Assembly: GCF_036231355.1 (NCBI RefSeq)
Contig: NZ_CP109496.1
Coordinates: forward strand, 1,860,001 to 1,924,000
Length of the DNA stretch: 64,000 bases
Origin: Streptomyces sp. NBC_01431
GTDB lineage: Bacteria > Actinomycetota > Actinomycetes > Streptomycetales > Streptomycetaceae
Direction: 5' to 3'
Shown: positions 1-64,000 of the stretch, piece by piece
How positions within the stretch are numbered: position 1 is the stretch's first letter
Layout: each line of letters opens with the position of its first letter
Position numbers and translations under genes: made by a program
Notes under the pieces: generated by a model
Told to the model about the DNA's origin: nothing
Databases searched by the model: none
Seen by the model: only the letters and a program-made list of their open reading frames with translations

Positions 1-786
1 GATGTCTCCGCTGCGCTGGATCGTCCACACGGTGAAGAACGCGCCGACGACGAGCGCCGAGATGACGAAGAGGAAACCGCGCATCAACTGAAGCGAGCCG
101 TTCTCGGCCTGGTAGGACGGCAGCGCGGAGAGCGCGCCGGAGAGCGTCAGGCTCGTCGTGCCGAATTCCTTGTCGAGGGCGGCGAGGTCGGCGCCGGCAC
201 CGAGGGTGAGCGCGACGACCGTCGCGGGGGCGTCCTCCGCCAGCGCCGTCCATACGACAGGGGTGTGGCTGTAGGAGTCCTCGCCCGTCACCGCCGCCAC
301 GGTCAGCGCCCGGCCGCCCAGCGTCACGGTGTCGCCCGCCTTCGCGGCCAGGGCCTCGGCCGCGCCCTCGGAGAGGACGACGGATCCGGGGCGCACCGCC
401 GAGGACGCGGGGGTCGAGCCGGGCGCGAGGTTTGATCCCGGTGTGACGGCGAAGGACGAGACGGCCGCCGTGCGGTCGCCCGCCTTCGCGTTCAGGGTGG
501 AGATGGCGAGCGGCTGGGCGTCGCGCACCCCGGGAGCCTGCCGCCACTTGTGCCAAGTACCGCTTGGCACAACGGAGTTGGTGAAGGACGCCGACTGTCC
601 GGACGGTGGGGCGGCGAACGCGAGCCGGTCGGCGGGCAGCGCGCTGACGGCCGAGGTGTTGTCCCTTGCCAGCCCGGCGGTGAGCCCGGAAAGCAGCCCC
701 ACCAGCAGGGTGATGAGCACCACGACCGTACCCATCAGCGCGAACCGGCCCTTGGCGAACCGGAGGTCTCTCCATGCGACGAACAT
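1..786 (-). CDS. ABC transporter permease, FtsX/MacB type (partial)
   Basis: This is the N-terminal 262 codons of an integral membrane ABC permease; the C-terminus lies beyond the left edge. The protein starts MFVAWRDLRFAKGRF, has a first membrane helix at about residues 16-36, and then a long extracytoplasmic domain. A second helix (FLFVISALVVGAFFTVW) lies close to the window edge. This layout is that of the FtsX-like/MacB permease family, which handles lipoproteins, peptides or antibiotics; the substrate cannot be read. It is divergent from the sensor kinase at 921, and such permeases are often controlled by an adjacent two-component system. The ATG start at 786 is preceded by a purine-rich stretch only weakly like a ribosome binding site. 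Confidence 0.85.
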   Translation of the reverse strand, partial: MFVAWRDLRFAKGRFALMGTVVVLITLLVGLLSGLTAGLARDNTSAVSALPADRLAFAAPPSGQSASFTNSVVPSGTWHKWRQAPGVRDAQPLAISTLNAKAGDRTAAVSSFAVTPGSNLAPGSTPASSAVRPGSVVLSEGAAEALAAKAGDTVTLGGRALTVAAVTGEDSYSHTPVVWTALAEDAPATVVALTLGAGADLAALDKEFGTTSLTLSGALSALPSYQAENGSLQLMRGFLFVISALVVGAFFTVWTIQRSGDI

Positions 787-920
787 GGGGCCAAGCCTTC
801 CGGCCGGAGCCCGCCGCCACATCGCGCGGCGGGATGCACGGGCGGTATCGAAGGATGCATCCGCACATCAAACTTTCGGTTGACCGGGACCGCCCGCCTC
901 CCCCGTACGCTGGAAGGCCT

Positions 921-2102
921 ATGGATTCCGCACGCCCCCACACCCCCGTCGCCGCTCTGCTGCGCCTGTGTCTGCACGCGCTGCTCGGCGGGCTGCTCGC
1001 GCTCGCCGCGGTGCGGGCCCTGAGCGAGGGGACACAGCACGCGACGGCCGTCGTGGTGGCGGTGGCCGTGATGGCGGCGGTGTACGCGGCGGGCGTGGCC
1101 GTCCCCGCGGTGCGGCCGCAGACCGCGGCGGCCGCCGTATGGCTCGCGGCGCTCGGCGCCTGTTGGCTCGCGCTGCTCGCCTTCTCCCCCGACGCGCTGT
1201 GGGCGGCCTTCCCGCTCTACTTCCTGCTGCTGCACCTGCTGGCGATGCGCTGGGCACTGCCGGCCGTCCTGGCCACGGCGGGCGCGGCCATCGCGAGTTT
1301 CCTGCTGCACGGACAGCAGGTCACGCCGGGCACGTTCATAGGGCCGCTGCTCGGCGCGGCGGTCGCCGTCGCGACGGTGCTGGGCTACGACGCGCTGTAC
1401 CGGGAGAGCGAGCGGCGCCGCGAACTGATCGACGAGCTGGTCGCGACACGGGCCGAACTCGCGGACGCCGAGCGCGCGGCGGGCACCCTCGCCGAGCGCG
1501 AGCGGCTCGCCCGCGAGATCCACGACACGCTCGCCCAGGGCCTCTCCTCGATTCAGCTGCTGCTGCGCGCCGCGGAGCGCGCGCTGCCCGCCGACGACCC
1601 GGCTCGCGAACACGTCGAGCAGGCTCGCCGCGCCGCCCAGGACAACCTGGCCGAGGCCCGCCGGTTCGTCCGGGCCCTGACGCCCCCGGATCTGGAACAC
1701 GGCTCGCTGTCGGGCGCGCTTGAGCGGCTGTGCGCGGCGACGCCGGGCCCCGCCGTGCAGTTCGGCGTGAGCGGCACGCCGGTAGAGCTGCCGACGCCGT
1801 ACGAGGTGGCCCTGCTGCGCATCGCGCAGTCGGCGCTCGCCAACACCGTGCAGCACGCGGCCGCCGGGCGCGCGGAGATCACCCTCAGCTTCATGGACAC
1901 CTCGGTGGCCCTGGATGTCGTGGACGACGGGCGCGGATTCGACCCGGCCGAGCGGCGACCGAAGGACACCAGTGGCTTCGGTCTTCCCGCGATGCGCTCG
2001 CGGGCCCAGTCGCTCGGCGGCACGCTGAGCGTGGAGACGGCACCGGGCCAGGGCACCGCCGTCGCGATCACGCTGCCGCTGCCCGTGGCGGGTGCCCGGT
2101 GA
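921..2102 (+). CDS. Sensor histidine kinase, NarL/DesK-like (HisKA_3)
   Basis: A 393-residue membrane sensor kinase. Residues 10-155 hold about five or six hydrophobic helices with almost no extracytoplasmic loop, so it probably senses a signal in the membrane. A coiled linker (RESERRRELIDELVATRAEL) precedes the HisKA_3 motif REIHDTLAQG with phosphoacceptor His201. The ATPase domain follows, with DDGRGFDP and GFGLPAMRSRA boxes. The reading frame is open upstream to 774, but ATG 921 gives a normal family N-terminus. The stop overlaps the GTG of the response regulator (GTGA), so the two are translationally coupled. The pair is divergent from the ABC permease, which is a likely target. Confidence 0.93.
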   Translation: MDSARPHTPVAALLRLCLHALLGGLLALAAVRALSEGTQHATAVVVAVAVMAAVYAAGVAVPAVRPQTAAAAVWLAALGACWLALLAFSPDALWAAFPLYFLLLHLLAMRWALPAVLATAGAAIASFLLHGQQVTPGTFIGPLLGAAVAVATVLGYDALYRESERRRELIDELVATRAELADAERAAGTLAERERLAREIHDTLAQGLSSIQLLLRAAERALPADDPAREHVEQARRAAQDNLAEARRFVRALTPPDLEHGSLSGALERLCAATPGPAVQFGVSGTPVELPTPYEVALLRIAQSALANTVQHAAAGRAEITLSFMDTSVALDVVDDGRGFDPAERRPKDTSGFGLPAMRSRAQSLGGTLSVETAPGQGTAVAITLPLPVAGAR

Positions 2103-2740
2103 GCGCGGCGCCGATCCGGCTGCTGCTGGCCGACGACCACCCGATCGTGCGGGCCGGTCTGCGCGCGGTCCTCGACACCGAGCCCGGCTTCGCGGTGACC
2201 GGCGAGGCCGCCACCGCCGAGCGGGCGGTGGAGCTGGCCGCGTCCGGTGCCTACGACGTCGTGCTGATGGACCTCCAGTTCGGGTCCGGGATGCACGGCG
2301 CCGAGGCGACCGCCGCGATCACCGGGCGACCGGGCGCTCCGCGCGTCCTCGTCCTCACGACGTACGACACCGACGCGGACATCCTCGCCGCGGTCGAGGC
2401 GGGCGCGGCGGGCTACCTCCTCAAGGACGCCCCGCCGGAGGAGCTGGCGGCGGCGGTCCGCACCGCCGCCTCGGGGCAGTCGGCGCTCGCGCCCGCGGTG
2501 GCGCACCGGCTGATGGACCGGATGCGCACCCCCGCGGAGGCCCTGACCCGGCGCGAGCTGGAGGTGCTGCAACTGGTGGGGGACGGCCTGTCCAACCAGC
2601 AGATCAGCAAGCAACTGTTCCTCAGCCAGGCAACGGTCAAGTCCCATCTGGTCCATATTTACGCGAAGTTGGGCGTGGACTCGCGCACCTCGGCGGTCGC
2701 GGCGGCGAGCGCACGCCGCCTGATCCGCCAGCCGGGCTGA
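2099..2740 (+). CDS. Response regulator, NarL/LuxR family
   Basis: A 213-residue cytoplasmic response regulator and partner of the kinase just upstream (GTGA overlap). The receiver domain shows the acidic pair in LLADDHP, the phosphoacceptor Asp58 in VVLMDLQ, and the switch region with LLKDAPPEEL. The C-terminal LuxR helix-turn-helix (LTRRELEVLQLVGDGLSNQQIS to ATVKSHL) fills residues about 150-210. Start GTG 2099 is fixed by the overlap. The 3' end, including the stop codon, forms the first unit of a 31-bp tandem repeat that runs on into the intergenic region. Confidence 0.95.
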   Translation: MSAAPIRLLLADDHPIVRAGLRAVLDTEPGFAVTGEAATAERAVELAASGAYDVVLMDLQFGSGMHGAEATAAITGRPGAPRVLVLTTYDTDADILAAVEAGAAGYLLKDAPPEELAAAVRTAASGQSALAPAVAHRLMDRMRTPAEALTRRELEVLQLVGDGLSNQQISKQLFLSQATVKSHLVHIYAKLGVDSRTSAVAAASARRLIRQPG

Positions 2741-2916
2741 GCGCGTGCACCCGCACGGCGGGCCGGACTGAACGCGTCCGCTCGCGCGGTGGGCCGGACT
2801 GAGCCCGTCCACTCGCACGGCGGGCCGGGCTGAACGCGTCTACCCGCGCGGTGGGCCGGACTGAGCACATGCACCCGCACGGCGGGCCGGACTGAGTACG
2901 TCCACTCGCACGGTGG
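2730..2916. repeat. 31-bp tandem repeat, six copies, spanning the response regulator stop codon
   Basis: The core GGCCGGACTGA recurs at 2730 (degenerate), 2761, 2792, 2823, 2854 and 2885, exactly 31 bp apart each time. The first unit contains the last codons and TGA of the response regulator, and every unit keeps the TGA. The period is not a multiple of three, so this is not a coding repeat. Confidence 0.9.
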
Positions 2917-2959
2917 GGGGGCCGCGACCGCCCCTGTTCGGCCCGGCCCCCGGCTCTCG

Positions 2960-3453
2960 TCACCCTTGCAGCGCGCAGTCCTCGGCATCGGCGTGCCGCA
3001 GGGCGCGCAGTGTGCGCTTCGGCAGGCGGGGCGCCGGAACCATCAGGACGGCGCACCATGCGCGCCGGTGCAGGTGGCGGCGTACCGGAGCCCGGCGCGC
3101 CCGCGCGCGCCGACGACCAGCAGATCCTGCGGCCGGTCCGCCACCGTGCACAGCACCGGCCCCGCCTTGCCGAGCAGGACCAGCTTCCGCACCGCGATGT
3201 CCTTCGGGGATCCGCCGAGTGCCTCCTGCACAGCCCTGTCGAGCAGGTCGCGCGCTCGGCCCTCGTGGTAAGCGGCCCAGGCGGCGTCGGGGTTGCGCGC
3301 GTACAGCGCCTCCCCTTCCGGCGGCTCCCACGCGGTCACCGCCACCAGCACGCGGCCGCCCGCGCGGGCATCGTCCACCGCCGCCCGCAGCGCGGCCAGG
3401 CTGCCCAACGAGCCGCCGACCCCCACCACCACGCGCCCCCGGTCACTTCGCAC
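2960..3453 (-). pseudogene. Universal stress protein (UspA family), frameshifted near the 3' end
   Basis: From GTG 3453 the frame reads VRSDRGRVVVGVGGSLGS, a typical UspA beta-1/ATP-loop start. It continues with DLLVVGARGRAG and then ends at 3043 after AATCTGAHGAPS. The expected C-terminus, WCAVLMVPAPRLPKRTL, continues in another frame as far as 2960. The second half of the ATP-binding G-X9-G(S/T) signature is disrupted at the junction. This may be a true frameshift with a small deletion, or a sequencing error. The start overlaps the end of the 42-codon ORF upstream. The next gene to the right is divergent. Confidence 0.7.
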
Positions 3454-3571
3454 GCTCCTTGCGCTGCCGCAGCCCGCGCAGCCAGACCAACGCGATTCCC
3501 CTCGGCCGCTCCTCGTGGCGCCGCTGCAACTCCCGCTCGAACCGGTCCGTGACTGCCACATCGCGTTCCAT
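3443..3571 (-). CDS. Small basic protein, 42 aa, upstream of the Usp gene
   Basis: A short ORF starting ATG 3571 (MERDVAVTDRFERELQRRH) and ending KERAK-stop at 3443. It is rich in Arg and Glu with one hydrophobic patch (GIALVWLRGL). An AAGGG lies ten bases before the ATG. The Usp start codon (3453) lies inside its 3' end, with AAGGAG directly before that GTG, so the two are probably translationally coupled. I do not recognise the family and no function can be given. Confidence 0.5.
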   Translation of the reverse strand: MERDVAVTDRFERELQRRHEERPRGIALVWLRGLRQRKERAK

Positions 3572-3676
3572 GACAACTCACCCTTCTCGGCCACATCGTC
3601 CAGGCCAATATGCTGACGGAACCCGATTCTGTAGGCTGATTGGACTGGAAAGCATGGCCAATTCACGGAGGTTGGT
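3572..3676. promoter_or_regulatory. Divergent promoter region of the Usp operon and the MocR regulator
   Basis: This 105-bp spacer separates the two divergent starts. It contains ATTGG and CCAAT half sites (3639-3662) and two direct GGCCAAT copies, one near 3602 and one near 3656. MocR/GntR regulators usually bind repeats next to their own start, so this is a plausible autoregulatory site, by inference only. Confidence 0.45.
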
Positions 3677-5164
3677 ATGGCAGGCGTGCGAGTGGTCCGG
3701 TCCGTGGACACCGGGAGCGGCACCGCGAGGACGCTCGGCAGTCGCCAGCTCGCCGCCCACGTCACCGCCCTCGCCGGCCCGCACCCCGGCTACCGCGCCC
3801 TCGCCCAGGGTGTGCGCACGCTGCTGCTGGACGGCCGGATCCCGCTGCACACACGGCTGCCCGCCGAGCGCGAGCTCGCCACCGCCCTGGCCGTCAGCCG
3901 GGCCACCATCACGGCCGCGTACGACCTCCTGCGCGAGGGCGGCTATGCGCTCAGCCGCCGGGGCTCCGGAACCTGGACCGCGCTTCCCGAAGGCGAGACA
4001 CCGGCCAATGTGGCCCGCTACCAGGCCGCCGACGGAGTCATCGACCTGGCGATGGCCGCGCCGAGCGCCCCGGCCGCCGAACTGGCCGCCGCGTTCGAAC
4101 TCGCCGGTCCCGAACTGGCCTGCCACGCGGCCTCCAACGGGTACCACCCGCTCGGTCTGCCGGAGCTGCGCGCCGCGGTCGCCGAGCGCTACACCCGGCG
4201 CGGCCTGCCCACCCTGCCCGAGCAGATCCTGATCACCACCGGCGCCCAGTCCGCGGTGTCCCTCGTGGTCGGCCTCCTCGGCAGGCCCGGCGACCGGGCG
4301 CTGGTCGAGAGCCCCTCGTATCCCAACGCCCTCGACGCGGTGCGCCACGCGGGGCTGCGGATCACCCCGGTGCCGGTCACGGAGGACGGCTGGGACATCG
4401 AGCTCCTCGAATGCACCCTGCGCCAGACCGCTCCCCGGCTCGCCTATCTCATCCCGGACTTCCAGAACCCGACCGGCGCCCTGATGAGCACCGAGCAGCG
4501 GACCCGGCTGCTGCGCGCGGCGCGGGCGACCGGCACCTGGCTGCTCATCGACGAGACGATGGCCGAGATGACGCTGTCGGCGCCCGCGCCGGCACCGTTC
4601 GCCTCGCTGGCCCACCAGGGCGAGTCGGAGCAGATCATCACGGTCGGCTCGCTGAGCAAGACCCACTGGGGCGGGCTGCGCACCGGCTGGGTGCGGGCGG
4701 GCTCCCGGCTCATCAACGAACTGGCCGCGCTGCGCATCCACGTGGACCTGGCGCCCTCGCTCCTCGACCAGGTGCTCGCCAAGACGCTGCTGCCGGGCAT
4801 GGACGACGTGCTGCGCGAGCGGCTGCCTCGGCTGCGCGAGCGGCGCGACGCGCTGGCCGCGTCCCTGGCCCGCCATCTGCCCGAATGGCGATGGCAGTTG
4901 CCGTCCGGCGGGCTCTCGCTGTGGGTCGATCTCGGCCGCCCGGTCGCGGGCGCGCTGGCCCAGGCGGCGCCGGCCCACGGCGTGAACATCCAGCCGGGTT
5001 CCCGCTTCGCCGCCGACGCGGGCACCCACGAACACCGGCTGCGGATCCCGTTCGTACACGACCCGGAAACCGCGGAGGAGGCGGTCCGCCGACTGGCCGC
5101 GACCCTGGACGCGGGGTTGCCCGCGTTCGCCGGCGAGCAGAACCGTCCGCACTGGGTGGCGTGA
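3677..5164 (+). CDS. MocR-type transcriptional regulator (GntR HTH plus aminotransferase-like domain)
   Basis: A 495-residue PLP-dependent regulator. Residues 38-105 form the GntR winged helix (RLPAERELATALAVSRATITAAYDLLREGGY). Residues 120-490 form a class I aminotransferase fold with NPTG at 264-267 and the PLP lysine K328 in VGSLSKTHWGG. Such proteins sense amino acid, GABA or PLP ligands and usually control a divergent gene, here the Usp operon. Start ATG 3677 has ACGGAGG six bases upstream. The gene is followed immediately by imperfect direct repeats. Confidence 0.93.
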   Translation: MAGVRVVRSVDTGSGTARTLGSRQLAAHVTALAGPHPGYRALAQGVRTLLLDGRIPLHTRLPAERELATALAVSRATITAAYDLLREGGYALSRRGSGTWTALPEGETPANVARYQAADGVIDLAMAAPSAPAAELAAAFELAGPELACHAASNGYHPLGLPELRAAVAERYTRRGLPTLPEQILITTGAQSAVSLVVGLLGRPGDRALVESPSYPNALDAVRHAGLRITPVPVTEDGWDIELLECTLRQTAPRLAYLIPDFQNPTGALMSTEQRTRLLRAARATGTWLLIDETMAEMTLSAPAPAPFASLAHQGESEQIITVGSLSKTHWGGLRTGWVRAGSRLINELAALRIHVDLAPSLLDQVLAKTLLPGMDDVLRERLPRLRERRDALAASLARHLPEWRWQLPSGGLSLWVDLGRPVAGALAQAAPAHGVNIQPGSRFAADAGTHEHRLRIPFVHDPETAEEAVRRLAATLDAGLPAFAGEQNRPHWVA

Positions 5165-5350
5165 AGGGGCGGCGCCCCCGGCCCGCGCCGTCGGCGGGCC
5201 GCCTCAAGGCCCGTGCCGTGGACCCGGCCCCGGCCTTCCGCACTGGCGTGCATGAAGGCGTATTGGGCGCCCGGCCCGCGCCCGTGACGGGCCGCCTCAA
5301 GGCCCCGCGTCATGGGGCCGGCCCCGGCCTTCCGCGCCGACGGCCCGCAC
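5165..5350. repeat. Imperfect direct repeat, two units of about 93 bp, after the MocR gene
   Basis: GGGCCGCCTCAAGGCC occurs at 5196 and again at 5289, with matching flanks (GGCGCCC..GGCCCGCGCC before, CCGGCCCCGGCCTTCCGC after). The repeat starts directly at the MocR stop. The rest of the stretch to 5565 holds no gene I can support. Confidence 0.7.
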
Positions 5351-5565
5351 CGCGTCTCCCAGCCGCTCGGGCCCCGTCGGGGCTGGAGCACTGCGCCGAG
5401 GGTCGTATGGGGGTTTGCCCTCGGAGGGCGGGGTACGCGGGCGGGCCGTGTGCGATCTGTACCGGGTGCGGGAGTTACTACCGACCCGGCGACCTGCCGG
5501 GCCTGCGCCAGAAGCCGGAGCTCCCGCCCGGCGAATCACCGGACCTGGGCCGGAAACCAGACTTC

Positions 5566-5877
5566 CTACCTGCCAGGCGGCTCACCGAATAACTCGACCG
5601 CTTTCCGTACGTCCGTGACCGCGCCCGCCAGCGCGCTGACCGAGCCGATCGAGCCCGCGATCAGCAGCAGCGACCGGCGCAGCCGCGGAACCTCCGGAAC
5701 ACCACTGATGGCCATCGCGGCCAGCGCCGCCAACTCGTCCTCGGCGACGGCCCGATCGGGGAACTCCGCCGGATGACCGGCCAGCTCCCGGCGCAGCCGG
5801 GCGACAGCCGTCCGCAGCTCGCTCACCCTAGGGTCCTCACCGCTGCCTGCCACGGGCCTCTGCTCCACGCCTCGCAA
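5566..5877 (-). CDS. DUF5955 family protein
   Basis: A small cytoplasmic protein of about 103 residues with SGEDPRVSELRTAVARLRRELAGHP, then AVAEDELAALAAMAISGVPEVPRLRRSLL and a final segment ending AVELFGEPPGR. From memory this matches the actinobacterial family DUF5955, whose function is unknown. The start is a TTG; GGAGG lies seven bases before TTG 5877, and TTG 5880 is also possible. It stands alone, divergent from the nucleotidyltransferase gene. Confidence 0.75.
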   Translation of the reverse strand: MRGVEQRPVAGSGEDPRVSELRTAVARLRRELAGHPAEFPDRAVAEDELAALAAMAISGVPEVPRLRRSLLLIAGSIGSVSALAGAVTDVRKAVELFGEPPGR

Positions 5878-6033
5878 CAAAAGTCCTCCCCCACGCACGT
5901 CCTTGTGCAGGTGTCCAAAACCCGTACAGCAAAGGTCAACTGCCGGGATGCGCGGGCCAGTTAACGCCATCCGGTGTGCCGTGCGCCACTGCGCGGACGG
6001 AATTCGGCAGAAGCGTTGGATATATCTGGGGCC

Positions 6034-6648
6034 ATGACGCGACCAATGACAAACGAGGCCCCTGTGACAGGACTGCTGCTAGCGGCGGGCGGTGGCAGAC
6101 GCCTCGGCGGCCGCCCGAAGGCGCTGCTCCTGCACCGCGGCCGCCCACTCGTAGAGCACGCGGCCCGGGTGCTGCGCGAGGGTGGCTGCGATCAGGTGTA
6201 CGTGGTCCTCGGCGCGGCGGCCGACGAGGTACGGGTCCGGGCCGACCTGCCGGGCTGCGTACTGGTCGACAATCCGGACTGGGCCGAGGGCATGGGGTCC
6301 TCGCTACGGGCGGGGCTGGACGCGCTCGCCACGGCCGAGGGGCGGCCGAGCGCGGCCCTGGTCTGCCTGGTCGACCAGCCGGGCATCGGCGCCGAGGCCG
6401 TGGCGCGGGTGCTCGCCGCCCACCGTTCGGGCGATGCGCTGGTGGCGGCCTCGTACGACGGGAAGCGGGGGCATCCGGTGCTTTTCGGGGCGGACCGCTG
6501 GGCCGACATCGCGGCCGGCGCGACGGGTGACCGGGGGGCCCGCGCCTATCTGAAGGCTCACGAGATGGAGGTCACTCTGGTCGAGTGCGGGGATGTGGCC
6601 GACCCGTACGACATCGACACCGAGGCGGACCTGGCTCGGCTGGAGTAG
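6034..6648 (+). CDS. MocA-like molybdenum cofactor cytidylyltransferase / NTP transferase
   Basis: A 204-residue MobA-like nucleotidyltransferase. The signature LLLAAGGGRRLGGRPKALL binds the nucleotide. LVCLVDQPGIG carries the metal-binding Asp, and GHPVLFG and YDIDTEADLARLE are family boxes. Proteins of this branch make the cytosine dinucleotide form of the molybdenum cofactor for xanthine-dehydrogenase-type enzymes. That fits the XdhC and XDH genes at the far end of the window, a link made by inference. The start could be ATG 6034, ATG 6046 or GTG 6064; 6034 follows a weak GGGG. Confidence 0.85.
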   Translation: MTRPMTNEAPVTGLLLAAGGGRRLGGRPKALLLHRGRPLVEHAARVLREGGCDQVYVVLGAAADEVRVRADLPGCVLVDNPDWAEGMGSSLRAGLDALATAEGRPSAALVCLVDQPGIGAEAVARVLAAHRSGDALVAASYDGKRGHPVLFGADRWADIAAGATGDRGARAYLKAHEMEVTLVECGDVADPYDIDTEADLARLE

Positions 6649-6741
6649 ACAGGGAGGGGTGGAAACGTGGAGTGAACGGGGTGGCACCCAGCGCCATGGT
6701 CTGTCGACCCGGAGAATCTCGACATCAACAAACCATTGAAC

Positions 6742-6777
6742 TTCCACCATGAGGAAACTAGTATCCACTGTTCAGAA
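6742..6777 (+). promoter_or_regulatory. Paired 15-bp operators upstream of malate synthase
   Basis: Box A is TTCCACCATGAGGAA at 6742-6756, preceded by AAC. Box B is ATCCACTGTTCAGAA at 6763-6777, offset by exactly 21 bp. The same two-box layout with the same offset is found before hyi and gcl. The TTCC-N7-GGAA form is like IclR-family operators. Confidence 0.75.
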
Positions 6778-6890
6778 GCGCCCGATAGATCAGACGGCGC
6801 CCACAGTCGTATCTCGGAGCCCTGGCACTGAGTGCCAGTCTTGGCGACCCGGCGGCCGTCAGGGCACCGCCCGCGAAGGAGTGACAGCTC

Positions 6891-8510
<1,620 letters not shown>

Positions 8511-8536
8511 CCCGCCCCCCTGACAAGCCCCCATCG

Positions 8537-8580
8537 CCCCGCCCCCGGTTCCGCACAGCACCGGGGGCGGGGTTGTTTTC
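8537..8580 (+). terminator. Rho-independent terminator of malate synthase
   Basis: Arms CCCCGCCCCCGG (8537-8548) and CCGGGGGCGGGG (8561-8572) pair perfectly and are followed by TTGTTTTC. Confidence 0.9.
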
Positions 8581-8861
8581 AAACTCTGCCGACGATGCAC
8601 CCCGTCACCAGAACCACCCGCTTCAGGAAGCGCCGCACGATGGCGCGCCGCCCGGGGAGATTCCGGGGGCCCGGTGACGCGACGCCGGGCGCGGACGGGT
8701 TCGGCGTTGGGCAGGGCGCCCATGCCCGCCCCCGAGCTCACGCGCTCGGTGATCCTGCCGGTCACGACCAAGCGGTCGTGGTTGCTGCGACAATCCGCCG
8801 GGGGCGTCCGTCGGGTCTGTGCCCGGCACCCCGTCTGACGAGGACTGCGAGGACACTGGGC
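8581..8861. other. Non-coding gap between malate synthase terminator and FAD oxidoreductase
   Basis: No gene with a credible start or family match is visible here on either strand. The promoter of the following gene must lie in it, but no clear consensus can be pointed to. Confidence 0.4.
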
Positions 8862-10064
8862 ATGCGTGGAGGGCGAGTTGCCGTCGTGGGCGGGAGCGTC
8901 GCGGGGTGTGCCGCGGCACTCGCCGCGCACCGCGGTGGTGCCGAGGAGATCACGGTGTACGAGCGGGCCGCGGGGCAGTTGGCCGACCGCGGCGTGGGGC
9001 TCGCGATGCACAACGACCGGTACGGGGAACTGGAGGCGGCCGGCTATGTGGACGCCGGGATGCCGTGGATACAGCTCAGCAGGCGATGCTGGTACGTGCG
9101 CGACGGCTCGGCCCCACTGGGTCGTCAGGTCGGCGTGCTGCCGTTCCCGTTCCGCACGTACAACTGGGGACCACTCTGGCGCGAACTGCGGGGCCGGGTA
9201 CCGAAGTCGGTGGACTTCCGAGCGGGTACGGCGATCGAGGATCTCCAAGTAGTCGCCGACGAAGTGGAGTTGAGCACGTCCGAGGGGAGTTCCGAACGCT
9301 TCGACTTCGTCGTGGGCGCCGACGGCTACCGCTCGGTGGTCCGCACGGCCGCCTACGCCGACGTGCGGCCGCGGTACGCGGGCTACCTCGCCTGGCGCGG
9401 CGCCTTCCCCGCCGAACGGCTTCCCGATCCCGGGCGGTGGCCCGTGGAGGACTGCGTGTACGCCGTCTTCCCGGGCGGCCACGCGATCATCTACCGCATA
9501 CCGGACGGCCGGGGCGGTCAGCGCGTCAACTGGGTTCTCTACACGGCACCGCCCCCGGACCACGGGCTGCCCCTCGACTCCCCCACCAGCCTGCCGCCCG
9601 GCACCCTCTCCGACGCGCTGCGCGGGGTCGCCATCGAAGTGGCCGACACTCAACTCCCGCCGTACTGGGGCCAGTTGATGCACCTGACCGCGCCCGAGGA
9701 CACCTTCATCCAGCCCATGTACGACTTCACCGCACCGCGGTACGCGGCCGGGCGGCTCGCACTGACCGGGGACGCGGCCACGGTGGCCCGGCCGCACACC
9801 GGCGGGGGCGCGGTGAAGGCGCTCCAGGACGCGACCGCCCTGCAGACCGCGCTGGCGTCGGCGACGGACTGGCCCGAGGCGCTGGCCGCCTATGACGCCG
9901 TACGGTCCCCGGTCGGCCGCAGCATGGTCGACCTCGGTCGCCGCCTCGGGCTCGGGCTCGTACAGGAGACCCCCGACTGGTCCGCGATGGACCAGCCCGG
10001 TCTGGAGAAGTGGTGGCAACAGGCGGACGGATCCGGCGCGTTCGGCGGCCGCCGGCTGGCGTGA
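8862..10064 (+). CDS. FAD-dependent monooxygenase / oxidoreductase
   Basis: A 400-residue flavoprotein of the PHBH/UbiH-like class. The N-terminal Rossmann motif is VAVVGGSVAGCAAALAAH. The middle motif (FVVGADGYRSVVR) and the late FAD-binding motif (RLALTGDAATVARPHTGGG) are present, so the three fingerprint motifs are all in place. The substrate is unknown. The frame is open far upstream, but ATG 8862 sits just before the Rossmann strand and is the natural start. It stands alone between malate synthase and the maleylpyruvate isomerase-like gene. Confidence 0.9.
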   Translation: MRGGRVAVVGGSVAGCAAALAAHRGGAEEITVYERAAGQLADRGVGLAMHNDRYGELEAAGYVDAGMPWIQLSRRCWYVRDGSAPLGRQVGVLPFPFRTYNWGPLWRELRGRVPKSVDFRAGTAIEDLQVVADEVELSTSEGSSERFDFVVGADGYRSVVRTAAYADVRPRYAGYLAWRGAFPAERLPDPGRWPVEDCVYAVFPGGHAIIYRIPDGRGGQRVNWVLYTAPPPDHGLPLDSPTSLPPGTLSDALRGVAIEVADTQLPPYWGQLMHLTAPEDTFIQPMYDFTAPRYAAGRLALTGDAATVARPHTGGGAVKALQDATALQTALASATDWPEALAAYDAVRSPVGRSMVDLGRRLGLGLVQETPDWSAMDQPGLEKWWQQADGSGAFGGRRLA

Positions 10065-10309
10065 CCCTCACGCTCGGGGGACGGCTACCGCCGGCTGGCC
10101 GAGAAGTCGCCCCGCCTCCCGTCCGGCACCGTGGCGCGGATCTTCACGCCGTGGCGGGTGCCGGGCGGATCGGTGGCGGTGAAACCGGTGGCGGTGAAGG
10201 GGTACGAGGTCAGGGATTGGACGAGCGCGCACGGCGGTGTCCGCGGGGCCGGGGGAATTCGGCCTCCCACCGAGCGATGAGTTTTCCGCTGCCGCGCCGT
10301 CTCCCCTGT

Positions 10310-10918
10310 ATGAGCAGCGACACGAATTCCCATGCCTCCCTTCCCGACCTCAGTGCGGCGGCGGGCGAAGTGACTCGTCTCCTCGAAGGCGTCCGCGATG
10401 ATCAGCTGGATGCCCCGACGCCGTGCCCCAAGTACCCGGTACGTGACCTCATCTCCCACGTCTGGGGGCTCAGTGGCGCCTTCCAGGACACGGCGCGCAA
10501 GGACTTCGGCCCCTCGACCAGCACTCCTCCCGGCAGCGTTCCGCCACCCGAGCTGCCCGCCGACTGGCGCGACACGCTGCCCGCCCGCCTGGCCGCGATG
10601 GCCGAGGCCTGGCGGGACCCGGCGGCCTGGGAGGGCGACACCCGGGCGGGCGGTGTCACCCTCCCGGCGGCGGTCATGGGCCGGGTCGGCCTCGACGAGC
10701 TGGTCGTCCACGGCTGGGACCTGGCGAAGGCCACCGGCCAGGCCTACCGGCCCGCGCAGTGCGACCTGGAGGAGTCCTATGCGCTCCTCGCGCCGTCGCA
10801 GAACGACCCGAGCGCGCGCAGCGAGGCCTTCGGCCCGGCCATCGCCGTACCTGAGGGGGCGCCGCTCCTCGACCGCGTGATCGGAATGAGCGGGCGGGAC
10901 CCGGCCTGGACGCCGTAG
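10310..10918 (+). CDS. TIGR03086-type metal-binding protein (DinB / mycothiol maleylpyruvate isomerase-like)
   Basis: A 202-residue protein with the N-terminal DinB-like bundle LSAAAGEVTRLLEGVRDDQLDAPTPCPKYPVRDLISHVWG; its His would be one of the three metal ligands. The second His lies in GLDELVVHGWDLAKATGQ. In actinomycetes this family includes mycothiol-dependent enzymes, but the substrate here is not known. ATG 10310 is used; ATG 10277 is also in frame. The last 15 codons and the stop are duplicated downstream as a 63-bp tandem repeat. Confidence 0.8.
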   Translation: MSSDTNSHASLPDLSAAAGEVTRLLEGVRDDQLDAPTPCPKYPVRDLISHVWGLSGAFQDTARKDFGPSTSTPPGSVPPPELPADWRDTLPARLAAMAEAWRDPAAWEGDTRAGGVTLPAAVMGRVGLDELVVHGWDLAKATGQAYRPAQCDLEESYALLAPSQNDPSARSEAFGPAIAVPEGAPLLDRVIGMSGRDPAWTP

Positions 10919-11060
10919 TTGCCTGGGCCACCCGACCACGTGATCGGAACGAGCGGGCGGGACCCGGCCCGGACGCCGTAGTCGCCTGGGCCACCCCACC
11001 ACGCGATCGGAATGAGCGGGCGGAACCCGACCCGGACATCGTGTTCCCGAGGCCACCCCA
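10876..11060. repeat. 63-bp tandem repeat derived from the 3' end of the TIGR03086 gene
   Basis: GATCGGA occurs at 10879, 10942 and 11005, a period of exactly 63 bp. The unit contains the coding end DRVIGMSGRDPAWTP plus TAG. The second copy also retains TAG, the third is diverged, and related fragments continue to about 11180. Confidence 0.88.
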
Positions 11061-11202
11061 CCACGTCCGGCATCACCGGGCGGGACGGCCTGACCCCACC
11101 CCCCAAGACCACCCACGCTCATGATCGGCGTCAGCGGGCGGGACCCGGCCCGGGTGGCCCGGCCCGGGTGGCCCGGCCTGGGTGCCCTCGTTTCTGGGCT
11201 CG

Positions 11203-12042
11203 CTACCAGTGCGCGGGGCGCGTCAGCGACGGTGGGATCTTTGTCGTCGCGTCGCCCTTCGCGGCGTTCAGCTGGGCCTGGGTGAGGAAGAACGCCTCGG
11301 TCAGATCGGCGCCGGACAGCCGCGCGTCGCGGAAGTCGGCGCCGATGAGATCAGCGCCGCGCAGATCCGCGCCGCGCAGGTCTGCGGCGATCAAGAACGC
11401 CCCGCGCAGGTTGGCACCGCGCAGGTCTACGCCCTTCAGCTGCGCGCCCATCAGGTCGGCGCCGCGACGGTCCTTTTTCTTGCCCTTGAAGTCGGCTCTG
11501 GCCAGCTCGCTCGCCTTCAGGAGAAGCTGGTTTACCTTGCCGCGGTGGGCGGCCACGTCCAGGTCCCGCAGGGCCTCGGGGGCCAGGTCCGTGAACGCCT
11601 CGGTCTCCTCAAGGGCGGCGCGCAGCTCCGCGTGGACGGGCCGCGCCTTCGGCAGCGCGAGCGCCTCGGTGACGTACCAGAGGAGCTCGTGCAGCTGCCG
11701 CATCACGGGGAAGACCTCGAACATCGGGGCGGCGGCGCCCGGCTCGGCGCGCCAGTCGCGGCCCTCGAAGGTCTGCTGGGAGACCTTCTGTCCGGCGCCG
11801 AAGCAGTCGTACACGGTGCAGCCCCGAAACCCGCTCTGGCGCAGGTCCCGGTGGATTCCGCAGCGGAAGTCCTGCTGGAGGTTGGGGCAGGGCTTCCCGG
11901 CGGGCTTGTTGATCGCGAAGTCCGCGGAGGCGGAGTAGGCCAGCGCCACGCAGCACAGGCCGAAGCAGTTGCCGCAGTCCGACACGAGGGCGAGGCGGGT
12001 GGCCCCCGGAGAGGGGACGGCTGCGCCGGGGTTCTCGGACAA
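11203..12042 (-). CDS. Pentapeptide repeat-containing protein
   Basis: A 279-residue protein. The N-terminal half is cysteine-rich (DCGNCFGLCC, CPNLQQDFRCGIH, FRGCTVYDCFGAG), possibly metal binding. The C-terminal third has about ten tandem A(D/N)LxG pentapeptides such as GADLMGAQLKGVDLRGANLRG, which fold as a right-handed quadrilateral beta helix. Its function is unknown; some pentapeptide proteins protect gyrase. The TTG start at 12042 has GAGGAG nine bases upstream. It is convergent with the TIGR03086 gene and divergent from the chitosanase. Confidence 0.88.
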   Translation of the reverse strand: MSENPGAAVPSPGATRLALVSDCGNCFGLCCVALAYSASADFAINKPAGKPCPNLQQDFRCGIHRDLRQSGFRGCTVYDCFGAGQKVSQQTFEGRDWRAEPGAAAPMFEVFPVMRQLHELLWYVTEALALPKARPVHAELRAALEETEAFTDLAPEALRDLDVAAHRGKVNQLLLKASELARADFKGKKKDRRGADLMGAQLKGVDLRGANLRGAFLIAADLRGADLRGADLIGADFRDARLSGADLTEAFFLTQAQLNAAKGDATTKIPPSLTRPAHW

Positions 12043-12531
12043 CGTGCGGGGCTCCTCTGACGTGCGGGGACGACAGCCGTCCAGTTTAGAGGTGTGCGGG
12101 CCGCCGGGCCCCATCGTAGGCGGCCCGCGCACCGGTGATCGCGCTCAGGACGCGGCGACCCACCCCTCCCCCAGCGGGTTGATCCGGTCCGGCATCGCCC
12201 TCGAAGGCGAACAGCAAGCCGGCCATCGTGCAGGCGCCGGGCCGTGGCCGGACAGGCCATTCCCGCCGGACAGGTCGTTCGGGCCGTTCCGGTCGGGGCC
12301 CGTGCAGGCCGAGGGTCCGAAGTGCCCCGTCCTGCCCCCGTACACCCCGCCCGACCAGGTCCGGACGGACCGGTCACAGGTCCGGTTGACGGCGGTTCGT
12401 TGCGCCGGTCTGGGCGGGAAAGCAACTCCCCGTCCCGTACGACGCGTTCAGTACGGGAACGGCTCCACTTGGCTCCCCGCTTCCTCAACTTCCTTGTGCC
12501 GCAGGGGTGTACGGGTCCTCCAGGGCAATGG
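12043..12531. other. Long divergent intergenic region, pentapeptide gene and chitosanase
   Basis: About 490 bases with no gene I can support. It must hold the two divergent promoters. Near 12130-12180 a short minus-strand reading RINPLGEGWVAAS-stop looks like the tail of a lost gene but is too short to assign. Confidence 0.4.
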
Positions 12532-12546
12532 TAGGAAAGTTTCCTA
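12532..12546. promoter_or_regulatory. Perfect palindrome upstream of chitosanase (CsnR-like operator)
   Basis: TAGGAAA-G-TTTCCTA is a perfect 7-bp inverted repeat, 40 bp before the chitosanase start. From memory, Streptomyces chitosanase genes are repressed by the ROK-family regulator CsnR at AGGAAA/TTTCCT palindromes, so this is a likely CsnR-type site. Confidence 0.65.
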
Positions 12547-12585
12547 ACAGAACACCGGAGCGACGAACTCCTCTTGGAGGTCCAG

Positions 12586-13452
12586 GTGCACACCCCCCAC
12601 CGAAAGACCACCGCACGTCGTACCAAGCTCGCCGTAGGGGCCCTGCTCGGCACCGCGCTCCTCGCGGTTCCGGTCACGGCGTACGCCGCCGAGAACCCGG
12701 CCACCGCGACAGCGGACAATGCGACGGTGATCAATGCCGCCGCGACCGGGCTCGACGACCCGGCGAAGAAGGAAATAGCCATGCAGCTCGTCTCCAGCGC
12801 GGAGAACTCCTCGCTGGACTGGAAGGCGCAGTACAAGTACATCGAGGACATCAAGGACGGGCGCGGCTACACCGCCGGGATCATCGGGTTCTGTTCCGGA
12901 ACCGGTGACATGCTCGACCTGGTCAAGCTCTACACGGCCCGCAACCCCGGCAACGTCCTCGCGAAGTACCTGCCGGCCCTGGAGAAGGTCAACGGGACCG
13001 ACTCACACAAGGGCCTGGACCCGAACTTCACCAAGGACTGGAAGACCGCGGCCTCGGAGACGGCCTTCAAGGACGCCCAGAACGACGAGCGGGACCGGGT
13101 GTACTTCGACCCGGCCGTCAAGCAGGGCAAGTCCGACGGGGTCGGCACGCTCGGGCAGTTCATCTACTACGACGCCATCGTGATGCACGGCGACGGAAGC
13201 GACCCGACCAGCTTCAGCTCCATCCGCAAGAGGGCCCTCGCCAAGGCCAAGCCCCCGGCGCAGGGCGGAAACGAGACGACGTACCTCAACGCCTTCCTGG
13301 ACGCCCGGGTCTGGGCGATGAAGCAGGAGGAGGCGCACAGCGACACCAGCCGCGTCGACACCGAGCAGCGGGTCTTCCTGAAGAAGGGGAACCTGAACCT
13401 GAACACGCCGCTCGACTGGAAGGTGTACGGCGACCCGTACCACATCGGCTGA
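12586..13452 (+). CDS. csn: Secreted chitosanase, glycoside hydrolase family 46
   Basis: A 288-residue exported enzyme that cleaves chitosan internally. The signal peptide (RKTTARRTKL, then a hydrophobic core ending VTAYAA) covers about residues 1-35. The catalytic acids are Glu73 in SSAENSSLDW and Asp91 in IKDGRGYTAG; their 18-residue spacing equals that of Glu22/Asp40 in the N174 enzyme. GGAGG lies five bases before GTG 12586. Transcription is probably controlled through the palindrome at 12532. A strong hairpin terminator follows the gene. Confidence 0.97.
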   Translation: MHTPHRKTTARRTKLAVGALLGTALLAVPVTAYAAENPATATADNATVINAAATGLDDPAKKEIAMQLVSSAENSSLDWKAQYKYIEDIKDGRGYTAGIIGFCSGTGDMLDLVKLYTARNPGNVLAKYLPALEKVNGTDSHKGLDPNFTKDWKTAASETAFKDAQNDERDRVYFDPAVKQGKSDGVGTLGQFIYYDAIVMHGDGSDPTSFSSIRKRALAKAKPPAQGGNETTYLNAFLDARVWAMKQEEAHSDTSRVDTEQRVFLKKGNLNLNTPLDWKVYGDPYHIG

Positions 13453-13462
13453 CGCCCACCGC

Positions 13463-13503
13463 GAAGGCGGCTACGGCAGCGCACTGCTGCCGTAGCCGCC
13501 TTC
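13463..13503 (+). terminator. Terminator of the chitosanase gene
   Basis: GAAGGCGGCTACGGCAGC and GCTGCCGTAGCCGCCTTC form a perfect 18-bp stem with a 5-base loop. There is no long T-run. Confidence 0.9.
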
Positions 13504-13619
13504 AAGTGCGTTCCGGGACGGCCGAGTTGCTCAATTCAGCTTTACGGACCCTTTGCGAGTCGTATTCTCTTCTTCACCAGATCATCACAGGCGTCTGATC
13601 GTCGGAGAGAGCCAGCCGC

Positions 13620-14042
13620 ATGCGCATATCCAGCCTCGCCGTCCGCACCCTGCTCGTCTCCGGCGTGCTCGGCGCGCTCGCCCTCACCACGACCGGCTGT
13701 CAGAGCGACGAACCCGCCAAGCCGAAGGCGCCGGTGGCCAGCACCCCGGCCTCCTCCCCCTCCGCCACCACGTCGCCCTCGATCGGCGCGACACCGAGCC
13801 CGAGCGCCACGCCGACCTCGCCTCCCCCCGCTTCGAAGGTCCCGGCGAAGCCGAAGCCGACGGAACCCAGCCTTCCGCCCCTGATGGACGACGGCGGAAG
13901 CGGCAAGGGCGGTGGCGACAGCGTCTACTACAAGAACTGCGCCGCCGCCCGTGCGGCCGGTGTGGCTCCCCTTCACCGCGGCGACCCCGGCTACGACTCC
14001 CATCTGGACCGCGACGGCGACGGCATCGCCTGCGAGCGCTGA
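13620..14042 (+). CDS. Lipoprotein with excalibur calcium-binding domain
   Basis: A 140-residue exported protein. A signal peptide (MRISSLAVRTLLVSGVLGAL) ends in a lipobox-like TTTGC, so it is probably membrane-anchored at that Cys. A Pro/Ser/Thr-rich linker covers about residues 30-95. The C-terminal excalibur motif is YYKNCAAARAAG then HLDRDGDGIACE, with a calcium-binding DxDxDG loop and two Cys. Its cellular role is unknown. Start ATG 13620 has GGAGAGAG upstream. Confidence 0.9.
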   Translation: MRISSLAVRTLLVSGVLGALALTTTGCQSDEPAKPKAPVASTPASSPSATTSPSIGATPSPSATPTSPPPASKVPAKPKPTEPSLPPLMDDGGSGKGGGDSVYYKNCAAARAAGVAPLHRGDPGYDSHLDRDGDGIACER

Positions 14043-14209
14043 GCGCTCCGCTGGAAGCGCGGTCAGGCGGGCTGTCGGCCGAGGGGCGCCCACTCGAACC
14101 GAGTCGAGGGCTTGGCGAAGCTGGTCGCGCGGCTGCCCGTGCCCCTTACGGGGCGCGGGTACCGCATCGGCTTTCCCGGCTCGGTCAGAGCAAGGCGACC
14201 GCGGCTCGG

Positions 14210-15619
14210 TCAGTGCACGGCGACCGCCGTTTCGGCCGTGACGAGGGCCTCCCCCTCGGGCTCGGCGCGGTTGTGACCGAAGTGGTTGAAGGCCAGGTTC
14301 AGGACGATGGCCACCACGCAGCCCGTGGAGATCCCGGAGTCGAGGACGACAAGGAGCTTGTCCGGGAAGGCGTGGTAGAAGTCCGGCTTGGCGATGGGGA
14401 TGATGCCGATGCCGACCGAGGCGGCCACGATCAGCGCGTTCTCGCCCTTCTCCAGGGCCGCACTCGCCAGCGTCTGGATGCCGCTGGCGGCCACCGAGCC
14501 GAACAGCACGATGCCCGCGCCGCCGAGCACCGGCAGCGGTACGAGGGAGATCACGGAGGCCGCGACCGGACTCAGGCCGAGCAGGATCAGGATGCCGCCA
14601 CCGGTGGCGACGACGAAGCGGCTGCGCACCTTCGTCATCGCGACCAGGCCGATGTTCTGGGCGAAGGCGCTGGCCATGAAGCCGTTGAAGAGGGTGCTGA
14701 GCACCGAGCCGAGGGTGTCGGCGCGCAGGCCGCCCGCGATGGTGTCCTGGTCGGCCGGTCGCTCCACGATCTTGCCGAGCGCCAGCATGTCGGCGGTGGA
14801 CTCGGTCATGCAGACCAGCATCACGATGCACATCGAGACGATGGCGGCGATGTCGAACTGCGGGGCGCCGAAGTGGAACGGCGTCGGAAAGCCGACGACG
14901 TCCGCGTTCTTGATGGCACCCAGGCTGGTCTTGCCCATCGGGATCGCGATGAGGGAACCGGCCACCAGGCCGAGCAGGATCGCGATCTGCTGCATGAAGC
15001 CGCGCAGGAGTTTGCGCAGTACGAGCACGATGAGCAGGGTGATCCCGGCGAGAGCCAGGTTGGAGAGCGAACCGTAGTCGGAGGCCGTGGCGTTGCCGCC
15101 GGACGACCAGTTGAAGGCCACCGGGAGCAGCGAGACGCCGATCAGGGTGATCACGGTGCCGGTGACGACCGGCGGGAAGAAGCGGACGAGCTTGCCGAAG
15201 TAGGGGGCGGCTATGAAGCCGAGCAGTCCGGCGACGATGACCGCGCCGAAGATGACGGGGATCGCGTTCGCCCCGTGCTCCTTGCCGATGGCGATCATCG
15301 GGGTGACCCCGGCGAACGAAACACCGTTCACGAAGGGCAACTTGGCGCCGATCTTCCAGATCCCGAGGGTCTGGAGAAGGGTGGCGAGGCCCGCGGTGAA
15401 CAGGCTCGCGGCGACCAGAAAAGCGGTCTCCTTGGCGTCGAGTCCCACGGCGGGGCCGACGATCATGGGCGGGGCCACCACGCCCGCGTACATCGCGGCG
15501 ACGTGCTGGAGGCCGCTGGTGAACATCTTCAGCGGGGGGAGCGTTTCATCGACCGGATGCTTCTCGGCGGTCTGGTCGGGGCTGACTGCGGCAGTGCGAA
15601 CCCTGGGCTGTGCGGCCAC
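14210..15619 (-). CDS. NCS2 purine permease (urate/xanthine type)
   Basis: A 469-residue membrane transporter of the nucleobase:cation symporter-2 family with about 14 hydrophobic segments. It has the usual N-terminal LQHVAAMYAGVVAPPMIVG and the signature QNIGLVAMTKVRSRFVV. The location next to the 8-oxoguanine deaminase and uricase genes suggests urate or xanthine import; the exact base is inferred. Start GTG 15619 has GGAGG six bases upstream. It is about 44% identical by eye to the permease at 17432 and may be a duplicate with a different substrate. An inverted repeat lies about 220 bp upstream. Confidence 0.92.
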   Translation of the reverse strand: MAAQPRVRTAAVSPDQTAEKHPVDETLPPLKMFTSGLQHVAAMYAGVVAPPMIVGPAVGLDAKETAFLVAASLFTAGLATLLQTLGIWKIGAKLPFVNGVSFAGVTPMIAIGKEHGANAIPVIFGAVIVAGLLGFIAAPYFGKLVRFFPPVVTGTVITLIGVSLLPVAFNWSSGGNATASDYGSLSNLALAGITLLIVLVLRKLLRGFMQQIAILLGLVAGSLIAIPMGKTSLGAIKNADVVGFPTPFHFGAPQFDIAAIVSMCIVMLVCMTESTADMLALGKIVERPADQDTIAGGLRADTLGSVLSTLFNGFMASAFAQNIGLVAMTKVRSRFVVATGGGILILLGLSPVAASVISLVPLPVLGGAGIVLFGSVAASGIQTLASAALEKGENALIVAASVGIGIIPIAKPDFYHAFPDKLLVVLDSGISTGCVVAIVLNLAFNHFGHNRAEPEGEALVTAETAVAVH

Positions 15620-15829
15620 GGCGGTTCCTCCGGTCGGTTTACACGTCGGCGGTGGACGCGGGTGTCATGGAGGTGGTGCGTTGTGGTGCGTTGTGGTGCG
15701 TTGAGCAGCTGGAACAGCTGGTGCGGAGCAGTGCGAACAGCGCGGCTCACGCTGTTTCGTACGGTCGGCGCGTTCGGGGCGGGTGATCCCGGACGGCGCG
15801 GGGCGGCGTGGGTGAACGCCTGATGGTGC

Positions 15830-15853
15830 GTCAACTATTGTTCTCAACAAGAA
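15830..15853 (-). promoter_or_regulatory. Inverted repeat upstream of the NCS2 permease, related to the uraD/katA element
   Basis: TTGTTCTCAACAA (15838-15850) is a perfect 5-bp inverted repeat. On the minus strand the region reads GAACAATAGTTGACG, which matches CAACAAACTGTTGACG of the katA element with one gap. It is a weak third member of that set. Confidence 0.4.
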
Positions 15854-15872
15854 AATTGGACGGATCACCGGT

Positions 15873-15911
15873 CCGGGGGGTGCGTACGTCCTTGTAGTAC
15901 GCACCCCCCGG
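15873..15911 (-). terminator. Hairpin terminator downstream of the deaminase gene
   Basis: CCGGGGGGTGCGTAC and GTACGCACCCCCCGG pair perfectly over 15 bp with a 9-base loop. It lies about 80 bp after the deaminase stop. Confidence 0.8.
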
Positions 15912-15988
15912 TCCAGCTGCCGCGGACCCCGCTCGGGTCCACGGCGACCGGCCGAGGGCCGTCCCCCTCGGCCGGACTCCTGGGGAGG

Positions 15989-17380
15989 TCAGGCCTGCGC
16001 GGCGATCCGGGCGAGGCGCTGGGCCTCTTCGCGGGTCGCCACCGCGATGGCGTCCTCGTCCACCGTGGTGAGGCGGCTGTTCTCGACGATCTGCCTGCCG
16101 TTCACGAACGAGGCCGTGACCGGGGCCGCCGCGCCGAAGACCAGCGCGGTCACCGGGTCGGCGATGGAGGCGTGGGCGAGCGTGTCCATCTTCCACAGCA
16201 CGAAGTCGGCGAGCTTGCCCGCCTCAAGGGAGCCGATCTGGTCGGCGCGGCCGAGCACCTGGGCGCCGCCGTAGGTGCCAAGGCGCAGGGCCTGGCGGGC
16301 GTTGAGCGCGCGCTCGCGGTGCTGGGCGTTGAGGCGGTTGATGAGCAGCGCGTTGCGCAGCTCGGTGTGCAGCTCCCCCGACTCGTTGGACGCCGTACCG
16401 TCGACGCCGAGGCCGACCGGGACGCCGGCCGCCAGCATGTCCGGGACGCGGGCGATGCCCGCGGCCAGGCGCGCGTTGGAGGACGGGCAGTGGGCGACGC
16501 CGGTGCCGGTGCGGGCGAAGGCGGCGATGTCGGAGTCGTTCATGTGGACGCAGTGCGCCATCCACACGTCGCGGCCGAGCCAGCCGGTCGACTCGAAGTA
16601 GTCGGTGGGGCCCATGCCGAACAGCTCCTTGCAGAACTGCTCCTCCTCCACGGTCTCCGAGCCGTGGGTGTGCAGCCGTACGCCCTTGGCGCGGGCCAAC
16701 TCGGCGCCCTGCTTCATGAGTTCGGTGGAGACCGAGAACGGCGAGCAGGGGGCGACGGCGACCTGGGTCATCGAGTCGAAGGAGGCGTCGTGGAAGCGGT
16801 CCACGGTCTCGGCCGTCGCGGCGAGCGCGCCGTCGAGGCTCTCGACCGCGAAGTCCGGCGGCAGGCCGCCGTCCTTCTCACTGCGGTCCATGGAGCCGCG
16901 GGCCAGTGTGAAGCGCACGCCCATCTCGGAGGCGGCACCGATGATCGCGCCGGACAGGTCGCCCGCGTTCCGGGGGTAGACGTAGTGGTGGTCCATCGCG
17001 GTGGTGACACCACCGCGTGCCATCATCGCGAGCGAGCCCTGGGCCGCGACGCGCCCCATCTGCTCGTCGATGCGCGCCCACGTCGGGTAGAGCGCGACCA
17101 GCCAGTTGAAGAGGTTGTGGTCGGTGGCCAGACCACGCGTGATCCACTGGTAGAAGTGGTGGTGCGTGTTGATCAGGCCGGGGGTGACCAGGTGGCCGGT
17201 GCCGTCGATGCGGCGGACCACGCCCGGAAGGCCCTTCGGGGCCTGACCGGCTCCGATCGACTCGATCTTGTTGTCGGCGACGACCAGGTAGCCGGAGGCG
17301 TACTCGGTGTCATTCGCGTCCACGGTTGCGATCGCACAGTTCTCGATGACGATGCGCTGGGGAGCTGCCGAAGGTGCCAT
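15989..17380 (-). CDS. 8-oxoguanine/guanine deaminase (amidohydrolase)
   Basis: A 463-residue TIM-barrel amidohydrolase. Metal ligands are visible in NTHHHFYQW (His73/His75), HTHGSETVEEE, MAHCVHMND and LGVDGTASNES. The wording of these motifs fits the branch annotated as 8-oxoguanine deaminase, which yields urate, rather than classical guanine deaminase; this is from memory. Start ATG 17380 has GGAAGGAAG nearby. It follows the NCS2 permease in the uraD-uraH-uricase-permease operon, so its product would feed uricase directly. Confidence 0.88.
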   Translation of the reverse strand: MAPSAAPQRIVIENCAIATVDANDTEYASGYLVVADNKIESIGAGQAPKGLPGVVRRIDGTGHLVTPGLINTHHHFYQWITRGLATDHNLFNWLVALYPTWARIDEQMGRVAAQGSLAMMARGGVTTAMDHHYVYPRNAGDLSGAIIGAASEMGVRFTLARGSMDRSEKDGGLPPDFAVESLDGALAATAETVDRFHDASFDSMTQVAVAPCSPFSVSTELMKQGAELARAKGVRLHTHGSETVEEEQFCKELFGMGPTDYFESTGWLGRDVWMAHCVHMNDSDIAAFARTGTGVAHCPSSNARLAAGIARVPDMLAAGVPVGLGVDGTASNESGELHTELRNALLINRLNAQHRERALNARQALRLGTYGGAQVLGRADQIGSLEAGKLADFVLWKMDTLAHASIADPVTALVFGAAAPVTASFVNGRQIVENSRLTTVDEDAIAVATREEAQRLARIAAQA

Positions 17381-17431
17381 GGTGCTTCCTTCCTTACTCT
17401 GCGGCGGTTGTGACTGGGGCACGGCAGGACC

Positions 17432-18832
17432 CTACGAGGATTTGAGTGCCGGGGCGGCGACGGTGCTCCGGGTGCCGAGATGGTGGAAGAAAAGGTTCAG
17501 CAGGACCGCGGCGAGCGCTCCCGCGCTGATGCCGGACCCGAGCACGGTCTGCGCCCAGGCGGGGAATCCGGCGTAGAAGGTGGGTGCCGCGAGGGGCACG
17601 ATGCCCGCTCCGAGCGCCACTGCCACCAGGATGATGTTGGAGCTGTCGTCGAGCCCGGCCTCGGAGAGGGTGCGGATACCGCTGACCGCGATCGAGCCGA
17701 ACAGGACGATGCCGGCGCCGCCGAGGACGGGCATCGGCACCGTGGAGACGACCGCGCCGAGCACCGGGAAGGCGCCGAGCACGAGCAGAGCGGCGCCCGC
17801 GACCGCGACAACGTACCTGCTGCGGACGCGAGTCAGTGAGACCACGCCCACGTTCTGGGCGAACGCGCTGGTCGGGAAGCCGCCGAAGACGGGGCCGAGC
17901 AGCGTCGCGATGCCGTCGGTGCGCAGGCCGCGGGCGATGGTGCGTCCGTCGGTGCGGCGCTCGCAGATCTCGCCGATCGCCAGCATTCCGGCGCTGGACT
18001 CGGTCATCAGGACCAGCATCACGATGCACAGGGACAGGATGGCCGCGGGCTGGAACTCGGGGGCGCCGAAGGAGAACGGTGTGGGCAGCGCCGCCACCGG
18101 CGCGGACCTCAGGGCGGAGAAGTCGGCCATCCCGAAGGGGATCGCGGCGAGCGTTCCGATCAACAGACCGAGCAGCAGGGCGACTTGATGCAGGAAGCCG
18201 CGGGCGAAGCGCTGGAAGAGCAGGATCACGGCGAGCGTGAAGGCGGCGAGCGCCAGGTTCTTCATGGATCCGAAGTCGGCGGCGTTCTTGTCGCCGCCCT
18301 GGGCCCAGGAGACCGGCACGGGCATGAGCGTGACGCCGATGAGCGTGATCACGACACCGGTCACCAGCGGCGGGAAGAAACGCAGCAGCCGGCCGAAGAA
18401 GGGGCCGACCAGGAGGCAGAAGACTCCGGCGACCATCACCGCGCCGTAGATGGCGGGGAGTTGGTGGCCCCTGGCGCTGGTTTCGGCGATCGCGAGCATG
18501 GGCGCGATGCCGGCCGAGGAGGCGGCATTCACGAACGGGAGCCGGTTGCCCGCGAAGTTCGCGATGCCGAGGGTCTGCAGGACGGTGGCGAGCCCGGCGA
18601 TGAGCAGGCTTGCCGCGATCAGCCGGGTCTGTCCCGCGGTGTCCAGGCCGACGGCCTGGCCGATGATGAGCGGAGGGGTGACGACGCCCGCGTACATGGC
18701 GGCGATGTGCTGGAGCGCGGCGGGGACGAGCCGCGCGGCCGGAAGCTTTTCGTCCACCGGGTGCACGGCACCTTCAGGTGGGGTGGGACAGGGGCCGTCG
18801 GCTGGTGCCGGCCCCATTGCGGGCTGTGCCAT
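17432..18832 (-). CDS. NCS2 purine permease in the uricase operon
   Basis: A 466-residue nucleobase:cation symporter-2 protein with about 14 membrane segments, LQHIAAMYAGVVTPPLIIG near the N-terminus and the signature QNVGVVSLTRVRSRYVV. It lies 64 bp after uricase in the same direction, with a 10-bp hairpin between the two. Urate, xanthine or 8-oxoguanine uptake is likely. Start ATG 18832 has GGAGGG upstream. It is a paralogue of the permease at 14210. Confidence 0.92.
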   Translation of the reverse strand: MAQPAMGPAPADGPCPTPPEGAVHPVDEKLPAARLVPAALQHIAAMYAGVVTPPLIIGQAVGLDTAGQTRLIAASLLIAGLATVLQTLGIANFAGNRLPFVNAASSAGIAPMLAIAETSARGHQLPAIYGAVMVAGVFCLLVGPFFGRLLRFFPPLVTGVVITLIGVTLMPVPVSWAQGGDKNAADFGSMKNLALAAFTLAVILLFQRFARGFLHQVALLLGLLIGTLAAIPFGMADFSALRSAPVAALPTPFSFGAPEFQPAAILSLCIVMLVLMTESSAGMLAIGEICERRTDGRTIARGLRTDGIATLLGPVFGGFPTSAFAQNVGVVSLTRVRSRYVVAVAGAALLVLGAFPVLGAVVSTVPMPVLGGAGIVLFGSIAVSGIRTLSEAGLDDSSNIILVAVALGAGIVPLAAPTFYAGFPAWAQTVLGSGISAGALAAVLLNLFFHHLGTRSTVAAPALKSS

Positions 18833-18856
18833 GGGATTTCCCTCCGGTCTGGCCGG

Positions 18857-18880
18857 CCCCCGCCCGACGGCGGGCGGGGG
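18857..18880 (-). terminator. Intercistronic hairpin between uricase and permease
   Basis: CCCCCGCCCG and CGGGCGGGGG form a perfect 10-bp GC stem with a 4-base loop, placed between the uricase stop and the permease start. It lacks a T-run, so it may only attenuate or protect the upstream message. Confidence 0.65.
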
Positions 18881-18896
18881 ACGGCTCAGTGCCGCG

Positions 18897-19820
18897 TCAG
18901 AGGTTGGTCATGTCGACCGGGATCTGCGGCTCGACGCCGTCGCGCAGGACGGTCGCCTCGATGAGCCCGTACGGACGGTCCGCCGCGAAGTAGACCTCGT
19001 TGTCGTTCTTGAGCCCGAACGGTTCGAGGTCCACCAGGAAGTGGTGCTTGTTCGGCAGCGAGAAGCGAACCTCGTCGATCTCGGACCGGCTGTTGATGAT
19101 GCGCGAACCCATCTGGTACAGGGTCTGCTGGAGCGAGAGCGAGTACGTCTCGGCGAAGGCCTGGAGCATGTGCTTGCGCACCTGCTCGTAGGACTTCTCC
19201 CAGTTGGGCGCCTTCTGCTCGTCGTCGGTCCAGTTGAACCGCCAGCGGGCCGAGACCTGGGTCGCCAGGATGCGGTCGTAGGCCTCCTGGAGCGTCGTGT
19301 ACTTGTCCTTGACGTAGCCCCAGAACTCGGAGTTCGTCGAGTTCATCACGACCAGGTCCTTGAGGCCGGAGATGACCTCCCACTTCTCACCGTCGTAGGT
19401 GATCTGGGTGACCCGGGTCTCCTGGCCCTTGCGGACGAAGGAGTGCTTGACCTCGTCCGAGCCGATGAACTTCGAGTTGGCGTCGGAGGTCTCGATGCGC
19501 TCCCACGAGTACTCCTCGATGCGGATCCGCGCGATCTTGATCGGCTCCTGCGAGGTCACGAAGTGCCGCGCGAGGTGGATGCCGAACTGCTCGGCGGACT
19601 CGATGCCGTACTCCTTGGCGAACGCGTACACCGTGTTCTTGGTGGTGTCGGTCGGCAGGCAGTTGGCGTTCGAGCCGGAGTAGTGCACGTCCGCCATGTC
19701 GCCGGACAGGGCGACGGAGACGTTGAGGTCCTTGATGTGGTGCGTGTCGCCGTCCCGCGTGATCTTGACGACGCGGTTCTCTGCTTTGCCGTACTGGTTC
19801 TGGCCGAGAATCGTGGGCAT
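18897..19820 (-). CDS. Uricase (factor-independent urate oxidase)
   Basis: A 307-residue cofactor-free enzyme oxidising urate with O2 to 5-hydroxyisourate and H2O2. It starts MPTILGQNQYGKAENRVVKI. Lys12 and Thr57 in LPTDTTKNTVYAFAKEYG correspond to the catalytic Lys-Thr pair, and the T-fold signature EVRFSLPNKHHF is present. Start ATG 19820 follows GGGAG. It sits between uraH and the purine permease. The peroxide it makes explains why catalase shares the promoter element found before uraD. Confidence 0.97.
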   Translation of the reverse strand: MPTILGQNQYGKAENRVVKITRDGDTHHIKDLNVSVALSGDMADVHYSGSNANCLPTDTTKNTVYAFAKEYGIESAEQFGIHLARHFVTSQEPIKIARIRIEEYSWERIETSDANSKFIGSDEVKHSFVRKGQETRVTQITYDGEKWEVISGLKDLVVMNSTNSEFWGYVKDKYTTLQEAYDRILATQVSARWRFNWTDDEQKAPNWEKSYEQVRKHMLQAFAETYSLSLQQTLYQMGSRIINSRSEIDEVRFSLPNKHHFLVDLEPFGLKNDNEVYFAADRPYGLIEATVLRDGVEPQIPVDMTNL

Positions 19821-19825
19821 GTCTG

Positions 19826-20224
19826 CTAGCTCCCTCGGTAAACGGAGTAGCCGAACGGGTTGAGCAGCAGCGGTACGTGATAGTGCTCGCCCGGCTTGAC
19901 GGCGAAAGTGATCGCCACCTCCGGGAAGAACGCACCGCTGTCCCTTACGCGGGGGGCGTCCTGCTGCGCCTCGGCTTGCTTCTTGTCGTTCTTGCTGAAG
20001 TACCCCTCGACCTCGAAGTCGAGTCGTACGTGGGTGGTGCCTTCCGGCAGGGCCGGCAGGTCCTTGCAGCGGCCGTCCGCGTCGGTCGCGGAGCCGCCGA
20101 GCGCGATCCACTCGGCGTCGGAGCCCGAGCGGGCCGCGAGCGAGATGGCGACGCCTTCGGCGGGGCGTCCGATGCTGGTGTCCAGGATGTGCGTGGACAC
20201 CGAGGCGGTGGTCGCGGTGCTCAT
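19826..20224 (-). CDS. uraH: Hydroxyisourate hydrolase
   Basis: A 132-residue transthyretin-like enzyme converting 5-hydroxyisourate to OHCU. Active-site motifs are VSTHILDTSIGRPAEG near the N-terminus, HVRLDFEVEGYF in the middle and the diagnostic C-terminal YRGS. The ATG overlaps the uraD stop by one base, and uricase starts 6 bp after its end, so it is in the middle of a tight operon. Confidence 0.97.
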   Translation of the reverse strand: MSTATTASVSTHILDTSIGRPAEGVAISLAARSGSDAEWIALGGSATDADGRCKDLPALPEGTTHVRLDFEVEGYFSKNDKKQAEAQQDAPRVRDSGAFFPEVAITFAVKPGEHYHVPLLLNPFGYSVYRGS

Positions 20225-20748
20225 CAGTCCTTGTCCCCTTCTTCTGCTGTTTCTACGAGACGGGTCAGCCGGATTCGGTTGATCTTCCCGAGTTCGGTGC
20301 GCACGATCTCGCGCTCCTCCTCGGCGGTGTTGCCGATCCGGGTCTTCACGGCGTCGCGCATCTGCTCACCGGTGGCGCCGGTGGCGCAGATCAGGAAGAC
20401 ATGGCCGAACTTCTCCTGGTAGGCCAGGTTCAGTTCGAGCAGCTCGGCCTTGAGGGCCTCGGAGGCCCCGGCCATGCCGCGCTGTTCGCGGGCGGACGTG
20501 GGGTCGCCGGGCTTCGGCCGACCGATCGGCGGGTGCCCGGCCATCGCCTCTTCGAGGTCCTGCACGGTCAGCTCGGCCAGAGCGGCGTCACTGGCTGTGA
20601 AGAGATCCTCTGCGGTGGCGTACGGGCGCCGGGCGAGCAGTTTGCTCCCCCACGCCGAACTGGCGCACACCTCGTGGAGTGCGGCCAGAGCCGCACTGTC
20701 CTGGGAGGTGTTGAACCGGGTGAGGCCCGGTGTCGGAGTCGAAGTCAC
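20224..20748 (-). CDS. uraD: OHCU decarboxylase
   Basis: A 174-residue enzyme making S-allantoin from 2-oxo-4-hydroxy-4-carboxy-5-ureidoimidazoline. It shows the catalytic segment AGHPPIGRP and the family signature HVFLICATGATGEQM. Start GTG 20748 has GGAGG five bases upstream; the frame stays open to 20808 but without a better start. It is the first gene of the uraD-uraH-uricase-permease-deaminase operon and lies 65 bp below a strong inverted-repeat element. Confidence 0.95.
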   Translation of the reverse strand: MTSTPTPGLTRFNTSQDSAALAALHEVCASSAWGSKLLARRPYATAEDLFTASDAALAELTVQDLEEAMAGHPPIGRPKPGDPTSAREQRGMAGASEALKAELLELNLAYQEKFGHVFLICATGATGEQMRDAVKTRIGNTAEEEREIVRTELGKINRIRLTRLVETAEEGDKD

Positions 20749-20809
20749 GGCGGCCTCCGTGGCCTTGGTGCTGAACGGGCTGCGGCTAGCTAACGCCCTC
20801 CGAAACATC

Positions 20810-20830
20810 CCGTCAACACTTTGTTGAAAA
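20810..20830 (-). promoter_or_regulatory. Operator-like element upstream of uraD
   Basis: On the minus strand this reads TTTTCAACAAAGTGTTGACG, with the perfect inverted repeat TCAACA-N3-TGTTGA at 20813-20827. The TTGACG end can serve as a -35 box, with TTAGCT or TAGCTA 17-18 bp below. It differs by one base from the element before catalase. Confidence 0.75.
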
Positions 20831-20915
20831 CTTGGGGTTACAAAAACCGCCGCCCGGTGTCCGGACGGCGGCTCGTCGCGCGAAGGGTGCCTGAGCGGGC
20901 ACCGAGGGTGCTCGT

Positions 20916-21338
20916 TCAGTCGCCCTTGGGGCCGTTTCCCCTGTTCAGATCCCTGTTCAGGTAGTTGTACACGGTGAAGCGGCTGACCCCGAGCGCGGCG
21001 GCGACCGTCTCCACACCGTGTCGCACCGAGAACGCGCCGCGCGCCTCCAGAGTCCGGACGACCGACTGCTTGGCCTTGCGGTCCAGGCCCGCGAGCGGCA
21101 TGCCGTACCGGCGCTCCATGGCGGCCAGGATGTGATCGAGGGAGTCGGACAGCTGCGGGAGGCGCACCGCCACCACGTCCTCACCCTCCCAGGCGAGCAC
21201 CACGTCGTCGGGGTCGGCGTGTCCGGGGGCCAATATCTCGGCACCCATGGCATCGACCAGCGGCTTGACCGCCTGGATCAGAGGGTGGTCCGCGGGCTCG
21301 GTCGCCCGCGTAAAGGACTGGTCCGCCGATTCGGTCAC
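20916..21338 (-). CDS. DauR/YheO-like helix-turn-helix regulator
   Basis: A 140-residue DNA-binding protein. The C-terminal helix-turn-helix AFSVRHGVETVAAALGVSRFTVYNYLNRDL (residues about 100-130) is of the HTH_22 (DauR-like) type. The N-terminal part resembles the PAS-like YheO sensor region but is short. GTG 21338 overlaps the end of the thiamine-binding-like gene. It lies between the uricase operon and hyi, so it is a candidate regulator of one or both; there is no direct evidence. Confidence 0.8.
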   Translation of the reverse strand: MTESADQSFTRATEPADHPLIQAVKPLVDAMGAEILAPGHADPDDVVLAWEGEDVVAVRLPQLSDSLDHILAAMERRYGMPLAGLDRKAKQSVVRTLEARGAFSVRHGVETVAAALGVSRFTVYNYLNRDLNRGNGPKGD

Positions 21339-21586
21339 TTCTCACCCTCCCCGATCACATTGACCTGGAGCGAGACGCGGGTCGCGCCCGCCGCCAGGGC
21401 CTTGCGCAGCAGCGCGTCCACGGCGGTCAGCACGTCGTCGGCACCGCCTTCCGCGGTGTTGCCGAACGGACCGACGTCCACGGCGTCCAGCTGGGCCGCC
21501 TGGATGACGTCGCGGGCGACCACGGCATGCGGGGGCGCCTCGTCCAGGTCGAAGGGCTCGGTCGTGAACTCCACTCTCAATCGCAC
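21335..21586 (-). CDS. Thiamine-binding-like protein (DUF77 family)
   Basis: An 83-residue ferredoxin-fold protein. VGPFGNTAEGGADDVLTAV and the C-terminal AGATRVSLQVNVIG match the DUF77/MTH1187 family, members of which bind thiamine or related small molecules. Start GTG 21586. It is translationally coupled to the HTH gene, and both are divergent from hyi. It could be a ligand-sensing partner of that regulator, by inference. Confidence 0.75.
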   Translation of the reverse strand: MRLRVEFTTEPFDLDEAPPHAVVARDVIQAAQLDAVDVGPFGNTAEGGADDVLTAVDALLRKALAAGATRVSLQVNVIGEGEK

Positions 21587-21658
21587 GGGCTCAACCTACT
21601 GCGCGGCCGACGAAATCCGGGAGGCCCACTTGACAAGCCCGCCGGTCCCACTGCAACC

Positions 21659-21694
21659 TTCCATCAAGCAGAAAATAACTTCCGCGATACGGAA
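21659..21694 (+). promoter_or_regulatory. Paired 15-bp operators upstream of hyi
   Basis: Box B TTCCATCAAGCAGAA (21659-21673) and box A TTCCGCGATACGGAA (21680-21694) are offset by 21 bp. Box A overlaps the hyi ribosome binding site GGAAGGAG, so a bound repressor could also block translation. The region is shared with the divergent DUF77-HTH pair. Confidence 0.8.
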
Positions 21695-21710
21695 GGAGCG
21701 CACACCCCTC

Positions 21711-22544
21711 ATGGGATACACGGACCAGCGCTTCGATGTGAACCTCTCGATCCTCTTCACGGAACTCCCGCTCCTGGAGCGCCCCGCGGCCGCCGCCGCG
21801 GCGGGCTTCACGGCGGTCGAGCTGTGGTGGCCCTGGATCGAAACCCCCACCCCCGAGCAGGCCGAGCTCGACGCCCTGAAAAAGGCGCTCGATGACGCCG
21901 GCACCCAGCTCGTGGGCCTGAACTTCTACACCGGCGCGCTGCCCGGCCCGGACCGCGGCGCCCTTTCGGTACCCGGCGAGGAGTCGGACCGCTTCCGCGC
22001 CAACATCGAGGTGGCGGCCGACTTCGCCGCCTCGGTGGGCTGCAAGGCGCTCAACGCGCTGTACGGCAACCGCGTCGAGGGCGCAGACCCGCAGGTGCAG
22101 GACACCCTCGCCCTGGAGAACCTCGTCCTGGCGGCCCGCGCGGCCGACCGGGTCGGCGCGATCCTCCTGGTCGAGACCCTCAACAAGCCGGAGTCGCCGC
22201 TCTACCCGCTGGTGAGCGCGCCCTCCGCCATCGAGGTCATCGACAAGGTGAACGCGGCGACAGGCCTTGGCAACGCCAAGTTCCTGCTCGACATCTACCA
22301 CCTGTCGATGAACGGCGAGAACGTCCGCGAGGTCATCGAGGCGTACGCGGACAAGACCGGCCACGTGCAGATCGCCGACAACCCGGGCCGCGGCGCGCCG
22401 GGCACCGGCTCGCTGCCGCTGGAGGAGCTGCTCGACCAGCTCAAGAAGGCGGGCTACGCCGGCTGGGTCGGCCTGGAGTACAAGGCCCCCGACGCCGCCG
22501 CCTCCTTCGATTGGCTCCCCGCCGAGGCCCGCGCGGCGAGCTGA
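21711..22544 (+). CDS. hyi: Hydroxypyruvate isomerase
   Basis: A 277-residue TIM-barrel enzyme interconverting hydroxypyruvate and tartronate semialdehyde, acting with Gcl and GlxR. Metal and catalytic residues are visible in ILLVETLNKPESP (Glu), FLLDIYHLSMNGENV (Asp, His), HVQIADNPGR and VGLEYKAP (Glu). Start ATG 21711 is preceded by GGAAGGAG at a somewhat long spacing. It forms an operon with glxR, 50 bp downstream. Confidence 0.96.
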   Translation: MGYTDQRFDVNLSILFTELPLLERPAAAAAAGFTAVELWWPWIETPTPEQAELDALKKALDDAGTQLVGLNFYTGALPGPDRGALSVPGEESDRFRANIEVAADFAASVGCKALNALYGNRVEGADPQVQDTLALENLVLAARAADRVGAILLVETLNKPESPLYPLVSAPSAIEVIDKVNAATGLGNAKFLLDIYHLSMNGENVREVIEAYADKTGHVQIADNPGRGAPGTGSLPLEELLDQLKKAGYAGWVGLEYKAPDAAASFDWLPAEARAAS

Positions 22545-22594
22545 CCGCGCACCCGAACTTCTTGACGTACCACCGCAGTTAGAGAGGCACCCTC

Positions 22595-23485
22595 ATGAGC
22601 AACCTCCCCAAGATCGCATGGGTCGGCCTCGGAATCATGGGCTCCCCCATGTCCGAGAACCTGATCAAGGCCGGCTACTCGGTCACCGGGTTCACCCTGG
22701 AGCAGGACAAGCTGGACCGCCTCGCGGCGGCCGGCGGCACCGTGGCGGGCTCGATCGCCGAGGCGGTCAAGGACGCCGACGTCATCATCACGATGGTCCC
22801 GGCATCCCCGCAGGTGGAGGCCATCTCGTACGGTGAGGCCGGCATCCTGGCCAACGCCGGGCGGGGCGCGCTGATCATCGACATGTCGTCGATCACCCCG
22901 CAGACCTCGGTCGACCTCGCGAAGAACGCCGCCGAGAAGGGCATCCGCGTTCTGGACGCCCCCGTCTCCGGCGGCGAGGCCGGCGCGATCGAGGCCGTCC
23001 TGTCGATCATGGTGGGTGGCGAGCAGGCCGACTTCGACGAGGCGCTGCCGATCCTTCAGGCCCTCGGCAAGACCATCGTCCTGTGCGGCCCGCACGGCTC
23101 CGGCCAGACGGTGAAGGCCGCCAACCAGCTCATCGTCGCGGTCAACATCCAGGCCTGCGCCGAGGCGGTCGTCTTCCTGGAGAAGTCGGGCGTGAACCTG
23201 ACGGCCGCCCTGGACGTCCTGAACGGCGGCCTGGCCGGCTCCACGGTCCTGACCCGCAAGAAGGACAACTTCCTGAACCGCGACTTCAAGCCCGGCTTCC
23301 GGATCGACCTGCACCACAAGGACATGGGCATCGTCACCGACGCCGCCCGCAACGTGGGCGCGGCCCTTCCGGTCGGCGCGGTCGTCGCCCAGCTGGTCGC
23401 CTCGCTGCGCGCCCAGGGCGACGGCGGTCTGGACCACTCCGCCCTGCTGCGCGCCGTCGAGCGCCTCTCGGGCTCGCAGGTCTGA
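22595..23485 (+). CDS. glxR: 2-hydroxy-3-oxopropionate (tartronate semialdehyde) reductase
   Basis: A 296-residue beta-hydroxyacid dehydrogenase reducing tartronate semialdehyde to glycerate. It has the NAD(P) motif GLGIMGSPMSENL, the substrate loop DAPVSGGEAGA and catalytic Lys174 in GSGQTVKAANQLI. Start ATG 22595 follows AGAGAGGCACCCTC. It is second in the hyi operon, and the Gcl gene that supplies its substrate lies 12 kb away beyond the accessory island. Confidence 0.97.
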   Translation: MSNLPKIAWVGLGIMGSPMSENLIKAGYSVTGFTLEQDKLDRLAAAGGTVAGSIAEAVKDADVIITMVPASPQVEAISYGEAGILANAGRGALIIDMSSITPQTSVDLAKNAAEKGIRVLDAPVSGGEAGAIEAVLSIMVGGEQADFDEALPILQALGKTIVLCGPHGSGQTVKAANQLIVAVNIQACAEAVVFLEKSGVNLTAALDVLNGGLAGSTVLTRKKDNFLNRDFKPGFRIDLHHKDMGIVTDAARNVGAALPVGAVVAQLVASLRAQGDGGLDHSALLRAVERLSGSQV

Positions 23486-23593
23486 CCCGCTGAAACACCC
23501 CTTTGGGGGTCCCCAGATTTCCGGTCGGCGGCGGCGCTGACACCTGTCCTGTCGCGCCCAGGCGTCGCCGCCGTCCGGAAGCTCACTCCATCA

Positions 23594-23637
23594 TTTTCAA
23601 CAAACTGTTGACGTTCCGTTCCAGGCCTCCTTACGCT
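23594..23637 (+). promoter_or_regulatory. Catalase promoter with operator identical in design to that of uraD
   Basis: TTTTCAACAAACTGTTGACG (23594-23613) contains the perfect repeat TCAACA-AAC-TGTTGA. TTGACG (23608) can be the -35 box, with TACGCT (23632) as -10 after an 18-bp spacer, so a bound protein would cover the -35. Confidence 0.75.
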
Positions 23638-23687
23638 CCAGGAACCGCCGAACAGTCAGCGGTGCAGCTCCAGTACGGAAGGTCACG

Positions 23688-25154
23688 ATGTCGAAGCGCG
23701 TGCTTACGACCGAGTCCGGCGCCCCCGTCGCCGACAACCAGAACTCCGCCACCGCCGGCGTCGGTGGCCCCATCCTGCTCCAGGACCAGCACCTCCTTGA
23801 GAAGCTCGCGCGCTTCAACCGTGAGCGCATCCCGGAGCGCGTGGTGCACGCCCGCGGCTCCGGCGCGTACGGCTACTTCGAGGTGACGGATGACGTCACC
23901 GGCTTCACGAAGGCCAACTTCCTCGGCGAGGTGGGCAAGCGGACCGAGACGTTCATCCGCTTCTCCACCGTGGCCGACTCGCTCGGCGGCGCGGACGCGG
24001 TGCGCGACCCGCGCGGCTTCGCCCTGAAGTTCTACACCGAAGAGGGCAACTACGACCTCGTCGGCAACAACACCCCGGTGTTCTTCATCAAGGACCCGAT
24101 CAAGTTCCCCGACTTCATCCACTCCCAGAAGCGCGACCCCTTCACGGGCAAGCAGGAGCCGGACAACGTCTGGGACTTCTGGGCGCACGCCCCCGAGGCC
24201 ACCCACCAGATCACCTGGCTCATGGGCGACCGCGGCATCCCGGCCTCGTACCGTCACATGAACGGCTACGGCTCGCACACCTACCAGTGGACGAACGCGC
24301 AGGGCGAGGCCTTCTTCGTCAAGTACCACTTCAAGACCAACCAGGGCATCCGCTCGCTCTCCGCCGAGCAGGCTGCCGAGACGGTCGGCAAGGACGCCAA
24401 CAGCCACCAGACGGACCTGCTCCAGGCCATCGAGCGCGGCGTGAACCCGTCCTGGACGCTGTACGTCCAGATCATGCCCGCCGCCGAGGCCGCGGACTAC
24501 CGCTTCAACCCGTTCGACCTCACCAAGGTGTGGCCGCACAGCGACTACCCGCTGCAGCGCGTGGGCCGTCTGGTCCTGGACCGCAACCCCGACAACGTCT
24601 TCGCCGAGGTCGAGCAGGCCGCCTTCTCCCCGAACAACTTCGTTCCGGGCATCGGCCCCTCGCCCGACAAGATGCTCCAGGGCCGCCTGTTCGCCTACGC
24701 CGACGCGCACCGCTACCGCCTGGGCGTCAACCACACCCAGCTCCCGGTCAACGCACCGAAGGCTGTTTCTGGGGGGAGTGCCGACAACTACGGCCGCGAC
24801 GGGCTGATGGCGACCCGCAACGGCCGCCGTACCGACAAGAACTACGAGCCCAACTCGTACGCGGGTCCCGCCCAGACCGACGCGGCCCTGTCGGCCCCGC
24901 TCGCGATCCACGGCTACACGGGCACGCACGCCGCCCCGGCCCACGTGAAGGACGACGACTTCTTCCAGGCGGGCGAGCTCTACCGCCTGATGTCGGACGA
25001 CGAGAAGGCCCGTCTCATCGCGAACATCGCCGGCGGCCTCTCGCAGGTCACCCGCGACGACGTCATCGAGAAGAACCTGGCCCACTTCCACGCCGCCGAC
25101 GCCGACTACGGCAAGCGCGTCGAGGAGGCCGTCCGCGCCCTGCGCGAGGACTAG
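23688..25154 (+). CDS. katA: Monofunctional haem catalase
   Basis: A 488-residue small-subunit catalase. The distal His is in [13 protein letters not shown] and the distal Asn in [11 protein letters not shown]. The [29 protein letters not shown] block is standard, and the proximal haem Tyr is in [14 protein letters not shown]. It removes H2O2, and its place and promoter element suggest it serves uricase. Start ATG 23688 follows GGAAGG. A strong terminator follows. It marks the left border of the accessory island. Confidence 0.98.
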
Positions 25155-25176
25155 CGGCCGGTTCAACACCAAGACC

Positions 25177-25213
25177 GTGCAAGGGAATTGACGGGAGGTC
25201 AAATTCCTTGCAC
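25177..25213 (+). terminator. Terminator of catalase
   Basis: GTGCAAGGGAATTGAC and GTCAAATTCCTTGCAC pair over about 16 bp with a 5-base loop. A second stem-loop with TGCGCGCC and GGCGCGCA arms lies at about 25308-25352. Confidence 0.85.
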
Positions 25214-25481
25214 CGTTCGGTCCGCCGACCCGGATGAGGGGTGGTCGGCGGCTCCGGACAACCTGAGGATCGCGGCGGTTCGGCGATGCCAGTGCGGTGG
25301 TCAAGGTGTGCGCGCCTCCCTTCCTGACCTGAGGGAAGGGTTTCGGCGCGCACTCCAATCGCCGCCGCCGCGATCCCGGTCATCTCCCCCGCGAACTCCG
25401 TCCGGCGGTACGAACGTCCTGTCGCGCCAGCCTCGTACCGCCGGGCGGTCCCAACTTCCCGACCAGGACGCTGGGTTCGGT

Positions 25482-25550
25482 TTACGGTCCCGAACCGAGC
25501 GTCCGATGATCAAGGCCTCACCTGCATTTATGGGTGAGGCCTTGATCTTT
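25482..25550 (+). repeat. Left copy of a 70-bp direct repeat (attachment-site-like)
   Basis: It starts TTACGGTCCCGAACCG, continues ATGATCAAGGCC and closes with GGGTGAGGCCTTGATCTTT. The GATCAAGGCCTCACC and GGGTGAGGCCTTGATC arms form a terminator-like stem. The same design recurs at 30000-30069. A truncated integrase starts 60 bp to its right, the usual place of int next to att. Confidence 0.75.
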
Positions 25551-25610
25551 GTAGGGGGCTTGGGAACATCACGGGAACACGATCAAGGAAGATGGTCCTA
25601 TCGTCCCCTC

Positions 25611-25793
25611 ATGGCGAGCATCGTGGACCGCCCGAAGAAGGACGGCTCAGTCACCTATCAGGTGAAGTGGTGTCAAGGCGGAAGCTGGCAGACAGAGAAC
25701 TTCGGCAACCCGGACGGCGCCAAGCAATTCAAGGGCTTGGTCGAGGCCCACGGGCATCGAGGACAACACGCGCGACGGGTACGAGGGAGGTGA
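25611..25793 (+). pseudogene. Tyrosine integrase, N-terminal fragment
   Basis: MASIVDRPKKDGSVTYQVKW, then GSWQTENFGNPDGAKQFKGLVEAHGH, is the N-terminal domain of integrases carried by Streptomyces integrative elements and phages. Full-length relatives continue with QWPPGW and run to about 400 residues; here the frame diverges right after VEAHGH and stops. Another frame downstream reads IEDNTRDGYEGG, like the core-binding domain, so there was an internal deletion and decay. No catalytic domain remains. Confidence 0.75.
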
Positions 25794-26087
25794 CGACGAC
25801 CACAACCCTGCCCGGACGCACGTCCGCGTGATCGGGAGGGAGTGAACGAGTCATGATCCGACTCCTGTTGGCCGCGCTCGGCTTCGACTACTGCCAGCAT
25901 CACGGCCGCGACGATCCACGCCGGCCACCAAGCTGCGCGCCGACGGCACCCCTCGGTGGCCGGCGCCCGACGACACCTCCCAGCGTGCGCACCGCTGGTA
26001 CGGGAAGACCGTTAGTCAGGAGCTGAAACAACAGCACGCGTATGGCCAGTGAGTGAACGCCATCAGCCCAACGACGGCGTCGGCCGC
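25794..26087. other. Remnant DNA of the island, no supportable gene
   Basis: Only short readings such as MIRLLLAALGFDYCQHHGRDD (ATG 25854) are present. They end soon and show no family match. It is probably debris from the same deletions that removed the integrase. Confidence 0.4.
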
Positions 26088-26270
26088 TTACTCGTCCTCG
26101 TGCTTGCCTGGCTCCACGATCTCGTCAAGCACGGCCCTCACAGCGTTGAGGACGCGCGTCTGATCTTGCAGCAAGAGCTTGTCCCTCGCGTCCTCTGCCG
26201 CTTCCGCCCTGGCTCGGCATTTGTCCTCATGGGCCAAGGCCCAATCCCTGGCGCGGCGTCCGACGCGCAC
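26088..26270 (-). pseudogene. Possible remnant of an unknown helical protein
   Basis: A 60-residue minus-strand reading ends in EAAEDARDKLLLQDQTRVL then VLDEIVEPGKHEDE-stop. It has a protein-like amphipathic composition but no recognised family. It meets the plus-strand terminase fragment end to start at 26270, which suggests a rearrangement junction there. It could also be chance. Confidence 0.3.
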
Positions 26271-26596
26271 GCAAGGACGCAGCGATCGAGCCCGTCACCC
26301 GGCTCATCGAGACCGAGTCCGCCGAGCTCGACGAGCTGTACGCCCGCGCCCTGGCCATCCTCGACCAGCACCACATCACCGTGCAGCAAGGCCGCGTGGT
26401 CATGATGCTCGACGCCGACACCGGCAAAGAGGTCCCGATCCCGGACGAGGGCCCGAAGCTCCAGGCCCTCCAAGTCGCCCTGAAGATATGCGAGTCGTAC
26501 CGCAAGCTCCACGGCCTCGACGCCGAGAAGAAGGTCAACATCAGCGGCGGCGTCCGGTACGAGATCGTCGGCATCGACCCCGCCGACCTCACATGA
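26270..26596 (+). pseudogene. Phage terminase small-subunit-like fragment, N-terminus missing
   Basis: The frame reads RKDAAIEPVTRLIETESAEL, DELYARALAILDQHHITV, then KLQALQVALKICESYRKL and ends IVGIDPADLT. This resembles the C-terminal part of phage small terminase or packaging proteins. No start codon is usable before about 26380 without losing conserved sequence, so the 5' part is gone. Its stop overlaps the ATG of the next fragment (ATGA), as in intact small/large terminase pairs. Confidence 0.5.
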
Positions 26597-26760
26597 CCAC
26601 CGCCGTCGACGCCCCAACCGTCGTCGGCTACGAACCCCGAGGCGCAGCCGCCGCGTTGTTCAAGGCGCGGGAGTCCGAGGTCGTCATCGCGGGGCCGACC
26701 GGTACCGGCAAGAGCCTCGCCGCGCGCGGCTGGGACGGGTCGACACTGGCCCCTCGGTGA
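26593..26760 (+). pseudogene. Phage terminase large subunit, N-terminal fragment
   Basis: MTTAVDAPTVVGYEPRGAA, then ESEVVIAGPTGTGKS, is an ATPase N-terminus with Walker A motif GPTGTGKS, as in phage packaging motors. The frame breaks directly after the P-loop (LAARGWDGSTLAPR-stop), leaving 55 of the usual 450-500 residues. It is coupled to the preceding small-subunit-like fragment. Confidence 0.6.
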
Positions 26761-26928
26761 CCTTGACGAAGGCGAACGACAGGCCAATCGCTGCCGATGG
26801 CACCCCTGTCCGAGAGCCTCGCGAGCTGATCTATGCCCCGGCCGTCCTCAACCTGTGCGAACGGTTCGGCTGCCTTCCCTCTCAACTCCTCGCAGAAGAA
26901 GACGCGGAGTTGGGCCGCCTGCTGAGTC
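26757..26928 (+). pseudogene. Phage tail-assembly-like fragment
   Basis: GTG 26757 overlaps the preceding stop. The readable part NDRPIAADGTPVREPRELIY, APAVLNLCERFGCLPSQLLA, EEDAELGRLL resembles short phage tail chaperone-like proteins. The frame then loses protein character, and it would run on into the next gene. The stretch up to 27108 holds no other gene I can support. Confidence 0.4.
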
Positions 26929-27108
26929 CAGGGACAGATCGCCATCGGTCGAGGGCTGCGCCAAAGGGGCCGAGATCCCCTTCGTCGCGTTGCGCACAGC
27001 GTTGCCCCCAGCCCGGCTTAAGGACAGCGCGATTCGCAATCTGCCGCAATTGCCGGGCACGAGCACGCCGTTCGCCGCATTCTGGTTCCCCAACCAGCGG
27101 AGGACAAC

Positions 27109-27849
27109 ATGACGCTCAGGTTCATCGGCACCACCAGCGACGACGGCGACTGCCCCACGCTGTACGAAGTCGAGGGGACCGGAGACATCCTCGTACAAGG
27201 CGAGCGAGTCACCGACCCCGAGCACCTGGTCCAGCTGCGCGACGTGAAGGAATCGGAGACCTTCGTCACCGTGCCTCGTGACCTACTCACTCGGTTCGCT
27301 CCCCGCGCGGTGACGAATGACATGATCCCGTTCCCCCAAGTGGCCCACATGTTCACCGACTTCAAGCACACGGCCTGGCGCTTGGAGACGCGAAGCGGCT
27401 ACGCCTCCGACCGCAGGGGCGAAAAGTGGCAGCGCTGGCAGGCCGGCGAACGCATCGCCGATGAGCCCTTCGACGCCTGGCGCACCAACGTGCGCAAGCA
27501 GACGGAGCAGGGGAAACGCTTCGAGCGCGTCCGGCTCGTCGACGAGCCGGCCACCGAGGGGCAGCAGTACCTCCTGGCCTCCGGACTCGGGAACGTCGCA
27601 GCCGGCGAGGACATCCGCAACCTGCCCCGGTCGGAAGCCAGTCGCCTCGGACTGCCCGACTGGGACTTCTGGCTCTTCGATTCCCGCACTCTGGTCCGTT
27701 TCGTCTTCGACGACGAGGACAACACCCTCGGCGTGATCATTAGCGAAGATCCCGCCGAGGTCCTTGCCGCCTGCCAGACGCGCGACAAGGCATGGCACTA
27801 CGCGACCCGTACCGAGGAGTTCCAGAGGCAGGTACGTTCCATCGTGTGA
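27109..27849 (+). CDS. DUF6879 family protein with an extra N-terminal domain
   Basis: A 246-residue protein. Residues 1-65 (LRFIGTTSDDGDCPTLYEVE, GDILVQGERVTDPEHL, VTVPRDLLTRF) look like the small protein normally encoded as a separate gene beside such loci. Residues 75-246 are DUF6879: FTDFKHTAWRLETRSGYASDR, RLVDEPATEGQQYLL, DWDFWLFDSRTLVRF, WHYATRTEEFQ. These genes accompany XRE regulators in actinomycete WhiJ/BldB-like loci. The function is unknown. The RBS is GGAGGA before ATG 27109, and it has a GTGA overlap with the regulator. Confidence 0.8.
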   Translation: MTLRFIGTTSDDGDCPTLYEVEGTGDILVQGERVTDPEHLVQLRDVKESETFVTVPRDLLTRFAPRAVTNDMIPFPQVAHMFTDFKHTAWRLETRSGYASDRRGEKWQRWQAGERIADEPFDAWRTNVRKQTEQGKRFERVRLVDEPATEGQQYLLASGLGNVAAGEDIRNLPRSEASRLGLPDWDFWLFDSRTLVRFVFDDEDNTLGVIISEDPAEVLAACQTRDKAWHYATRTEEFQRQVRSIV

Positions 27850-28688
27850 CGACGGACTTCCAGAACGCGAGGATCGCCTTGGGTGCGCGGCTACGTGAGC
27901 TGCGCACTGCGGCTGGCCTCGACGGGAAAGGCATCGCGGAACAGCTCGGCTGGCAGCGCTCCAAGGTGTCCCGCCTGGAGTTAGGGAAGCAGACCCCTAC
28001 TCCAGGTGATCTCGGTGCTTGGGCGCAGGCCGTCGGCCGGCCGGAGCTGACGGGCGAGCTGACCGGACGCCTGTCGGGGGTGGAGACGAAGTACCGGTCA
28101 TGGCGCCGACAACTGGCAACCGGGCACCGCGCCAGGCAGGAGCTGGCCATCGCGGAGACGGCGGACACCAAGGCCATCCGCGGCCTGGAAGTCGCCCGTA
28201 TCCCGGGCCTGTTCCAGACACCGGACTACGCTCGCGCCACCTTCGCGGCGAACTCCCGGTTCCGGCAGGTCGTCAAGGACATCGACGACGCCGTGCGGAC
28301 GCGGATGCGCCGCCAGCAGGCCCTGTACGAACCGGGCAAGAGCTTTCGCTTCCTCGTGTGGGAGGCCGCCTTGTACGTGCGGATGTGCTCGCGCGAGATT
28401 CACGCAGCTCAACTGGACCGGCTCGTCAGCCTCATCGGCCTCGACACCATCGAGCTCGGCATCGTGCCGCTCGGCGCACAGCTGCGGCGCACCCCTGCGC
28501 ACGGATTCTGGATCTACGACCGGCGTCTCGTGATCGTCGAGACGATCGACACAGAGATGTGGCTCGACGACGAGGACTCGATTCGCCTGTACGAGCGCGC
28601 GTGGGACTGGCTGGCCGAGTCTGCCGTGTACGGCCCACAGGCGCACCGCGTCATCGCGCGCGCCAGGGCATCTCTCGACACCACCTGA
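27846..28688 (+). CDS. XRE helix-turn-helix regulator with DUF5753
   Basis: A 280-residue protein. The N-terminal XRE domain is LGARLRELRTAAGLDGKGIAEQLGWQRSKVSRLELGKQTP. From about residue 105 the DUF5753 domain follows, with VARIPGLFQTPDYARATF, WEAALYVRMCS and the C-terminal DSIRLYERAWDWLAESAVYG. GTG 27846 overlaps the DUF6879 stop. Such pairs act in developmental or defence-like signalling in streptomycetes; the target here is unknown. It is the best preserved unit in the island. Confidence 0.93.
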   Translation: MTTDFQNARIALGARLRELRTAAGLDGKGIAEQLGWQRSKVSRLELGKQTPTPGDLGAWAQAVGRPELTGELTGRLSGVETKYRSWRRQLATGHRARQELAIAETADTKAIRGLEVARIPGLFQTPDYARATFAANSRFRQVVKDIDDAVRTRMRRQQALYEPGKSFRFLVWEAALYVRMCSREIHAAQLDRLVSLIGLDTIELGIVPLGAQLRRTPAHGFWIYDRRLVIVETIDTEMWLDDEDSIRLYERAWDWLAESAVYGPQAHRVIARARASLDTT

Positions 28689-28822
28689 GCAATCTCGGCG
28701 AACCCGGCGCCCTGCGCAAGCAATTGCGCGCAATCGCCGAGCGGGTCCGCCTCCTGCCTCCTTACTTTGCTGGTCACGACGGCGCTCCGCGCCGCTTCGA
28801 GCAGCCGACGGCGGAGGCACCC

Positions 28823-29338
28823 ATGAACACCGTTGACACCCCACTTGTCCATCCCCTCACCGAGTCCGAGCGAGAGGCGATCCACGACTGGCTCGCGGGC
28901 AGTTTCAGGCGTCCTCAGGTAGCGAAGGATCTGTGGCGGAAAGGAGGGATCGCCACGCTCGCCCTCGGCCGCCGCTTCTCAGCGGTCCGCCTCACCGAGC
29001 CGCTCGTGTACGCCGTCACCGCCAGCACGCTCCCCGAGACCGTGACTCGCGTCCTGGCGGCCGCCCTGCACGGCCCCGTCATCCACGACCCCCAGGGGCG
29101 CAGGTTCTACGCCCTCACGCCGCCGGCCGAACCGACGTGGGGGCTCGGCCAGCACGCCGAGTACCTCGGCAGCGACACGTACCTGGGCGTGCCCCCCATC
29201 GAGTTCACCCACCCCGCCGACGGGCTGGACTGCTACTGGGCCGTCCCGATGACCCGCCCTGGACATCTCTGCGACCCGATCCGGCTGGCAGCCCTCGTCA
29301 CGGCCGGAACACTGGAACTGCGGGGAGCCCAGTCGTGA
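28823..29338 (+). CDS. Hypothetical protein of a mobile-element family (171 aa)
   Basis: It starts MNTVDTPLVHPLTESEREAI with GGCGGAGG upstream. A central block HGPVIHDPQGRRFYALTPP and a C-terminal block YLGVPPIEF, YWAVPMTRPGHLCDPIRLAALV are conserved in the frameshifted paralogue at 30191. That pattern is similar to short regulatory or prim-pol-associated proteins of actinomycete elements, but I cannot name the family. It is coupled (GTGA) to the 76-aa gene downstream. Confidence 0.65.
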   Translation: MNTVDTPLVHPLTESEREAIHDWLAGSFRRPQVAKDLWRKGGIATLALGRRFSAVRLTEPLVYAVTASTLPETVTRVLAAALHGPVIHDPQGRRFYALTPPAEPTWGLGQHAEYLGSDTYLGVPPIEFTHPADGLDCYWAVPMTRPGHLCDPIRLAALVTAGTLELRGAQS

Positions 29339-29565
29339 AGAAGTGGGACTACGTGGTCCACGACGGCCGTACCGGGCTCATCACGATGGACCTGAACGAC
29401 ATGAAGCGGGTCGCCTTCCTCCCGCCGGAGCGCCCCGGCCAACTGCGCGAGGCGACCTTCCGGAACCGGGAACTCCAGCCCGCCACCCCGGAGCAGGCGG
29501 CCGCGGCCCAATCGGCAGGACTCACCCGGGAGACACAGCGGAGCTTCCTCCCGCCCCGCCACTGA
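29335..29565 (+). CDS. Hypothetical protein, 76 aa
   Basis: It begins VKKWDYVVHDGRTGLITMDL with GTG 29335 inside the preceding stop (GTGA), and ends TRETQRSFLPPRH. It is soluble and charged with no recognised motif. Tight coupling to the 171-aa gene suggests a shared role. A perfect 10-bp hairpin follows directly. Confidence 0.6.
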   Translation: MKKWDYVVHDGRTGLITMDLNDMKRVAFLPPERPGQLREATFRNRELQPATPEQAAAAQSAGLTRETQRSFLPPRH

Positions 29566-29570
29566 ACTCC

Positions 29571-29600
29571 GCTCCCTGCCGCCGCCGATCGGCAGGGAGC
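29571..29600 (+). terminator. Terminator of the DUF6879-XRE-hypothetical gene block
   Basis: GCTCCCTGCC and GGCAGGGAGC form a perfect 10-bp stem with a 10-base loop, starting 5 bp after the stop of the 76-aa gene. Confidence 0.8.
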
Positions 29601-29696
29601 GGCTCCCCACGTCCCCCGTCCCGGCCGACCAATTCCCTGGCAGGACCACGGCCGGGACGGGGGCACGCACCTCCACTCAACGAACGGCGGCACCAC

Positions 29697-29927
29697 ATGA
29701 GCACCACCCAGCTCGACCCGCAGGCCCTACGAGCGGCCCTCCCGGTCCTGCCCCCCAGGCGGCTGGGAGTGGCCAGCGGTGCCCCCGTCTTGGCGGGGGC
29801 ACGGCCTTGTTCCCGTGGCGCGAACAGGGCGTTTTGCACTCATGCCGTGCGCCGCCTGGGGAACCCCGGTCTGGCTCTGTTCCCGCGGGAACACCGACCG
29901 GAATCGAGGAGCATGGGACGGCACTGA
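29697..29927 (+). CDS. Doubtful small ORF, 76 aa
   Basis: MSTTQLDPQALRAALPVLPP looks like a genuine start, with ATG 29697. The rest runs through a terminator-like hairpin and two palindromes, so the 3' two thirds are unlikely to be native coding sequence. It is best seen as a gene start fused to non-coding DNA. Confidence 0.25.
   Translation: MSTTQLDPQALRAALPVLPPRRLGVASGAPVLAGARPCSRGANRAFCTHAVRRLGNPGLALFPREHRPESRSMGRH
29779..29893. repeat. Hairpin plus two related palindromes in the island
   Basis: GTGCCCCCG and CGGGGGCAC (29779-29802) make a terminator-like hairpin. TGTTCCCG-TGG-CGCGAACA (29808-29826, one mismatch) and TGTTCCCGCGGGAACA (29878-29893, perfect 16 bp) share the TGTTC..GAACA design, so they may be two copies of one protein-binding site. 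Confidence 0.6.
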
Positions 29928-29999
29928 GCGACATCGAAGTACATCAAAATGTCCCGGTTTAGGGCATCGCCGCAGGTCACGATGGGGTCAAAAATCGAG

Positions 30000-30069
30000 T
30001 TACGGTCCCGAACCGTGCGCCCCGATGATCAAGGCCCTATCCGTTGGCTCGGGTGGGGCCTTGATCTTT
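30000..30069 (+). repeat. Right copy of the 70-bp direct repeat (attachment-site-like)
   Basis: TTACGGTCCCGAACCG, then GATGATCAAGGCC and closing GGGTGGGGCCTTGATCTTT, align along the whole length with 25482-25550. With the left copy it brackets about 4.5 kb holding the integrase and terminase remnants and the XRE locus. Confidence 0.75.
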
Positions 30070-30190
30070 TCCGCGCACCACAGCATGGGCGCGGCCATGT
30101 GAGAAAGACAGGGAAAGCTCGATCCCACCGGGAGAAGTATCGAGAAATTCAGGTGGCTTGGAGAACCCAGTCGCCCCTACCGTCCAGGTC

Positions 30191-30710
30191 ATGGCAACGC
30201 AGGGCGACGACACGGCCCCCAACGCGGCAACCGAGCAATTACGTGCCGCACTGACCCGCGCAGGGATCGTCTTCCTGTCGCTGGGCACGGACTACGGATC
30301 ATCCCTGGGGCTAGTCAACTTGGGACGCGTCCACCCCGCCGTGGCGGTCCGGCTGGCCACTCGTCTCGAACAAGGCGCAGGACGCATCGCTTATGTCCGG
30401 CAAGGCCCTGTCACCACCACTACGGACCCGTCATCCACGACCCGCGCGGCCACCGGTTCTACGTGCTGGTGCCGTCCTCCCCGCCCGCCCAGAACCTCGG
30501 CCCGTACGCGGATCGCCTCGGCCTCGGCAACTACCTGGGCGTACCCCACGTCGGGGACAACGAGCCGGGCGAGAACCATGCCGGCTACTGGGCCGTGCCC
30601 CTGAAAGCGCCGGCGCCCTGTGCGACCCGATGCCGCTCACCGGGCTCATCAGGATGGGTACGGCCGCGCTCATGGGTACGGCCGCGCTCACCAGCCAGGC
30701 TGACTCATGA
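30191..30710 (+). pseudogene. Frameshifted paralogue of the 171-aa island protein
   Basis: ATG 30191 opens MATQGDDTAPNAATEQLRAA and runs to VRQG. The conserved block YGPVIHDPRGHRFYVLVPSS continues in a second frame through YLGVPHVGDN and GYWAVPLKAP. The end ALCDPMPLTGLIRMGTAAL is in a third frame. Compared with the gene at 28823 two frameshifts are needed (near 30410 and 30610). An 18-bp tandem duplication (MGTAAL twice) lies near the end. Confidence 0.7.
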
Positions 30711-30966
30711 CCGCAACGCAGGCCCCGAGCTCCTACGAGATCCCGAGTGCCGCGAGGCCCCCACCCTCCATTGGGAGGCCAGCCACCTGCACTGCCCCGG
30801 TCGCTCGAAGTTCGGCAGCCCTGGGGGCCAGCGGTTCTCGAAGCCCTCAAGTGCTCATGCCGCTGCCACTACTTGGCTCGCTGACTCCGCCTCTCGGCCT
30901 ACGAACTCCATGGCAGGACCGCAGCCGGGACGTGGCCCTGCACCACCGTCCGTCGAACGGAGGCAC
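30711..30966. other. Right margin of the island, no supportable gene
   Basis: Open frames here change character within 30 codons. I see only possible debris (DPECREAPTLHW, LKCSCRCH) in different frames. Confidence 0.35.
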
Positions 30967-31794
30967 CTAATGCACCCGGTCCAGCGCCGACTGGCTCTCG
31001 GGGTCCGCGGCGCGGTAGATCACCAACCTCTGATCCGGGTCCTGAAGTGGCACAAGCACCTCGAAATCCACTGCGATGACACCGAGGTCGGGATGCCGCA
31101 GCACCTTGCGCCCGCGGCCGTTGACCTTGATGTCGCGCTCGGCCCACAATCGGGCGAACTCCTCGTCAGCAGTGGCGAATTCAGCGATGCGGTCGGTCAA
31201 CGCCTGATCCTGCGGATGTGCGGCCCACGCGGCGCGAAGGTGGGCGATCCCCTCACGTACGACCCGTTCGCGGTCCACGTAGAACTCACGTATCTCCGGA
31301 TGCATCAGGCACAGCCACATCGCATTGCGCTGCGACGGCGGCAGGGTGCCGAAATCCAGTAGCAGCCTGGTCATTTCGCTGTTCCAGGCCAGGATGTCGT
31401 AGCGGTGGTTCATCAGCATGGCCGGCAGCGGCGACAGGTCGGTGACCAGCCGGGCCAGCTGCGGCGCCGCGGTGGTGGCGGCCTTGCCCGCGTTGCGGGG
31501 GCGCTGCTGGGCCAGGTTGAAGAGGTAGGCGCGTTCGTCGGGGGCCAGGCGCAGCGCTCGGGCCAGCGCCTCCACCACGTCCGCCGAGGGCCGCAACCCT
31601 CGGCCCTGTTCCAGCCGTACGACGTAGTCGGTGCTGACACCGGCCAGTTCGGCGACCTCTTCGCGGCGCAATCCCGGGGTCCGCCGGGCCTGCCGCCGCG
31701 ATGGCAGACCGAAATCGCGCGGGTCCAAACGTTCGCGCCGGGTCCGCAGGAACGCGGCCAGCTCCTGTGTCGTATCGACGGTGCGGGTCGTCAT
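30967..31794 (-). CDS. XRE regulator with MmyB-like ligand-binding domain
   Basis: A 275-residue regulator. Its HTH is LRTRRERLDPRDFGLPSRRQARRTPGLRREEVAELAGVSTDYVVRLEQGRG. From about residue 110 the MmyB/PAS-like domain follows, with MLMNHRYDILAWNSEMTRLL and NAMWLCLMHPEIREFY; such domains may bind fatty acids. It is divergent from an aldo/keto reductase, the common arrangement in which the regulator represses the reductase. Confidence 0.92.
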   Translation of the reverse strand: MTTRTVDTTQELAAFLRTRRERLDPRDFGLPSRRQARRTPGLRREEVAELAGVSTDYVVRLEQGRGLRPSADVVEALARALRLAPDERAYLFNLAQQRPRNAGKAATTAAPQLARLVTDLSPLPAMLMNHRYDILAWNSEMTRLLLDFGTLPPSQRNAMWLCLMHPEIREFYVDRERVVREGIAHLRAAWAAHPQDQALTDRIAEFATADEEFARLWAERDIKVNGRGRKVLRHPDLGVIAVDFEVLVPLQDPDQRLVIYRAADPESQSALDRVH

Positions 31795-31911
31795 GTTCGG
31801 TCCAACACTCAGGGTAGGACTGGCGTTCCCAGGAACTTCCCTCCCTTACCGCCGACTTGTGACGGTCACAGACTTGCTTTCGGCAACGGATCGCAAGCAC
31901 AGGAGGACACG

Positions 31912-32976
31912 ATGTCGCTCACCCTCGACAGCTATCGACTGCTCGGCCGCTCCGGACTGCGGGTCTCACCGCTGGCGCTGGGCGCGGCGACCTTCGGCAC
32001 CGAGTGGGGCTGGGGCGCCGAGCGGGACGAGGCGCGCAAGCTGTTCGACCTCTATGTCGAGCGCGGCGGCAACTTCATCGACACCGCCGTTACGTACACC
32101 AAGGGGAGTTCCGAGCGCCTGCTGGGCGAATTCACCCGCGACAACCGCGAGAGCCTGGTCCTTGCGACGAAATACACGACGCTGCGTCGGCCAGGGGATC
32201 CGAATTCCGGGGGACCTCACCGCAAGAACCTGATCGCTTCGGTGGAAGCCAGTCTGCGACAGCTGAATACGGACTACATCGATCTGCTCTATCTGCACAT
32301 GTGGGATTTCACGACGCCGGTCGAGGAGATCCTGCGCGGCATGGACGATCTGGTCCGGCAGGGCAAGGTCTTGTACTTGGCGATGTCCAACGTCCCGGCC
32401 TGGCAGGTGTCGCGCATGCAGGCAATCACCGACCTGCGCGGCTGGTCGCCGCTGGTCGCGCTACAGATCGAGTACAGCCTGATCGAGCGTACCGGAGACC
32501 GTGACCTGATCCCCATGGCACGCGAGATGGGGCTGGGGGTGACGCCGTACTCACCGCTGGGCGGCGGCATACTCACCGGCAAGTACAGCCGCGACGACCT
32601 GACCACGACGAACGCCGCATCCGCCGACGGCACCCGCAAGAACGTCACCATCGCCGGCGGCGCGCTCACCGAACGCAACTTCGCCATCGTGGACGTCGTG
32701 AAGGAACTCGCCACGGAACTGGGCCGTACACCCGCCCAGGTCGCTCTGGCCTGGACCCTGCGGAATCCGGCTGTGACGGCACCGATCATCGGTGCCCGCA
32801 CCCTCACGCAGCTGGAGGACAATCTGGGCGCCCTGGAGGTCGACCTCACCGCCTCCCAGCTGGCCCGCCTCGACGCGGCCAGCGCCATCGGACTCGGCGT
32901 CCCGCACGACCTGCTCGGCGGCGACTTCGGCCGCACACTGACCCGCGGCGACCTGAAGGTCGAAACCCGCCGCTGA
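31912..32976 (+). CDS. Aldo/keto reductase
   Basis: A 354-residue NADPH-dependent reductase with a TIM-barrel fold. Catalytic residues are in NFIDTAVTYTKGSSERLLGE (Asp, Tyr), LVLATKYTT (Lys) and LLYLHMWDFTT (His). The cofactor site is in TPYSPLGGGILTGKYS and APIIGARTLTQLEDNLGAL. Its substrate is unknown. Start ATG 31912 has AGGAGG at 31901. It is divergent from the MmyB-type regulator, which is its likely controller. Confidence 0.95.
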   Translation: MSLTLDSYRLLGRSGLRVSPLALGAATFGTEWGWGAERDEARKLFDLYVERGGNFIDTAVTYTKGSSERLLGEFTRDNRESLVLATKYTTLRRPGDPNSGGPHRKNLIASVEASLRQLNTDYIDLLYLHMWDFTTPVEEILRGMDDLVRQGKVLYLAMSNVPAWQVSRMQAITDLRGWSPLVALQIEYSLIERTGDRDLIPMAREMGLGVTPYSPLGGGILTGKYSRDDLTTTNAASADGTRKNVTIAGGALTERNFAIVDVVKELATELGRTPAQVALAWTLRNPAVTAPIIGARTLTQLEDNLGALEVDLTASQLARLDAASAIGLGVPHDLLGGDFGRTLTRGDLKVETRR

Positions 32977-33025
32977 CACCCTGTCGAGCGCCGGTCCGCG
33001 CCGACCGGCTGGCGCGTGCCGCATC

Positions 33026-33200
33026 CGGCCGCCGGGGAGGGCGGTTCCGTACGGCTCGTGGACTCGTCCGACCGCCGGGGAGGGGCGGTTCCGTACGGCT
33101 CGTGGACTCGTCCGGCCGCCGGGGAGGGCGGTTCCGTACGGCTCGTGGACTCGTCCGACCGCCGCCTGCGGCGATCTCGTACGGCTCGGGGGCGCGGTCT
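33026..33200. repeat. 43-44-bp tandem repeat after the aldo/keto reductase
   Basis: GGTTCCGTACGGCTCGTGG recurs at 33043, 33087 and 33130, with CCGCCGGGGAGG between copies and partial units on both sides. The whole stretch 32977-33570 has no gene I can support. Confidence 0.85.
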
Positions 33201-33570
33201 ACGGAGGCGGCGACGTGGGGCGCTCCGAAGCCGGGCGAGAGGACGATCAGGGGCGACGGCCACGGGCGGGCGGTGCCGCCGAGCCCACTGTGGGGCGGCA
33301 GACCGTGGCCGCGCGGGAGATTCCGCTCAGTCCCGTAACGCTGGGTGAGCGAACCATCCGCGCGCGTCGGGCCTCGGTCGCGGTTGAGGGCTGGTTTGTC
33401 CCTAGCTGGAGGTGGAGACCTTCGAGCGGGCAGGAGGGGCAGCGGGCGTCGCCCACAGGTGTGCTGACCCACCCGCGCGGGCCGAGGGAGCGGAGCCGGG
33501 CTTGCACGCCCCACCCCGCCCCGGGCCGCGGCTGCGGTCCGGACCGGGGTTCACCTCGCGGCGAGCGTGT

Positions 33571-33798
33571 TTAGAGCTTGTCCATGCGGGTGTACGGGCT
33601 GACAATACGGGCCTGGCGGGAGCCGAAGTCGACGAGCATCGCCACGCCGTCCTCGACCCCGATGATGGTGCCCAGGCCGAACTGGTCGTGTGTGACCCGA
33701 TCTCCCAGGAGGAAGTGCTTGGCCGCCGGGGCATCCGGGGCTTTGAAGGGGCTGGTGGGCAGGTGGCGCCGGGGCGCGGATGGCTTCGTCATCGTCAC
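33571..33798 (-). CDS. Small tudor/KOW-like domain protein
   Basis: A 75-residue protein with HFLLGDRVTHDQFGLGTIIG, VEDGVAMLVDFGSRQARIVSPY. This is the small beta-barrel seen at the C-terminus of UvrD-type helicases and in CarD-like proteins, here alone. It may bind nucleic acid or RNA polymerase; unproven. GTG 33798 or ATG 33792 can start it. Confidence 0.75.
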   Translation of the reverse strand: MTMTKPSAPRRHLPTSPFKAPDAPAAKHFLLGDRVTHDQFGLGTIIGVEDGVAMLVDFGSRQARIVSPYTRMDKL

Positions 33799-34466
33799 CC
33801 CAGTATGCGCCGCCGAACGGCCCGAAGGGCAGGCCCGACGGGTGACGATGGGGAATCGATCCGGTATCTCCCTGGATCGCGCCCGGAACGAGTGGGAAAA
33901 TTGTCACGAATTGACACGCAACTCCAAGGTTCCCGGTACTGAAGCCGGAGGCGGGCGTGGCCGACGTTTTCCGGGCCCCCGGCGGCGATGGTCACGGCCC
34001 GGCCGCGGGAGCTCAGCGGGCGGACCCCGGGGACTGGCTGCCCCAGCGCCCGGCTCAGCCGCGACAGGCGGTCCGCAGGAACCCCGCGATGCCCGACGGG
34101 GCCGTCCGGCCCGCCCAGTGCGGCGGCGCGGCCACGAGAACCCGCTCCCCGGTCCGGCACCCGTGCACGAACCGTCCGTCGCCCGTCGCGGACGGCTCGG
34201 TGGTCGCGCGGAGGGGCCCGCGGCTCGGCACGAGTGCGCGGACGGAAGCGGGTACATGGCCCGGACAGGCCCGGACGCGCGGCTCGGGCGCGGGCACACG
34301 GACAGGCTCAGGCCCGCGCAGCTCAGCACGAGTGCGGTGCGCAACGGCCGCGGACGCGCGGAAGGGTGCGGATGCACGAGAGGGTGCGCACGCGCGGATG
34401 GGCGCGTACGAACACGTCCGGCCGAGCACCTCGGCCGGGGCGACGCAGAGTTTGGAGGAACTCCCC
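33799..34466. other. Long intergenic region without a clear gene
   Basis: About 670 bases with many short imperfect repeats (GCGCGGA, GCTCGGCACGAGTGCG and GCTCAGCACGAGTGCG) and a CCGTCCG/CGGACGG hairpin near 34170-34190. Open frames exist on both strands but read as low-complexity Arg/Pro/Gly. The promoter of the SRPBCC gene must be near its right end. Confidence 0.45.
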
Positions 34467-34952
34467 ATGGATCAGCCCGAGTTCGGGTACTCGATCTACA
34501 TCCGGACCACACCCGAACGGCTCTACGAGGCCCTGACCGACGCCGAGTTCGCTCAGCTGTACTTCGGCGGCTGGGGGCCCAGGTCCGACTGGCGGCCGGG
34601 CTCTTCGGTGCTGTGGAAGATGGGGCCGGACGGCGCGTACGAGGATCTCGGCCAGACGGTGACCGAGGCGGTGCCGGGCCGACGGCTCGCGTACACCTGG
34701 CACCGGATTCTTCCGATGCACCGTCAACTCTTCGATACGGACGAGGAGTTCGAGGCAGCACGGGCGGAGCAGTCGCGGGTCGCCTTCGACATCGAACCGG
34801 CCGCCCCCGCCTCGCTCGGGGTGAAACTGACGGTCACTCACGACGGCTTCGACAGCCCGGACAGCGAGATGCTGAACGGTGTCAGCGAAGGCTGGGTGAT
34901 GATCCTCTCCTCACTCAAGACGCTGCTCGAACAAGAGGACCGCATCCCCTAA
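34467..34952 (+). CDS. SRPBCC/AHSA1-like domain protein
   Basis: A 161-residue START/SRPBCC-fold protein with YSIYIRTTPERLYEALTDAEF, LYFGGWGPRSDWRPGSSVLW and the C-terminal helix GWVMILSSLKTLLEQ. This family binds hydrophobic ligands or aids Hsp90-like chaperones. Such genes often follow an ArsR regulator, but none is present here. Start ATG 34467 has GGAGGAA eight bases upstream. Confidence 0.9.
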   Translation: MDQPEFGYSIYIRTTPERLYEALTDAEFAQLYFGGWGPRSDWRPGSSVLWKMGPDGAYEDLGQTVTEAVPGRRLAYTWHRILPMHRQLFDTDEEFEAARAEQSRVAFDIEPAAPASLGVKLTVTHDGFDSPDSEMLNGVSEGWVMILSSLKTLLEQEDRIP

Positions 34953-35010
34953 GCGGGTGAAAGCGTGCGACTGAAGGCGTGCGGATGAAGGCGTGCACGT
35001 GAAGGCGTCC

Positions 35011-35044
35011 GGCCCCCGCTCCCCAGTGCGGGGGAACGGGGGCC
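35011..35044 (-). terminator. Terminator of glyoxylate carboligase
   Basis: GGCCCCCGCTCCCC and GGGGAACGGGGGCC pair over 14 bp with one mismatch. It lies between convergent genes. The 34958-35009 stretch just left of it carries four short TGAAGGCGTGC-like repeats. Confidence 0.75.
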
Positions 35045-35105
35045 GGACCGTCTTCGGGCGGCGCCACGGGCCCCGGCTCAGCGGCCGGTACCCGGGGCAC
35101 CGGGA

Positions 35106-36896
35106 TCAGGAAGCCGTCAGTGGACGGATCGCCGTCGGGGCGTGGCCCGGCTCGGTGGCCAGCTCCTCGAACTCGCTGATGTCGCTGATGTCGTTGGTGC
35201 GGCTCATCGAGATGTTGGTGACCCGCTCCAGGATCGCCTCGACGACGACCGGGACGCGGAACTCCGCGGCCAGCTTCTTGGCCTCCTCGAACGCGGGCAG
35301 CAGCTGGTCCGGCTCGGTGACACGGATCGCCTTGCAGCCCAGGCCCTCGACGACCTTGATGTGGTCGACGCCGTAGACGCCCAGCTCCGGGGAGTTGATG
35401 TTCTCGAACTCCAGGTTGACCTGGAAGTTGATGTCCAGGCCGATCTGCGCCTGACGGATCAGGCCCAGGTAGGCGTTGTTCACGAGAACATGGACGTACG
35501 GGATCTTGTGCTGAGCGCCGACCGCCAGCTCCTCCAGCATGAACTGGAAGTCGTAGTCGCCAGAGAGGGCGACGACGGGGGTCTCCGGGTCGGCGGTGGC
35601 GGCACCGAGCGCGGCCGGGATGGTCCAGCCGAGCGGGCCCGCCTGGCCGCAGTTGATCCAGTTGCGCGGCTTGTAGACGTGCAGCATCTGCGCGCCGGCG
35701 ATCTGGGAGAGGCCGATGGTGGTGACGTAGCGCGTCTCCGGGCCGAAGGCCCTGTTCATCTCCTCGTAGACCCGCTGCGGCTTCATCGGCACGTTGTCGA
35801 AGTGCGTACGGCGCTGGAGCGTGGACTTGCGCTCCAGGTGGGAGGCGACCCAGGCGGAGCGGTCGGGGAGCTTGCCCGCGGTCTTCAGCTCCTTGGCGAC
35901 CTCCACGAACAGCTCCAGGGCGGCCTTCGCGTCGGAGGCGATGCCGTAGTCCGGGGCGAAGATCTTGCCGATCTGGGTGGGCTCGATGTCGACGTGGACG
36001 AACTTGCGGTCCTTGGTGTAGACGTCGAGCTTGTAGCCGGTGTGGCGGTTGGCCCAGCGGTTGCCGATGCCGAGGACGAAGTCCGACTCCAGGAACGTCG
36101 CGTTGCCGTAGCGGTGCGAGGTCTGCAGGCCGACCATGCCCGCGTTCAGCTCGTGGTCGTCCGCGATGGTGCCCCAGCCCATGAGGGTGGGGATGACGGG
36201 CGTGTTGGTGATCTCGGCGAACTCGACCAGGAGGTCGGAGGCGTCCGCGTTGATGATGCCGCCACCGGCGACGATCAGCGGGCGCTCGGACTCCAGGAGG
36301 AAGGAGATGGCCTTCTCGATCTGGGCCCGGGTCGCGGCCGGCTTGTAGACCGGCAGCGGCTGGTAGGTGTCCGGGTCGAAGTCGATCTCGGTGAGCTGGA
36401 CGTCGATCGGCAGGTCGATGAGGACCGGGCCGGGACGGCCGGAGCGCATCAGATGGAAGGCCTGCTGGAAGACGCCGGGGACCTGGGCGGCCTCCAGGAC
36501 GGTCGTCGCGGCCTTCGTGACCGGCTTCGCGATCGAGGCGATGTCGACGGCCTGGAAGTCCTCCTTGTGGATCACCGCGACCGGAGCCTGGCCGGTGATG
36601 CACAGGATCGGGATCGAGTCGCCGATCGCGGAGTAGAGCCCGGTGATCATGTCGGTGCCCGCGGGGCCCGACGTACCGATGCAGACACCGATGTTGCCCG
36701 GGTTGGAGCGCGTGTACCCCTCCGCCATGTGGGAGGCGCCTTCGACGTGGCGGGCGAGCGTGTGGTCGATGCCACCGCCCTCCTTGAGCGCCCGGTAGAA
36801 GGGGTTGATCGCCGCGCCCGGCACGCCGAAGGCGTGGCTGACGCCTTCGAGCTTGAGGATCTCAACTGCCGCTCGGGCAGCGGTCATACGAGGCAT
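35106..36896 (-). CDS. gcl: Glyoxylate carboligase
   Basis: A 596-residue thiamine diphosphate enzyme joining two glyoxylates to tartronate semialdehyde and CO2. Val51 in [16 protein letters not shown] replaces the Glu found in nearly all other ThDP enzymes, the hallmark of true Gcl, at the same number as in E. coli. The cofactor motif is [16 protein letters not shown] to VLVNNAYLG, and FAD-domain residues are present. Start ATG 36896 has AGGAG seven bases upstream. Its product goes to GlxR and Hyi. The operator pair lies 73 bp upstream. Confidence 0.98.
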
Positions 36897-36969
36897 GGAG
36901 TGCTCCTGCTTCAGCCAGGGCGGAGTCGGGCTCTGTCGCGCCACCTGGTCGCGCAACCTTCGAACCTGA

Positions 36970-37005
36970 TTCCGTAATGCGGAAGTTTAGTTCTGCTATG
37001 TGGAA
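36970..37005 (-). promoter_or_regulatory. Paired 15-bp operators upstream of gcl
   Basis: On the plus strand box A is TTCCGTAATGCGGAA (36970-36984), a perfect TTCCG-N5-CGGAA. Box B is TTCTGCTATGTGGAA (36991-37005), whose complement is TTCCACATAGCAGAA. The offset is 21 bp, as before hyi and aceB. Confidence 0.82.
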
Positions 37006-37216
37006 GCAATGTAGGACGGGTTCGCTGGCGCGTCAAGGGACGTCCGGGGATGCGCGAATCGGCCACACGGCGGTCCCGGTTGATGGACCATGGACGGCGG
37101 AGCCTCCCGGCCGCGCCGGTGGGGTGTTCCACTCGGCGTGGGACGGAGCCCGCGGGGCAGCGTCGTCAGGGGAGGCGGATCCCGTTCGGGCCGTGTCGTC
37201 AGGGAGGTGGGGGCGG

Positions 37217-37912
37217 ATGAACCGCGAGGGTGTTCCGGTGCGCTGTCCGACCTGTCGGCGCGACCACCTCTATCTGCCGCCGGCCTACCCGTGTGTCTGC
37301 GGCGCCCCGCTCGCGCCGCCCATCCAGCGCGGTGCCGCGCCCTCGCCGATCACCCACCGCACCTGGACGGACGCCTGGGTCACGGTCCGGTGCCGGGCCT
37401 GCGGGCGGCAGAGCCAGTGGCCGCATCCCGAGCTCGGCTGCACGTGCGGGGCGGTCCTCAGGGTCCCGGTGCGCCCGGTGACGGCGCCGTCGGCGCGCGT
37501 GCCGGTCCCGCCGACGGCTGCGGCGCGGCCCCGCACGGCGTTCCGGCCACTCACGATCCGTACCGCGCGGGACGCGGTGACCGCGGCCGCGCTCTATCTG
37601 AACTGGCTGGGCTTCGGTGGCATACACCAGGCCGAGCCGCGCCCGGCCTCCGGCATCGACCTGCGCGGCCCCGGCCTCGTCGCCCAGGTGGACCCGACGA
37701 CGCGGCCGTCCTCGGTGCGGGCGGTCGAGTGCCTGTGGCTGCACGGCATGACCACGTCCGCGCGCAGCGTCCACTTCTCGCTCGCCGGGTACGCGACGGA
37801 CGCCCGGGAGCGCGCGGACGAGCTGGGGGTGCCGCTGTTCGTGCTGGATCTGACGGGCACGCCCCAGCCGGTGAACGGCGCGGCTCGCGAACTGGTCTCG
37901 ACCGGCCCCTGA
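37217..37912 (+). CDS. Zinc-ribbon protein with Mrr-like nuclease-fold domain
   Basis: A 231-residue protein. The N-terminal part has four CxxC/CxCG knuckles (CPTCRR, PCVCG, CRACGR, GCTCG), enough for two zinc ribbons. After a Pro-rich linker, residues 115-225 resemble a restriction-endonuclease-like fold: DAVTAAALYLNWLGFGGIHQ, SGIDLRGPGLVAQVDPTTRP, LFVLDLTGT. The usual QxK of Mrr nucleases appears as QVD, so catalysis is doubtful. ATG 37217 follows AGGGAGG. It is divergent from gcl. Confidence 0.7.
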   Translation: MNREGVPVRCPTCRRDHLYLPPAYPCVCGAPLAPPIQRGAAPSPITHRTWTDAWVTVRCRACGRQSQWPHPELGCTCGAVLRVPVRPVTAPSARVPVPPTAAARPRTAFRPLTIRTARDAVTAAALYLNWLGFGGIHQAEPRPASGIDLRGPGLVAQVDPTTRPSSVRAVECLWLHGMTTSARSVHFSLAGYATDARERADELGVPLFVLDLTGTPQPVNGAARELVSTGP

Positions 37913-38023
37913 GCCCGGCGGGCGCGGTCCCCCTCGGGGTCAGCCCGGCGGACACACACGCCCCCGCGGCGCCGGGCCTCGCCTCGACGGCCCTCAGGCC
38001 ATGCCCGGAGCGCGCCCCGGGGG

Positions 38024-39634
38024 TCAGGCGTCGCCGTACGTCTCTCGCAGCTCTACCTTGCGCACCTTGCCGCTGACCGTCATGGGAAAGGCCTCAAGGA
38101 TCCGCAGATGGCGCGGAATCTTGAAGTGCGCGAGCTGCTCGCGGCAGTACGCGGTCACCTCGTCCAGGGTGGGCGGATCGGCCGGGTCGCGCGGGATGAC
38201 GCAGGCCAGGATCTCCTCGCCGTACTTCTCGTCGGGGATGCCAACCACCTGGACGTCCGCGATCTTGGGGTGTCCGTACAGGAACTCCTCGATCTCGCGC
38301 GGGTACACGTTCTCGCCGCCGCGGATGATCATGTCCTTGATGCGGCCGACGATCTCGACGTACCCGTCCTCGCGCATCACCGCGAGGTCGCCGGTGTGCA
38401 TCCAGCGCCCCGCGTCGATCGTCTCGGCGGTACGCTCCGGCTCGTCCCAGTAGCCCAGCATCACGCTGTAGCCGCGGGTGCACAGCTCGCCCGGCTCACC
38501 GCGCGGGACGGTGACGCCGGTCGTGGGGTCGACGACCTTCACCTCGACGTGCGGCATGACCCGGCCGACGGTGCCGGTGCGCCGCTCCAGGTCGTCGTCC
38601 GTGCGGGTCTGGGTGGAGACCGGCGACGTCTCGGTCATGCCGTAGCAGATGGACACCTCGGCCATGTGCATCTCGGCGACCACCCGCTTCATCACTTCCG
38701 CGGGGCACGGCGAGCCCGCCATGATCCCGGTACGCAGCGAGGAGAGGTCGTACGAGGCGAAGCCGGGGAGGTTCAGCTCCGCGATGAACATCGTCGGCAC
38801 CCCGTACAGCGAGGTGCAACGCTCCTGCTCCACGGCGCGCAGCGTCGAGGCGGGCTCGAAGGACGGCGCCGGGATCACCACGCAGGAGCCGTGCGTAAGG
38901 GCCGCCAGATTGCAGAGCACCATGCCGAAACAGTGGTAGAAGGGGACCGGGACACAGATCCGGTCGGCCTCGGTGTAGCGGAGCAACTCACCAATGAAAT
39001 AACCGTTGTTGAGGATGTTGTGGTGCGAGAGGGTGGCACCCTTCGGGAAGCCGGTGGTGCCCGAGGTGTACTGGATGTTGACCGGGTCGTCGCAGGACAG
39101 TTCCGCCTCGCGCGCCTCAAGTCCCTTACCGGGATGGGTGGTTCCGGTCGCCATCAGGGTGTCCCAGCCGGGGTCGCCGATGAAGACCGTCCGGCGCAGC
39201 GCCGGGCACTCGCCCCGGACCTGCTCCACCATCGCCCGATAGTCGCTCGTCTTGTGGGACAGCGACGCGAAGAGCACCGAGACCGCGGACTGACGCAGTA
39301 CGTACGCCAACTCGTGGACCCGGTACGCGGGGTTGATGTTCACCAGGACGGCGCCGATCCGCGCGGTCGCGAACTGGAGCAGGATCCACTCCGGGCAGTT
39401 CACCGCCCAGATGCCCACCCGGTCGCCCTTCGCGACCCCGCTCACGAGCAGCGCGCACGCCAACTGGCTCACGTCCGCGCCGAATTGGCCGTACGTCCAG
39501 CGCCGCCCGGAGGGTACGTCGACCAGCGCCTCGTGCGCGCCGTGCGCCTCGATCACCCGGTCCAGGTGGGCGCCGATCGTCTCGCCGAGCAGGGGGGTGT
39601 CGCTCACACCGTGGGCGTAGGACAGGGTCGTCAT
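38024..39634 (-). CDS. Acyl-CoA synthetase (AMP-binding, FadD-like)
   Basis: A 536-residue adenylate-forming ligase. P-loop-like motif is [17 protein letters not shown]5 is [12 protein letters not shown]7 [14 protein letters not shown]8 [20 protein letters not shown], and the C-terminal catalytic Lys is in MTVSGKVRK. It activates a medium- or long-chain fatty acid or similar acid; substrate unknown. Its ATG overlaps the stop of the upstream ligase (ATGA), so both are translated from one message. Confidence 0.93.
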
Positions 39635-41304
39635 CGCTGCTCACCTTCCACGTACTCAGCCGCCGAACCCTCCGCCGTCGCCTCCTTCAGCTCGACCCGG
39701 CGGATCTTGCCGGAGACCGTCTTGGGCAGCTCGCCGAACTCGATGACGCGCACACGCTTGTACGGGGCGAGGACGGCCCGCGAGTGCGCGAAGAGCAGTT
39801 TCGCCGTGTCGGAGCCCGGCTCCCAGCCTTCGGCGAGCACGATGTACGCCTTCGGCACGGCGAGGCGTACCGGGTCGGGCGCCGGGACCACCGCGGCCTC
39901 GGCGACCGCCTCGTGTTCGAGGAGTGCGCTCTCCAGCTCGAAGGGGGAGATTTTGTAGTCGGAGGCCTTGAAGACGTCGTCGGCCCGGCCGATGTAGGTG
40001 ATGTAGCCGTCGGCGTCACGCGCACCGATGTCGCCGGTGCGGTAGTAGCCGCCGGCCATCGCCTCCGCGGTGCGTTCCAGGTCGCCGTGGTAGCCGGTCA
40101 TCAGGCCCACCGGCTCGGCGGACAGGTCGAGCGCGATCTCGCCCTCGGTGCCCGGCTCGCCGGTGACCGGGTCGAGCAGCACCACGCGGTAGCCGGGGCA
40201 GGGTCGCCCCATCGAGCCTTCCTTGAGCAACTGCCCTGGTGTGTTGGCGACTTGGACGGCGGTCTCGGTCTGTCCGAAGCCGTCCCGGATGACCACGCCC
40301 CATGCGCGGCGCACGGTCTCGATGACCTCGGGGTTGAGCGGTTCGCCCGCCGCGACCACTTCGCGCGGCGGCGTGCGCAGCGCGCCGAGGTCGGCCTGGA
40401 TCAGCATCCGCCACACCGTGGGCGGCGCGCAGAAGCTGGTGACCCGCGCCGCGTCCATCTCGGCCATCAGCCGGGCCGCGTCGAAGCGGCTGTAGTTGAA
40501 GATGAAGACGGTGGCCTCGGCGTTCCACGGCGCGAACAGGTTCGACCAGGCGTGCTTGGCCCAGCCCGGCGAGGAGATGTTGAGGTGTACGTCGCCGGGC
40601 TTGAGCCCGATCCAGTACATCGTCGACAAGTGCCCTACGGGGTACGACACATGGGTGTGCTCGACCAGCTTGGGGCGGGCGGTGGTGCCGGAGGTGAAGT
40701 ACAGCATCAGCGGGTCGTCGGCGCAGGTGGCGCCGTCCGGCTCGAAGGGCTCGGGGACGGTGAGCGAGTCCTCGTAGGCGAGCCAGCCCTCGGTGCGCGC
40801 ACCGACGGCGATCCGGGTGTAGTCGCCGGGCACCTCGGCGAACTTCGCCGCGTCCGCGCTCCGCACGATCACATGCCGCACCCGGCCGCGGGCCACCCGG
40901 TCGCGCAGGTCGGCGGGGCCGAGCAGCGGGGTCGCGGGGATGACGACGGCGCGCAGCTTCATCGCGGCGAGCGCGGTCTCCCACAGCTCGACCTGGTTGC
41001 CGAGCATCACCAGGATGCGGTCCCCGGCCCGCACGCCCTGCGCGCGCAACCAGTTCGCGGCCTGGCCGGACCGCGCCGAAAGCCCGGCGAACGAGCGGGT
41101 CAGCCGGGAACCGTCCTCCTCGACGATGTGCAGCGCGGTCCGCTCGTTGCCCTCGGCGATGACGTCGAACCAGTCGAGCGCCCAGTTGAACCGCTCGGGC
41201 CGGGGCCAGGCGAAGCCCTCGTACGCCACGGCGTAGTCCTCCCGGTGCTGGAGCAGGAAGTCCCGGGCGGCCCGGAAACTCTGCGTCGCGCCGACTTCGT
41301 TCAT
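39631..41304 (-). CDS. Acyl-CoA synthetase, medium-chain/aryl type (AMP-binding)
   Basis: A 557-residue adenylate-forming ligase with [61 protein letters not shown] and the terminal [12 protein letters not shown]. Sequence around [18 protein letters not shown] fits the MACS/benzoate-CoA ligase branch. Having two different ligases in one operon suggests a dedicated acid-degradation pathway. It is divergent from a GAF-LuxR regulator, a probable controller. Confidence 0.93.
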
Positions 41305-41521
41305 GTGTCCTCCTCGTTGCCCGACCGCTCGCCATCATCGTGGTGCGAGTGACCCACGTCTCACTACCCCCGGATGGGGGTGGCGCGCACGTCTCCCCGA
41401 AACGGCCTCGTCCGCGGCCGCCCGCGAAATCCGGCCGCCAACTCCGCCCGGCCGGTTCCGTCCGGGCCCCCGGAGGTGATGATGTGGTCCCGAACGTCGG
41501 ATCAGGGGCAAGGGGCAGCGG

Positions 41522-42358
41522 GTGACGGTGCGGGCCGAGGCTGTGGAGATGCGGGCGGCGCTGCTGCGGATGCGGCGCGCCACGGGGCTGCCGGTCGCGT
41601 TCGGCGGGCTGCTCGCGGGCCCGCGCCAGTTCCGCATCGCCGAACTCAGCGGCACGGCGACCGCCGCGCTGCGCGGCCTGGTCATCTCGGCGGGCAGCGG
41701 GCTCGGCGGCAAGTCGGTGGCGCTCGCCCGGCCCTGCGCGGTCACCAACTACCGCGAGTCGCGGCACATCTCGCACGAGTACGACGCGGTGGTCGCCGCC
41801 GAGGGCCTGCGCTCGGTGGTCGCGGTGCCGGTGGTAGTGGGCCGGCGGGTGCGTGGGGTGCTGTACGCGGCGCTGCGCGAAGCCCTGCCGATCGGCGACC
41901 GGCTGTTCGGTGCGGCCGTCGACGCGGCGCGCGACGTGGAACAGGCCCTGGCCGTACGGGACGAGACCGAGCGACTGCTTGCGACGGCCGGGGAGCGGGC
42001 CGCGGACGCCGGGTCGGGGGCCGGGGCGTGGGAGGAGGTCAGGCAGGCGCACGGTGAACTGCGCGCGCTGGCCCCGCGGGTCGCCGATCCGGAGCTGCGT
42101 GCCGCGCTGCTCGGTGTGTGCGGCAGGCTGGCCGGGGCGGCCGGGCCGCCCGCCGCGCGGCCGGTGGCACTGACCCCGCGCGAGCTGGACGTCCTCGCGT
42201 GCGTGGCGTCCGGCACCACCAACGCGGCCGCCGGGGAACGGCTCGGGCTGCGCCCCGAGACGGTGAAGGGCTATCTGCGCTCGGCGATGCGGAAGCTGGG
42301 CGCGCACACCCGGCTCGAAGCGGTCGTGGCGGCCCGCCGGGCGGGGCTGCTGCCGTGA
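41522..42358 (+). CDS. LuxR-type regulator with GAF-like domain
   Basis: A 278-residue regulator. Residues about 15-150 look like a GAF domain (RIAELSGTATAALRGLVISAGSGLGGKS, RSVVAVPVVVGRRVRGVLYAALRE). The C-terminal LuxR HTH is LTPRELDVLACVASGTTNAAAGERLGLRPETVKGYLRSAMRKLG. GTG 41522 is the only practical start. The arrangement opposite two acyl-CoA ligases suggests it senses an acid or its CoA ester. Confidence 0.88.
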   Translation: MTVRAEAVEMRAALLRMRRATGLPVAFGGLLAGPRQFRIAELSGTATAALRGLVISAGSGLGGKSVALARPCAVTNYRESRHISHEYDAVVAAEGLRSVVAVPVVVGRRVRGVLYAALREALPIGDRLFGAAVDAARDVEQALAVRDETERLLATAGERAADAGSGAGAWEEVRQAHGELRALAPRVADPELRAALLGVCGRLAGAAGPPAARPVALTPRELDVLACVASGTTNAAAGERLGLRPETVKGYLRSAMRKLGAHTRLEAVVAARRAGLLP

Positions 42359-42361
42359 AGC

Positions 42362-43192
42362 TCACGCCTCGGTGAGCGCCCGCAGGCCCTCGTGCGCCGC
42401 CGGGTCGTCGGGCAGGTAGGCCAGGAAGTGGTGGCCTGGTTCCTCGACGGCGGCGAGTTTGACCGAGCGCAGCCGCAGGTCGCCCACGACCGGGTGGCGG
42501 AAGTGCTTGACGGCGGGGCGGAAGGCCGCGGTCTCCCGCTGGTCGAGCCACCGCGCGGCGCATGGGTCCGCGCCGATCTCCTCGATGATCTCGGCGTACC
42601 GCGGATCGTCCGGGTGGTGTGCGGCCCGCGCCCTGAACTGGCCCAGCAGACAACGGGCTTCGGCCTCCCAGTCGGCGAGCAGCGCGCGGCACGGCGGCCA
42701 GCGGAACACCAGCCAGAGCATGTTGCGCCGCTTGGCAGGCAGCCGTGCGAGGTCGGTGAGCAGCGCGGCGTACGAGGTGTTCCAGGCGAGCAGGTCCCAG
42801 TGCGGGTCGACGACCATCGCCGGATGCGGCAGCATCGCGTCGACCAGCGAGCGCAGGTTGGGCGAGACCCAGCTCGCCGGGGCGCCGCGCGGCGGGGCAT
42901 CCCGCGCGGGGTGTTTCGCGAAGGACAGCACGTGCGCGGTCTCGGCCGGATCGAGGCGCAGCGCCCGCGCCACCGCCCGCAGCACCTGCTCCGACGTGCG
43001 CACCCGGCCCTGCTCCAGCCAGGCATACCAGGAGGCGCTGATTCCGGCGGCCTCGGCGACCTCGGCGCGGCGCAGCCCGGGGGTGCGGCGGCGGGGCGCG
43101 ACAGGCAGCCCCAGCGCGCCCGGGGCGAGGCGCTCGCGGCGCGAGCGCAGGAACGCGCCGAGTTCCGCGCGGGGCTGTGGTGAGGTGCTCAC
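42362..43192 (-). CDS. XRE regulator with MmyB-like domain
   Basis: A 276-residue regulator with HTH LGAFLRSRRERLAPGALGLP, RRRTPGLRRAEVAEAAGISASWYAWLEQGRV, and then an MmyB-like region (AMVVDPHWDLLAWNTSYAALL, RNMLWLVFRWPPC). GTG 43192 is preferred because the longer frame would begin at the very base next to the divergent MFS start. It ends 4 bp after the convergent LuxR gene. It is a likely regulator of the MFS pump. Confidence 0.9.
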   Translation of the reverse strand: MSTSPQPRAELGAFLRSRRERLAPGALGLPVAPRRRTPGLRRAEVAEAAGISASWYAWLEQGRVRTSEQVLRAVARALRLDPAETAHVLSFAKHPARDAPPRGAPASWVSPNLRSLVDAMLPHPAMVVDPHWDLLAWNTSYAALLTDLARLPAKRRNMLWLVFRWPPCRALLADWEAEARCLLGQFRARAAHHPDDPRYAEIIEEIGADPCAARWLDQRETAAFRPAVKHFRHPVVGDLRLRSVKLAAVEEPGHHFLAYLPDDPAAHEGLRALTEA

Positions 43193-43255
43193 GGTGTCAG
43201 TGATGGTAATCGGCTGAGCGAACACGGACCTCAATCCCTCTGCTGAGCTGGGCAC

Positions 43256-44512
<1,257 letters not shown>

Positions 44513-44558
44513 GACGGTCGGCTTGGACAACCCGGCGCCAACTGCCCCTCCCCCAGGC

Positions 44559-44741
44559 CTACTTGTCGGCGGTCAGCGTGCCGGCCGCGCCCCAGCTGTC
44601 CTTGGGGACCTCGTGGATCCACACCTGGACCGTCTCGGCCGGAATCTTGTACGCGTCGACGAACGCGTCGGTCACGCGCTTGACCAGCTCGCGCTTGAGC
44701 TCGATGTCGCGGGGGCCCTGCTGAATGGTGACGATGGGCAT
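44559..44741 (-). CDS. 4-oxalocrotonate tautomerase family protein
   Basis: A 60-residue enzyme with the catalytic amino-terminal proline exposed after Met removal (MPIVTIQQGPRDIELKRELV). It has the length and C-terminal VQVWIHEVPKDSW typical of the small tautomerase family. It probably isomerises an enol acid; the pathway is unknown. It is adjacent to a LysR regulator in the same direction. Confidence 0.93.
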   Translation of the reverse strand: MPIVTIQQGPRDIELKRELVKRVTDAFVDAYKIPAETVQVWIHEVPKDSWGAAGTLTADK

Positions 44742-44855
44742 GATCGGCTCCTCTGTCGGCGGCGGCTTCCCGGCCTTTCCGGGTCGCTCAGCGGCGTGAC
44801 CTCAGTCCATCGGATCCGTGCCGTGCCACCAAGAAGCAGATCGCGAGCGCAGCGA

Positions 44856-45740
44856 TCAGCTTTCGTGATCGTTACTGGTCAGCGGCTTTGAGCAGGCACT
44901 CAGGAGGAGGTCGAGGGCCGGGGTCCGGCGCTCGGCGGCCACCGCCAGGCAGGTCGGCAGGACGAGGCCCGGGGCACGGAAGGGGCGAAAGGCGACGCGG
45001 GGGCTGTGCAGCACGCGCGCGTGGGCCGCGTACACCACCGTCCACTGCGGGCTGAGCCCGATGGTGGCCAGGGTGTCCTGGAGGGAGCCGCTGACCGGGC
45101 CGGGTACGGGTTCGAAACCCGCCGCGTGACAGGCACCGACGACCAGGTCCACGAGGGCGGGGTTGGTGCGGCGGGCGGTGATGCACAGCGGCAGGTCCGC
45201 GAGGTCGGCCAGGGCTATCTCGTCCTGGCGGGCGAGCGGATGCCCTGCGGGGACCGCCGCGACCAGGGGGTCCTCCCAGAGCGACAGGATGCGCAGGCCC
45301 GGCGCGGGCTGCCGGGAGCGGACGAACGCGGCATCGAGGCGGCCGTCGGCGACCTGCGCCAGGCGGTCGCGGGTGGGTGCGGAGACCAGCTCGACCGCGG
45401 TGTCCGGGGCGAGCCCGGCGAACGCCCCGAGCACCCGGTCGAGGTGCTCGCCAAGGCCGGTGCTGGTGCCGAGCCGCAGCGTGGCGCGCTCCCGAACGGC
45501 GGCCCGCGCCCGCTCGGCGGCGGCAAGCACCGCGCGGGCCTCCGGCAGCAGCCGCTCCCCCGCCGCGGTGAGCCGCACGTGCCGCGGCGACCGGTCGAAG
45601 AGCTCGGCCCCCAACTCCCTTTCCAGACGCCGCACTTGCTGACTGACGGCCGACTGAACAATATGCAACCGCCCGGCGGCCCGCCCGAAGTGCAGTTCCT
45701 CGGCAACGGTGACGAAGTAGCTGAGCTGCCGCAGTTCCAT
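44856..45740 (-). CDS. LysR-type transcriptional regulator
   Basis: A 294-residue regulator with N-terminal winged helix MELRQLSYFVTVAEELHFGRAAGRLHIVQSAVSQQVRRLERELGAELF and a periplasmic-binding-like effector domain. ATG 45740 is a classic LysR start. It lies between the tautomerase (same direction) and a divergent LysE exporter. The exporter may be its target. The start codon lies in the first unit of a short repeated sequence. Confidence 0.95.
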   Translation of the reverse strand: MELRQLSYFVTVAEELHFGRAAGRLHIVQSAVSQQVRRLERELGAELFDRSPRHVRLTAAGERLLPEARAVLAAAERARAAVRERATLRLGTSTGLGEHLDRVLGAFAGLAPDTAVELVSAPTRDRLAQVADGRLDAAFVRSRQPAPGLRILSLWEDPLVAAVPAGHPLARQDEIALADLADLPLCITARRTNPALVDLVVGACHAAGFEPVPGPVSGSLQDTLATIGLSPQWTVVYAAHARVLHSPRVAFRPFRAPGLVLPTCLAVAAERRTPALDLLLSACSKPLTSNDHES

Positions 45741-45850
45741 GCGGTGACTTTAACCAGGGGGCCTGGGGACTCCGGCGGGGCCGGGGGCCATGCGGCGACG
45801 TACCCAGGCGCCCCGGCCGAGCCGACGGCCATACGACGACGTTATCCAGG
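45737..45850. repeat. Three diverged copies of a 21-22-bp sequence at the LysR start
   Basis: CCATGCGGTGACTTTAACC (45737), CCATGCGGCGACGTACCC (45788) and CCATACGACGACGTTATCC (45829), each followed by AGG. The first includes the complement of the LysR ATG. Confidence 0.7.
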
Positions 45851-45936
45851 CAGGCCGGGGGGCTCCGACCGGGCCGATGGCCCAGCGGGCCCACGCGCCC
45901 CGCACCCCTGGGCGCGCGGCACACGGGTGGGGTTGA

Positions 45937-46605
45937 ATGGCGGCCATGGTGTCGACCGACCGCATTCTCGCCTTCGCGGCGATGTCCCTGTTGGTGATCG
46001 TGATCCCCGGGCCGAGCGTGCTGTTCGTGATCGGCCGGGCCCTCGCGCACGGCCGCCGGACCGCGCTCGCCACCGTCCTGGGCAACGTCGTGGGTTCGTA
46101 CGGCCTGGTCTGCGCCGTGGCGCTCGGCATCGGTGCGCTGGTGGAGCGCTCGGCGGCCGTCTTCATGGCGGTGAAACTGGCGGGCGCCGCGTACCTGGTC
46201 CTGCTCGGGGTGCAGGCGTACCGGCACCGCAAGGACATGCGGCTGGGGGTGGACGCCATCGGAGAGACGGCGGCCGCGGTCCGGCCCGCCCGCGGCGATC
46301 TGCGGACGGTCGCGGACGGCATCCTGGTGGGCGTCACCAACCCCAAGGGCATCGTGTTCTTCGCCGCGGTGCTGCCGCAGTTCGTGGACCACTCGGCCGG
46401 GCACCTGCCCGCCCAGATGCTGCTCCTCGGCCTGGTCCCCATCACCATCGGGCTGGTGACGGACACGCTGTGGGGACTGGGTGCGGCGGCTGCCCGCAAC
46501 TGGTTCGCCCGCTCCGAGCGGCGCCTCTCGCTGATCGGCGGCGCGGGCGGCTTCGCGATGATCGGGCTCGGCGTGACGGTCGCGGCGACGGGCCGGGCGG
46601 ACTGA
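45937..46605 (+). CDS. LysE family exporter
   Basis: A 222-residue membrane protein with about six helices. It has the LysE signature IVIPGPSVLFVIGRALAHGRR near the N-terminus and GVTNPKGIVFFAAVLPQFV in the middle. It exports amino acids or similar small molecules; the substrate is not readable. ATG 45937, ATG 45946 or GTG 45949 can start it. Its last codons with the stop are repeated once downstream. Confidence 0.92.
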   Translation: MAAMVSTDRILAFAAMSLLVIVIPGPSVLFVIGRALAHGRRTALATVLGNVVGSYGLVCAVALGIGALVERSAAVFMAVKLAGAAYLVLLGVQAYRHRKDMRLGVDAIGETAAAVRPARGDLRTVADGILVGVTNPKGIVFFAAVLPQFVDHSAGHLPAQMLLLGLVPITIGLVTDTLWGLGAAAARNWFARSERRLSLIGGAGGFAMIGLGVTVAATGRAD

Positions 46606-46655
46606 ACCCCGGCCGGTCGCGGCGACGGGCGGGCGGACTGAACCCGGGTACGGCG
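46581..46655. repeat. 37-bp duplication spanning the LysE exporter stop codon
   Basis: CGCGGCGACGGGCCGGGCGG-ACTGAACCC (from 46581) recurs from 46618 with one base deleted. The first copy holds the terminal codons and TGA. The rest of the gap up to 46990 contains no gene I can support. Confidence 0.8.
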
Positions 46656-46990
46656 GCGAGCTCCGCCACCCAGTGGGCCCGCGCGGCGTGAGCGCCGCAT
46701 CCTCATGGGCCGGGCCGGTCCTGATACGGATGCCCGCCGCCCGGACGGCACGGCACGGCAGCCCGGCGGCCTGCCCCGCCACCCGGTGGGGTGAACGCGG
46801 CGCGCGGGCGCCCGCGCCCCGGCACTCCGGCCCGCCCGCACGGACCTGCGCCAAGCGCACGTCAAAATCGGGCGCACCGGGGTCAACGCCGCGTCATGGC
46901 GTGAGTCCGGGCCGCCCGTGCGGGCATAACTTCGCAACGTACGGGCGCACGAGCGCGTACGGCATCCGAACTCCCGCACCGGAGGACACC

Positions 46991-47353
46991 ATGCTCAGCC
47001 TCACGATCGAGGACGCCGACCCCGAGGAACGCCGCCCGGCAGGGCCGCTGTACGTGCCGGTTCGGCTCGGCTCTGCCGGAGGGCACCAACTGCGCTTCCT
47101 GCGCGACGAGTTGGGGGTGCGCACTGCCGTCGGGTTCACCAGCCCGGACCGGCTGAACGCCGTTCTGGGCGGCGACCAGGCCTGGATCCGGCTCGCCGAG
47201 CCCGCCCTGAAGGCACTTTCGGCCCCGCTCGGGGTGACCCGCGTGACGGTCGACCCGCTGCTCTCGCCACCGGCCGCGCAAAGGCGGCGCGGCCAGACCG
47301 CATCCGCACCCGCGTCCGCCTGCGCGCGCCGCGACCACGCACTGAGCCTCTAG
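46991..47353 (+). CDS. SAV_915 family protein
   Basis: A 120-residue soluble protein: PAGPLYVPVRLGSAGGHQLRFLRDELGVRTAVGFTSPDRL, AVLGGDQAWIRLAEPALKALSAPLGVTRVTVDPLLSPP. It matches from memory the Streptomyces SAV_915 family related to SseB N-domains; function unknown. GGAGGA lies before ATG 46991. The basic C-terminal tail is low complexity. Confidence 0.82.
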   Translation: MLSLTIEDADPEERRPAGPLYVPVRLGSAGGHQLRFLRDELGVRTAVGFTSPDRLNAVLGGDQAWIRLAEPALKALSAPLGVTRVTVDPLLSPPAAQRRRGQTASAPASACARRDHALSL

Positions 47354-47359
47354 GTCCCG

Positions 47360-47391
47360 GGCTGTCCGGCGGGCCACGGGGCCGGACAGCC
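47360..47391. terminator. Bidirectional terminator between SAV_915 and winged-helix genes
   Basis: GGCTGTCCGGC and GCCGGACAGCC form a perfect 11-bp stem with a 10-base loop between two convergent stops. Confidence 0.8.
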
Positions 47392-48545
47392 TAGTGGCCC
47401 GCGAACTCGCCGAACCGTACGTCGCAGGAGGTGGCCGAGGTCATGTCGGCGAGCAGCCGCGCGCCCTCCTCGGCCACCTCTGTGCGCCGCGCCTTGCCGA
47501 GTGCGCCGAACGGCTGGACGGTGAGCACGGCGGCACCGCCCTTCGCCTCCTCGATGCGCCAGATCCCGGCGAGGAACCCGTCGAGGAGCAGCGTGCGGTG
47601 GGCCTGGTTGCCGTTCCAGCTGCGGCCGCGGTACTCGGCCGGGACCACCCGGGCGCGGTCGGCGTGCGAGAGCAGCAGGTTGTCGAACTCGGGGAGGAAG
47701 CGCGGCGGCGCGGGAACGTCCTCGGGCGGCCGCGCCGCGTCCGGCAGATCGAAGAGTTCGACGCCGTTCTCGTCCTGGAAGACGGCGAGAGCGGGCCGCA
47801 GGCGTTCGAAGGAAGCGGCGAGCCGGGTGAGCCCCGACCAGGCCTGCATGTCCTTCACGGAGGCCGGCCCGAAGGCGCCCAGATAACGCAGTACGGTCTC
47901 GTCGGGTTCGGGCACGGGCGCGGGTGACCGGCCGAGCCAGTGCTCGACGGTCGTGAGCGCGACCTGTCCGCTGCGGCCCCACAGCCCGCGCGGGGTGACC
48001 TGGATCAGCGGGAGCACACAGCGGGCGGCCACGGACAGCGCGAACGGATCGGCGTCCGGCCACACCTTCAGGAGCACCTCGCGCAGTTCCTTCATCGTGT
48101 ACGGCCGTTCTTCGACCAGCGTGCGCACGGTTGCGCCGAGCCGGTCCCGGTCGACCCCGGCGAGCCCCGCACGGAAGCTGTTCAACTCGCGGTCCCGCGC
48201 GGCCTGCACCAACGGGCGCAGGGTGAGTGCGTCGTCCGCGGTGTGCAGGTGGATGGTGGAGCGCAGGGTGACGATGCGCACCACGTCACGCGCCTCCATC
48301 AGCTCCGAGAGCGCTTCCGGGCGGAACCCGGCGAGGCGCGACCAGAGCGCGAAGTACGGCGGCTTCACGTTCTGCGCCTGGAGGCCGAGGAGGTGCGCGA
48401 CGGCGTCCAGGGGCGAGAGCACGTCACTGCGCCGCAGCAGGAGTTGCCGGTCGAGCGTGGCGCGGTTCAGCGCGCGGGCCGAGAGCACGGGGTGGGATGC
48501 GGCCCGGGTACGCCGCGGTCGGGTGCTGCCGGTCTTGGAGGCCAT
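47391..48545 (-). CDS. Winged-helix DNA-binding domain protein (AlkX/YcaQ-like, HTH_42)
   Basis: A 384-residue protein with LLRRSDVLSPLDAVAHLLGLQAQNVKPPYFALWSRL, VRIVTLRSTIHLHTADDAL, GRSWNGNQAHRTLLLDGFLAGIW and AAVLTVQPFG. These are landmarks of the HTH_42 family, which includes DNA glycosylases unhooking crosslinks (AlkZ, YcaQ). QAQ in the N-terminal domain resembles the catalytic QxQ of AlkZ. A repair role is likely but unproven. Start ATG 48545. Confidence 0.85.
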   Translation of the reverse strand: MASKTGSTRPRRTRAASHPVLSARALNRATLDRQLLLRRSDVLSPLDAVAHLLGLQAQNVKPPYFALWSRLAGFRPEALSELMEARDVVRIVTLRSTIHLHTADDALTLRPLVQAARDRELNSFRAGLAGVDRDRLGATVRTLVEERPYTMKELREVLLKVWPDADPFALSVAARCVLPLIQVTPRGLWGRSGQVALTTVEHWLGRSPAPVPEPDETVLRYLGAFGPASVKDMQAWSGLTRLAASFERLRPALAVFQDENGVELFDLPDAARPPEDVPAPPRFLPEFDNLLLSHADRARVVPAEYRGRSWNGNQAHRTLLLDGFLAGIWRIEEAKGGAAVLTVQPFGALGKARRTEVAEEGARLLADMTSATSCDVRFGEFAGH

Positions 48546-48856
48546 GCCCCGCACGCTACCGACCGGCCGTCGCGGGCGGGTACGAGATACCGATCCGGGC
48601 ATGGCCCGCGGTCTCATGTGCTGGAGACGCCTCAAGAAGAGCGGATCGTGATCGCGTTACGAGCTCACGGAAAAGCCTTTGAGCGAGGCCGCGCCTCGCT
48701 GCTACTTTCGTGGCGGATCGTGAAGTCGTCGTAGGGAGGTGAGCCCCGTGAACACAGTTACCCATGGGTGCTCCCCCAACCCGTCACGGTCCGGCGGCTG
48801 ACGTTCGGTGTCGCCAGGAGCGCCTGAGGTAGAGGCACTCCTGGAAGGACACTCCG
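48546..48856 (+). promoter_or_regulatory. Leader region of the GNAT-infA operon with small ORF and hairpin
   Basis: GGGAGG precedes a 17-codon ORF (GTG 48748 to TGA 48801, MNTVTHGCSPNPSRSGG). It is followed by a hairpin with arms CCAGGAGCGCCT (48814-48825) and AGGCACTCCTGG (48833-48844), one G-U pair. The hairpin end touches the GGAAGGA ribosome binding site of the next gene, so it could control translation. Confidence 0.5.
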
Positions 48857-49648
48857 ATGAACCCAAAGCCTTTCACATCTGGCCTGAGCAAGAACGCGGT
48901 GCTGATCACCCGCGTCGCGGACAGGCAATGGCATGCACTGGATGACGACCTCGTGGTCGGCCGCGGATACGCGGAGCACCGGCCCGACGGGCGCTTGTTC
49001 GTCAGCATCGACGCCTGGCACGCTGCCACCTTCGACCGGCTCGCCGAGGCGTTGCTGGCGGAACTGCGGGCGCCGCTGTACACGGTAGTTGACGAAGCCG
49101 ACGCCGAGCTGACGGCCGGCTGGCGGCGGGCCGGTTTCACGATCCGGCGCCGCGAGTGGGAGTACGTCGTGCCGACCGGCCCGCGGGTCACGGGGCTCGA
49201 AGCGGTCCTGCCGCCTTCGGGAGTGACGATCGTGCCCGCCGGGCAGGCGGACGAGAGACTGCTACGGGCGGTGGACCGCGCGATCCGTGATGAAGTCGGG
49301 GCGACCGTCGGGTGGCAGTCGATGCCCGCGGAGGTAATTCCGCGTCCCGAAGGCGACACCATCGTCGACCCGTCGAAGTACGCGGTGGCCGCGGCGCCGG
49401 ACCGCTACCTGGGTCTGATCCGGGTGGTGACGGCGAACCGGCCGCGCATCGGACTGGTCGCGGTCCGGGCCGGCGATCAGCGCCGCGGCATCGCGCGGGC
49501 ACTGCTGGCCCACGCCCTTGGGACGCTGCACCGCTCCGGTTTCGCGACGGCCCACGCCGAAGTCCACCAGTCCAACCAAGCGGCATCGGCGCTGTTCGAG
49601 GGCATCGGCGCCCGGCCGATGAGCAGCAACCTGGAGCTGGTGCGATGA
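48857..49648 (+). CDS. GNAT family N-acetyltransferase
   Basis: A 263-residue acetyltransferase. The N-terminal half is a diverged GNAT-like module ([35 protein letters not shown]). The C-terminal half holds the acetyl-CoA motif [26 protein letters not shown] and the late motif [20 protein letters not shown]. The substrate is unknown. Start ATG 48857 has GGAAGGA. The stop overlaps the ATG of infA (ATGA), so its expression is linked to a translation factor. Confidence 0.92.
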
Positions 49649-49869
49649 CGAAGAACAGGAATGTCATCGAAGTCGAGGGCAAGGTTGTCGAGTGCCTGCG
49701 CAGCGCCATGTTCACCGTGGAACTCGACAACGGCCACCAGGTGCTCGCCCACATCAGCGGGAAGATCCGCAAGAACTACATCAAGATCGTGCTGGAAGAC
49801 CGGGTGCTGGTGGAGCTCCCGCCGTACGACCTGACGCGCGGCCGGATCGTGTTCCGGTACCGGAACTAG
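49645..49869 (+). CDS. infA: Translation initiation factor IF-1 (paralogue)
   Basis: A 74-residue S1/OB-fold protein with [41 protein letters not shown] and [14 protein letters not shown], the complete IF-1 pattern. It binds the A site of the 30S subunit during initiation. It lacks the ribosomal-protein neighbours of the housekeeping infA and is coupled instead to an acetyltransferase gene, so I take it to be a second, conditional copy. Confidence 0.95.
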
Positions 49870-49900
49870 CGGCAGTCGGCACCTGCCGCAGTCGCTGATC

Positions 49901-49939
49901 CCGGGCCCCGGTCACGGTGTTTCCGTGCCCGGGGCCCGG
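49901..49939 (+). terminator. Terminator of the GNAT-infA operon
   Basis: CCGGGCCCCGG and CCGGGGCCCGG form a perfect 11-bp stem 31 bp after the infA stop. Confidence 0.75.
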
Positions 49940-50301
49940 ATGATGGCTCGCCCGGCCACGGCGCCCGCGCCTCCAGCCGCCGCCGACAAGCCCGACCCGA
50001 GCCGAACCCGCGCTCCTGGGGCAGCAGTTGCATCAACCAACCCCCACAACTCCACAGCCCCGCAGTCGGCTTGCATCATCACACGCACCACTGACACACC
50101 TCGGCCTCCACAACTACCAGGCGGTCCATTGCACATGCAATGCGGATCAAGCCAAGTGCGGAGTGCTTCCCGACCTGCTGCTGGAGGCCGAAGCGCTGCT
50201 CGCGCGGACCTTGTCGCACTCGTGGCACGCAAAGGCGGTCTACCTGGTCAGGCCTCGAAACGCAGGCCGACCCGCAGACCGATCACGACGCGATACGCGC
50301 C
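49940..50301. other. Intergenic region with a 16-bp palindrome, no supportable gene
   Basis: The only structure that stands out is CATTGCA-CA-TGCAATG (50127-50142), a perfect 7-bp inverted repeat. Open frames here change frame or composition quickly. Confidence 0.5.
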
Positions 50302-50871
50302 TCAGCGCACGGCTCCGGCCGCGCGCACTTCGGCCAGCGCTTGCCGTGCCAGTGGGCCGAAGCCCTCACTGTTGTCGGTGTCGATCCATTGGTCGTAGGC
50401 GATCTGCCAGGCGAGTGTGCCCAGTTGCGCGGCCACGCGCGCGGTGAGGCTGGGGACGCCGCGGTGGTTGAGGGCCTCGATCATCGCGGCGGTGAGGTCG
50501 ATTCTCTTCAGGGCTTCGCGTTCGCGCAGTTCCGTATGGGCGTTCAGCACGGCCTGGCGCCGGCTGCTGAACTCGCGGCGCTCCACGGTGAAGAACGTCC
50601 GGCCGAGCGCCTCCAGGGCCTCCGCCACCGCGTCGAGCGGCCCGGACGACGGCGGCGCGGCGGCGATCGCTTCGACGAGCAGGCCGGCCACCGTTCCCCC
50701 GCCGAAGAGCACCTCGCGCTTGTCCTTGAAGTACCGGAAGAACGTGCTCTTCGTGAGCCCCGCGCGCTCCGCGATCTCGATCACGGTCGTGTTCTCGTAG
50801 CCGTGCTCCTCGAAGAGGTCGAGCGCGGCGGCCGCGAGTCGTTCTGGTGCGTCGGGTTGCCAGCGAGCCAT
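50302..50871 (-). CDS. TetR family repressor
   Basis: A 189-residue repressor with N-terminal HTH ALDLFEEHGYENTTVIEIAERAGLTKSTFFRYFKDKREVLFGG and an all-helical ligand domain ending LAWQIAYDQWIDTDNSEGF. It is divergent from an oxidoreductase, with an 11-bp inverted repeat between the two starts, and so is almost certainly its repressor. Confidence 0.95.
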   Translation of the reverse strand: MARWQPDAPERLAAAALDLFEEHGYENTTVIEIAERAGLTKSTFFRYFKDKREVLFGGGTVAGLLVEAIAAAPPSSGPLDAVAEALEALGRTFFTVERREFSSRRQAVLNAHTELREREALKRIDLTAAMIEALNHRGVPSLTARVAAQLGTLAWQIAYDQWIDTDNSEGFGPLARQALAEVRAAGAVR

Positions 50872-50884
50872 GCGAGCAGTGTAC

Positions 50885-50930
50885 GGGACTTGGTCCCATC
50901 ACTACTGTAGGGTCGATGAGACCAAGTCCC
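50885..50930. promoter_or_regulatory. TetR operator with widely spaced 11-bp inverted repeat
   Basis: GGGACTTGGTC (50885-50895) and GACCAAGTCCC (50920-50930) are perfect complements, 24 bp apart, each followed by a CCATCAC-like tail. They flank the divergent promoters of the TetR gene and the oxidoreductase. Confidence 0.8.
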
Positions 50931-50954
50931 ATCACTGGCCAGGAGAGGTCACCG

Positions 50955-51875
50955 ATGAGTAAAGCTGTGCGTTACCGGCGATTTGGCGGACCGGAAGTAC
51001 TCGAACTGCAGGAGATACCCGAGCCGCACGCCGCTCCGGGCGAGGTTCGCGTCCGGGTCACGGCCGCCGGGCTGAATCCGATGGATTGGCAGATCACCAC
51101 GCGGCCCGAGATGGCGGCGCGGTTCGGCATCACCTTGCCGGCCGGGTTCGGCAGCGACTTCGCCGGAGTGGTGGACGAGGTGGGCGCCGATGCCAGGGGA
51201 TTCGCGACCGGCGACCGGGTGTACGGGGCTGCGATTGGCCGGTCCGTCGCCGATTTCGTGCTGGCCAAGACACCTGAGGCAACGCTGTGGCACACACCGG
51301 AGGGTATCGGCGACGCGGTGGCGAGCACGCTTCCGGTGTCCGGACTGACAGCCTCCGCCGCGCTCGCCGCGATCGGGCTCCGCACCGGGGACACCGTCCT
51401 GATCGGCGGAGCGGCGGGTGGCGTGGGGATCTTCGCCGTGCAGCTGGCGAAGCTCGCGGGTGCCCGGGTGCTCGGCACCGCCTCCGAGGGCACGTTCGGA
51501 TTCCTGCGCGGGCTCGGCGCCGAACCCGTGTCGTACGGCCCCGGCCTGGCGGACCGGGTGCGGGCCCTGGCGCCCGAGGGGATCACCGCCGCGACCGACC
51601 TGTTCGGAAGGGAGGCGGCCGAGACCGCGCTCGAACTCGGCGTGGCACCCGAGCGGATCTCCGTCGTGGCCGACGGCCCCGCCCCGCCGCCCGGCGTGCG
51701 CACGGCGGGCGCACTCGACGCGGCTCCGGGCGACCTGGAACGGATCGCCGCCGCGATCCATTCCGGCGAGATCACGGTACCGATCGCGGCGACCTTCCCG
51801 GTCGAGCAGATCCGCGAAGCCGTGACGACGCAGGCCGAGAGGCATGTTCACGGCAAAATCGTGGTCGCCCTGTGA
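50955..51875 (+). CDS. NADP-dependent quinone oxidoreductase-like protein (MDR family)
   Basis: A 306-residue medium-chain reductase. It has the N-terminal GroES-like fold (YRRFGGPEVLELQEIPEP, LNPMDWQI, GFGSDFAGVVDEVG) and the nucleotide motif LIGGAAGGVGIFAVQLAKLAGARVLGTAS. It lacks the zinc ligands of alcohol dehydrogenases, so quinone or enone reduction is likely. Start ATG 50955 has AGGAGAGG. It is controlled by the divergent TetR gene. Confidence 0.94.
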   Translation: MSKAVRYRRFGGPEVLELQEIPEPHAAPGEVRVRVTAAGLNPMDWQITTRPEMAARFGITLPAGFGSDFAGVVDEVGADARGFATGDRVYGAAIGRSVADFVLAKTPEATLWHTPEGIGDAVASTLPVSGLTASAALAAIGLRTGDTVLIGGAAGGVGIFAVQLAKLAGARVLGTASEGTFGFLRGLGAEPVSYGPGLADRVRALAPEGITAATDLFGREAAETALELGVAPERISVVADGPAPPPGVRTAGALDAAPGDLERIAAAIHSGEITVPIAATFPVEQIREAVTTQAERHVHGKIVVAL

Positions 51876-51997
51876 ACCGGCCCAAGGTGGACTCGGCGAC
51901 CAGGATGGGAGCGCGTATCGCGCAGTGACCGTTCTGTGTGGATCAAAGCCCTCACTTGAGCTGTCCGCTCCTCGCGACTCGATACGCGCCCCAAGTC

Positions 51998-52264
51998 CTA
52001 GCTGTGGCCGAGGAGGCTGATGGGATTGACGATGCTCACGGCGCCTCCGATGGCCGTGGCGCTGACGGCGACGTTTTTGGCGATTGCGCTGAGTTTGTCG
52101 GGGACTTCGTGGTTGCTGAGGTCGATCACCTGGTTGACGTTGACTGGGGCGGTCTCGGAGGCCGGGGCCAGCGCGATGCTTCCCAGCGAGAGAAGGGCGC
52201 CTGCAGCGATAGCGGTGATGACCCGGCGAACAGTGCTTACGCCACGGCTCCCTTGTACGGGCAT
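51998..52264 (-). CDS. Small secreted protein, 88 aa
   Basis: ATG 52264 gives MPVQGSRGVSTVRRVITAIA, with a signal peptide whose core is ITAIAAGALLSLGSIALAPAS. The mature part (about 52 residues, ETAPVNVNQVIDLSNHEV to ISLLGHS) is hydrophobic with no cysteine. It is reminiscent of small streptomycete surface peptides but matches no family I can name. Confidence 0.65.
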   Translation of the reverse strand: MPVQGSRGVSTVRRVITAIAAGALLSLGSIALAPASETAPVNVNQVIDLSNHEVPDKLSAIAKNVAVSATAIGGAVSIVNPISLLGHS

Positions 52265-52444
52265 ATCGGGTGATCCGACGGGCAGCATGCCCAACCCGCA
52301 GCTCCGTGCACCGTCCGCGCAGGGGCGCCCGGAAGCCTCCCACGGAGGGCGCATGGGACTAGCCCGGCGCCGCGCGCCGCGCCTGGCGGACCAGCAACGG
52401 ACTCATCGGACAGGCCCCAGGCCTCCCGCCGGGTCAAACGCCCA

Positions 52445-52510
52445 TCACGCCTCGAACCGATACCCCATCCCCCGCGCCGTGATCAGGTGGCGAGGGTGGG
52501 ACCGGTCCGG
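52445..52510 (-). pseudogene. C-terminal remnant of a KdpE/OmpR-type response regulator
   Basis: The frame reads PDRSHPRHLITARGMGYRFEA-stop, the typical last residues of an OmpR-type winged-helix regulator such as KdpE. Nothing upstream of it in frame belongs to such a protein. It is fused at its 5' side to a short membrane-protein gene. Confidence 0.6.
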
Positions 52511-52581
52511 CCCCCCCTGGCGACGAGCGCCACCAGCGCGAAGACCGCGACCGTGGTGACGACGAAGGCCACGTCGGCCAT
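52483..52581 (-). CDS. Tiny membrane protein, 32 aa, 3' end replaced by kdpE sequence
   Basis: ATG 52581 with AGGAG seven bases upstream gives MADVAFVVTTVAVFALVALV, a single membrane helix, then ARGG and out-of-frame kdpE sequence. I recall similar small helices encoded just before kdpF in streptomycete kdp operons, so this is likely the first gene of a lost operon. Confidence 0.45.
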   Translation of the reverse strand: MADVAFVVTTVAVFALVALVARGGRTGPTLAT

Positions 52582-52614
52582 CGTGAACTCCTGAAAGAGG
52601 CTCGGAAAACAACA

Positions 52615-52644
52615 GGCCTGATGAGGAAATCTCCTCATCAGGCC
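52615..52644 (-). terminator. Terminator downstream of the DEAD helicase
   Basis: GGCCTGATGAGGA and TCCTCATCAGGCC form a perfect 13-bp stem with a 4-base loop; TGTTGTTTTCC follows on the minus strand. Confidence 0.9.
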
Positions 52645-52759
52645 GTTTTCGCCACCGTTGACGCGCCTCTTACGGTCAGCCCCGCGCCCTTGACGCCTCT
52701 CTTACGCCGCCGGGTTCCGCCATCGCCCCGGCCCCGCTGGCTCGCCCCGGGCCGGCCGG

Positions 52760-54277
52760 TTATGCGGCCCGGCGGACCCGCGCGGCCTTGCGGGCCTCGG
52801 CGAGTTCACGGGACTCTCCGGCGCGGCGCGAGGTGGCGCGGCCGGACTGGCCGCGGGCGGTGCCCCGACCAAGGAAGGGGGCCTGGCCGCGCTGGGGGCG
52901 GTCCGCGGGGGGTGCGGAGGGGCCGATCGGGATGCCGGAGGGGGCCTTGGCGCCCGTGATGCGGCTCAGCTCGGCCTCGCCGGAGCGGACCTGGGTGATG
53001 GTCGGGGTGATCCCGGCGGCCACCATCAGGCGGCTCATCTCGCGGCGCTGGTTGGGCAGGACCAGCGTGACGACGCTGCCGGACTCGCCGGCGCGGGCGG
53101 TGCGACCACCGCGGTGCAGGTAGTCCTTGTGGTCGGTCGGCGGGTCGACGTTCACCACGAGGTCGAGGTTGTCGACGTGGATGCCGCGCGCGGCGACGTT
53201 CGTGGCCACCAGGACCGACACGGCGCCGGTCTTGAACTGGGCCAGCGTCCGGGTGCGCTGCGGCTGGGACTTGCCGCCGTGCAGAGCCGCGGCGCGCACC
53301 CCGCTCTGGAGCAGGTGCTTGGTGAGCTGGTCCACGGCGTGCTTGGTGTCCAGGAACATGATGACCCGGCCGTCGCGGGCCGCGATCTCGGTCGTCGTGG
53401 CGTACTTGTCGGCGCTCTGCACGTGCAGTACGTGGTGCTCCATCGTGGTGACCGCGCCGGCCGACGGGTCGACGGAGTGGACCACCGGGTCGTGCAGGTA
53501 GCGCCGGACCAGCAGGTCGACGTTGCGGTCCAGGGTCGCCGAGAACAGCATCCGCTGGCCGTCCGGGCGCACCTGGTCTAGCAGTTCGGTGACCTGCGGC
53601 ATGAAGCCCATGTCGGCCATCTGGTCGGCCTCGTCGAGGACGGTGATGGCGACCCGGTCCAGACGGCAGTCGCGGCGCTCGATGAGGTCCTTGAGGCGGC
53701 CCGGCGTGGCGACGACGACCTCGGCGCCGGAGCGCAGCGCGCTCGCCTGGCGGCCGATCGACATGCCGCCGACGACGGTGGCCATCCGCAGCTTGAGGGC
53801 GCGGGCGTACGGGGTGAGGGCGTCGGTGACCTGCTGGGCCAGCTCGCGGGTGGGCACCAGGACCAGGGCGAGCGGCTGCTTGGAGTCGGCGCGCCGGCCC
53901 GCGGTACGGGCGAGCAGCGCGAGGCCGAAGGCCAGGGTCTTGCCCGAGCCGGTACGGCCGCGGCCCAGGACATCGCGGCCCGCGAGGGAGTTCGGCAGGG
54001 TGGCCGCCTGGATGGGGAACGGCTCGTTCATGCCCAGGCTGGTGAGCAGGTCGAGCACCTCGGCGGGCAGATCGAGATCGGCGAAGCCCGCGACGGGGGG
54101 CAGTGCCGGGGTGATGGTGACGGGCAGGGCGAACTCGCCCTGGACCGCGGCGGGCCTGCGGGCGCCGCCGGAGCGGCCCGCGCCCTGCGGACGAAAGCGG
54201 GCCCCGCGGTCGGCGCCCGAGGAGCCGCCCTTGCGGGAGCCGGAGTAGCGGTCGTTCGTACGAGCTGAACGGTTCAA
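52760..54277 (-). CDS. DEAD-box ATP-dependent RNA helicase
   Basis: A 505-residue helicase with Q motif region FPIQAATLPNSLAGRD, Walker A GRGRTGSGKT, PTRELAQQV, VVATPGRLKDL, DEAD in VLDEADQMADMGF, FSATL, and motif V/VI ATNVAARGIHV and HRGGRTARAG. The Arg/Gly-rich tail helps RNA binding. TTG 54277 is chosen because GGAAGG lies six bases before it and gives NRSARTNDRYSGSRKGG. The cold-shock gene lies just upstream on the same strand, as in other streptomycetes. Confidence 0.96.
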   Translation of the reverse strand: MNRSARTNDRYSGSRKGGSSGADRGARFRPQGAGRSGGARRPAAVQGEFALPVTITPALPPVAGFADLDLPAEVLDLLTSLGMNEPFPIQAATLPNSLAGRDVLGRGRTGSGKTLAFGLALLARTAGRRADSKQPLALVLVPTRELAQQVTDALTPYARALKLRMATVVGGMSIGRQASALRSGAEVVVATPGRLKDLIERRDCRLDRVAITVLDEADQMADMGFMPQVTELLDQVRPDGQRMLFSATLDRNVDLLVRRYLHDPVVHSVDPSAGAVTTMEHHVLHVQSADKYATTTEIAARDGRVIMFLDTKHAVDQLTKHLLQSGVRAAALHGGKSQPQRTRTLAQFKTGAVSVLVATNVAARGIHVDNLDLVVNVDPPTDHKDYLHRGGRTARAGESGSVVTLVLPNQRREMSRLMVAAGITPTITQVRSGEAELSRITGAKAPSGIPIGPSAPPADRPQRGQAPFLGRGTARGQSGRATSRRAGESRELAEARKAARVRRAA

Positions 54278-54608
54278 GGAGAACCTTCCTCGATATGGCA
54301 CGTATCGAGGGACTCCCGGCGGAATTGTGCGGCCGGGACATCGCAAGAACGAGCCGAAACAGAAGTCGAATTCTGATCCGGCCGCACGCGGGCGCGGGAA
54401 TTCCCCGCCCGGTGTCGGAATGCCGGTGCATCCGCCGCCTCGGAAGGCGGACGGGCCGGATCAGGACAGCGGGCTGAGCCGCGCCGGGCCGGGGCCACGG
54501 GCGGTCGTCCGCTGGGTGGCGGGACGCTCCGGGCGGTGCCCGGTGTCCCGCGGGTCGTGGAAAGAACGCCGTCGTGGTGGGACGGCCGACCCGGTGAAAC
54601 AGCAACGA
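54278..54608. other. Leader of the DEAD helicase
   Basis: About 330 bases between the cold-shock terminator and the helicase start, with no gene I can support. It probably holds the helicase promoter and a 5' leader. Confidence 0.4.
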
Positions 54609-54642
54609 GCTGGGGCCCGCACCGCAAGGTGCGAGCCCCAGC
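54609..54642 (-). terminator. Terminator of the cold-shock gene
   Basis: GCTGGGGC and GCCCCAGC arms enclose an inner CGCACC/GGTGCG stem 23 bp after the stop. Confidence 0.8.
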
Positions 54643-54664
54643 CGCGTTCAGAAACGCCTCAGCG

Positions 54665-54868
54665 TCAGGCAGGCGTGATGTTCTCGGCCTGCGGGCCCTT
54701 CTGGCCCTGCGTGACGTCGAAGTTCACCTTCTGGCCTTCCTGAAGCTCACGGAAGCCCTGGGCGGCGATGTTCGAGTAGTGGGCGAACACGTCCGGACCG
54801 CCACCCTCCTGCTCAATGAAGCCGAAGCCCTTTTCCGCGTTGAACCACTTCACGGTGCCAGTAGCCAT
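54665..54868 (-). CDS. Cold-shock protein (CspA family)
   Basis: A 67-residue OB-fold RNA chaperone: [20 protein letters not shown] with RNP1 KGFGFI and RNP2 DVFAHY at 26-31, ending [12 protein letters not shown]. It melts mRNA structure and works alongside DEAD helicases such as its neighbour. ATG 54868 follows GGAGATATGAC. Confidence 0.97.
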
Positions 54869-55307
54869 GTCATATCTCCTTCGGGGCATGCCCGGGGGTC
54901 CGCACTGTGCTGACCCCGTTGTTACTGTGATGATTGCCCCGTCCGGAAATTCACCGGAAATACAAAAGCGCCCGACGGCATAAAACCATCAAGGCACTTG
55001 AAGTCTTTGGGAACCACAACTGCAACTGGGAGCAACCGTAGCACGGATCCGCCGGGGCAGCACGGCAAATACTACTATTTCGGCTGAGCCATCAGAAACC
55101 CTTGCCGTACCGCACATGAATTTCTGTGGTCGCGGCGACAAATATTTTCTCCGGAAGCGGCCGGGCCGACCTCAACAGGGCGTCAGGACCGGCCAGTTGG
55201 CGACCGGACGGGCACCCTCGCACTTGATCTTCGGCGGCCACCCCGAACACTGGTGGGGGCGCGGAGACCGTGCGCGAAACCCGTCTGCGGAGAAATGAGA
55301 GCCCCAC
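54869..55307. other. Promoter and long leader of the cold-shock gene; promoter of the SDR gene
   Basis: No gene is visible. On the minus strand TACGGT (55035-55040) is a fair -10 box, which would give a 5' leader of about 160 bases, similar in length to known csp leaders. GTCCGGAAATTCACCGGAAATAC near 54940-54962 can fold. The stretch is unusually A/T-rich for this window. Confidence 0.4.
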
Positions 55308-56072
55308 GTGACAACTGTTCTGATCACTGGCGCGACCTCGGGCATCGGCGCCGCGTTCACCCACCGGTTCGCCGGTCTCGGCTGCGGCCTGGTCCTGGTC
55401 GCCCGGGACGAGGAGCGGCTGCGGCGGACGGCGAAGGAGATGCGGGCCCGTTACGGCGTCCCCGTCGAGGTGCTGGCTGCCGACCTGGTCGATCCGCTGG
55501 AGTGCCGCCGGGTCGAGGAGCGGCTCGGCTCGGCCGGGGACCCGGTGGACGTCCTCGTCAACAATGCGGGTTTCGGCCTTTCCGCGCCGTTCCCGCACAG
55601 CCCGGTCGACGACGAGGAGCGGATGCTCAATCTGCTGGTGCGGGCGCCGCTGCGGCTCACGCACGCGGCCGCGCCGGGCATGACCGCCCGGCGGCGCGGC
55701 GTCATCCTCAATGTCTCGTCGGTGGCGGGCCTGCTGCCCACCGGCACGTACGGCGCCGCGAAGGCGTGGCTCACCGCCTTCAGCGAGTCCCTGCGAGTCG
55801 ACCTCGCCCCGCAGGGTGTGCGCGTCCTGGCGCTCGTGCCCGGTTTCACCCGTACGGAGTTCCAGCAGCGGGCCGGGATGGACGTGACGTCGCTTCCCGC
55901 CTGGGCGTGGCTGGACGCCGAGAAGGTGGTGGAGCAGGCCCTGAAGGATCTGCGCCGCCGCCGGCCGGTCAGCATCACGGGGCTCCAGTACAAGGCGTAC
56001 GCCTTCGCGGTACGTCACGTACCGCGCACTGTCGCGGCGCGCATGGCCCGTTCCCGTACGCCCGCGAAGTGA
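55308..56072 (+). CDS. Short-chain dehydrogenase/reductase
   Basis: A 254-residue SDR. Cofactor motif TGATSGIGAAF, NNAG in VLVNNAGFGLS, catalytic Ser and YxxxK in NVSSVAGLLPTGTYGAAKAW, and PGFTRTEF are all present. It resembles the DltE/YqjQ-like branch; substrate unknown. The start is GTG 55308. It is convergent with the polysaccharide deacetylase. Confidence 0.94.
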   Translation: MTTVLITGATSGIGAAFTHRFAGLGCGLVLVARDEERLRRTAKEMRARYGVPVEVLAADLVDPLECRRVEERLGSAGDPVDVLVNNAGFGLSAPFPHSPVDDEERMLNLLVRAPLRLTHAAAPGMTARRRGVILNVSSVAGLLPTGTYGAAKAWLTAFSESLRVDLAPQGVRVLALVPGFTRTEFQQRAGMDVTSLPAWAWLDAEKVVEQALKDLRRRRPVSITGLQYKAYAFAVRHVPRTVAARMARSRTPAK

Positions 56073-56079
56073 CCGGTCG

Positions 56080-56112
56080 GGGGCGGCTCGGTCCCCTCGT
56101 GCGGGCCGCCCC
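56080..56112. terminator. Hairpin between the convergent SDR and deacetylase genes
   Basis: GGGGCGGC and GCCGCCCC arms with a 17-base loop lie between the two stops. Confidence 0.55.
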
Positions 56113-56120
56113 GAGCGGCG

Positions 56121-57014
56121 TCAGACCTTCGGGAAGCTGAAGACGTATCCCTGCTGCGCCAGCCAGGGAAGCACCTGTTTCAGGGCGGCGACCGTCTGGG
56201 CGCGGTCGCCGCCGCCGTCGTGGAACAGCACGATCGGGCCGTTCTTGAGTTCCTGTTTCACGGTCTGGACGATCTGCGCGGTGCCGGGCTGCTTCCAGTC
56301 CTTGGTGTCGACGTTCCAGCCGAGCGGCCGCATGCCATGGGTGGCGGCGATGTGGCGGTTGTCGGGGGTGAAGGCGCCGCCGGGGGCGCGGAAGTACTGG
56401 ACCTTGGCGCCGCCCGCCGCGTCCTCGATCATCTTCTGGGCGTCGAGGACCTGCGCGCTCTGGTAGGGCACGGGCTTCTTGTTCATCTGCTCGTCGTGGC
56501 TGACCGTGTGGTCGCACAGCCGGTGGCCGTCCGCCACGACCTCCTTGACCAGGGCGGGATTGGCCTGGGCCTGCGGGCCGATCATGCAGAAGGTGGCCTT
56601 GACGCCGTACTGCTTCAGGACGGCGAGGATCTTCGGCGTCCAGACCGCACTCGGCCCGTCGTCGATGGTGATGGAGACGGACTTGCCGCCGCTCTCCGTG
56701 GCGTGGTCTATCGACTCCGCTATTCCGGCGCCGGAGGGCGCCGCGGGGTCGGTCGAGCCGGCGGAGCCGTCCGTTCCGTCCGGTGCGCTGTCGCCGCCTC
56801 CCGCGCCCGACGCCGCGCCGGAGCCCGAAGCATGGGCGCCCGGCTTGTTGTCGGACTTGCCCGGAGTCTTCGAGGAGTGCGCGAGTGCCGGGCCCGGACC
56901 GTCGGAGGAGGTGTCGTGGCCCAGGAACACGGCGGCGGCCACCCCGCCGGTCAGCACCACGGCCGTAGCTGCGGCCATCACGATGCGGCGTGTGTGGACA
57001 GTCGGGCGCGCCAT
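56121..57014 (-). CDS. Membrane-anchored polysaccharide deacetylase (NodB domain)
   Basis: A 297-residue exported carbohydrate esterase. A membrane anchor or signal at about residues 10-33 precedes a low-complexity Ser/Gly/Pro linker (40-100). The NodB domain follows: SITIDDGPS, HTVSHDEQ with metal ligands, YFRAPGGAF, GWNVDTKDW, IVLFHDGGGDR. It deacetylates peptidoglycan or chitin-like sugars in the wall. ATG 57014 follows GGGGAAT. A long structured leader precedes it. Confidence 0.93.
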   Translation of the reverse strand: MARPTVHTRRIVMAAATAVVLTGGVAAAVFLGHDTSSDGPGPALAHSSKTPGKSDNKPGAHASGSGAASGAGGGDSAPDGTDGSAGSTDPAAPSGAGIAESIDHATESGGKSVSITIDDGPSAVWTPKILAVLKQYGVKATFCMIGPQAQANPALVKEVVADGHRLCDHTVSHDEQMNKKPVPYQSAQVLDAQKMIEDAAGGAKVQYFRAPGGAFTPDNRHIAATHGMRPLGWNVDTKDWKQPGTAQIVQTVKQELKNGPIVLFHDGGGDRAQTVAALKQVLPWLAQQGYVFSFPKV

Positions 57015-57195
57015 GGATTCCCCATCCCCTCGGTACGTGCCGGTGTGGCAGCGAAGCTTCACCAGCCCGCCACGATCGCACGATCGCGCTCGAATCCCGA
57101 AATGTGAATTCTCCCGGCGGGTATGGAGGGAAAATACCCGATTCCCGGCAACCTCCTTGCGGCGCATGGTGGTTGACGCGACTTCAGTGGTGCGA

Positions 57196-57312
57196 GGGGT
57201 TCGGTTCAGCTGCCGCACGCCGGGACTTTCGTCCCTAACGCGCAGGCAAAGACCCCGCCAACGGGGGTTCTGGTACCCGGTCCCAGCGGGGGATTCGCCA
57301 CAGGACCATCGG
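57196..57312 (-). ncRNA. Candidate structured leader RNA (c-di-AMP/ydaO-like) before the deacetylase
   Basis: Read on the minus strand the leader contains GGCGAATCCCCC, CTGGGACCGGGTACC, a CCCCCGTTGGCGGGG hairpin, a GGGACGAAAGTCCC tetraloop hairpin (57222-57235) and GCGGCAGCTGAACC. The last part resembles the CGACAGCTAACC end of ydaO-type cyclic-di-AMP riboswitches, which in actinomycetes precede cell-wall enzymes. The match is from memory and partial. It lies 180 bp before the deacetylase start. Confidence 0.45.
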
Positions 57313-57387
57313 CCCTGGGCCGCTCGCCGCGGGACGAGAGACACATCACTCGCGCGGGGGGGATTTCTCGGCCCAGCCCTGGGCGGG

Positions 57388-58620
57388 TCAGAACTCGTCG
57401 GCGGTGTGCGGGAGTTCCGCGGTGCGCAGCGCCGCGTCGAGGGCCGCCGCGGCGCCCGGGGTGTGCTCGGCCACCAGGCCCGCGAGGACGAGGCGGCGGG
57501 CCTCGGTGCCGCCGAGGTAGCAGGCGGCCAGGTCGCGCACGTCGAGGCTGAGGTCCGGTGCGGCCGCCGTCGCCTCGTAGGTGCACGTGTGCGGGGACGC
57601 GGCGAGGCGGAAGCGGCCCGCGTTGGCCGGGACGCGGTCGTCGCGCACCTCCAGGACGAGGAAGGCCTCGGCCGCCCAGGAGCGCGCGGTGAGCGCGGCG
57701 CGCACGTCCACGAGGCGGAGCCACAGCGCCGGGAACTCGGCGACGGTCTTGACCTGGTCGCGGTCGGCGGCGAAGAGCAGCAGCGGGTCGTCCGGCGCGA
57801 GGCCCCAGGCGCGTACGGTGCCGGTCAGGTCGATGCCCGCGAGGTAGTTCCACAGCGCGGCCTCACCGGCGGCGGTGTCGGCCTCCAACTCGGCGACCTG
57901 GACGGTGCCGGACTTGGCGGGATCGTCCTCGCGCCGGGTGCGGTAGATGGCGTACCCCGCGAGCGGTTCGTCGATGGCGCCCAGACCGACGATGCGGGGC
58001 GGGCCGAGTTCCTCGTCGTCCTCGTCGGTTTCGGGCAGCCACTCGCCGCGCCAGCGGGCGCTGTCGCGGGCGATCCGGCCGGCCCGCCGGGTGCGGGTCG
58101 CCTCGTAGTAGGGGCCGAGTTCGGCGGGCGCGTCGTCGGCGTCGATCAGGCGCAGGGGGCGCCGGTCGGGGTCGACGCGCAGGGCGAGCGGGCGGGTGGA
58201 GTCGATCTCGACGGACGTGCCGTAGGTGCCCGCACCGAAACCGAAACGGCCGTAGATGGCGGCCTCGGACGCCCAGAGCGCGACGACGGGACGGGCGTGG
58301 TCGGCGCAGCGGCGGAACAGTTCGGCGATCATGCCGGAGAGCACGCCGCGGCGTCGGTGGGTGGGCGCTACCGAGACGAACGTGAGCCCGGGGCAAGGGA
58401 GTTCACCCCCCGGGATGGAGAGCGTGAAGCGGTGGGCGACGAGGAACCCGACGAGCGCGTCGCCGTCGTACGCTCCGACCCGGTCGCAGCGCAGCACCAT
58501 CGCGCGGTGGTACTCGCGCTTCTCCTTCTCGTCCGGCCGGTCGTGGAAGACGAGCCACCAGAGTTCCAGGGCTCGGTCGACGTCGGACTCGGGCACGTCA
58601 CGGAACTGGAGCTCGTTCAT
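57388..58620 (-). CDS. GNAT acetyltransferase, Eis-like with SCP2-type C-terminal domain
   Basis: A 410-residue protein of the Eis architecture: a first GNAT domain with acetyl-CoA motif LTFVSVAPTHRRRGVLSGMIAELF, then IYGRFGFGAGTYGTSVEI, a second GNAT-like domain, and an SCP2-like C-terminal domain. The terminal carboxylate, ADEF in TAELPHTADEF, ends as in Eis proteins, which use it in catalysis. Eis relatives acetylate aminoglycosides or lysine side chains; the substrate here is unknown. Confidence 0.93.
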   Translation of the reverse strand: MNELQFRDVPESDVDRALELWWLVFHDRPDEKEKREYHRAMVLRCDRVGAYDGDALVGFLVAHRFTLSIPGGELPCPGLTFVSVAPTHRRRGVLSGMIAELFRRCADHARPVVALWASEAAIYGRFGFGAGTYGTSVEIDSTRPLALRVDPDRRPLRLIDADDAPAELGPYYEATRTRRAGRIARDSARWRGEWLPETDEDDEELGPPRIVGLGAIDEPLAGYAIYRTRREDDPAKSGTVQVAELEADTAAGEAALWNYLAGIDLTGTVRAWGLAPDDPLLLFAADRDQVKTVAEFPALWLRLVDVRAALTARSWAAEAFLVLEVRDDRVPANAGRFRLAASPHTCTYEATAAAPDLSLDVRDLAACYLGGTEARRLVLAGLVAEHTPGAAAALDAALRTAELPHTADEF

Positions 58621-58783
58621 ACGGCGACCCTAACTCGTGCAAAATGGGGCATCGCCTGCATATCGCCTGGGTCGTGGCGCCCCGTGGCGCCGGGGCTCCG
58701 GTCGGCGCGACCGCCGGGAGCATTCGGCGGGGGCCGCCGCACTCAGGGGGACGCGCAGGTGAGCGGCCGGGCCGCGGGGCGGG

Positions 58784-59935
58784 CTACGCCACCCGGCCTA
58801 TGCGCCCGAGCGGTGTGTCCGAGCGGTCGTGGTGGATCGGGGTGTGGGCGCCGGTCAGCGAGGTGCCGCTGCCGCCTCGCCGGCTGGCGACGATCTCCGC
58901 GGCGATCGACAGCGCGGTCTCCTCGGGCGTACGGGCGCCGAGGTCGAGGCCAATCGGGGAGCGCAGGCGGTTCAGTTCGAGCTCGGTGACGCCCACGGCG
59001 CGCAGCCGCTCGTTGCGATCCAGGTGGGTGCGGCGCGAACCCATCGCACCCACGTAGGCGACGGGGAGCTTCAGGGCTCTCGCCAGGAGCGGGATGTCGA
59101 ACTTGGCGTCGTGGGTGAGGACGCACAGGACCGTACGGGAGTCGGTCGTGGTGCGTTCCAGGTACTCGTGCGGCCACTCCACGACGATCTCGTCGGCCTC
59201 GGGGAAGCGGGTCCTCGTCGCGAAGACGGGCCGGGCGTCGCACACGGTGACGTGGTAACCCAGGAACTTGCCGACCTTGACCAGGGCGGAAGCGAAGTCG
59301 ATGGCGCCGAAGACGATCATCCGGGGGGCCGGGACGCTCGATTCGACAAGGACGGTCAGCGGCTCGCCGCACAGCCGGCCGTCCGCGCCGAGGGAGACGG
59401 TGCCGGTTCGGCCCGCGTCCAGCATGGCGGCGGCCTCGTAGGCGACCGCGCGATCCAGCTCGGGGTGGCCGCCGAGCACACCCTCGTACCGCCCGTCGGG
59501 ACGGACGAGCAGCGCCCGGCCCATCAAGTCTGCGGGGCCGTCGGTGATCCGGGCGACGGCCGCGGCCTCGCCGCGTACGGCGGCGGCCAGGGCCGCGGCG
59601 AACACCGGGCGGACGGGCGCGTTCGCGCCGACCGGGGTGACGAGTATGTCGATGACGCCACCGCAGGTCAGGCCGACCGCGAAGGCGTCCTCGTCGCTGT
59701 AGCCGAAGCGCTCCACGACACTGTGGCCGTCGTCGAGCGCCTGTCGGCACAGCTCGTAAACCGCGCCCTCCACACATCCACCGGAGACCGAGCCGATGGC
59801 CGTGCCGTCGCTGTCGACGGCGAGGGCGGCACCCGGCTGCCGGGGCGCGCTGCCGCCGACGGCCACCACGGTGGCCACGGCGAACTCGTGTCCCTGCTCG
59901 ACCCACCGGTTGAGCTCTTCGGCGATGTCCAGCAT
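58784..59935 (-). CDS. xdhC: XdhC family protein (xanthine dehydrogenase maturation)
   Basis: A 383-residue protein with the N-terminal XdhC/CoxI domain (FAVATVVAVGGSAPRQPGAALAV, GSVSGGCVEGAVYE, LTCGGVIDILV) and C-terminal Rossmann domain (MIVFGAIDFASALVKVG, YVGAMGSRRTH, RLRSPIGLDLGARTPEETALSIAAEIVA). XdhC proteins bind molybdenum cofactor and insert it into xanthine dehydrogenase. It lies on the same strand as XDH and the purine permease, and works with the MocA-like gene at 6 kb. Confidence 0.95.
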   Translation of the reverse strand: MLDIAEELNRWVEQGHEFAVATVVAVGGSAPRQPGAALAVDSDGTAIGSVSGGCVEGAVYELCRQALDDGHSVVERFGYSDEDAFAVGLTCGGVIDILVTPVGANAPVRPVFAAALAAAVRGEAAAVARITDGPADLMGRALLVRPDGRYEGVLGGHPELDRAVAYEAAAMLDAGRTGTVSLGADGRLCGEPLTVLVESSVPAPRMIVFGAIDFASALVKVGKFLGYHVTVCDARPVFATRTRFPEADEIVVEWPHEYLERTTTDSRTVLCVLTHDAKFDIPLLARALKLPVAYVGAMGSRRTHLDRNERLRAVGVTELELNRLRSPIGLDLGARTPEETALSIAAEIVASRRGGSGTSLTGAHTPIHHDRSDTPLGRIGRVA

Positions 59936-59981
59936 GGTCGGTCTCCTTACGGATGTGTGGAGGGCGTCAGCGGCGCGGCCG

Positions 59982-61445
59982 CTACTTGACGCCGAGCCAG
60001 CTCTCGATGGGATGCAGCGCGAAGTAGATGGTGAAGACGGCTGTCAGGGCCCACATGAACCCGCCGATCTCCCGCCACTTGCCCTGCGCCGCCTTGATCA
60101 CCGTGTAGGCGACGACGCCCGCTCCGACACCGGCGGTGATGTTGTAGGTGAACGGCATCAGCGCGACGGTGAGGAACACCGGGATGGAGACCGAGCGGTC
60201 GCTCCAGTCGACGTGCTTGGCCGCGCTCATCATCATCGAGCCGATGACGACCAGGGCCGCGGAGGCGACCTGGGCCGGGACCAGCTGGGTGACCGGGGTG
60301 AAGAAGAGGCAGGCCGCGAAGAACAGGCCGGTGACGACCGAGGAGAGCCCGGTACGGGCACCCTCACCGGCGCCGGACGCGGACTCGATGAACACAGTCT
60401 GGCCGGAGGCGCCCGCGACGCCGCCGATCGCGCCGCCCGCACCGTCGATGAACAGGGCCTTGGACAGGCCCGGCATGCGGCCCTGGTCGTCGGCGAGCTT
60501 GGCCTCCTGGCCGACGCCGATGATGGTGGCCATCGCGTCGAAGAAGCCGGCCAGCACCAGGGTGAAGACGATCATGCCGACGCTGATGGCGCCGATGGAC
60601 CCCCAGCCGCCGAGCTCGACGTGGCCGAAGAGGCCGAAGTCGGGCATGGAGACCGCGCTGCCGCTGAGACCGGGGGCGGTGCCGCCCCAGTCCGCGTCGG
60701 TCAGGCCGGCGGCCTTGGTGACCACGAAGGCCAGGACGCTGCCCGAGACGATGCCGATCAGGATCGCGCCGGGCACCTTGCGGGCCTGGAGGGCGAAGAT
60801 CAGCAGCAGGGTGACCGCGAAGAAGAAGACGGGCCAGCCGACGAGCTGACCGGTGGCTCCGAGGGTGACCGGCGGTCCGTGCTCGGGGCCCTTGCCGACG
60901 AATCCGGCCTTCACCAGGCCGAGCAGGGCGACGAACATGCCGATGCCCATGGTGATGGCGTGCTTGAGCGCCAGCGGGATGGCGTTCATGATCATCTCGC
61001 GGAGGCCGGTGACGACCAGGAGCATGATCACGACGCCGTACATGACGCACATGCCCATAGCCTGCGGCCAGGTCATGTTGGGGACCACCTGGGTGGTCAG
61101 AGCCGCGGAGACGTTGAGTCCCGCGGCCAGTGCGAGCGGAACCTTGCCGATGAAGCCCATCAGCAGCGTGCTGACCGCGGCCGCGAGTGCGGTGGCGGTC
61201 ACCAGACCGGCGTGGCCCAGAGTGTGCTTGTCGACGTCGGGCGTCGAGAGGATCAGAGGGTTGAGCAGGAGGATGTAACACATCGCCATGAAGGTGGTGA
61301 TGCCGCCGCGCACTTCCTGCGCGAACGTGGATCCCCGCTCGGATATGTGAAAGTACCGGTCGAGCCAGGATCTGCCGGCGGAGGGACGAGAGCCGGAGCC
61401 CGCGTCCTCAGCGGTGGTCCTGGGCTCCACAGACTGCTGGGTCAT
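59982..61445 (-). CDS. Hypoxanthine/guanine permease (AzgA-type NCS2)
   Basis: A 487-residue transporter with about 13 membrane helices: GGITTFMAMCYILLLNPLIL in helix 1, AAGLNVSAALTTQVV, FFDAMATIIGVGQEA and GASGQTVFIESASGAGEGARTG are hallmarks of the AzgA branch. It imports hypoxanthine, guanine or adenine that XDH can oxidise. ATG 61445 has GGGAG. An imperfect dyad ACTTGA-GTCC-TCAGGT lies 40 bp upstream (61485-61500). Confidence 0.93.
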   Translation of the reverse strand: MTQQSVEPRTTAEDAGSGSRPSAGRSWLDRYFHISERGSTFAQEVRGGITTFMAMCYILLLNPLILSTPDVDKHTLGHAGLVTATALAAAVSTLLMGFIGKVPLALAAGLNVSAALTTQVVPNMTWPQAMGMCVMYGVVIMLLVVTGLREMIMNAIPLALKHAITMGIGMFVALLGLVKAGFVGKGPEHGPPVTLGATGQLVGWPVFFFAVTLLLIFALQARKVPGAILIGIVSGSVLAFVVTKAAGLTDADWGGTAPGLSGSAVSMPDFGLFGHVELGGWGSIGAISVGMIVFTLVLAGFFDAMATIIGVGQEAKLADDQGRMPGLSKALFIDGAGGAIGGVAGASGQTVFIESASGAGEGARTGLSSVVTGLFFAACLFFTPVTQLVPAQVASAALVVIGSMMMSAAKHVDWSDRSVSIPVFLTVALMPFTYNITAGVGAGVVAYTVIKAAQGKWREIGGFMWALTAVFTIYFALHPIESWLGVK

Positions 61446-61845
61446 GGTGCCTACTCCCAAGGTTCACAGGGGCACCCGCATAAGACTTGAGTCCTCAGGT
61501 CAGACAAGCTGCGGGATTTGGGATGGTGCGTGGGCTGCACGACCCGGGGGACGGCCCGAGACGAACGGTGTCTGCTTCCTGCGGGGGTACCGGAACCGGT
61601 ACCGCAGTGCAGATGGCTACGGGGTGTTGCTGGTGTTTCGGGTACTGCATGTGGTGCTGGGTACTGCATGTGGTGCTGGGTACTGCTGTGAAGCGAAGAC
61701 CGCGAGCGGTGCGGCTGCTTGTTTACTCCGGGCGGTGCGGGCGTCGGAAGTGTGACGTTCCTGGGAGGCACACACCGCCCGGAGGGCTTGTGGGAGGGGA
61801 GGGGCCCGGCGGCGCGAGTCCGCCGGACACCCCCCTGGGCAGGGT
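61446..61845. other. Intergenic region between XDH and the purine permease with tandem repeat
   Basis: It contains two and a half copies of the 19-bp unit GTACTGCATGTGGTGCTGG (61642-61690). A long-loop inverted repeat has arms TCCGGGCGGTG (61727-61737) and CACCGCCCGGA (61773-61783) and may terminate the XDH transcript. I see no gene. Confidence 0.6.
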
Positions 61846-64000
61846 CTACGTGCCGGTGAGGTGTTCGGGGCGGACCGGGGTCTTGTTGAGTTCGAGCCCG
61901 GTCGCCGCCCGGATGGCCGCGAGGACGGCCGGGGTGGACGAGAGGGTCGGGGCCTCGCCGAGACCGCGCAGACCGTACGGCGCGTTGGGGTCGGCGAGCT
62001 CCAGGACGTCGACCGGCATGGTCGGGGTGTCGAGGATGGTGGGGATCAGGTAGTCCGTGAAGGAGGGGTTGCGCACCTTCGCGGTCTTCGGGTCCACGAT
62101 GATCTCTTCCATCACCGCGACGCCGAGGCCCTGGGTGGTACCACCCTGGATCTGGCCGACGACGGAGAGCATGTTGAGCGCCTTGCCGACGTCCTGGGCG
62201 GTGGCCAGCTCGACGACTTTGACGAGGCCGAGCTCGGTGTCCACCTCGACCACCGCGCGGTGCGCGGCGAACGTGTACTGGACGTGGCCGTTGCCCTGGC
62301 CGGTGACGAGGTCGAAGGCCTGGGTCGGGCGGTGCCGGAACTCCAGCTCGACGTCGATCTCCTCGCCCTCCAGGACGTCCGCCAGGTCGGCGAGTACCTC
62401 ACCGCCGTCGGTGACGACCGTGCCGCCTTCGAGCAGCAGCTCGGCGGTGGCCCAGGCGGGGTGGTAGGAGCCGAACTTGCGGCGGCCGATCTCAAGCGCC
62501 TTGGCGCGGACGGCCTCGCAGGTGTTCTTCACCGCGCCACCGGTCATGTACGTCTGCCGGGAGGCGGACGTCGAACCGGCGGAGCCGACCTGGGTGTCGG
62601 CCGGGTGGATGGTCACCTGCGTGACGCCCAGCTCCGTACGGGCGATCTGGGCGTGCACGGTGACACCGCCCTGACCGACCTCCGCCATGGCCGTGTGGAC
62701 CATCGCGACGGGCTCGCCGTTGATGACCTCAAGACGCACCCGGGCGGTCGAGTAGTCGTCGAAGCCCTCGGAGAAGCCGACGTTCTTGATGCCGACCGCG
62801 TAGCCGACACCCCGTACGACACCCTCGCCGTGCGTGGTGTTGGACAGGCCGCCGGGCAGGGCGCGGACGTCCGCCTCCTCGCCGGCCACCAGCCACTGCT
62901 GCTCGGGCGGCATCGGACGGGCCTTGACCCGGCGAAGGAGCTCGGCGACCGGGGCCGGCGAGTCGACGACCTGGCCGGTCGGCATGATCGAGCCCTGCTC
63001 CATGGCGTTGAGCTGGCGGAACTCGACCGGGTCCATGCCCAGCTTCGCCGCGACCTTGTCCATCTGGGCCTCGTAGGCGAAGCAGGCCTGGACCGCGCCG
63101 AAGCCGCGCATCGCGCCACAGGGCGGGTTGTTCGTGTAGAGCGCGATCGCCTCGATGTCGACGTCGTCGACGACGTACGGGCCGACGGAGAGCGAGGAGG
63201 CGTTGCCGACGACCGCCGGGGAGGCCGACGCGTAGGCGCCGCCGTCCAGGACGATCTTGCACTTCATGTGCGTGAGCTTGCCGTCCCTGGTGGCGCCGTG
63301 CTCGTAGGAGAGCTTCGCCGGGTGGCGGTGCACATGGCCGAAGAAGGACTCGAACCGGTTGTAGACGATCTTGACCGGCTTGCCCGTGCGCAGCGCCAGG
63401 AGGCAGGCGTGGATCTGCATCGAGATGTCCTCGCGGCCACCGAAGGCGCCGCCGACGCCGGAGAGCGTCATGCGGACCTTCTCCGGCGGCAGGCCCAGGA
63501 CCGGGGCGATCTGCTGGAGGTCCGAGTGCAGCCACTGGGTCGCGACGTAGAGGTCGACGCCGCCGTCCTCGGCGGGCACGGCGAGGCCGGACTCCGGGCC
63601 GAGGAAGGCCTGGTCCTGCATGCCGAAGGTGTACTCGCCCCTGACGATCACGTCGGCGCGCTTGGCGGCCTCGTCCGCGTTGCCGCGGATGATCGGCTGG
63701 CGGTGCACGATGTTCGGGTGCGGGACGTGACCGGCGTGGTGGTCGTCGCGGCCCTCGTGGATCAGCGGCGCGTCGGGGGCGAGGGCGGAGGCCTCGTCCG
63801 TGACGACCGGCAGCTCCCTGTAGTCGATCTTGATCTTGGCGGCCGCGCGGCGGGCGGTCTCCGGGTGGTCGGCGGCCACCAGGGCGACCGGCTCACCGTG
63901 GTGGCGGACCCGGCCGTGGGCCAGGACCGGGGTGTCCTGGATTTCGAGGCCGTAGTTCTTCGTCTTGGCCGGCAGGTCGTCGTAGGTGAGCACGGCGTAC
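61846..64000 (-). CDS. Xanthine dehydrogenase, molybdopterin-binding subunit (partial)
   Basis: The C-terminal 717 codons of the large Mo subunit; the N-terminus lies beyond the right edge. It has the aldehyde oxidase/XDH a/b-hammerhead domain (YDDLPAKTKNYGLEIQDTPV, HHGEPVALVAA), GGAFGGREDI, RGFGAVQACFAYEAQMD, VGQGGVTVHAQIARTELG and the C-terminal GLGEAPTLSSTPAVLAAI with the base-like Glu. It oxidises hypoxanthine and xanthine to urate. FeS and FAD subunits should follow on the 5' side outside the window. Confidence 0.96.
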   Translation of the reverse strand, partial: YAVLTYDDLPAKTKNYGLEIQDTPVLAHGRVRHHGEPVALVAADHPETARRAAAKIKIDYRELPVVTDEASALAPDAPLIHEGRDDHHAGHVPHPNIVHRQPIIRGNADEAAKRADVIVRGEYTFGMQDQAFLGPESGLAVPAEDGGVDLYVATQWLHSDLQQIAPVLGLPPEKVRMTLSGVGGAFGGREDISMQIHACLLALRTGKPVKIVYNRFESFFGHVHRHPAKLSYEHGATRDGKLTHMKCKIVLDGGAYASASPAVVGNASSLSVGPYVVDDVDIEAIALYTNNPPCGAMRGFGAVQACFAYEAQMDKVAAKLGMDPVEFRQLNAMEQGSIMPTGQVVDSPAPVAELLRRVKARPMPPEQQWLVAGEEADVRALPGGLSNTTHGEGVVRGVGYAVGIKNVGFSEGFDDYSTARVRLEVINGEPVAMVHTAMAEVGQGGVTVHAQIARTELGVTQVTIHPADTQVGSAGSTSASRQTYMTGGAVKNTCEAVRAKALEIGRRKFGSYHPAWATAELLLEGGTVVTDGGEVLADLADVLEGEEIDVELEFRHRPTQAFDLVTGQGNGHVQYTFAAHRAVVEVDTELGLVKVVELATAQDVGKALNMLSVVGQIQGGTTQGLGVAVMEEIIVDPKTAKVRNPSFTDYLIPTILDTPTMPVDVLELADPNAPYGLRGLGEAPTLSSTPAVLAAIRAATGLELNKTPVRPEHLTGT

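Follow-up and report, generated by a model that had tools for sequence, protein, structure and literature searches.

A TCAACA-N3-TGTTGA operator-like element shared by the uricase operon and a catalase gene of Streptomyces, with an adjacent HTH_22 protein as candidate regulator

Genes and promoter elements at the locus

The window, the whole 64,000-nucleotide stretch of Streptomyces sp. NBC_01431 DNA analysed here, harbors on its minus strand uox (18897–19820), encoding urate oxidase or uricase (TIGR03383, 364 bits against a cut-off of 168.4), hiuH (19826–20224), encoding 5-hydroxyisourate hydrolase (PF00576), and uraD (20224–20748), encoding OHCU decarboxylase (PF09349; NCBIfam UraD_2). The open reading frame list begins uraD at 20808, with the start codon only 3 bp from the element described below. 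The start was taken as the GTG at 20748, which is preceded by GGAGG and at which homology to other loci begins; this start places the element ∼60 bp ahead of uraD, a distance that suits a promoter. The plus strand carries katA (23688–25154), a monofunctional catalase gene (PF00199). Upstream of uraD, the minus strand encodes a 140-amino-acid HTH_22 protein (20916–21338; PF13309, E 2.2e-19), the candidate regulator, and an 83-amino-acid protein of the MTH1187/YkoF fold (Thiamine_BP-like) with a GTG start (21335–21586), a candidate ligand sensor. This small partner gene had been missed in the first-pass annotation; it overlaps the HTH_22 gene by 4 bp in all 80 Streptomyces loci compared. Folding indicated a stem-loop with a U-run between the HTH gene and the element on the minus strand (20840–20876, approximate ends), a probable terminator. 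The 66-nt stretch folded at -33.1 kcal/mol (z -2.6; 4 of 200 shuffles equally good), and the stem-loop was not among the two hits of a consensus terminator scan.

Window matching and a genome scan located the element as TTTTCAACAAAGTGTTGACG before uraD-hiuH-uox (20811–20830, minus strand) and as TTTTCAACAAACTGTTGACG before katA (23594–23613, plus strand). The first-pass annotation had described two near-identical 20-mers with a perfect TCAACA-N3-TGTTGA dyad, which holds at both sites; the single differing base, placed by it at the dyad centre, in fact occupies position 3 of the 3-bp spacer, beside the axis and off it. Shuffling the window 100 times never produced a match to the 20-mer. A scan of the 8,976,559-base genome at up to three mismatches, as the annotation had proposed, returned two sites, both in the window, and the reversed control pattern returned none; with two sites in 8.98 Mb, the element does not stand before many unrelated genes. 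These results speak for an operator-like site dedicated to the uricase operon and the linked catalase rather than for a generic promoter, and we judge it almost certain that the element is an operator.

The TTGACG end of the element very likely serves as a -35 box, as had been suggested, since a TA-starting hexamer follows 17–19 bp downstream at every analysed site (80/80 uraD and 50/50 katA). At uraD, TTGACG (20811–20816, minus strand; invariant in 80/80 sites) overlaps the element and lies 18 bp from the -10 box TAGCTA (20787–20792), which reads TAGCT[AG] in 80/80 loci with a spacer of 18 bp in 69 and 19 bp in 11. At katA, TTGACG (23608–23613, plus strand; invariant in 50/50 sites) lies 18 bp from TACGCT (23632–23637), which reads TANNNT in the 50 loci (spacer 18 bp in 43, 17 bp in 7). 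The final CG of TTGACG falls outside the dyad symmetry at the uraD sites, yet it is conserved, and the left half TTCAACA is as invariant as the -35 box.

Distribution of the element and the HTH_22 gene

Among 80 Streptomyces loci retrieved with the HTH protein as query, the element precedes uraD in all 80 and also precedes all 52 katA genes present. The core TTCAACAAA[CG]TGTTGACG is exact in 79 of the 80 uraD upstream regions, the remaining one differing by one change, and in 50/50 analysed katA regions; the 18-bp core is thus exact in 129 of 130 sites. In a set of 150 genomes of the genus, the box was found in 145 and the HTH protein in the identical 145 (G010, with a split HTH match, included); the other five lack both. 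Uricase, too, is absent from four of these five; in the remaining genome, G050, uraD is cut off by the end of the contig. Within the genus this co-occurrence partly reflects linkage, because the HTH gene and the uraD box are neighbours. The window, the 80 loci and the four box-bearing outgroups described below share the HTH segment FTVYNYLNR without a single difference.

A katA ortholog (≥84%) was present in 86 of the 150 genomes. By counts only, each of the 86 genomes with linked katA carries two or more boxes, and the 64 genomes lacking the ortholog have one box in 54 cases, none in five and two in five. Where position was checked (51 of the 86 orthologs, the other 35 being covered by the counts), the box lies 60–136 bp upstream of katA on the same strand in 51/51. 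The five two-box genomes without an intact katA ortholog comprise three in which a box with a single core change is followed by a katA relic, one with katA split between two frames (L127), and one that is unexplained. In G044, the second box lies beyond the 12 kb examined. The comparison of sites across genomes supports joint control of katA with the uricase operon, which the first-pass annotation had thought biologically sensible.

Uricase was found in 42 of 80 hand-chosen non-Streptomyces genomes used for the comparison of uricase, HTH and box. Four of the 42 carry the box at one mismatch or fewer, and all four, representing three families, have the HTH gene 29–160 bp upstream, adjoining the uricase genes. 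The box at 0–1 mismatch is absent from the other 38, of which 37 also lack an HTH match (E ≤ 1e-8). The association gave a Fisher p of 9e-6 over the 42 genomes and 1.7e-4 by genus, with the HTH_22 protein of G202 not counted; with it counted, four of five HTH-bearing outgroup genomes have the box. As HTH and box co-occur while most outgroup uricase genomes have neither, the box follows the HTH protein and not uricase. The G202 protein (36% identical, E 1.2e-10) was rejected as an ortholog since its alignment covers the HTH domain only; neither the partner nor a uricase gene was found within 3.2 kb around it. At up to two mismatches, the box matched in 19 of 354 non-genus genomes, 14 of them at two mismatches only, and the reversed control pattern likewise matched in 19 of 354. 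The two-mismatch boxes outside the genus were treated as chance, the control being equally frequent. G153 carries a one-mismatch match with no related genes nearby (locus L206).

The allantoinase gene, located outside the window, was detected in 58 of the 61 genomes searched; 30 loci were retained. Of these 30, 28 have a variant form of the dyad ahead of the gene (the misses being L222 and L233), and TTCC-N5..7-GGAA boxes occur in 23. Within 400 bp of allantoinase, the dyad was present in G037 and was not found in G010, whose HTH gene is frameshifted, or in the four box-bearing non-genus genomes. A perfect dyad precedes allantoinase in G120, a genome without an HTH ortholog, which suggests that similar sites may also be recognized by another protein.

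The HTH_22 protein and its small partner

The window protein carries a C-terminal HTH_22 domain (PF13309, 69.7 bits against a cut-off of 29.6); no further Pfam domain was detected at E ≤ 0.001, including MarR, TetR or PAS_6/YheO-like domains. Its structural model is weaker than that of the partner (pLDDT 78.8, pTM 0.52), and a fold search with it gave no PDB match at E ≤ 0.001. Sequence searches of the PDB with both proteins returned only hits with E above 0.3. The partner scored 22.9 bits against PF01910, whose Pfam cut-off is 24.9, and had no NCBIfam match at E ≤ 0.01. Its AlphaFold model (pLDDT 89.2) matched DUF77 of Bacillus cereus (E 5.3e-6), TM0486 (2.0e-4) and MTH1187 (7.2e-4) in Foldseek, with MJ1052 and SP2199 also among the best PDB matches and YkoF further down. 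The partner is hence predicted to adopt the ferredoxin-like fold of the MTH1187/Thiamine_BP family. In two genomes of other families (L130 and L137), the partner domain is fused to HTH_22, and the fused proteins show Thiamine_BP (PF01910 at 41.2 bits in L130, above the cut-off, and 19.8 in L137, below it); the L136 score, 41.9, is also above the cut-off. Co-occurrence, co-loss (seen in G294 and G010, described below) and adjacency across families support the HTH protein at 20916 as the best candidate regulator, in keeping with its earlier nomination. It very probably binds the element, and its small partner is somewhat more tentatively, though still by preference, assigned the role of ligand sensor.

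Proposed control and alternative explanations

Comparative genomics indicates that the HTH_22/partner pair is most likely a ligand-responsive regulator of uraD-hiuH-uox and katA. The dedicated regulator would comprise the HTH_22 protein (20916–21338) and its translationally coupled MTH1187/YkoF-like partner (21335–21586), and a dimer would contact, from one side of the helix, the two TCAACA half-sites, whose centres are separated by 9 bp. The operator overlaps the -35 box at both promoters. The ligand-free regulator would most likely block RNA polymerase. Binding of a purine-breakdown ligand by the small partner would release the regulator; urate is the most likely such ligand, though we regard this identity as an even call. 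Uricase, which produces H2O2, and catalase would then be made together, and the cell probably uses the adjacent HTH protein to co-produce the peroxide-making and peroxide-destroying enzymes. Taken as a whole, a urate-relieved HTH_22/partner regulator acting on both promoters is a likely explanation.

Repression is the favoured mode of control, with reasonable confidence. A urate-switched class II activator role, in which HTH_22 bound to the element touches sigma region 4 at the -35 box, is unlikely, albeit a serious contender: the dyad centre, near -39 from the promoter spacing, would also suit an activator, and the uraD -10 box lacks the final T in 80/80 loci. The near-consensus TTGACG with its CG conserved outside the dyad argues instead for a strong, blocked promoter. 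In G010, where the HTH gene is frameshifted, the left half-site of the box is mutated while the -35 and -10 region is intact, so that only the outer half-site is altered. G010 is one case and could be an assembly error.

It is improbable that the operator belongs to a protein encoded elsewhere, such as a urate or allantoin regulator of the MarR or IclR type, and that the HTH gene is only a conserved neighbour. The dyads before allantoinase, including that of G120, and the adjacency of the HTH gene to the uraD box favor this reading; it is opposed by the outgroup uricase genomes, which mostly lack both box and HTH, by the HTH gene alongside in all four box-bearing outgroup uricase genomes, and by G294, likewise a single case, which lacks HTH and box yet retains uricase. 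A sigma-70-type promoter of unusual quality, with no regulator of its own, would explain the TTGACG and its regularly spaced hexamer, but the left half TTCAACA is not needed by sigma-70 and a generic promoter would be expected widely; with two genome matches and an invariant left half-site, the generic-promoter reading was rejected and is scarcely credible.

If the HTH_22/partner explanation is true, it identifies a regulator and an operator of the urate-to-allantoin operon of most Streptomyces, provides a clear example of one switch tying an oxidase that makes peroxide to a catalase of its own, and assigns a function to the HTH_22 and MTH1187-like pair; a compact new uric acid sensor could also be obtained from it. 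It is conceivable, at slightly less than an even chance, that the system represents a new sensor architecture for urate or purine breakdown: a split one-component regulator whose ligand binder is an MTH1187/YkoF-type ferredoxin-like protein and whose HTH_22 protein, separately encoded or fused, recognizes TCAACA-N3-TGTTGA operators. Such a regulator would link uricase to a dedicated catalase throughout Streptomyces and would also act on the uricase genes of at least three further actinomycete families.

DauR/YheO-type regulators possess an N-terminal PAS_6/YheO-like domain. They share the C-terminal HTH_22 domain with the window protein, whereas the window system has a small partner gene or fused MTH1187-like domain instead and, unlike them, is tied to uricase and catalase genes. 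Members of the MTH1187/Thiamine_BP family bind thiamine or its pyrimidine; the window partner shares the predicted ferredoxin-like fold of MTH1187/DUF77/YkoF (PF01910) but is set apart by its coupling, or fusion, with a DNA-binding domain. HucR and PecS are urate-responsive MarR regulators. Together with XdhR, they likewise regulate, or respond to, purine breakdown; HucR and PecS have a MarR winged-helix domain, whereas Pfam detects only HTH_22 in the window protein. XdhR of S. coelicolor has been connected with xdhABC, ppGpp and the genes for actinorhodin in a paper whose main text never uses the word uricase (PMC6627660). In the available part of the SenR study, uraD-hiuH-uox is among the changed genes, the katA ortholog SCO6204 is not named, and catalase synthesis is reported as not elevated (PMC4991794). 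Movement of katA together with uraD was not found in the parts of published expression data examined, and the matches listed from open-licence literature included no publication on the regulator or element.

The hyi and gcl boxes had been described as a different site, and they indeed follow another motif, TTCCG-N5-CGGAA at 21680 and 36970. In a window scan, TTCCG-N4..6-CGGAA occurred at these positions and at 49852, and its TTCC/GGAA arms were at neither 20-bp element. We take the hyi and gcl boxes to be AllR boxes, AllR being an IclR-family protein reportedly described for the Streptomyces allantoin pathway by Navone in 2015. The proposed division into an upper (urate) and a lower (glyoxylate) regulon stands as to the distinct hyi/gcl motif; it is not clean, as allantoinase carries both box types. 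AllR, presented as the allantoin-pathway repressor in the consulted section of one source (PMC12772271), acts on neighbouring pathway steps like the window regulator candidate, with TTCCG-N5-CGGAA at hyi and gcl in contrast to the TCAACA-type elements at uraD and katA.

Locus arrangement and rarity of the element

On the minus strand, the gene of an 83-aa partner protein (21335-21586) is followed by that of a 140-aa HTH_22 protein (20916-21338), a strong stem-loop with a U-run, the 20-bp operator-like element with the dyad TCAACA-N3-TGTTGA (20811-20830), and uraD, hiuH, and uox. The plus strand carries hyi, glxR, the second copy of the element (23594-23613), and katA. Pfam assignments in the window included OHCU decarboxylase, HIU hydrolase/transthyretin, catalase, and HTH_22, as well as the isomerase-like and dehydrogenase neighbors; the identity of urate oxidase came from NCBIfam. 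The stem-loop between the HTH gene and the element was found by fold computation and was absent from the list of the consensus terminator scan. Its intervening position suggests that the regulator gene is transcribed apart from the target operon.

The near-identical element described before uraD and katA in the first-pass annotation was found at both sites. With one base left free, the 20-mer matched two places in the window at up to three mismatches and none in 100 shuffles, and the scan of the whole 8.98 Mb genome returned the same two sites, i.e., the element is not spread before many genes. The bare dyad occurred genome-wide at four perfect and 15 one-mismatch places as against six for the reversed control, and the two perfect dyads located elsewhere did not match the 20-mer at three mismatches.

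Promoter geometry and association with katA

The HTH-protein query yielded 510 confirmed relatives, of which the best 80 loci, all named Streptomyces, were analyzed. The element was present directly upstream of uraD in 80/80 loci, with a single dyad mismatch in L043 alone. It was detected by script before 50 of the 52 katA genes and was also present in L037 and L045, where katA is interrupted or split between frames (52/52). The 18-bp core TTCAACAAA[CG]TGTTGACG was exact in 129 of 130 sites (80 uraD and 50 katA), and a TA-starting hexamer followed TTGACG by 17–19 bp in all of them. The terminal CG of TTGACG lies off the dyad symmetry, yet is invariant, which points to the predicted role of TTGACG as the −35 box. 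Outside the genus, TTGACG-N17/18-TANNNT was judged by eye to be present in three of four sites. The distance between the HTH gene and uraD is larger in L033 and L061, and the element remains beside uraD. Most uraD promoters carry a second TGTTG-like half-site 11 bp downstream of the right half-site, which the katA consensus lacks.

Among 150 genomes of the genus, linked katA (at least 84% identical, other listed catalases being ∼70%) was found in 86, all with at least two boxes at up to two mismatches. The 64 genomes without linked katA comprised 54 with one box, five with none, and five with two. Box positions, available for 51 of the 86 genomes (the remainder contributing counts only), placed a box 60–136 bp upstream of katA on the same strand in 51/51. 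Judged from sequence, the box is a mark of katA and not of any promoter whatever. Among the two-box genomes without linked katA, G009, G124, and G024 (L237, L238, and L239) retain remnants of katA, preceded by a box that carries a single change in its core, and G082 (L127) has katA split between two frames; G044 is the remaining one. In L033, a box persists after glxR in a locus where katA was not detected.

Extra boxes were present in some genomes, and the recurrent one examined (L195) is located before allantoinase. The extra site of the window's own genome likewise precedes allantoinase and is a variant dyad of the TTCAACAG-NN-[CA]GTTGAA type (G000:C1:1856073-1856087; L009 1501-1515), 3.9 kb before the window. 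The variant dyad was found upstream of allantoinase in 28/30 loci and TTCC-N5..7-GGAA boxes in 23/30. The boxes before hyi (TTCCGCGATACGGAA, 21680-21694) and gcl (TTCCGTAATGCGGAA, 36970-36984) both have TTCC/GGAA arms, in keeping with their earlier separation from the element, and represent a second operator type.

The candidate regulator and its partner

The box and the HTH protein were present in the same 145 of 150 genus genomes and absent from the same five. Since four of these five also lack uricase and the contig of the fifth breaks off within uraD, the co-occurrence within the genus is partly linkage, and the test outside the genus is the stronger one. Among 354 genomes of the class outside the genus, five had the box at 0–1 mismatch, and in four of them (G195, G454, G455, and G509; three families), the HTH protein is encoded immediately upstream and the uricase genes downstream. 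In 80 non-genus genomes picked by hand, these four included, uricase was found in 42 and an HTH match in five, and the box at 0–1 mismatch occurred only in the four with the HTH gene adjoining uricase genes (Fisher p = 9e-6 over the 42 uricase genomes; 1.7e-4 by genus). The fifth match, G202, was excluded from the orthologs as its likeness is confined to the HTH domain. The outgroup UraD proteins are just 34–37% identical, whereas the operator core has at most one base changed. In G195 and G454 (L202 and L203, of one genus), the genes directly behind the box encode uricase and xanthine/uracil-type permeases, and uraD lies several kb away.

Natural losses agree with the HTH protein as the reader of the box, each being a single case. 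G294 has kept uraD-hiuH-uox, and the HTH gene and the element are both gone, which looks like one deletion. In G010, which could be an assembly error, the HTH gene is frameshifted and the left half-site altered, with the −35 intact. G120 is contrary, having a perfect dyad before allantoinase without an HTH ortholog. The co-occurrence within and outside the genus, together with these losses, favors the protein at 20916, proposed earlier, as candidate regulator.

The partner gene overlaps the downstream HTH gene by 4 bp in 80/80 loci, when the HTH gene is taken to begin at the first in-frame initiation codon close to where the partner gene stops. The two form a single open frame in the outgroup loci L130 and L137 and are separate in L136. 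The 83-aa protein scored 22.9 bits against Thiamine_BP (cut-off 24.9), and of three outgroup versions, two scored 41–42 bits and one 19.8. Its AlphaFold model (pLDDT 89, 12 sequences) matched DUF77, TM0486, MJ1052, MTH1187, and YkoF. Members of the MTH1187/YkoF (Thiamine_BP) family bind thiamine, as the Pfam name also indicates. That a ligand-binding fold is encoded next to uricase genes, in coupling or fusion with a DNA-binding domain, suggests that the partner is the sensor.

Proposed regulation and published expression data

At both loci, which lie 2.8 kb from each other, the putative operator shares sequence with a near-consensus −35, and hence a dimer of the candidate HTH regulator, if it binds there as the comparative data predict, would hinder RNA polymerase. 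Urate, or a later intermediate, would lift this hindrance and switch on the uricase and catalase genes at the same time. From the dyad center, near −39, activation is a possible alternative to such repression. The proposed operator–regulator pairing is new and has an unusual sensor candidate; among the open-licence papers listed, none was found on the 20-bp element or the HTH_22/partner pair.

In S. coelicolor, we take SCO6204 to be the katA ortholog from gene order; gene order also suggests that SCO6208 may be the HTH_22 regulator, misleadingly labeled. The available passages on expression in this species cover conditions other than urate. In those of the SenR study, uraD-hiuH-uox (SCO6209-6211) was lowered in a SenR-dependent manner, the tested fragments did not include the SenR site predicted 51 nt before SCO6209, and catalase synthesis was not elevated, SCO6204 being unnamed there (PMC4991794). 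Passages of other reports list SCO6209 and other purine-degradation genes as changed, with no catalase named (PMC6629963), and SCO6208 as a putative transposase (PMC3897704). On over-expression of SCO3201, SCO6204 was slightly lowered, according to the passage concerned (PMC7324645).
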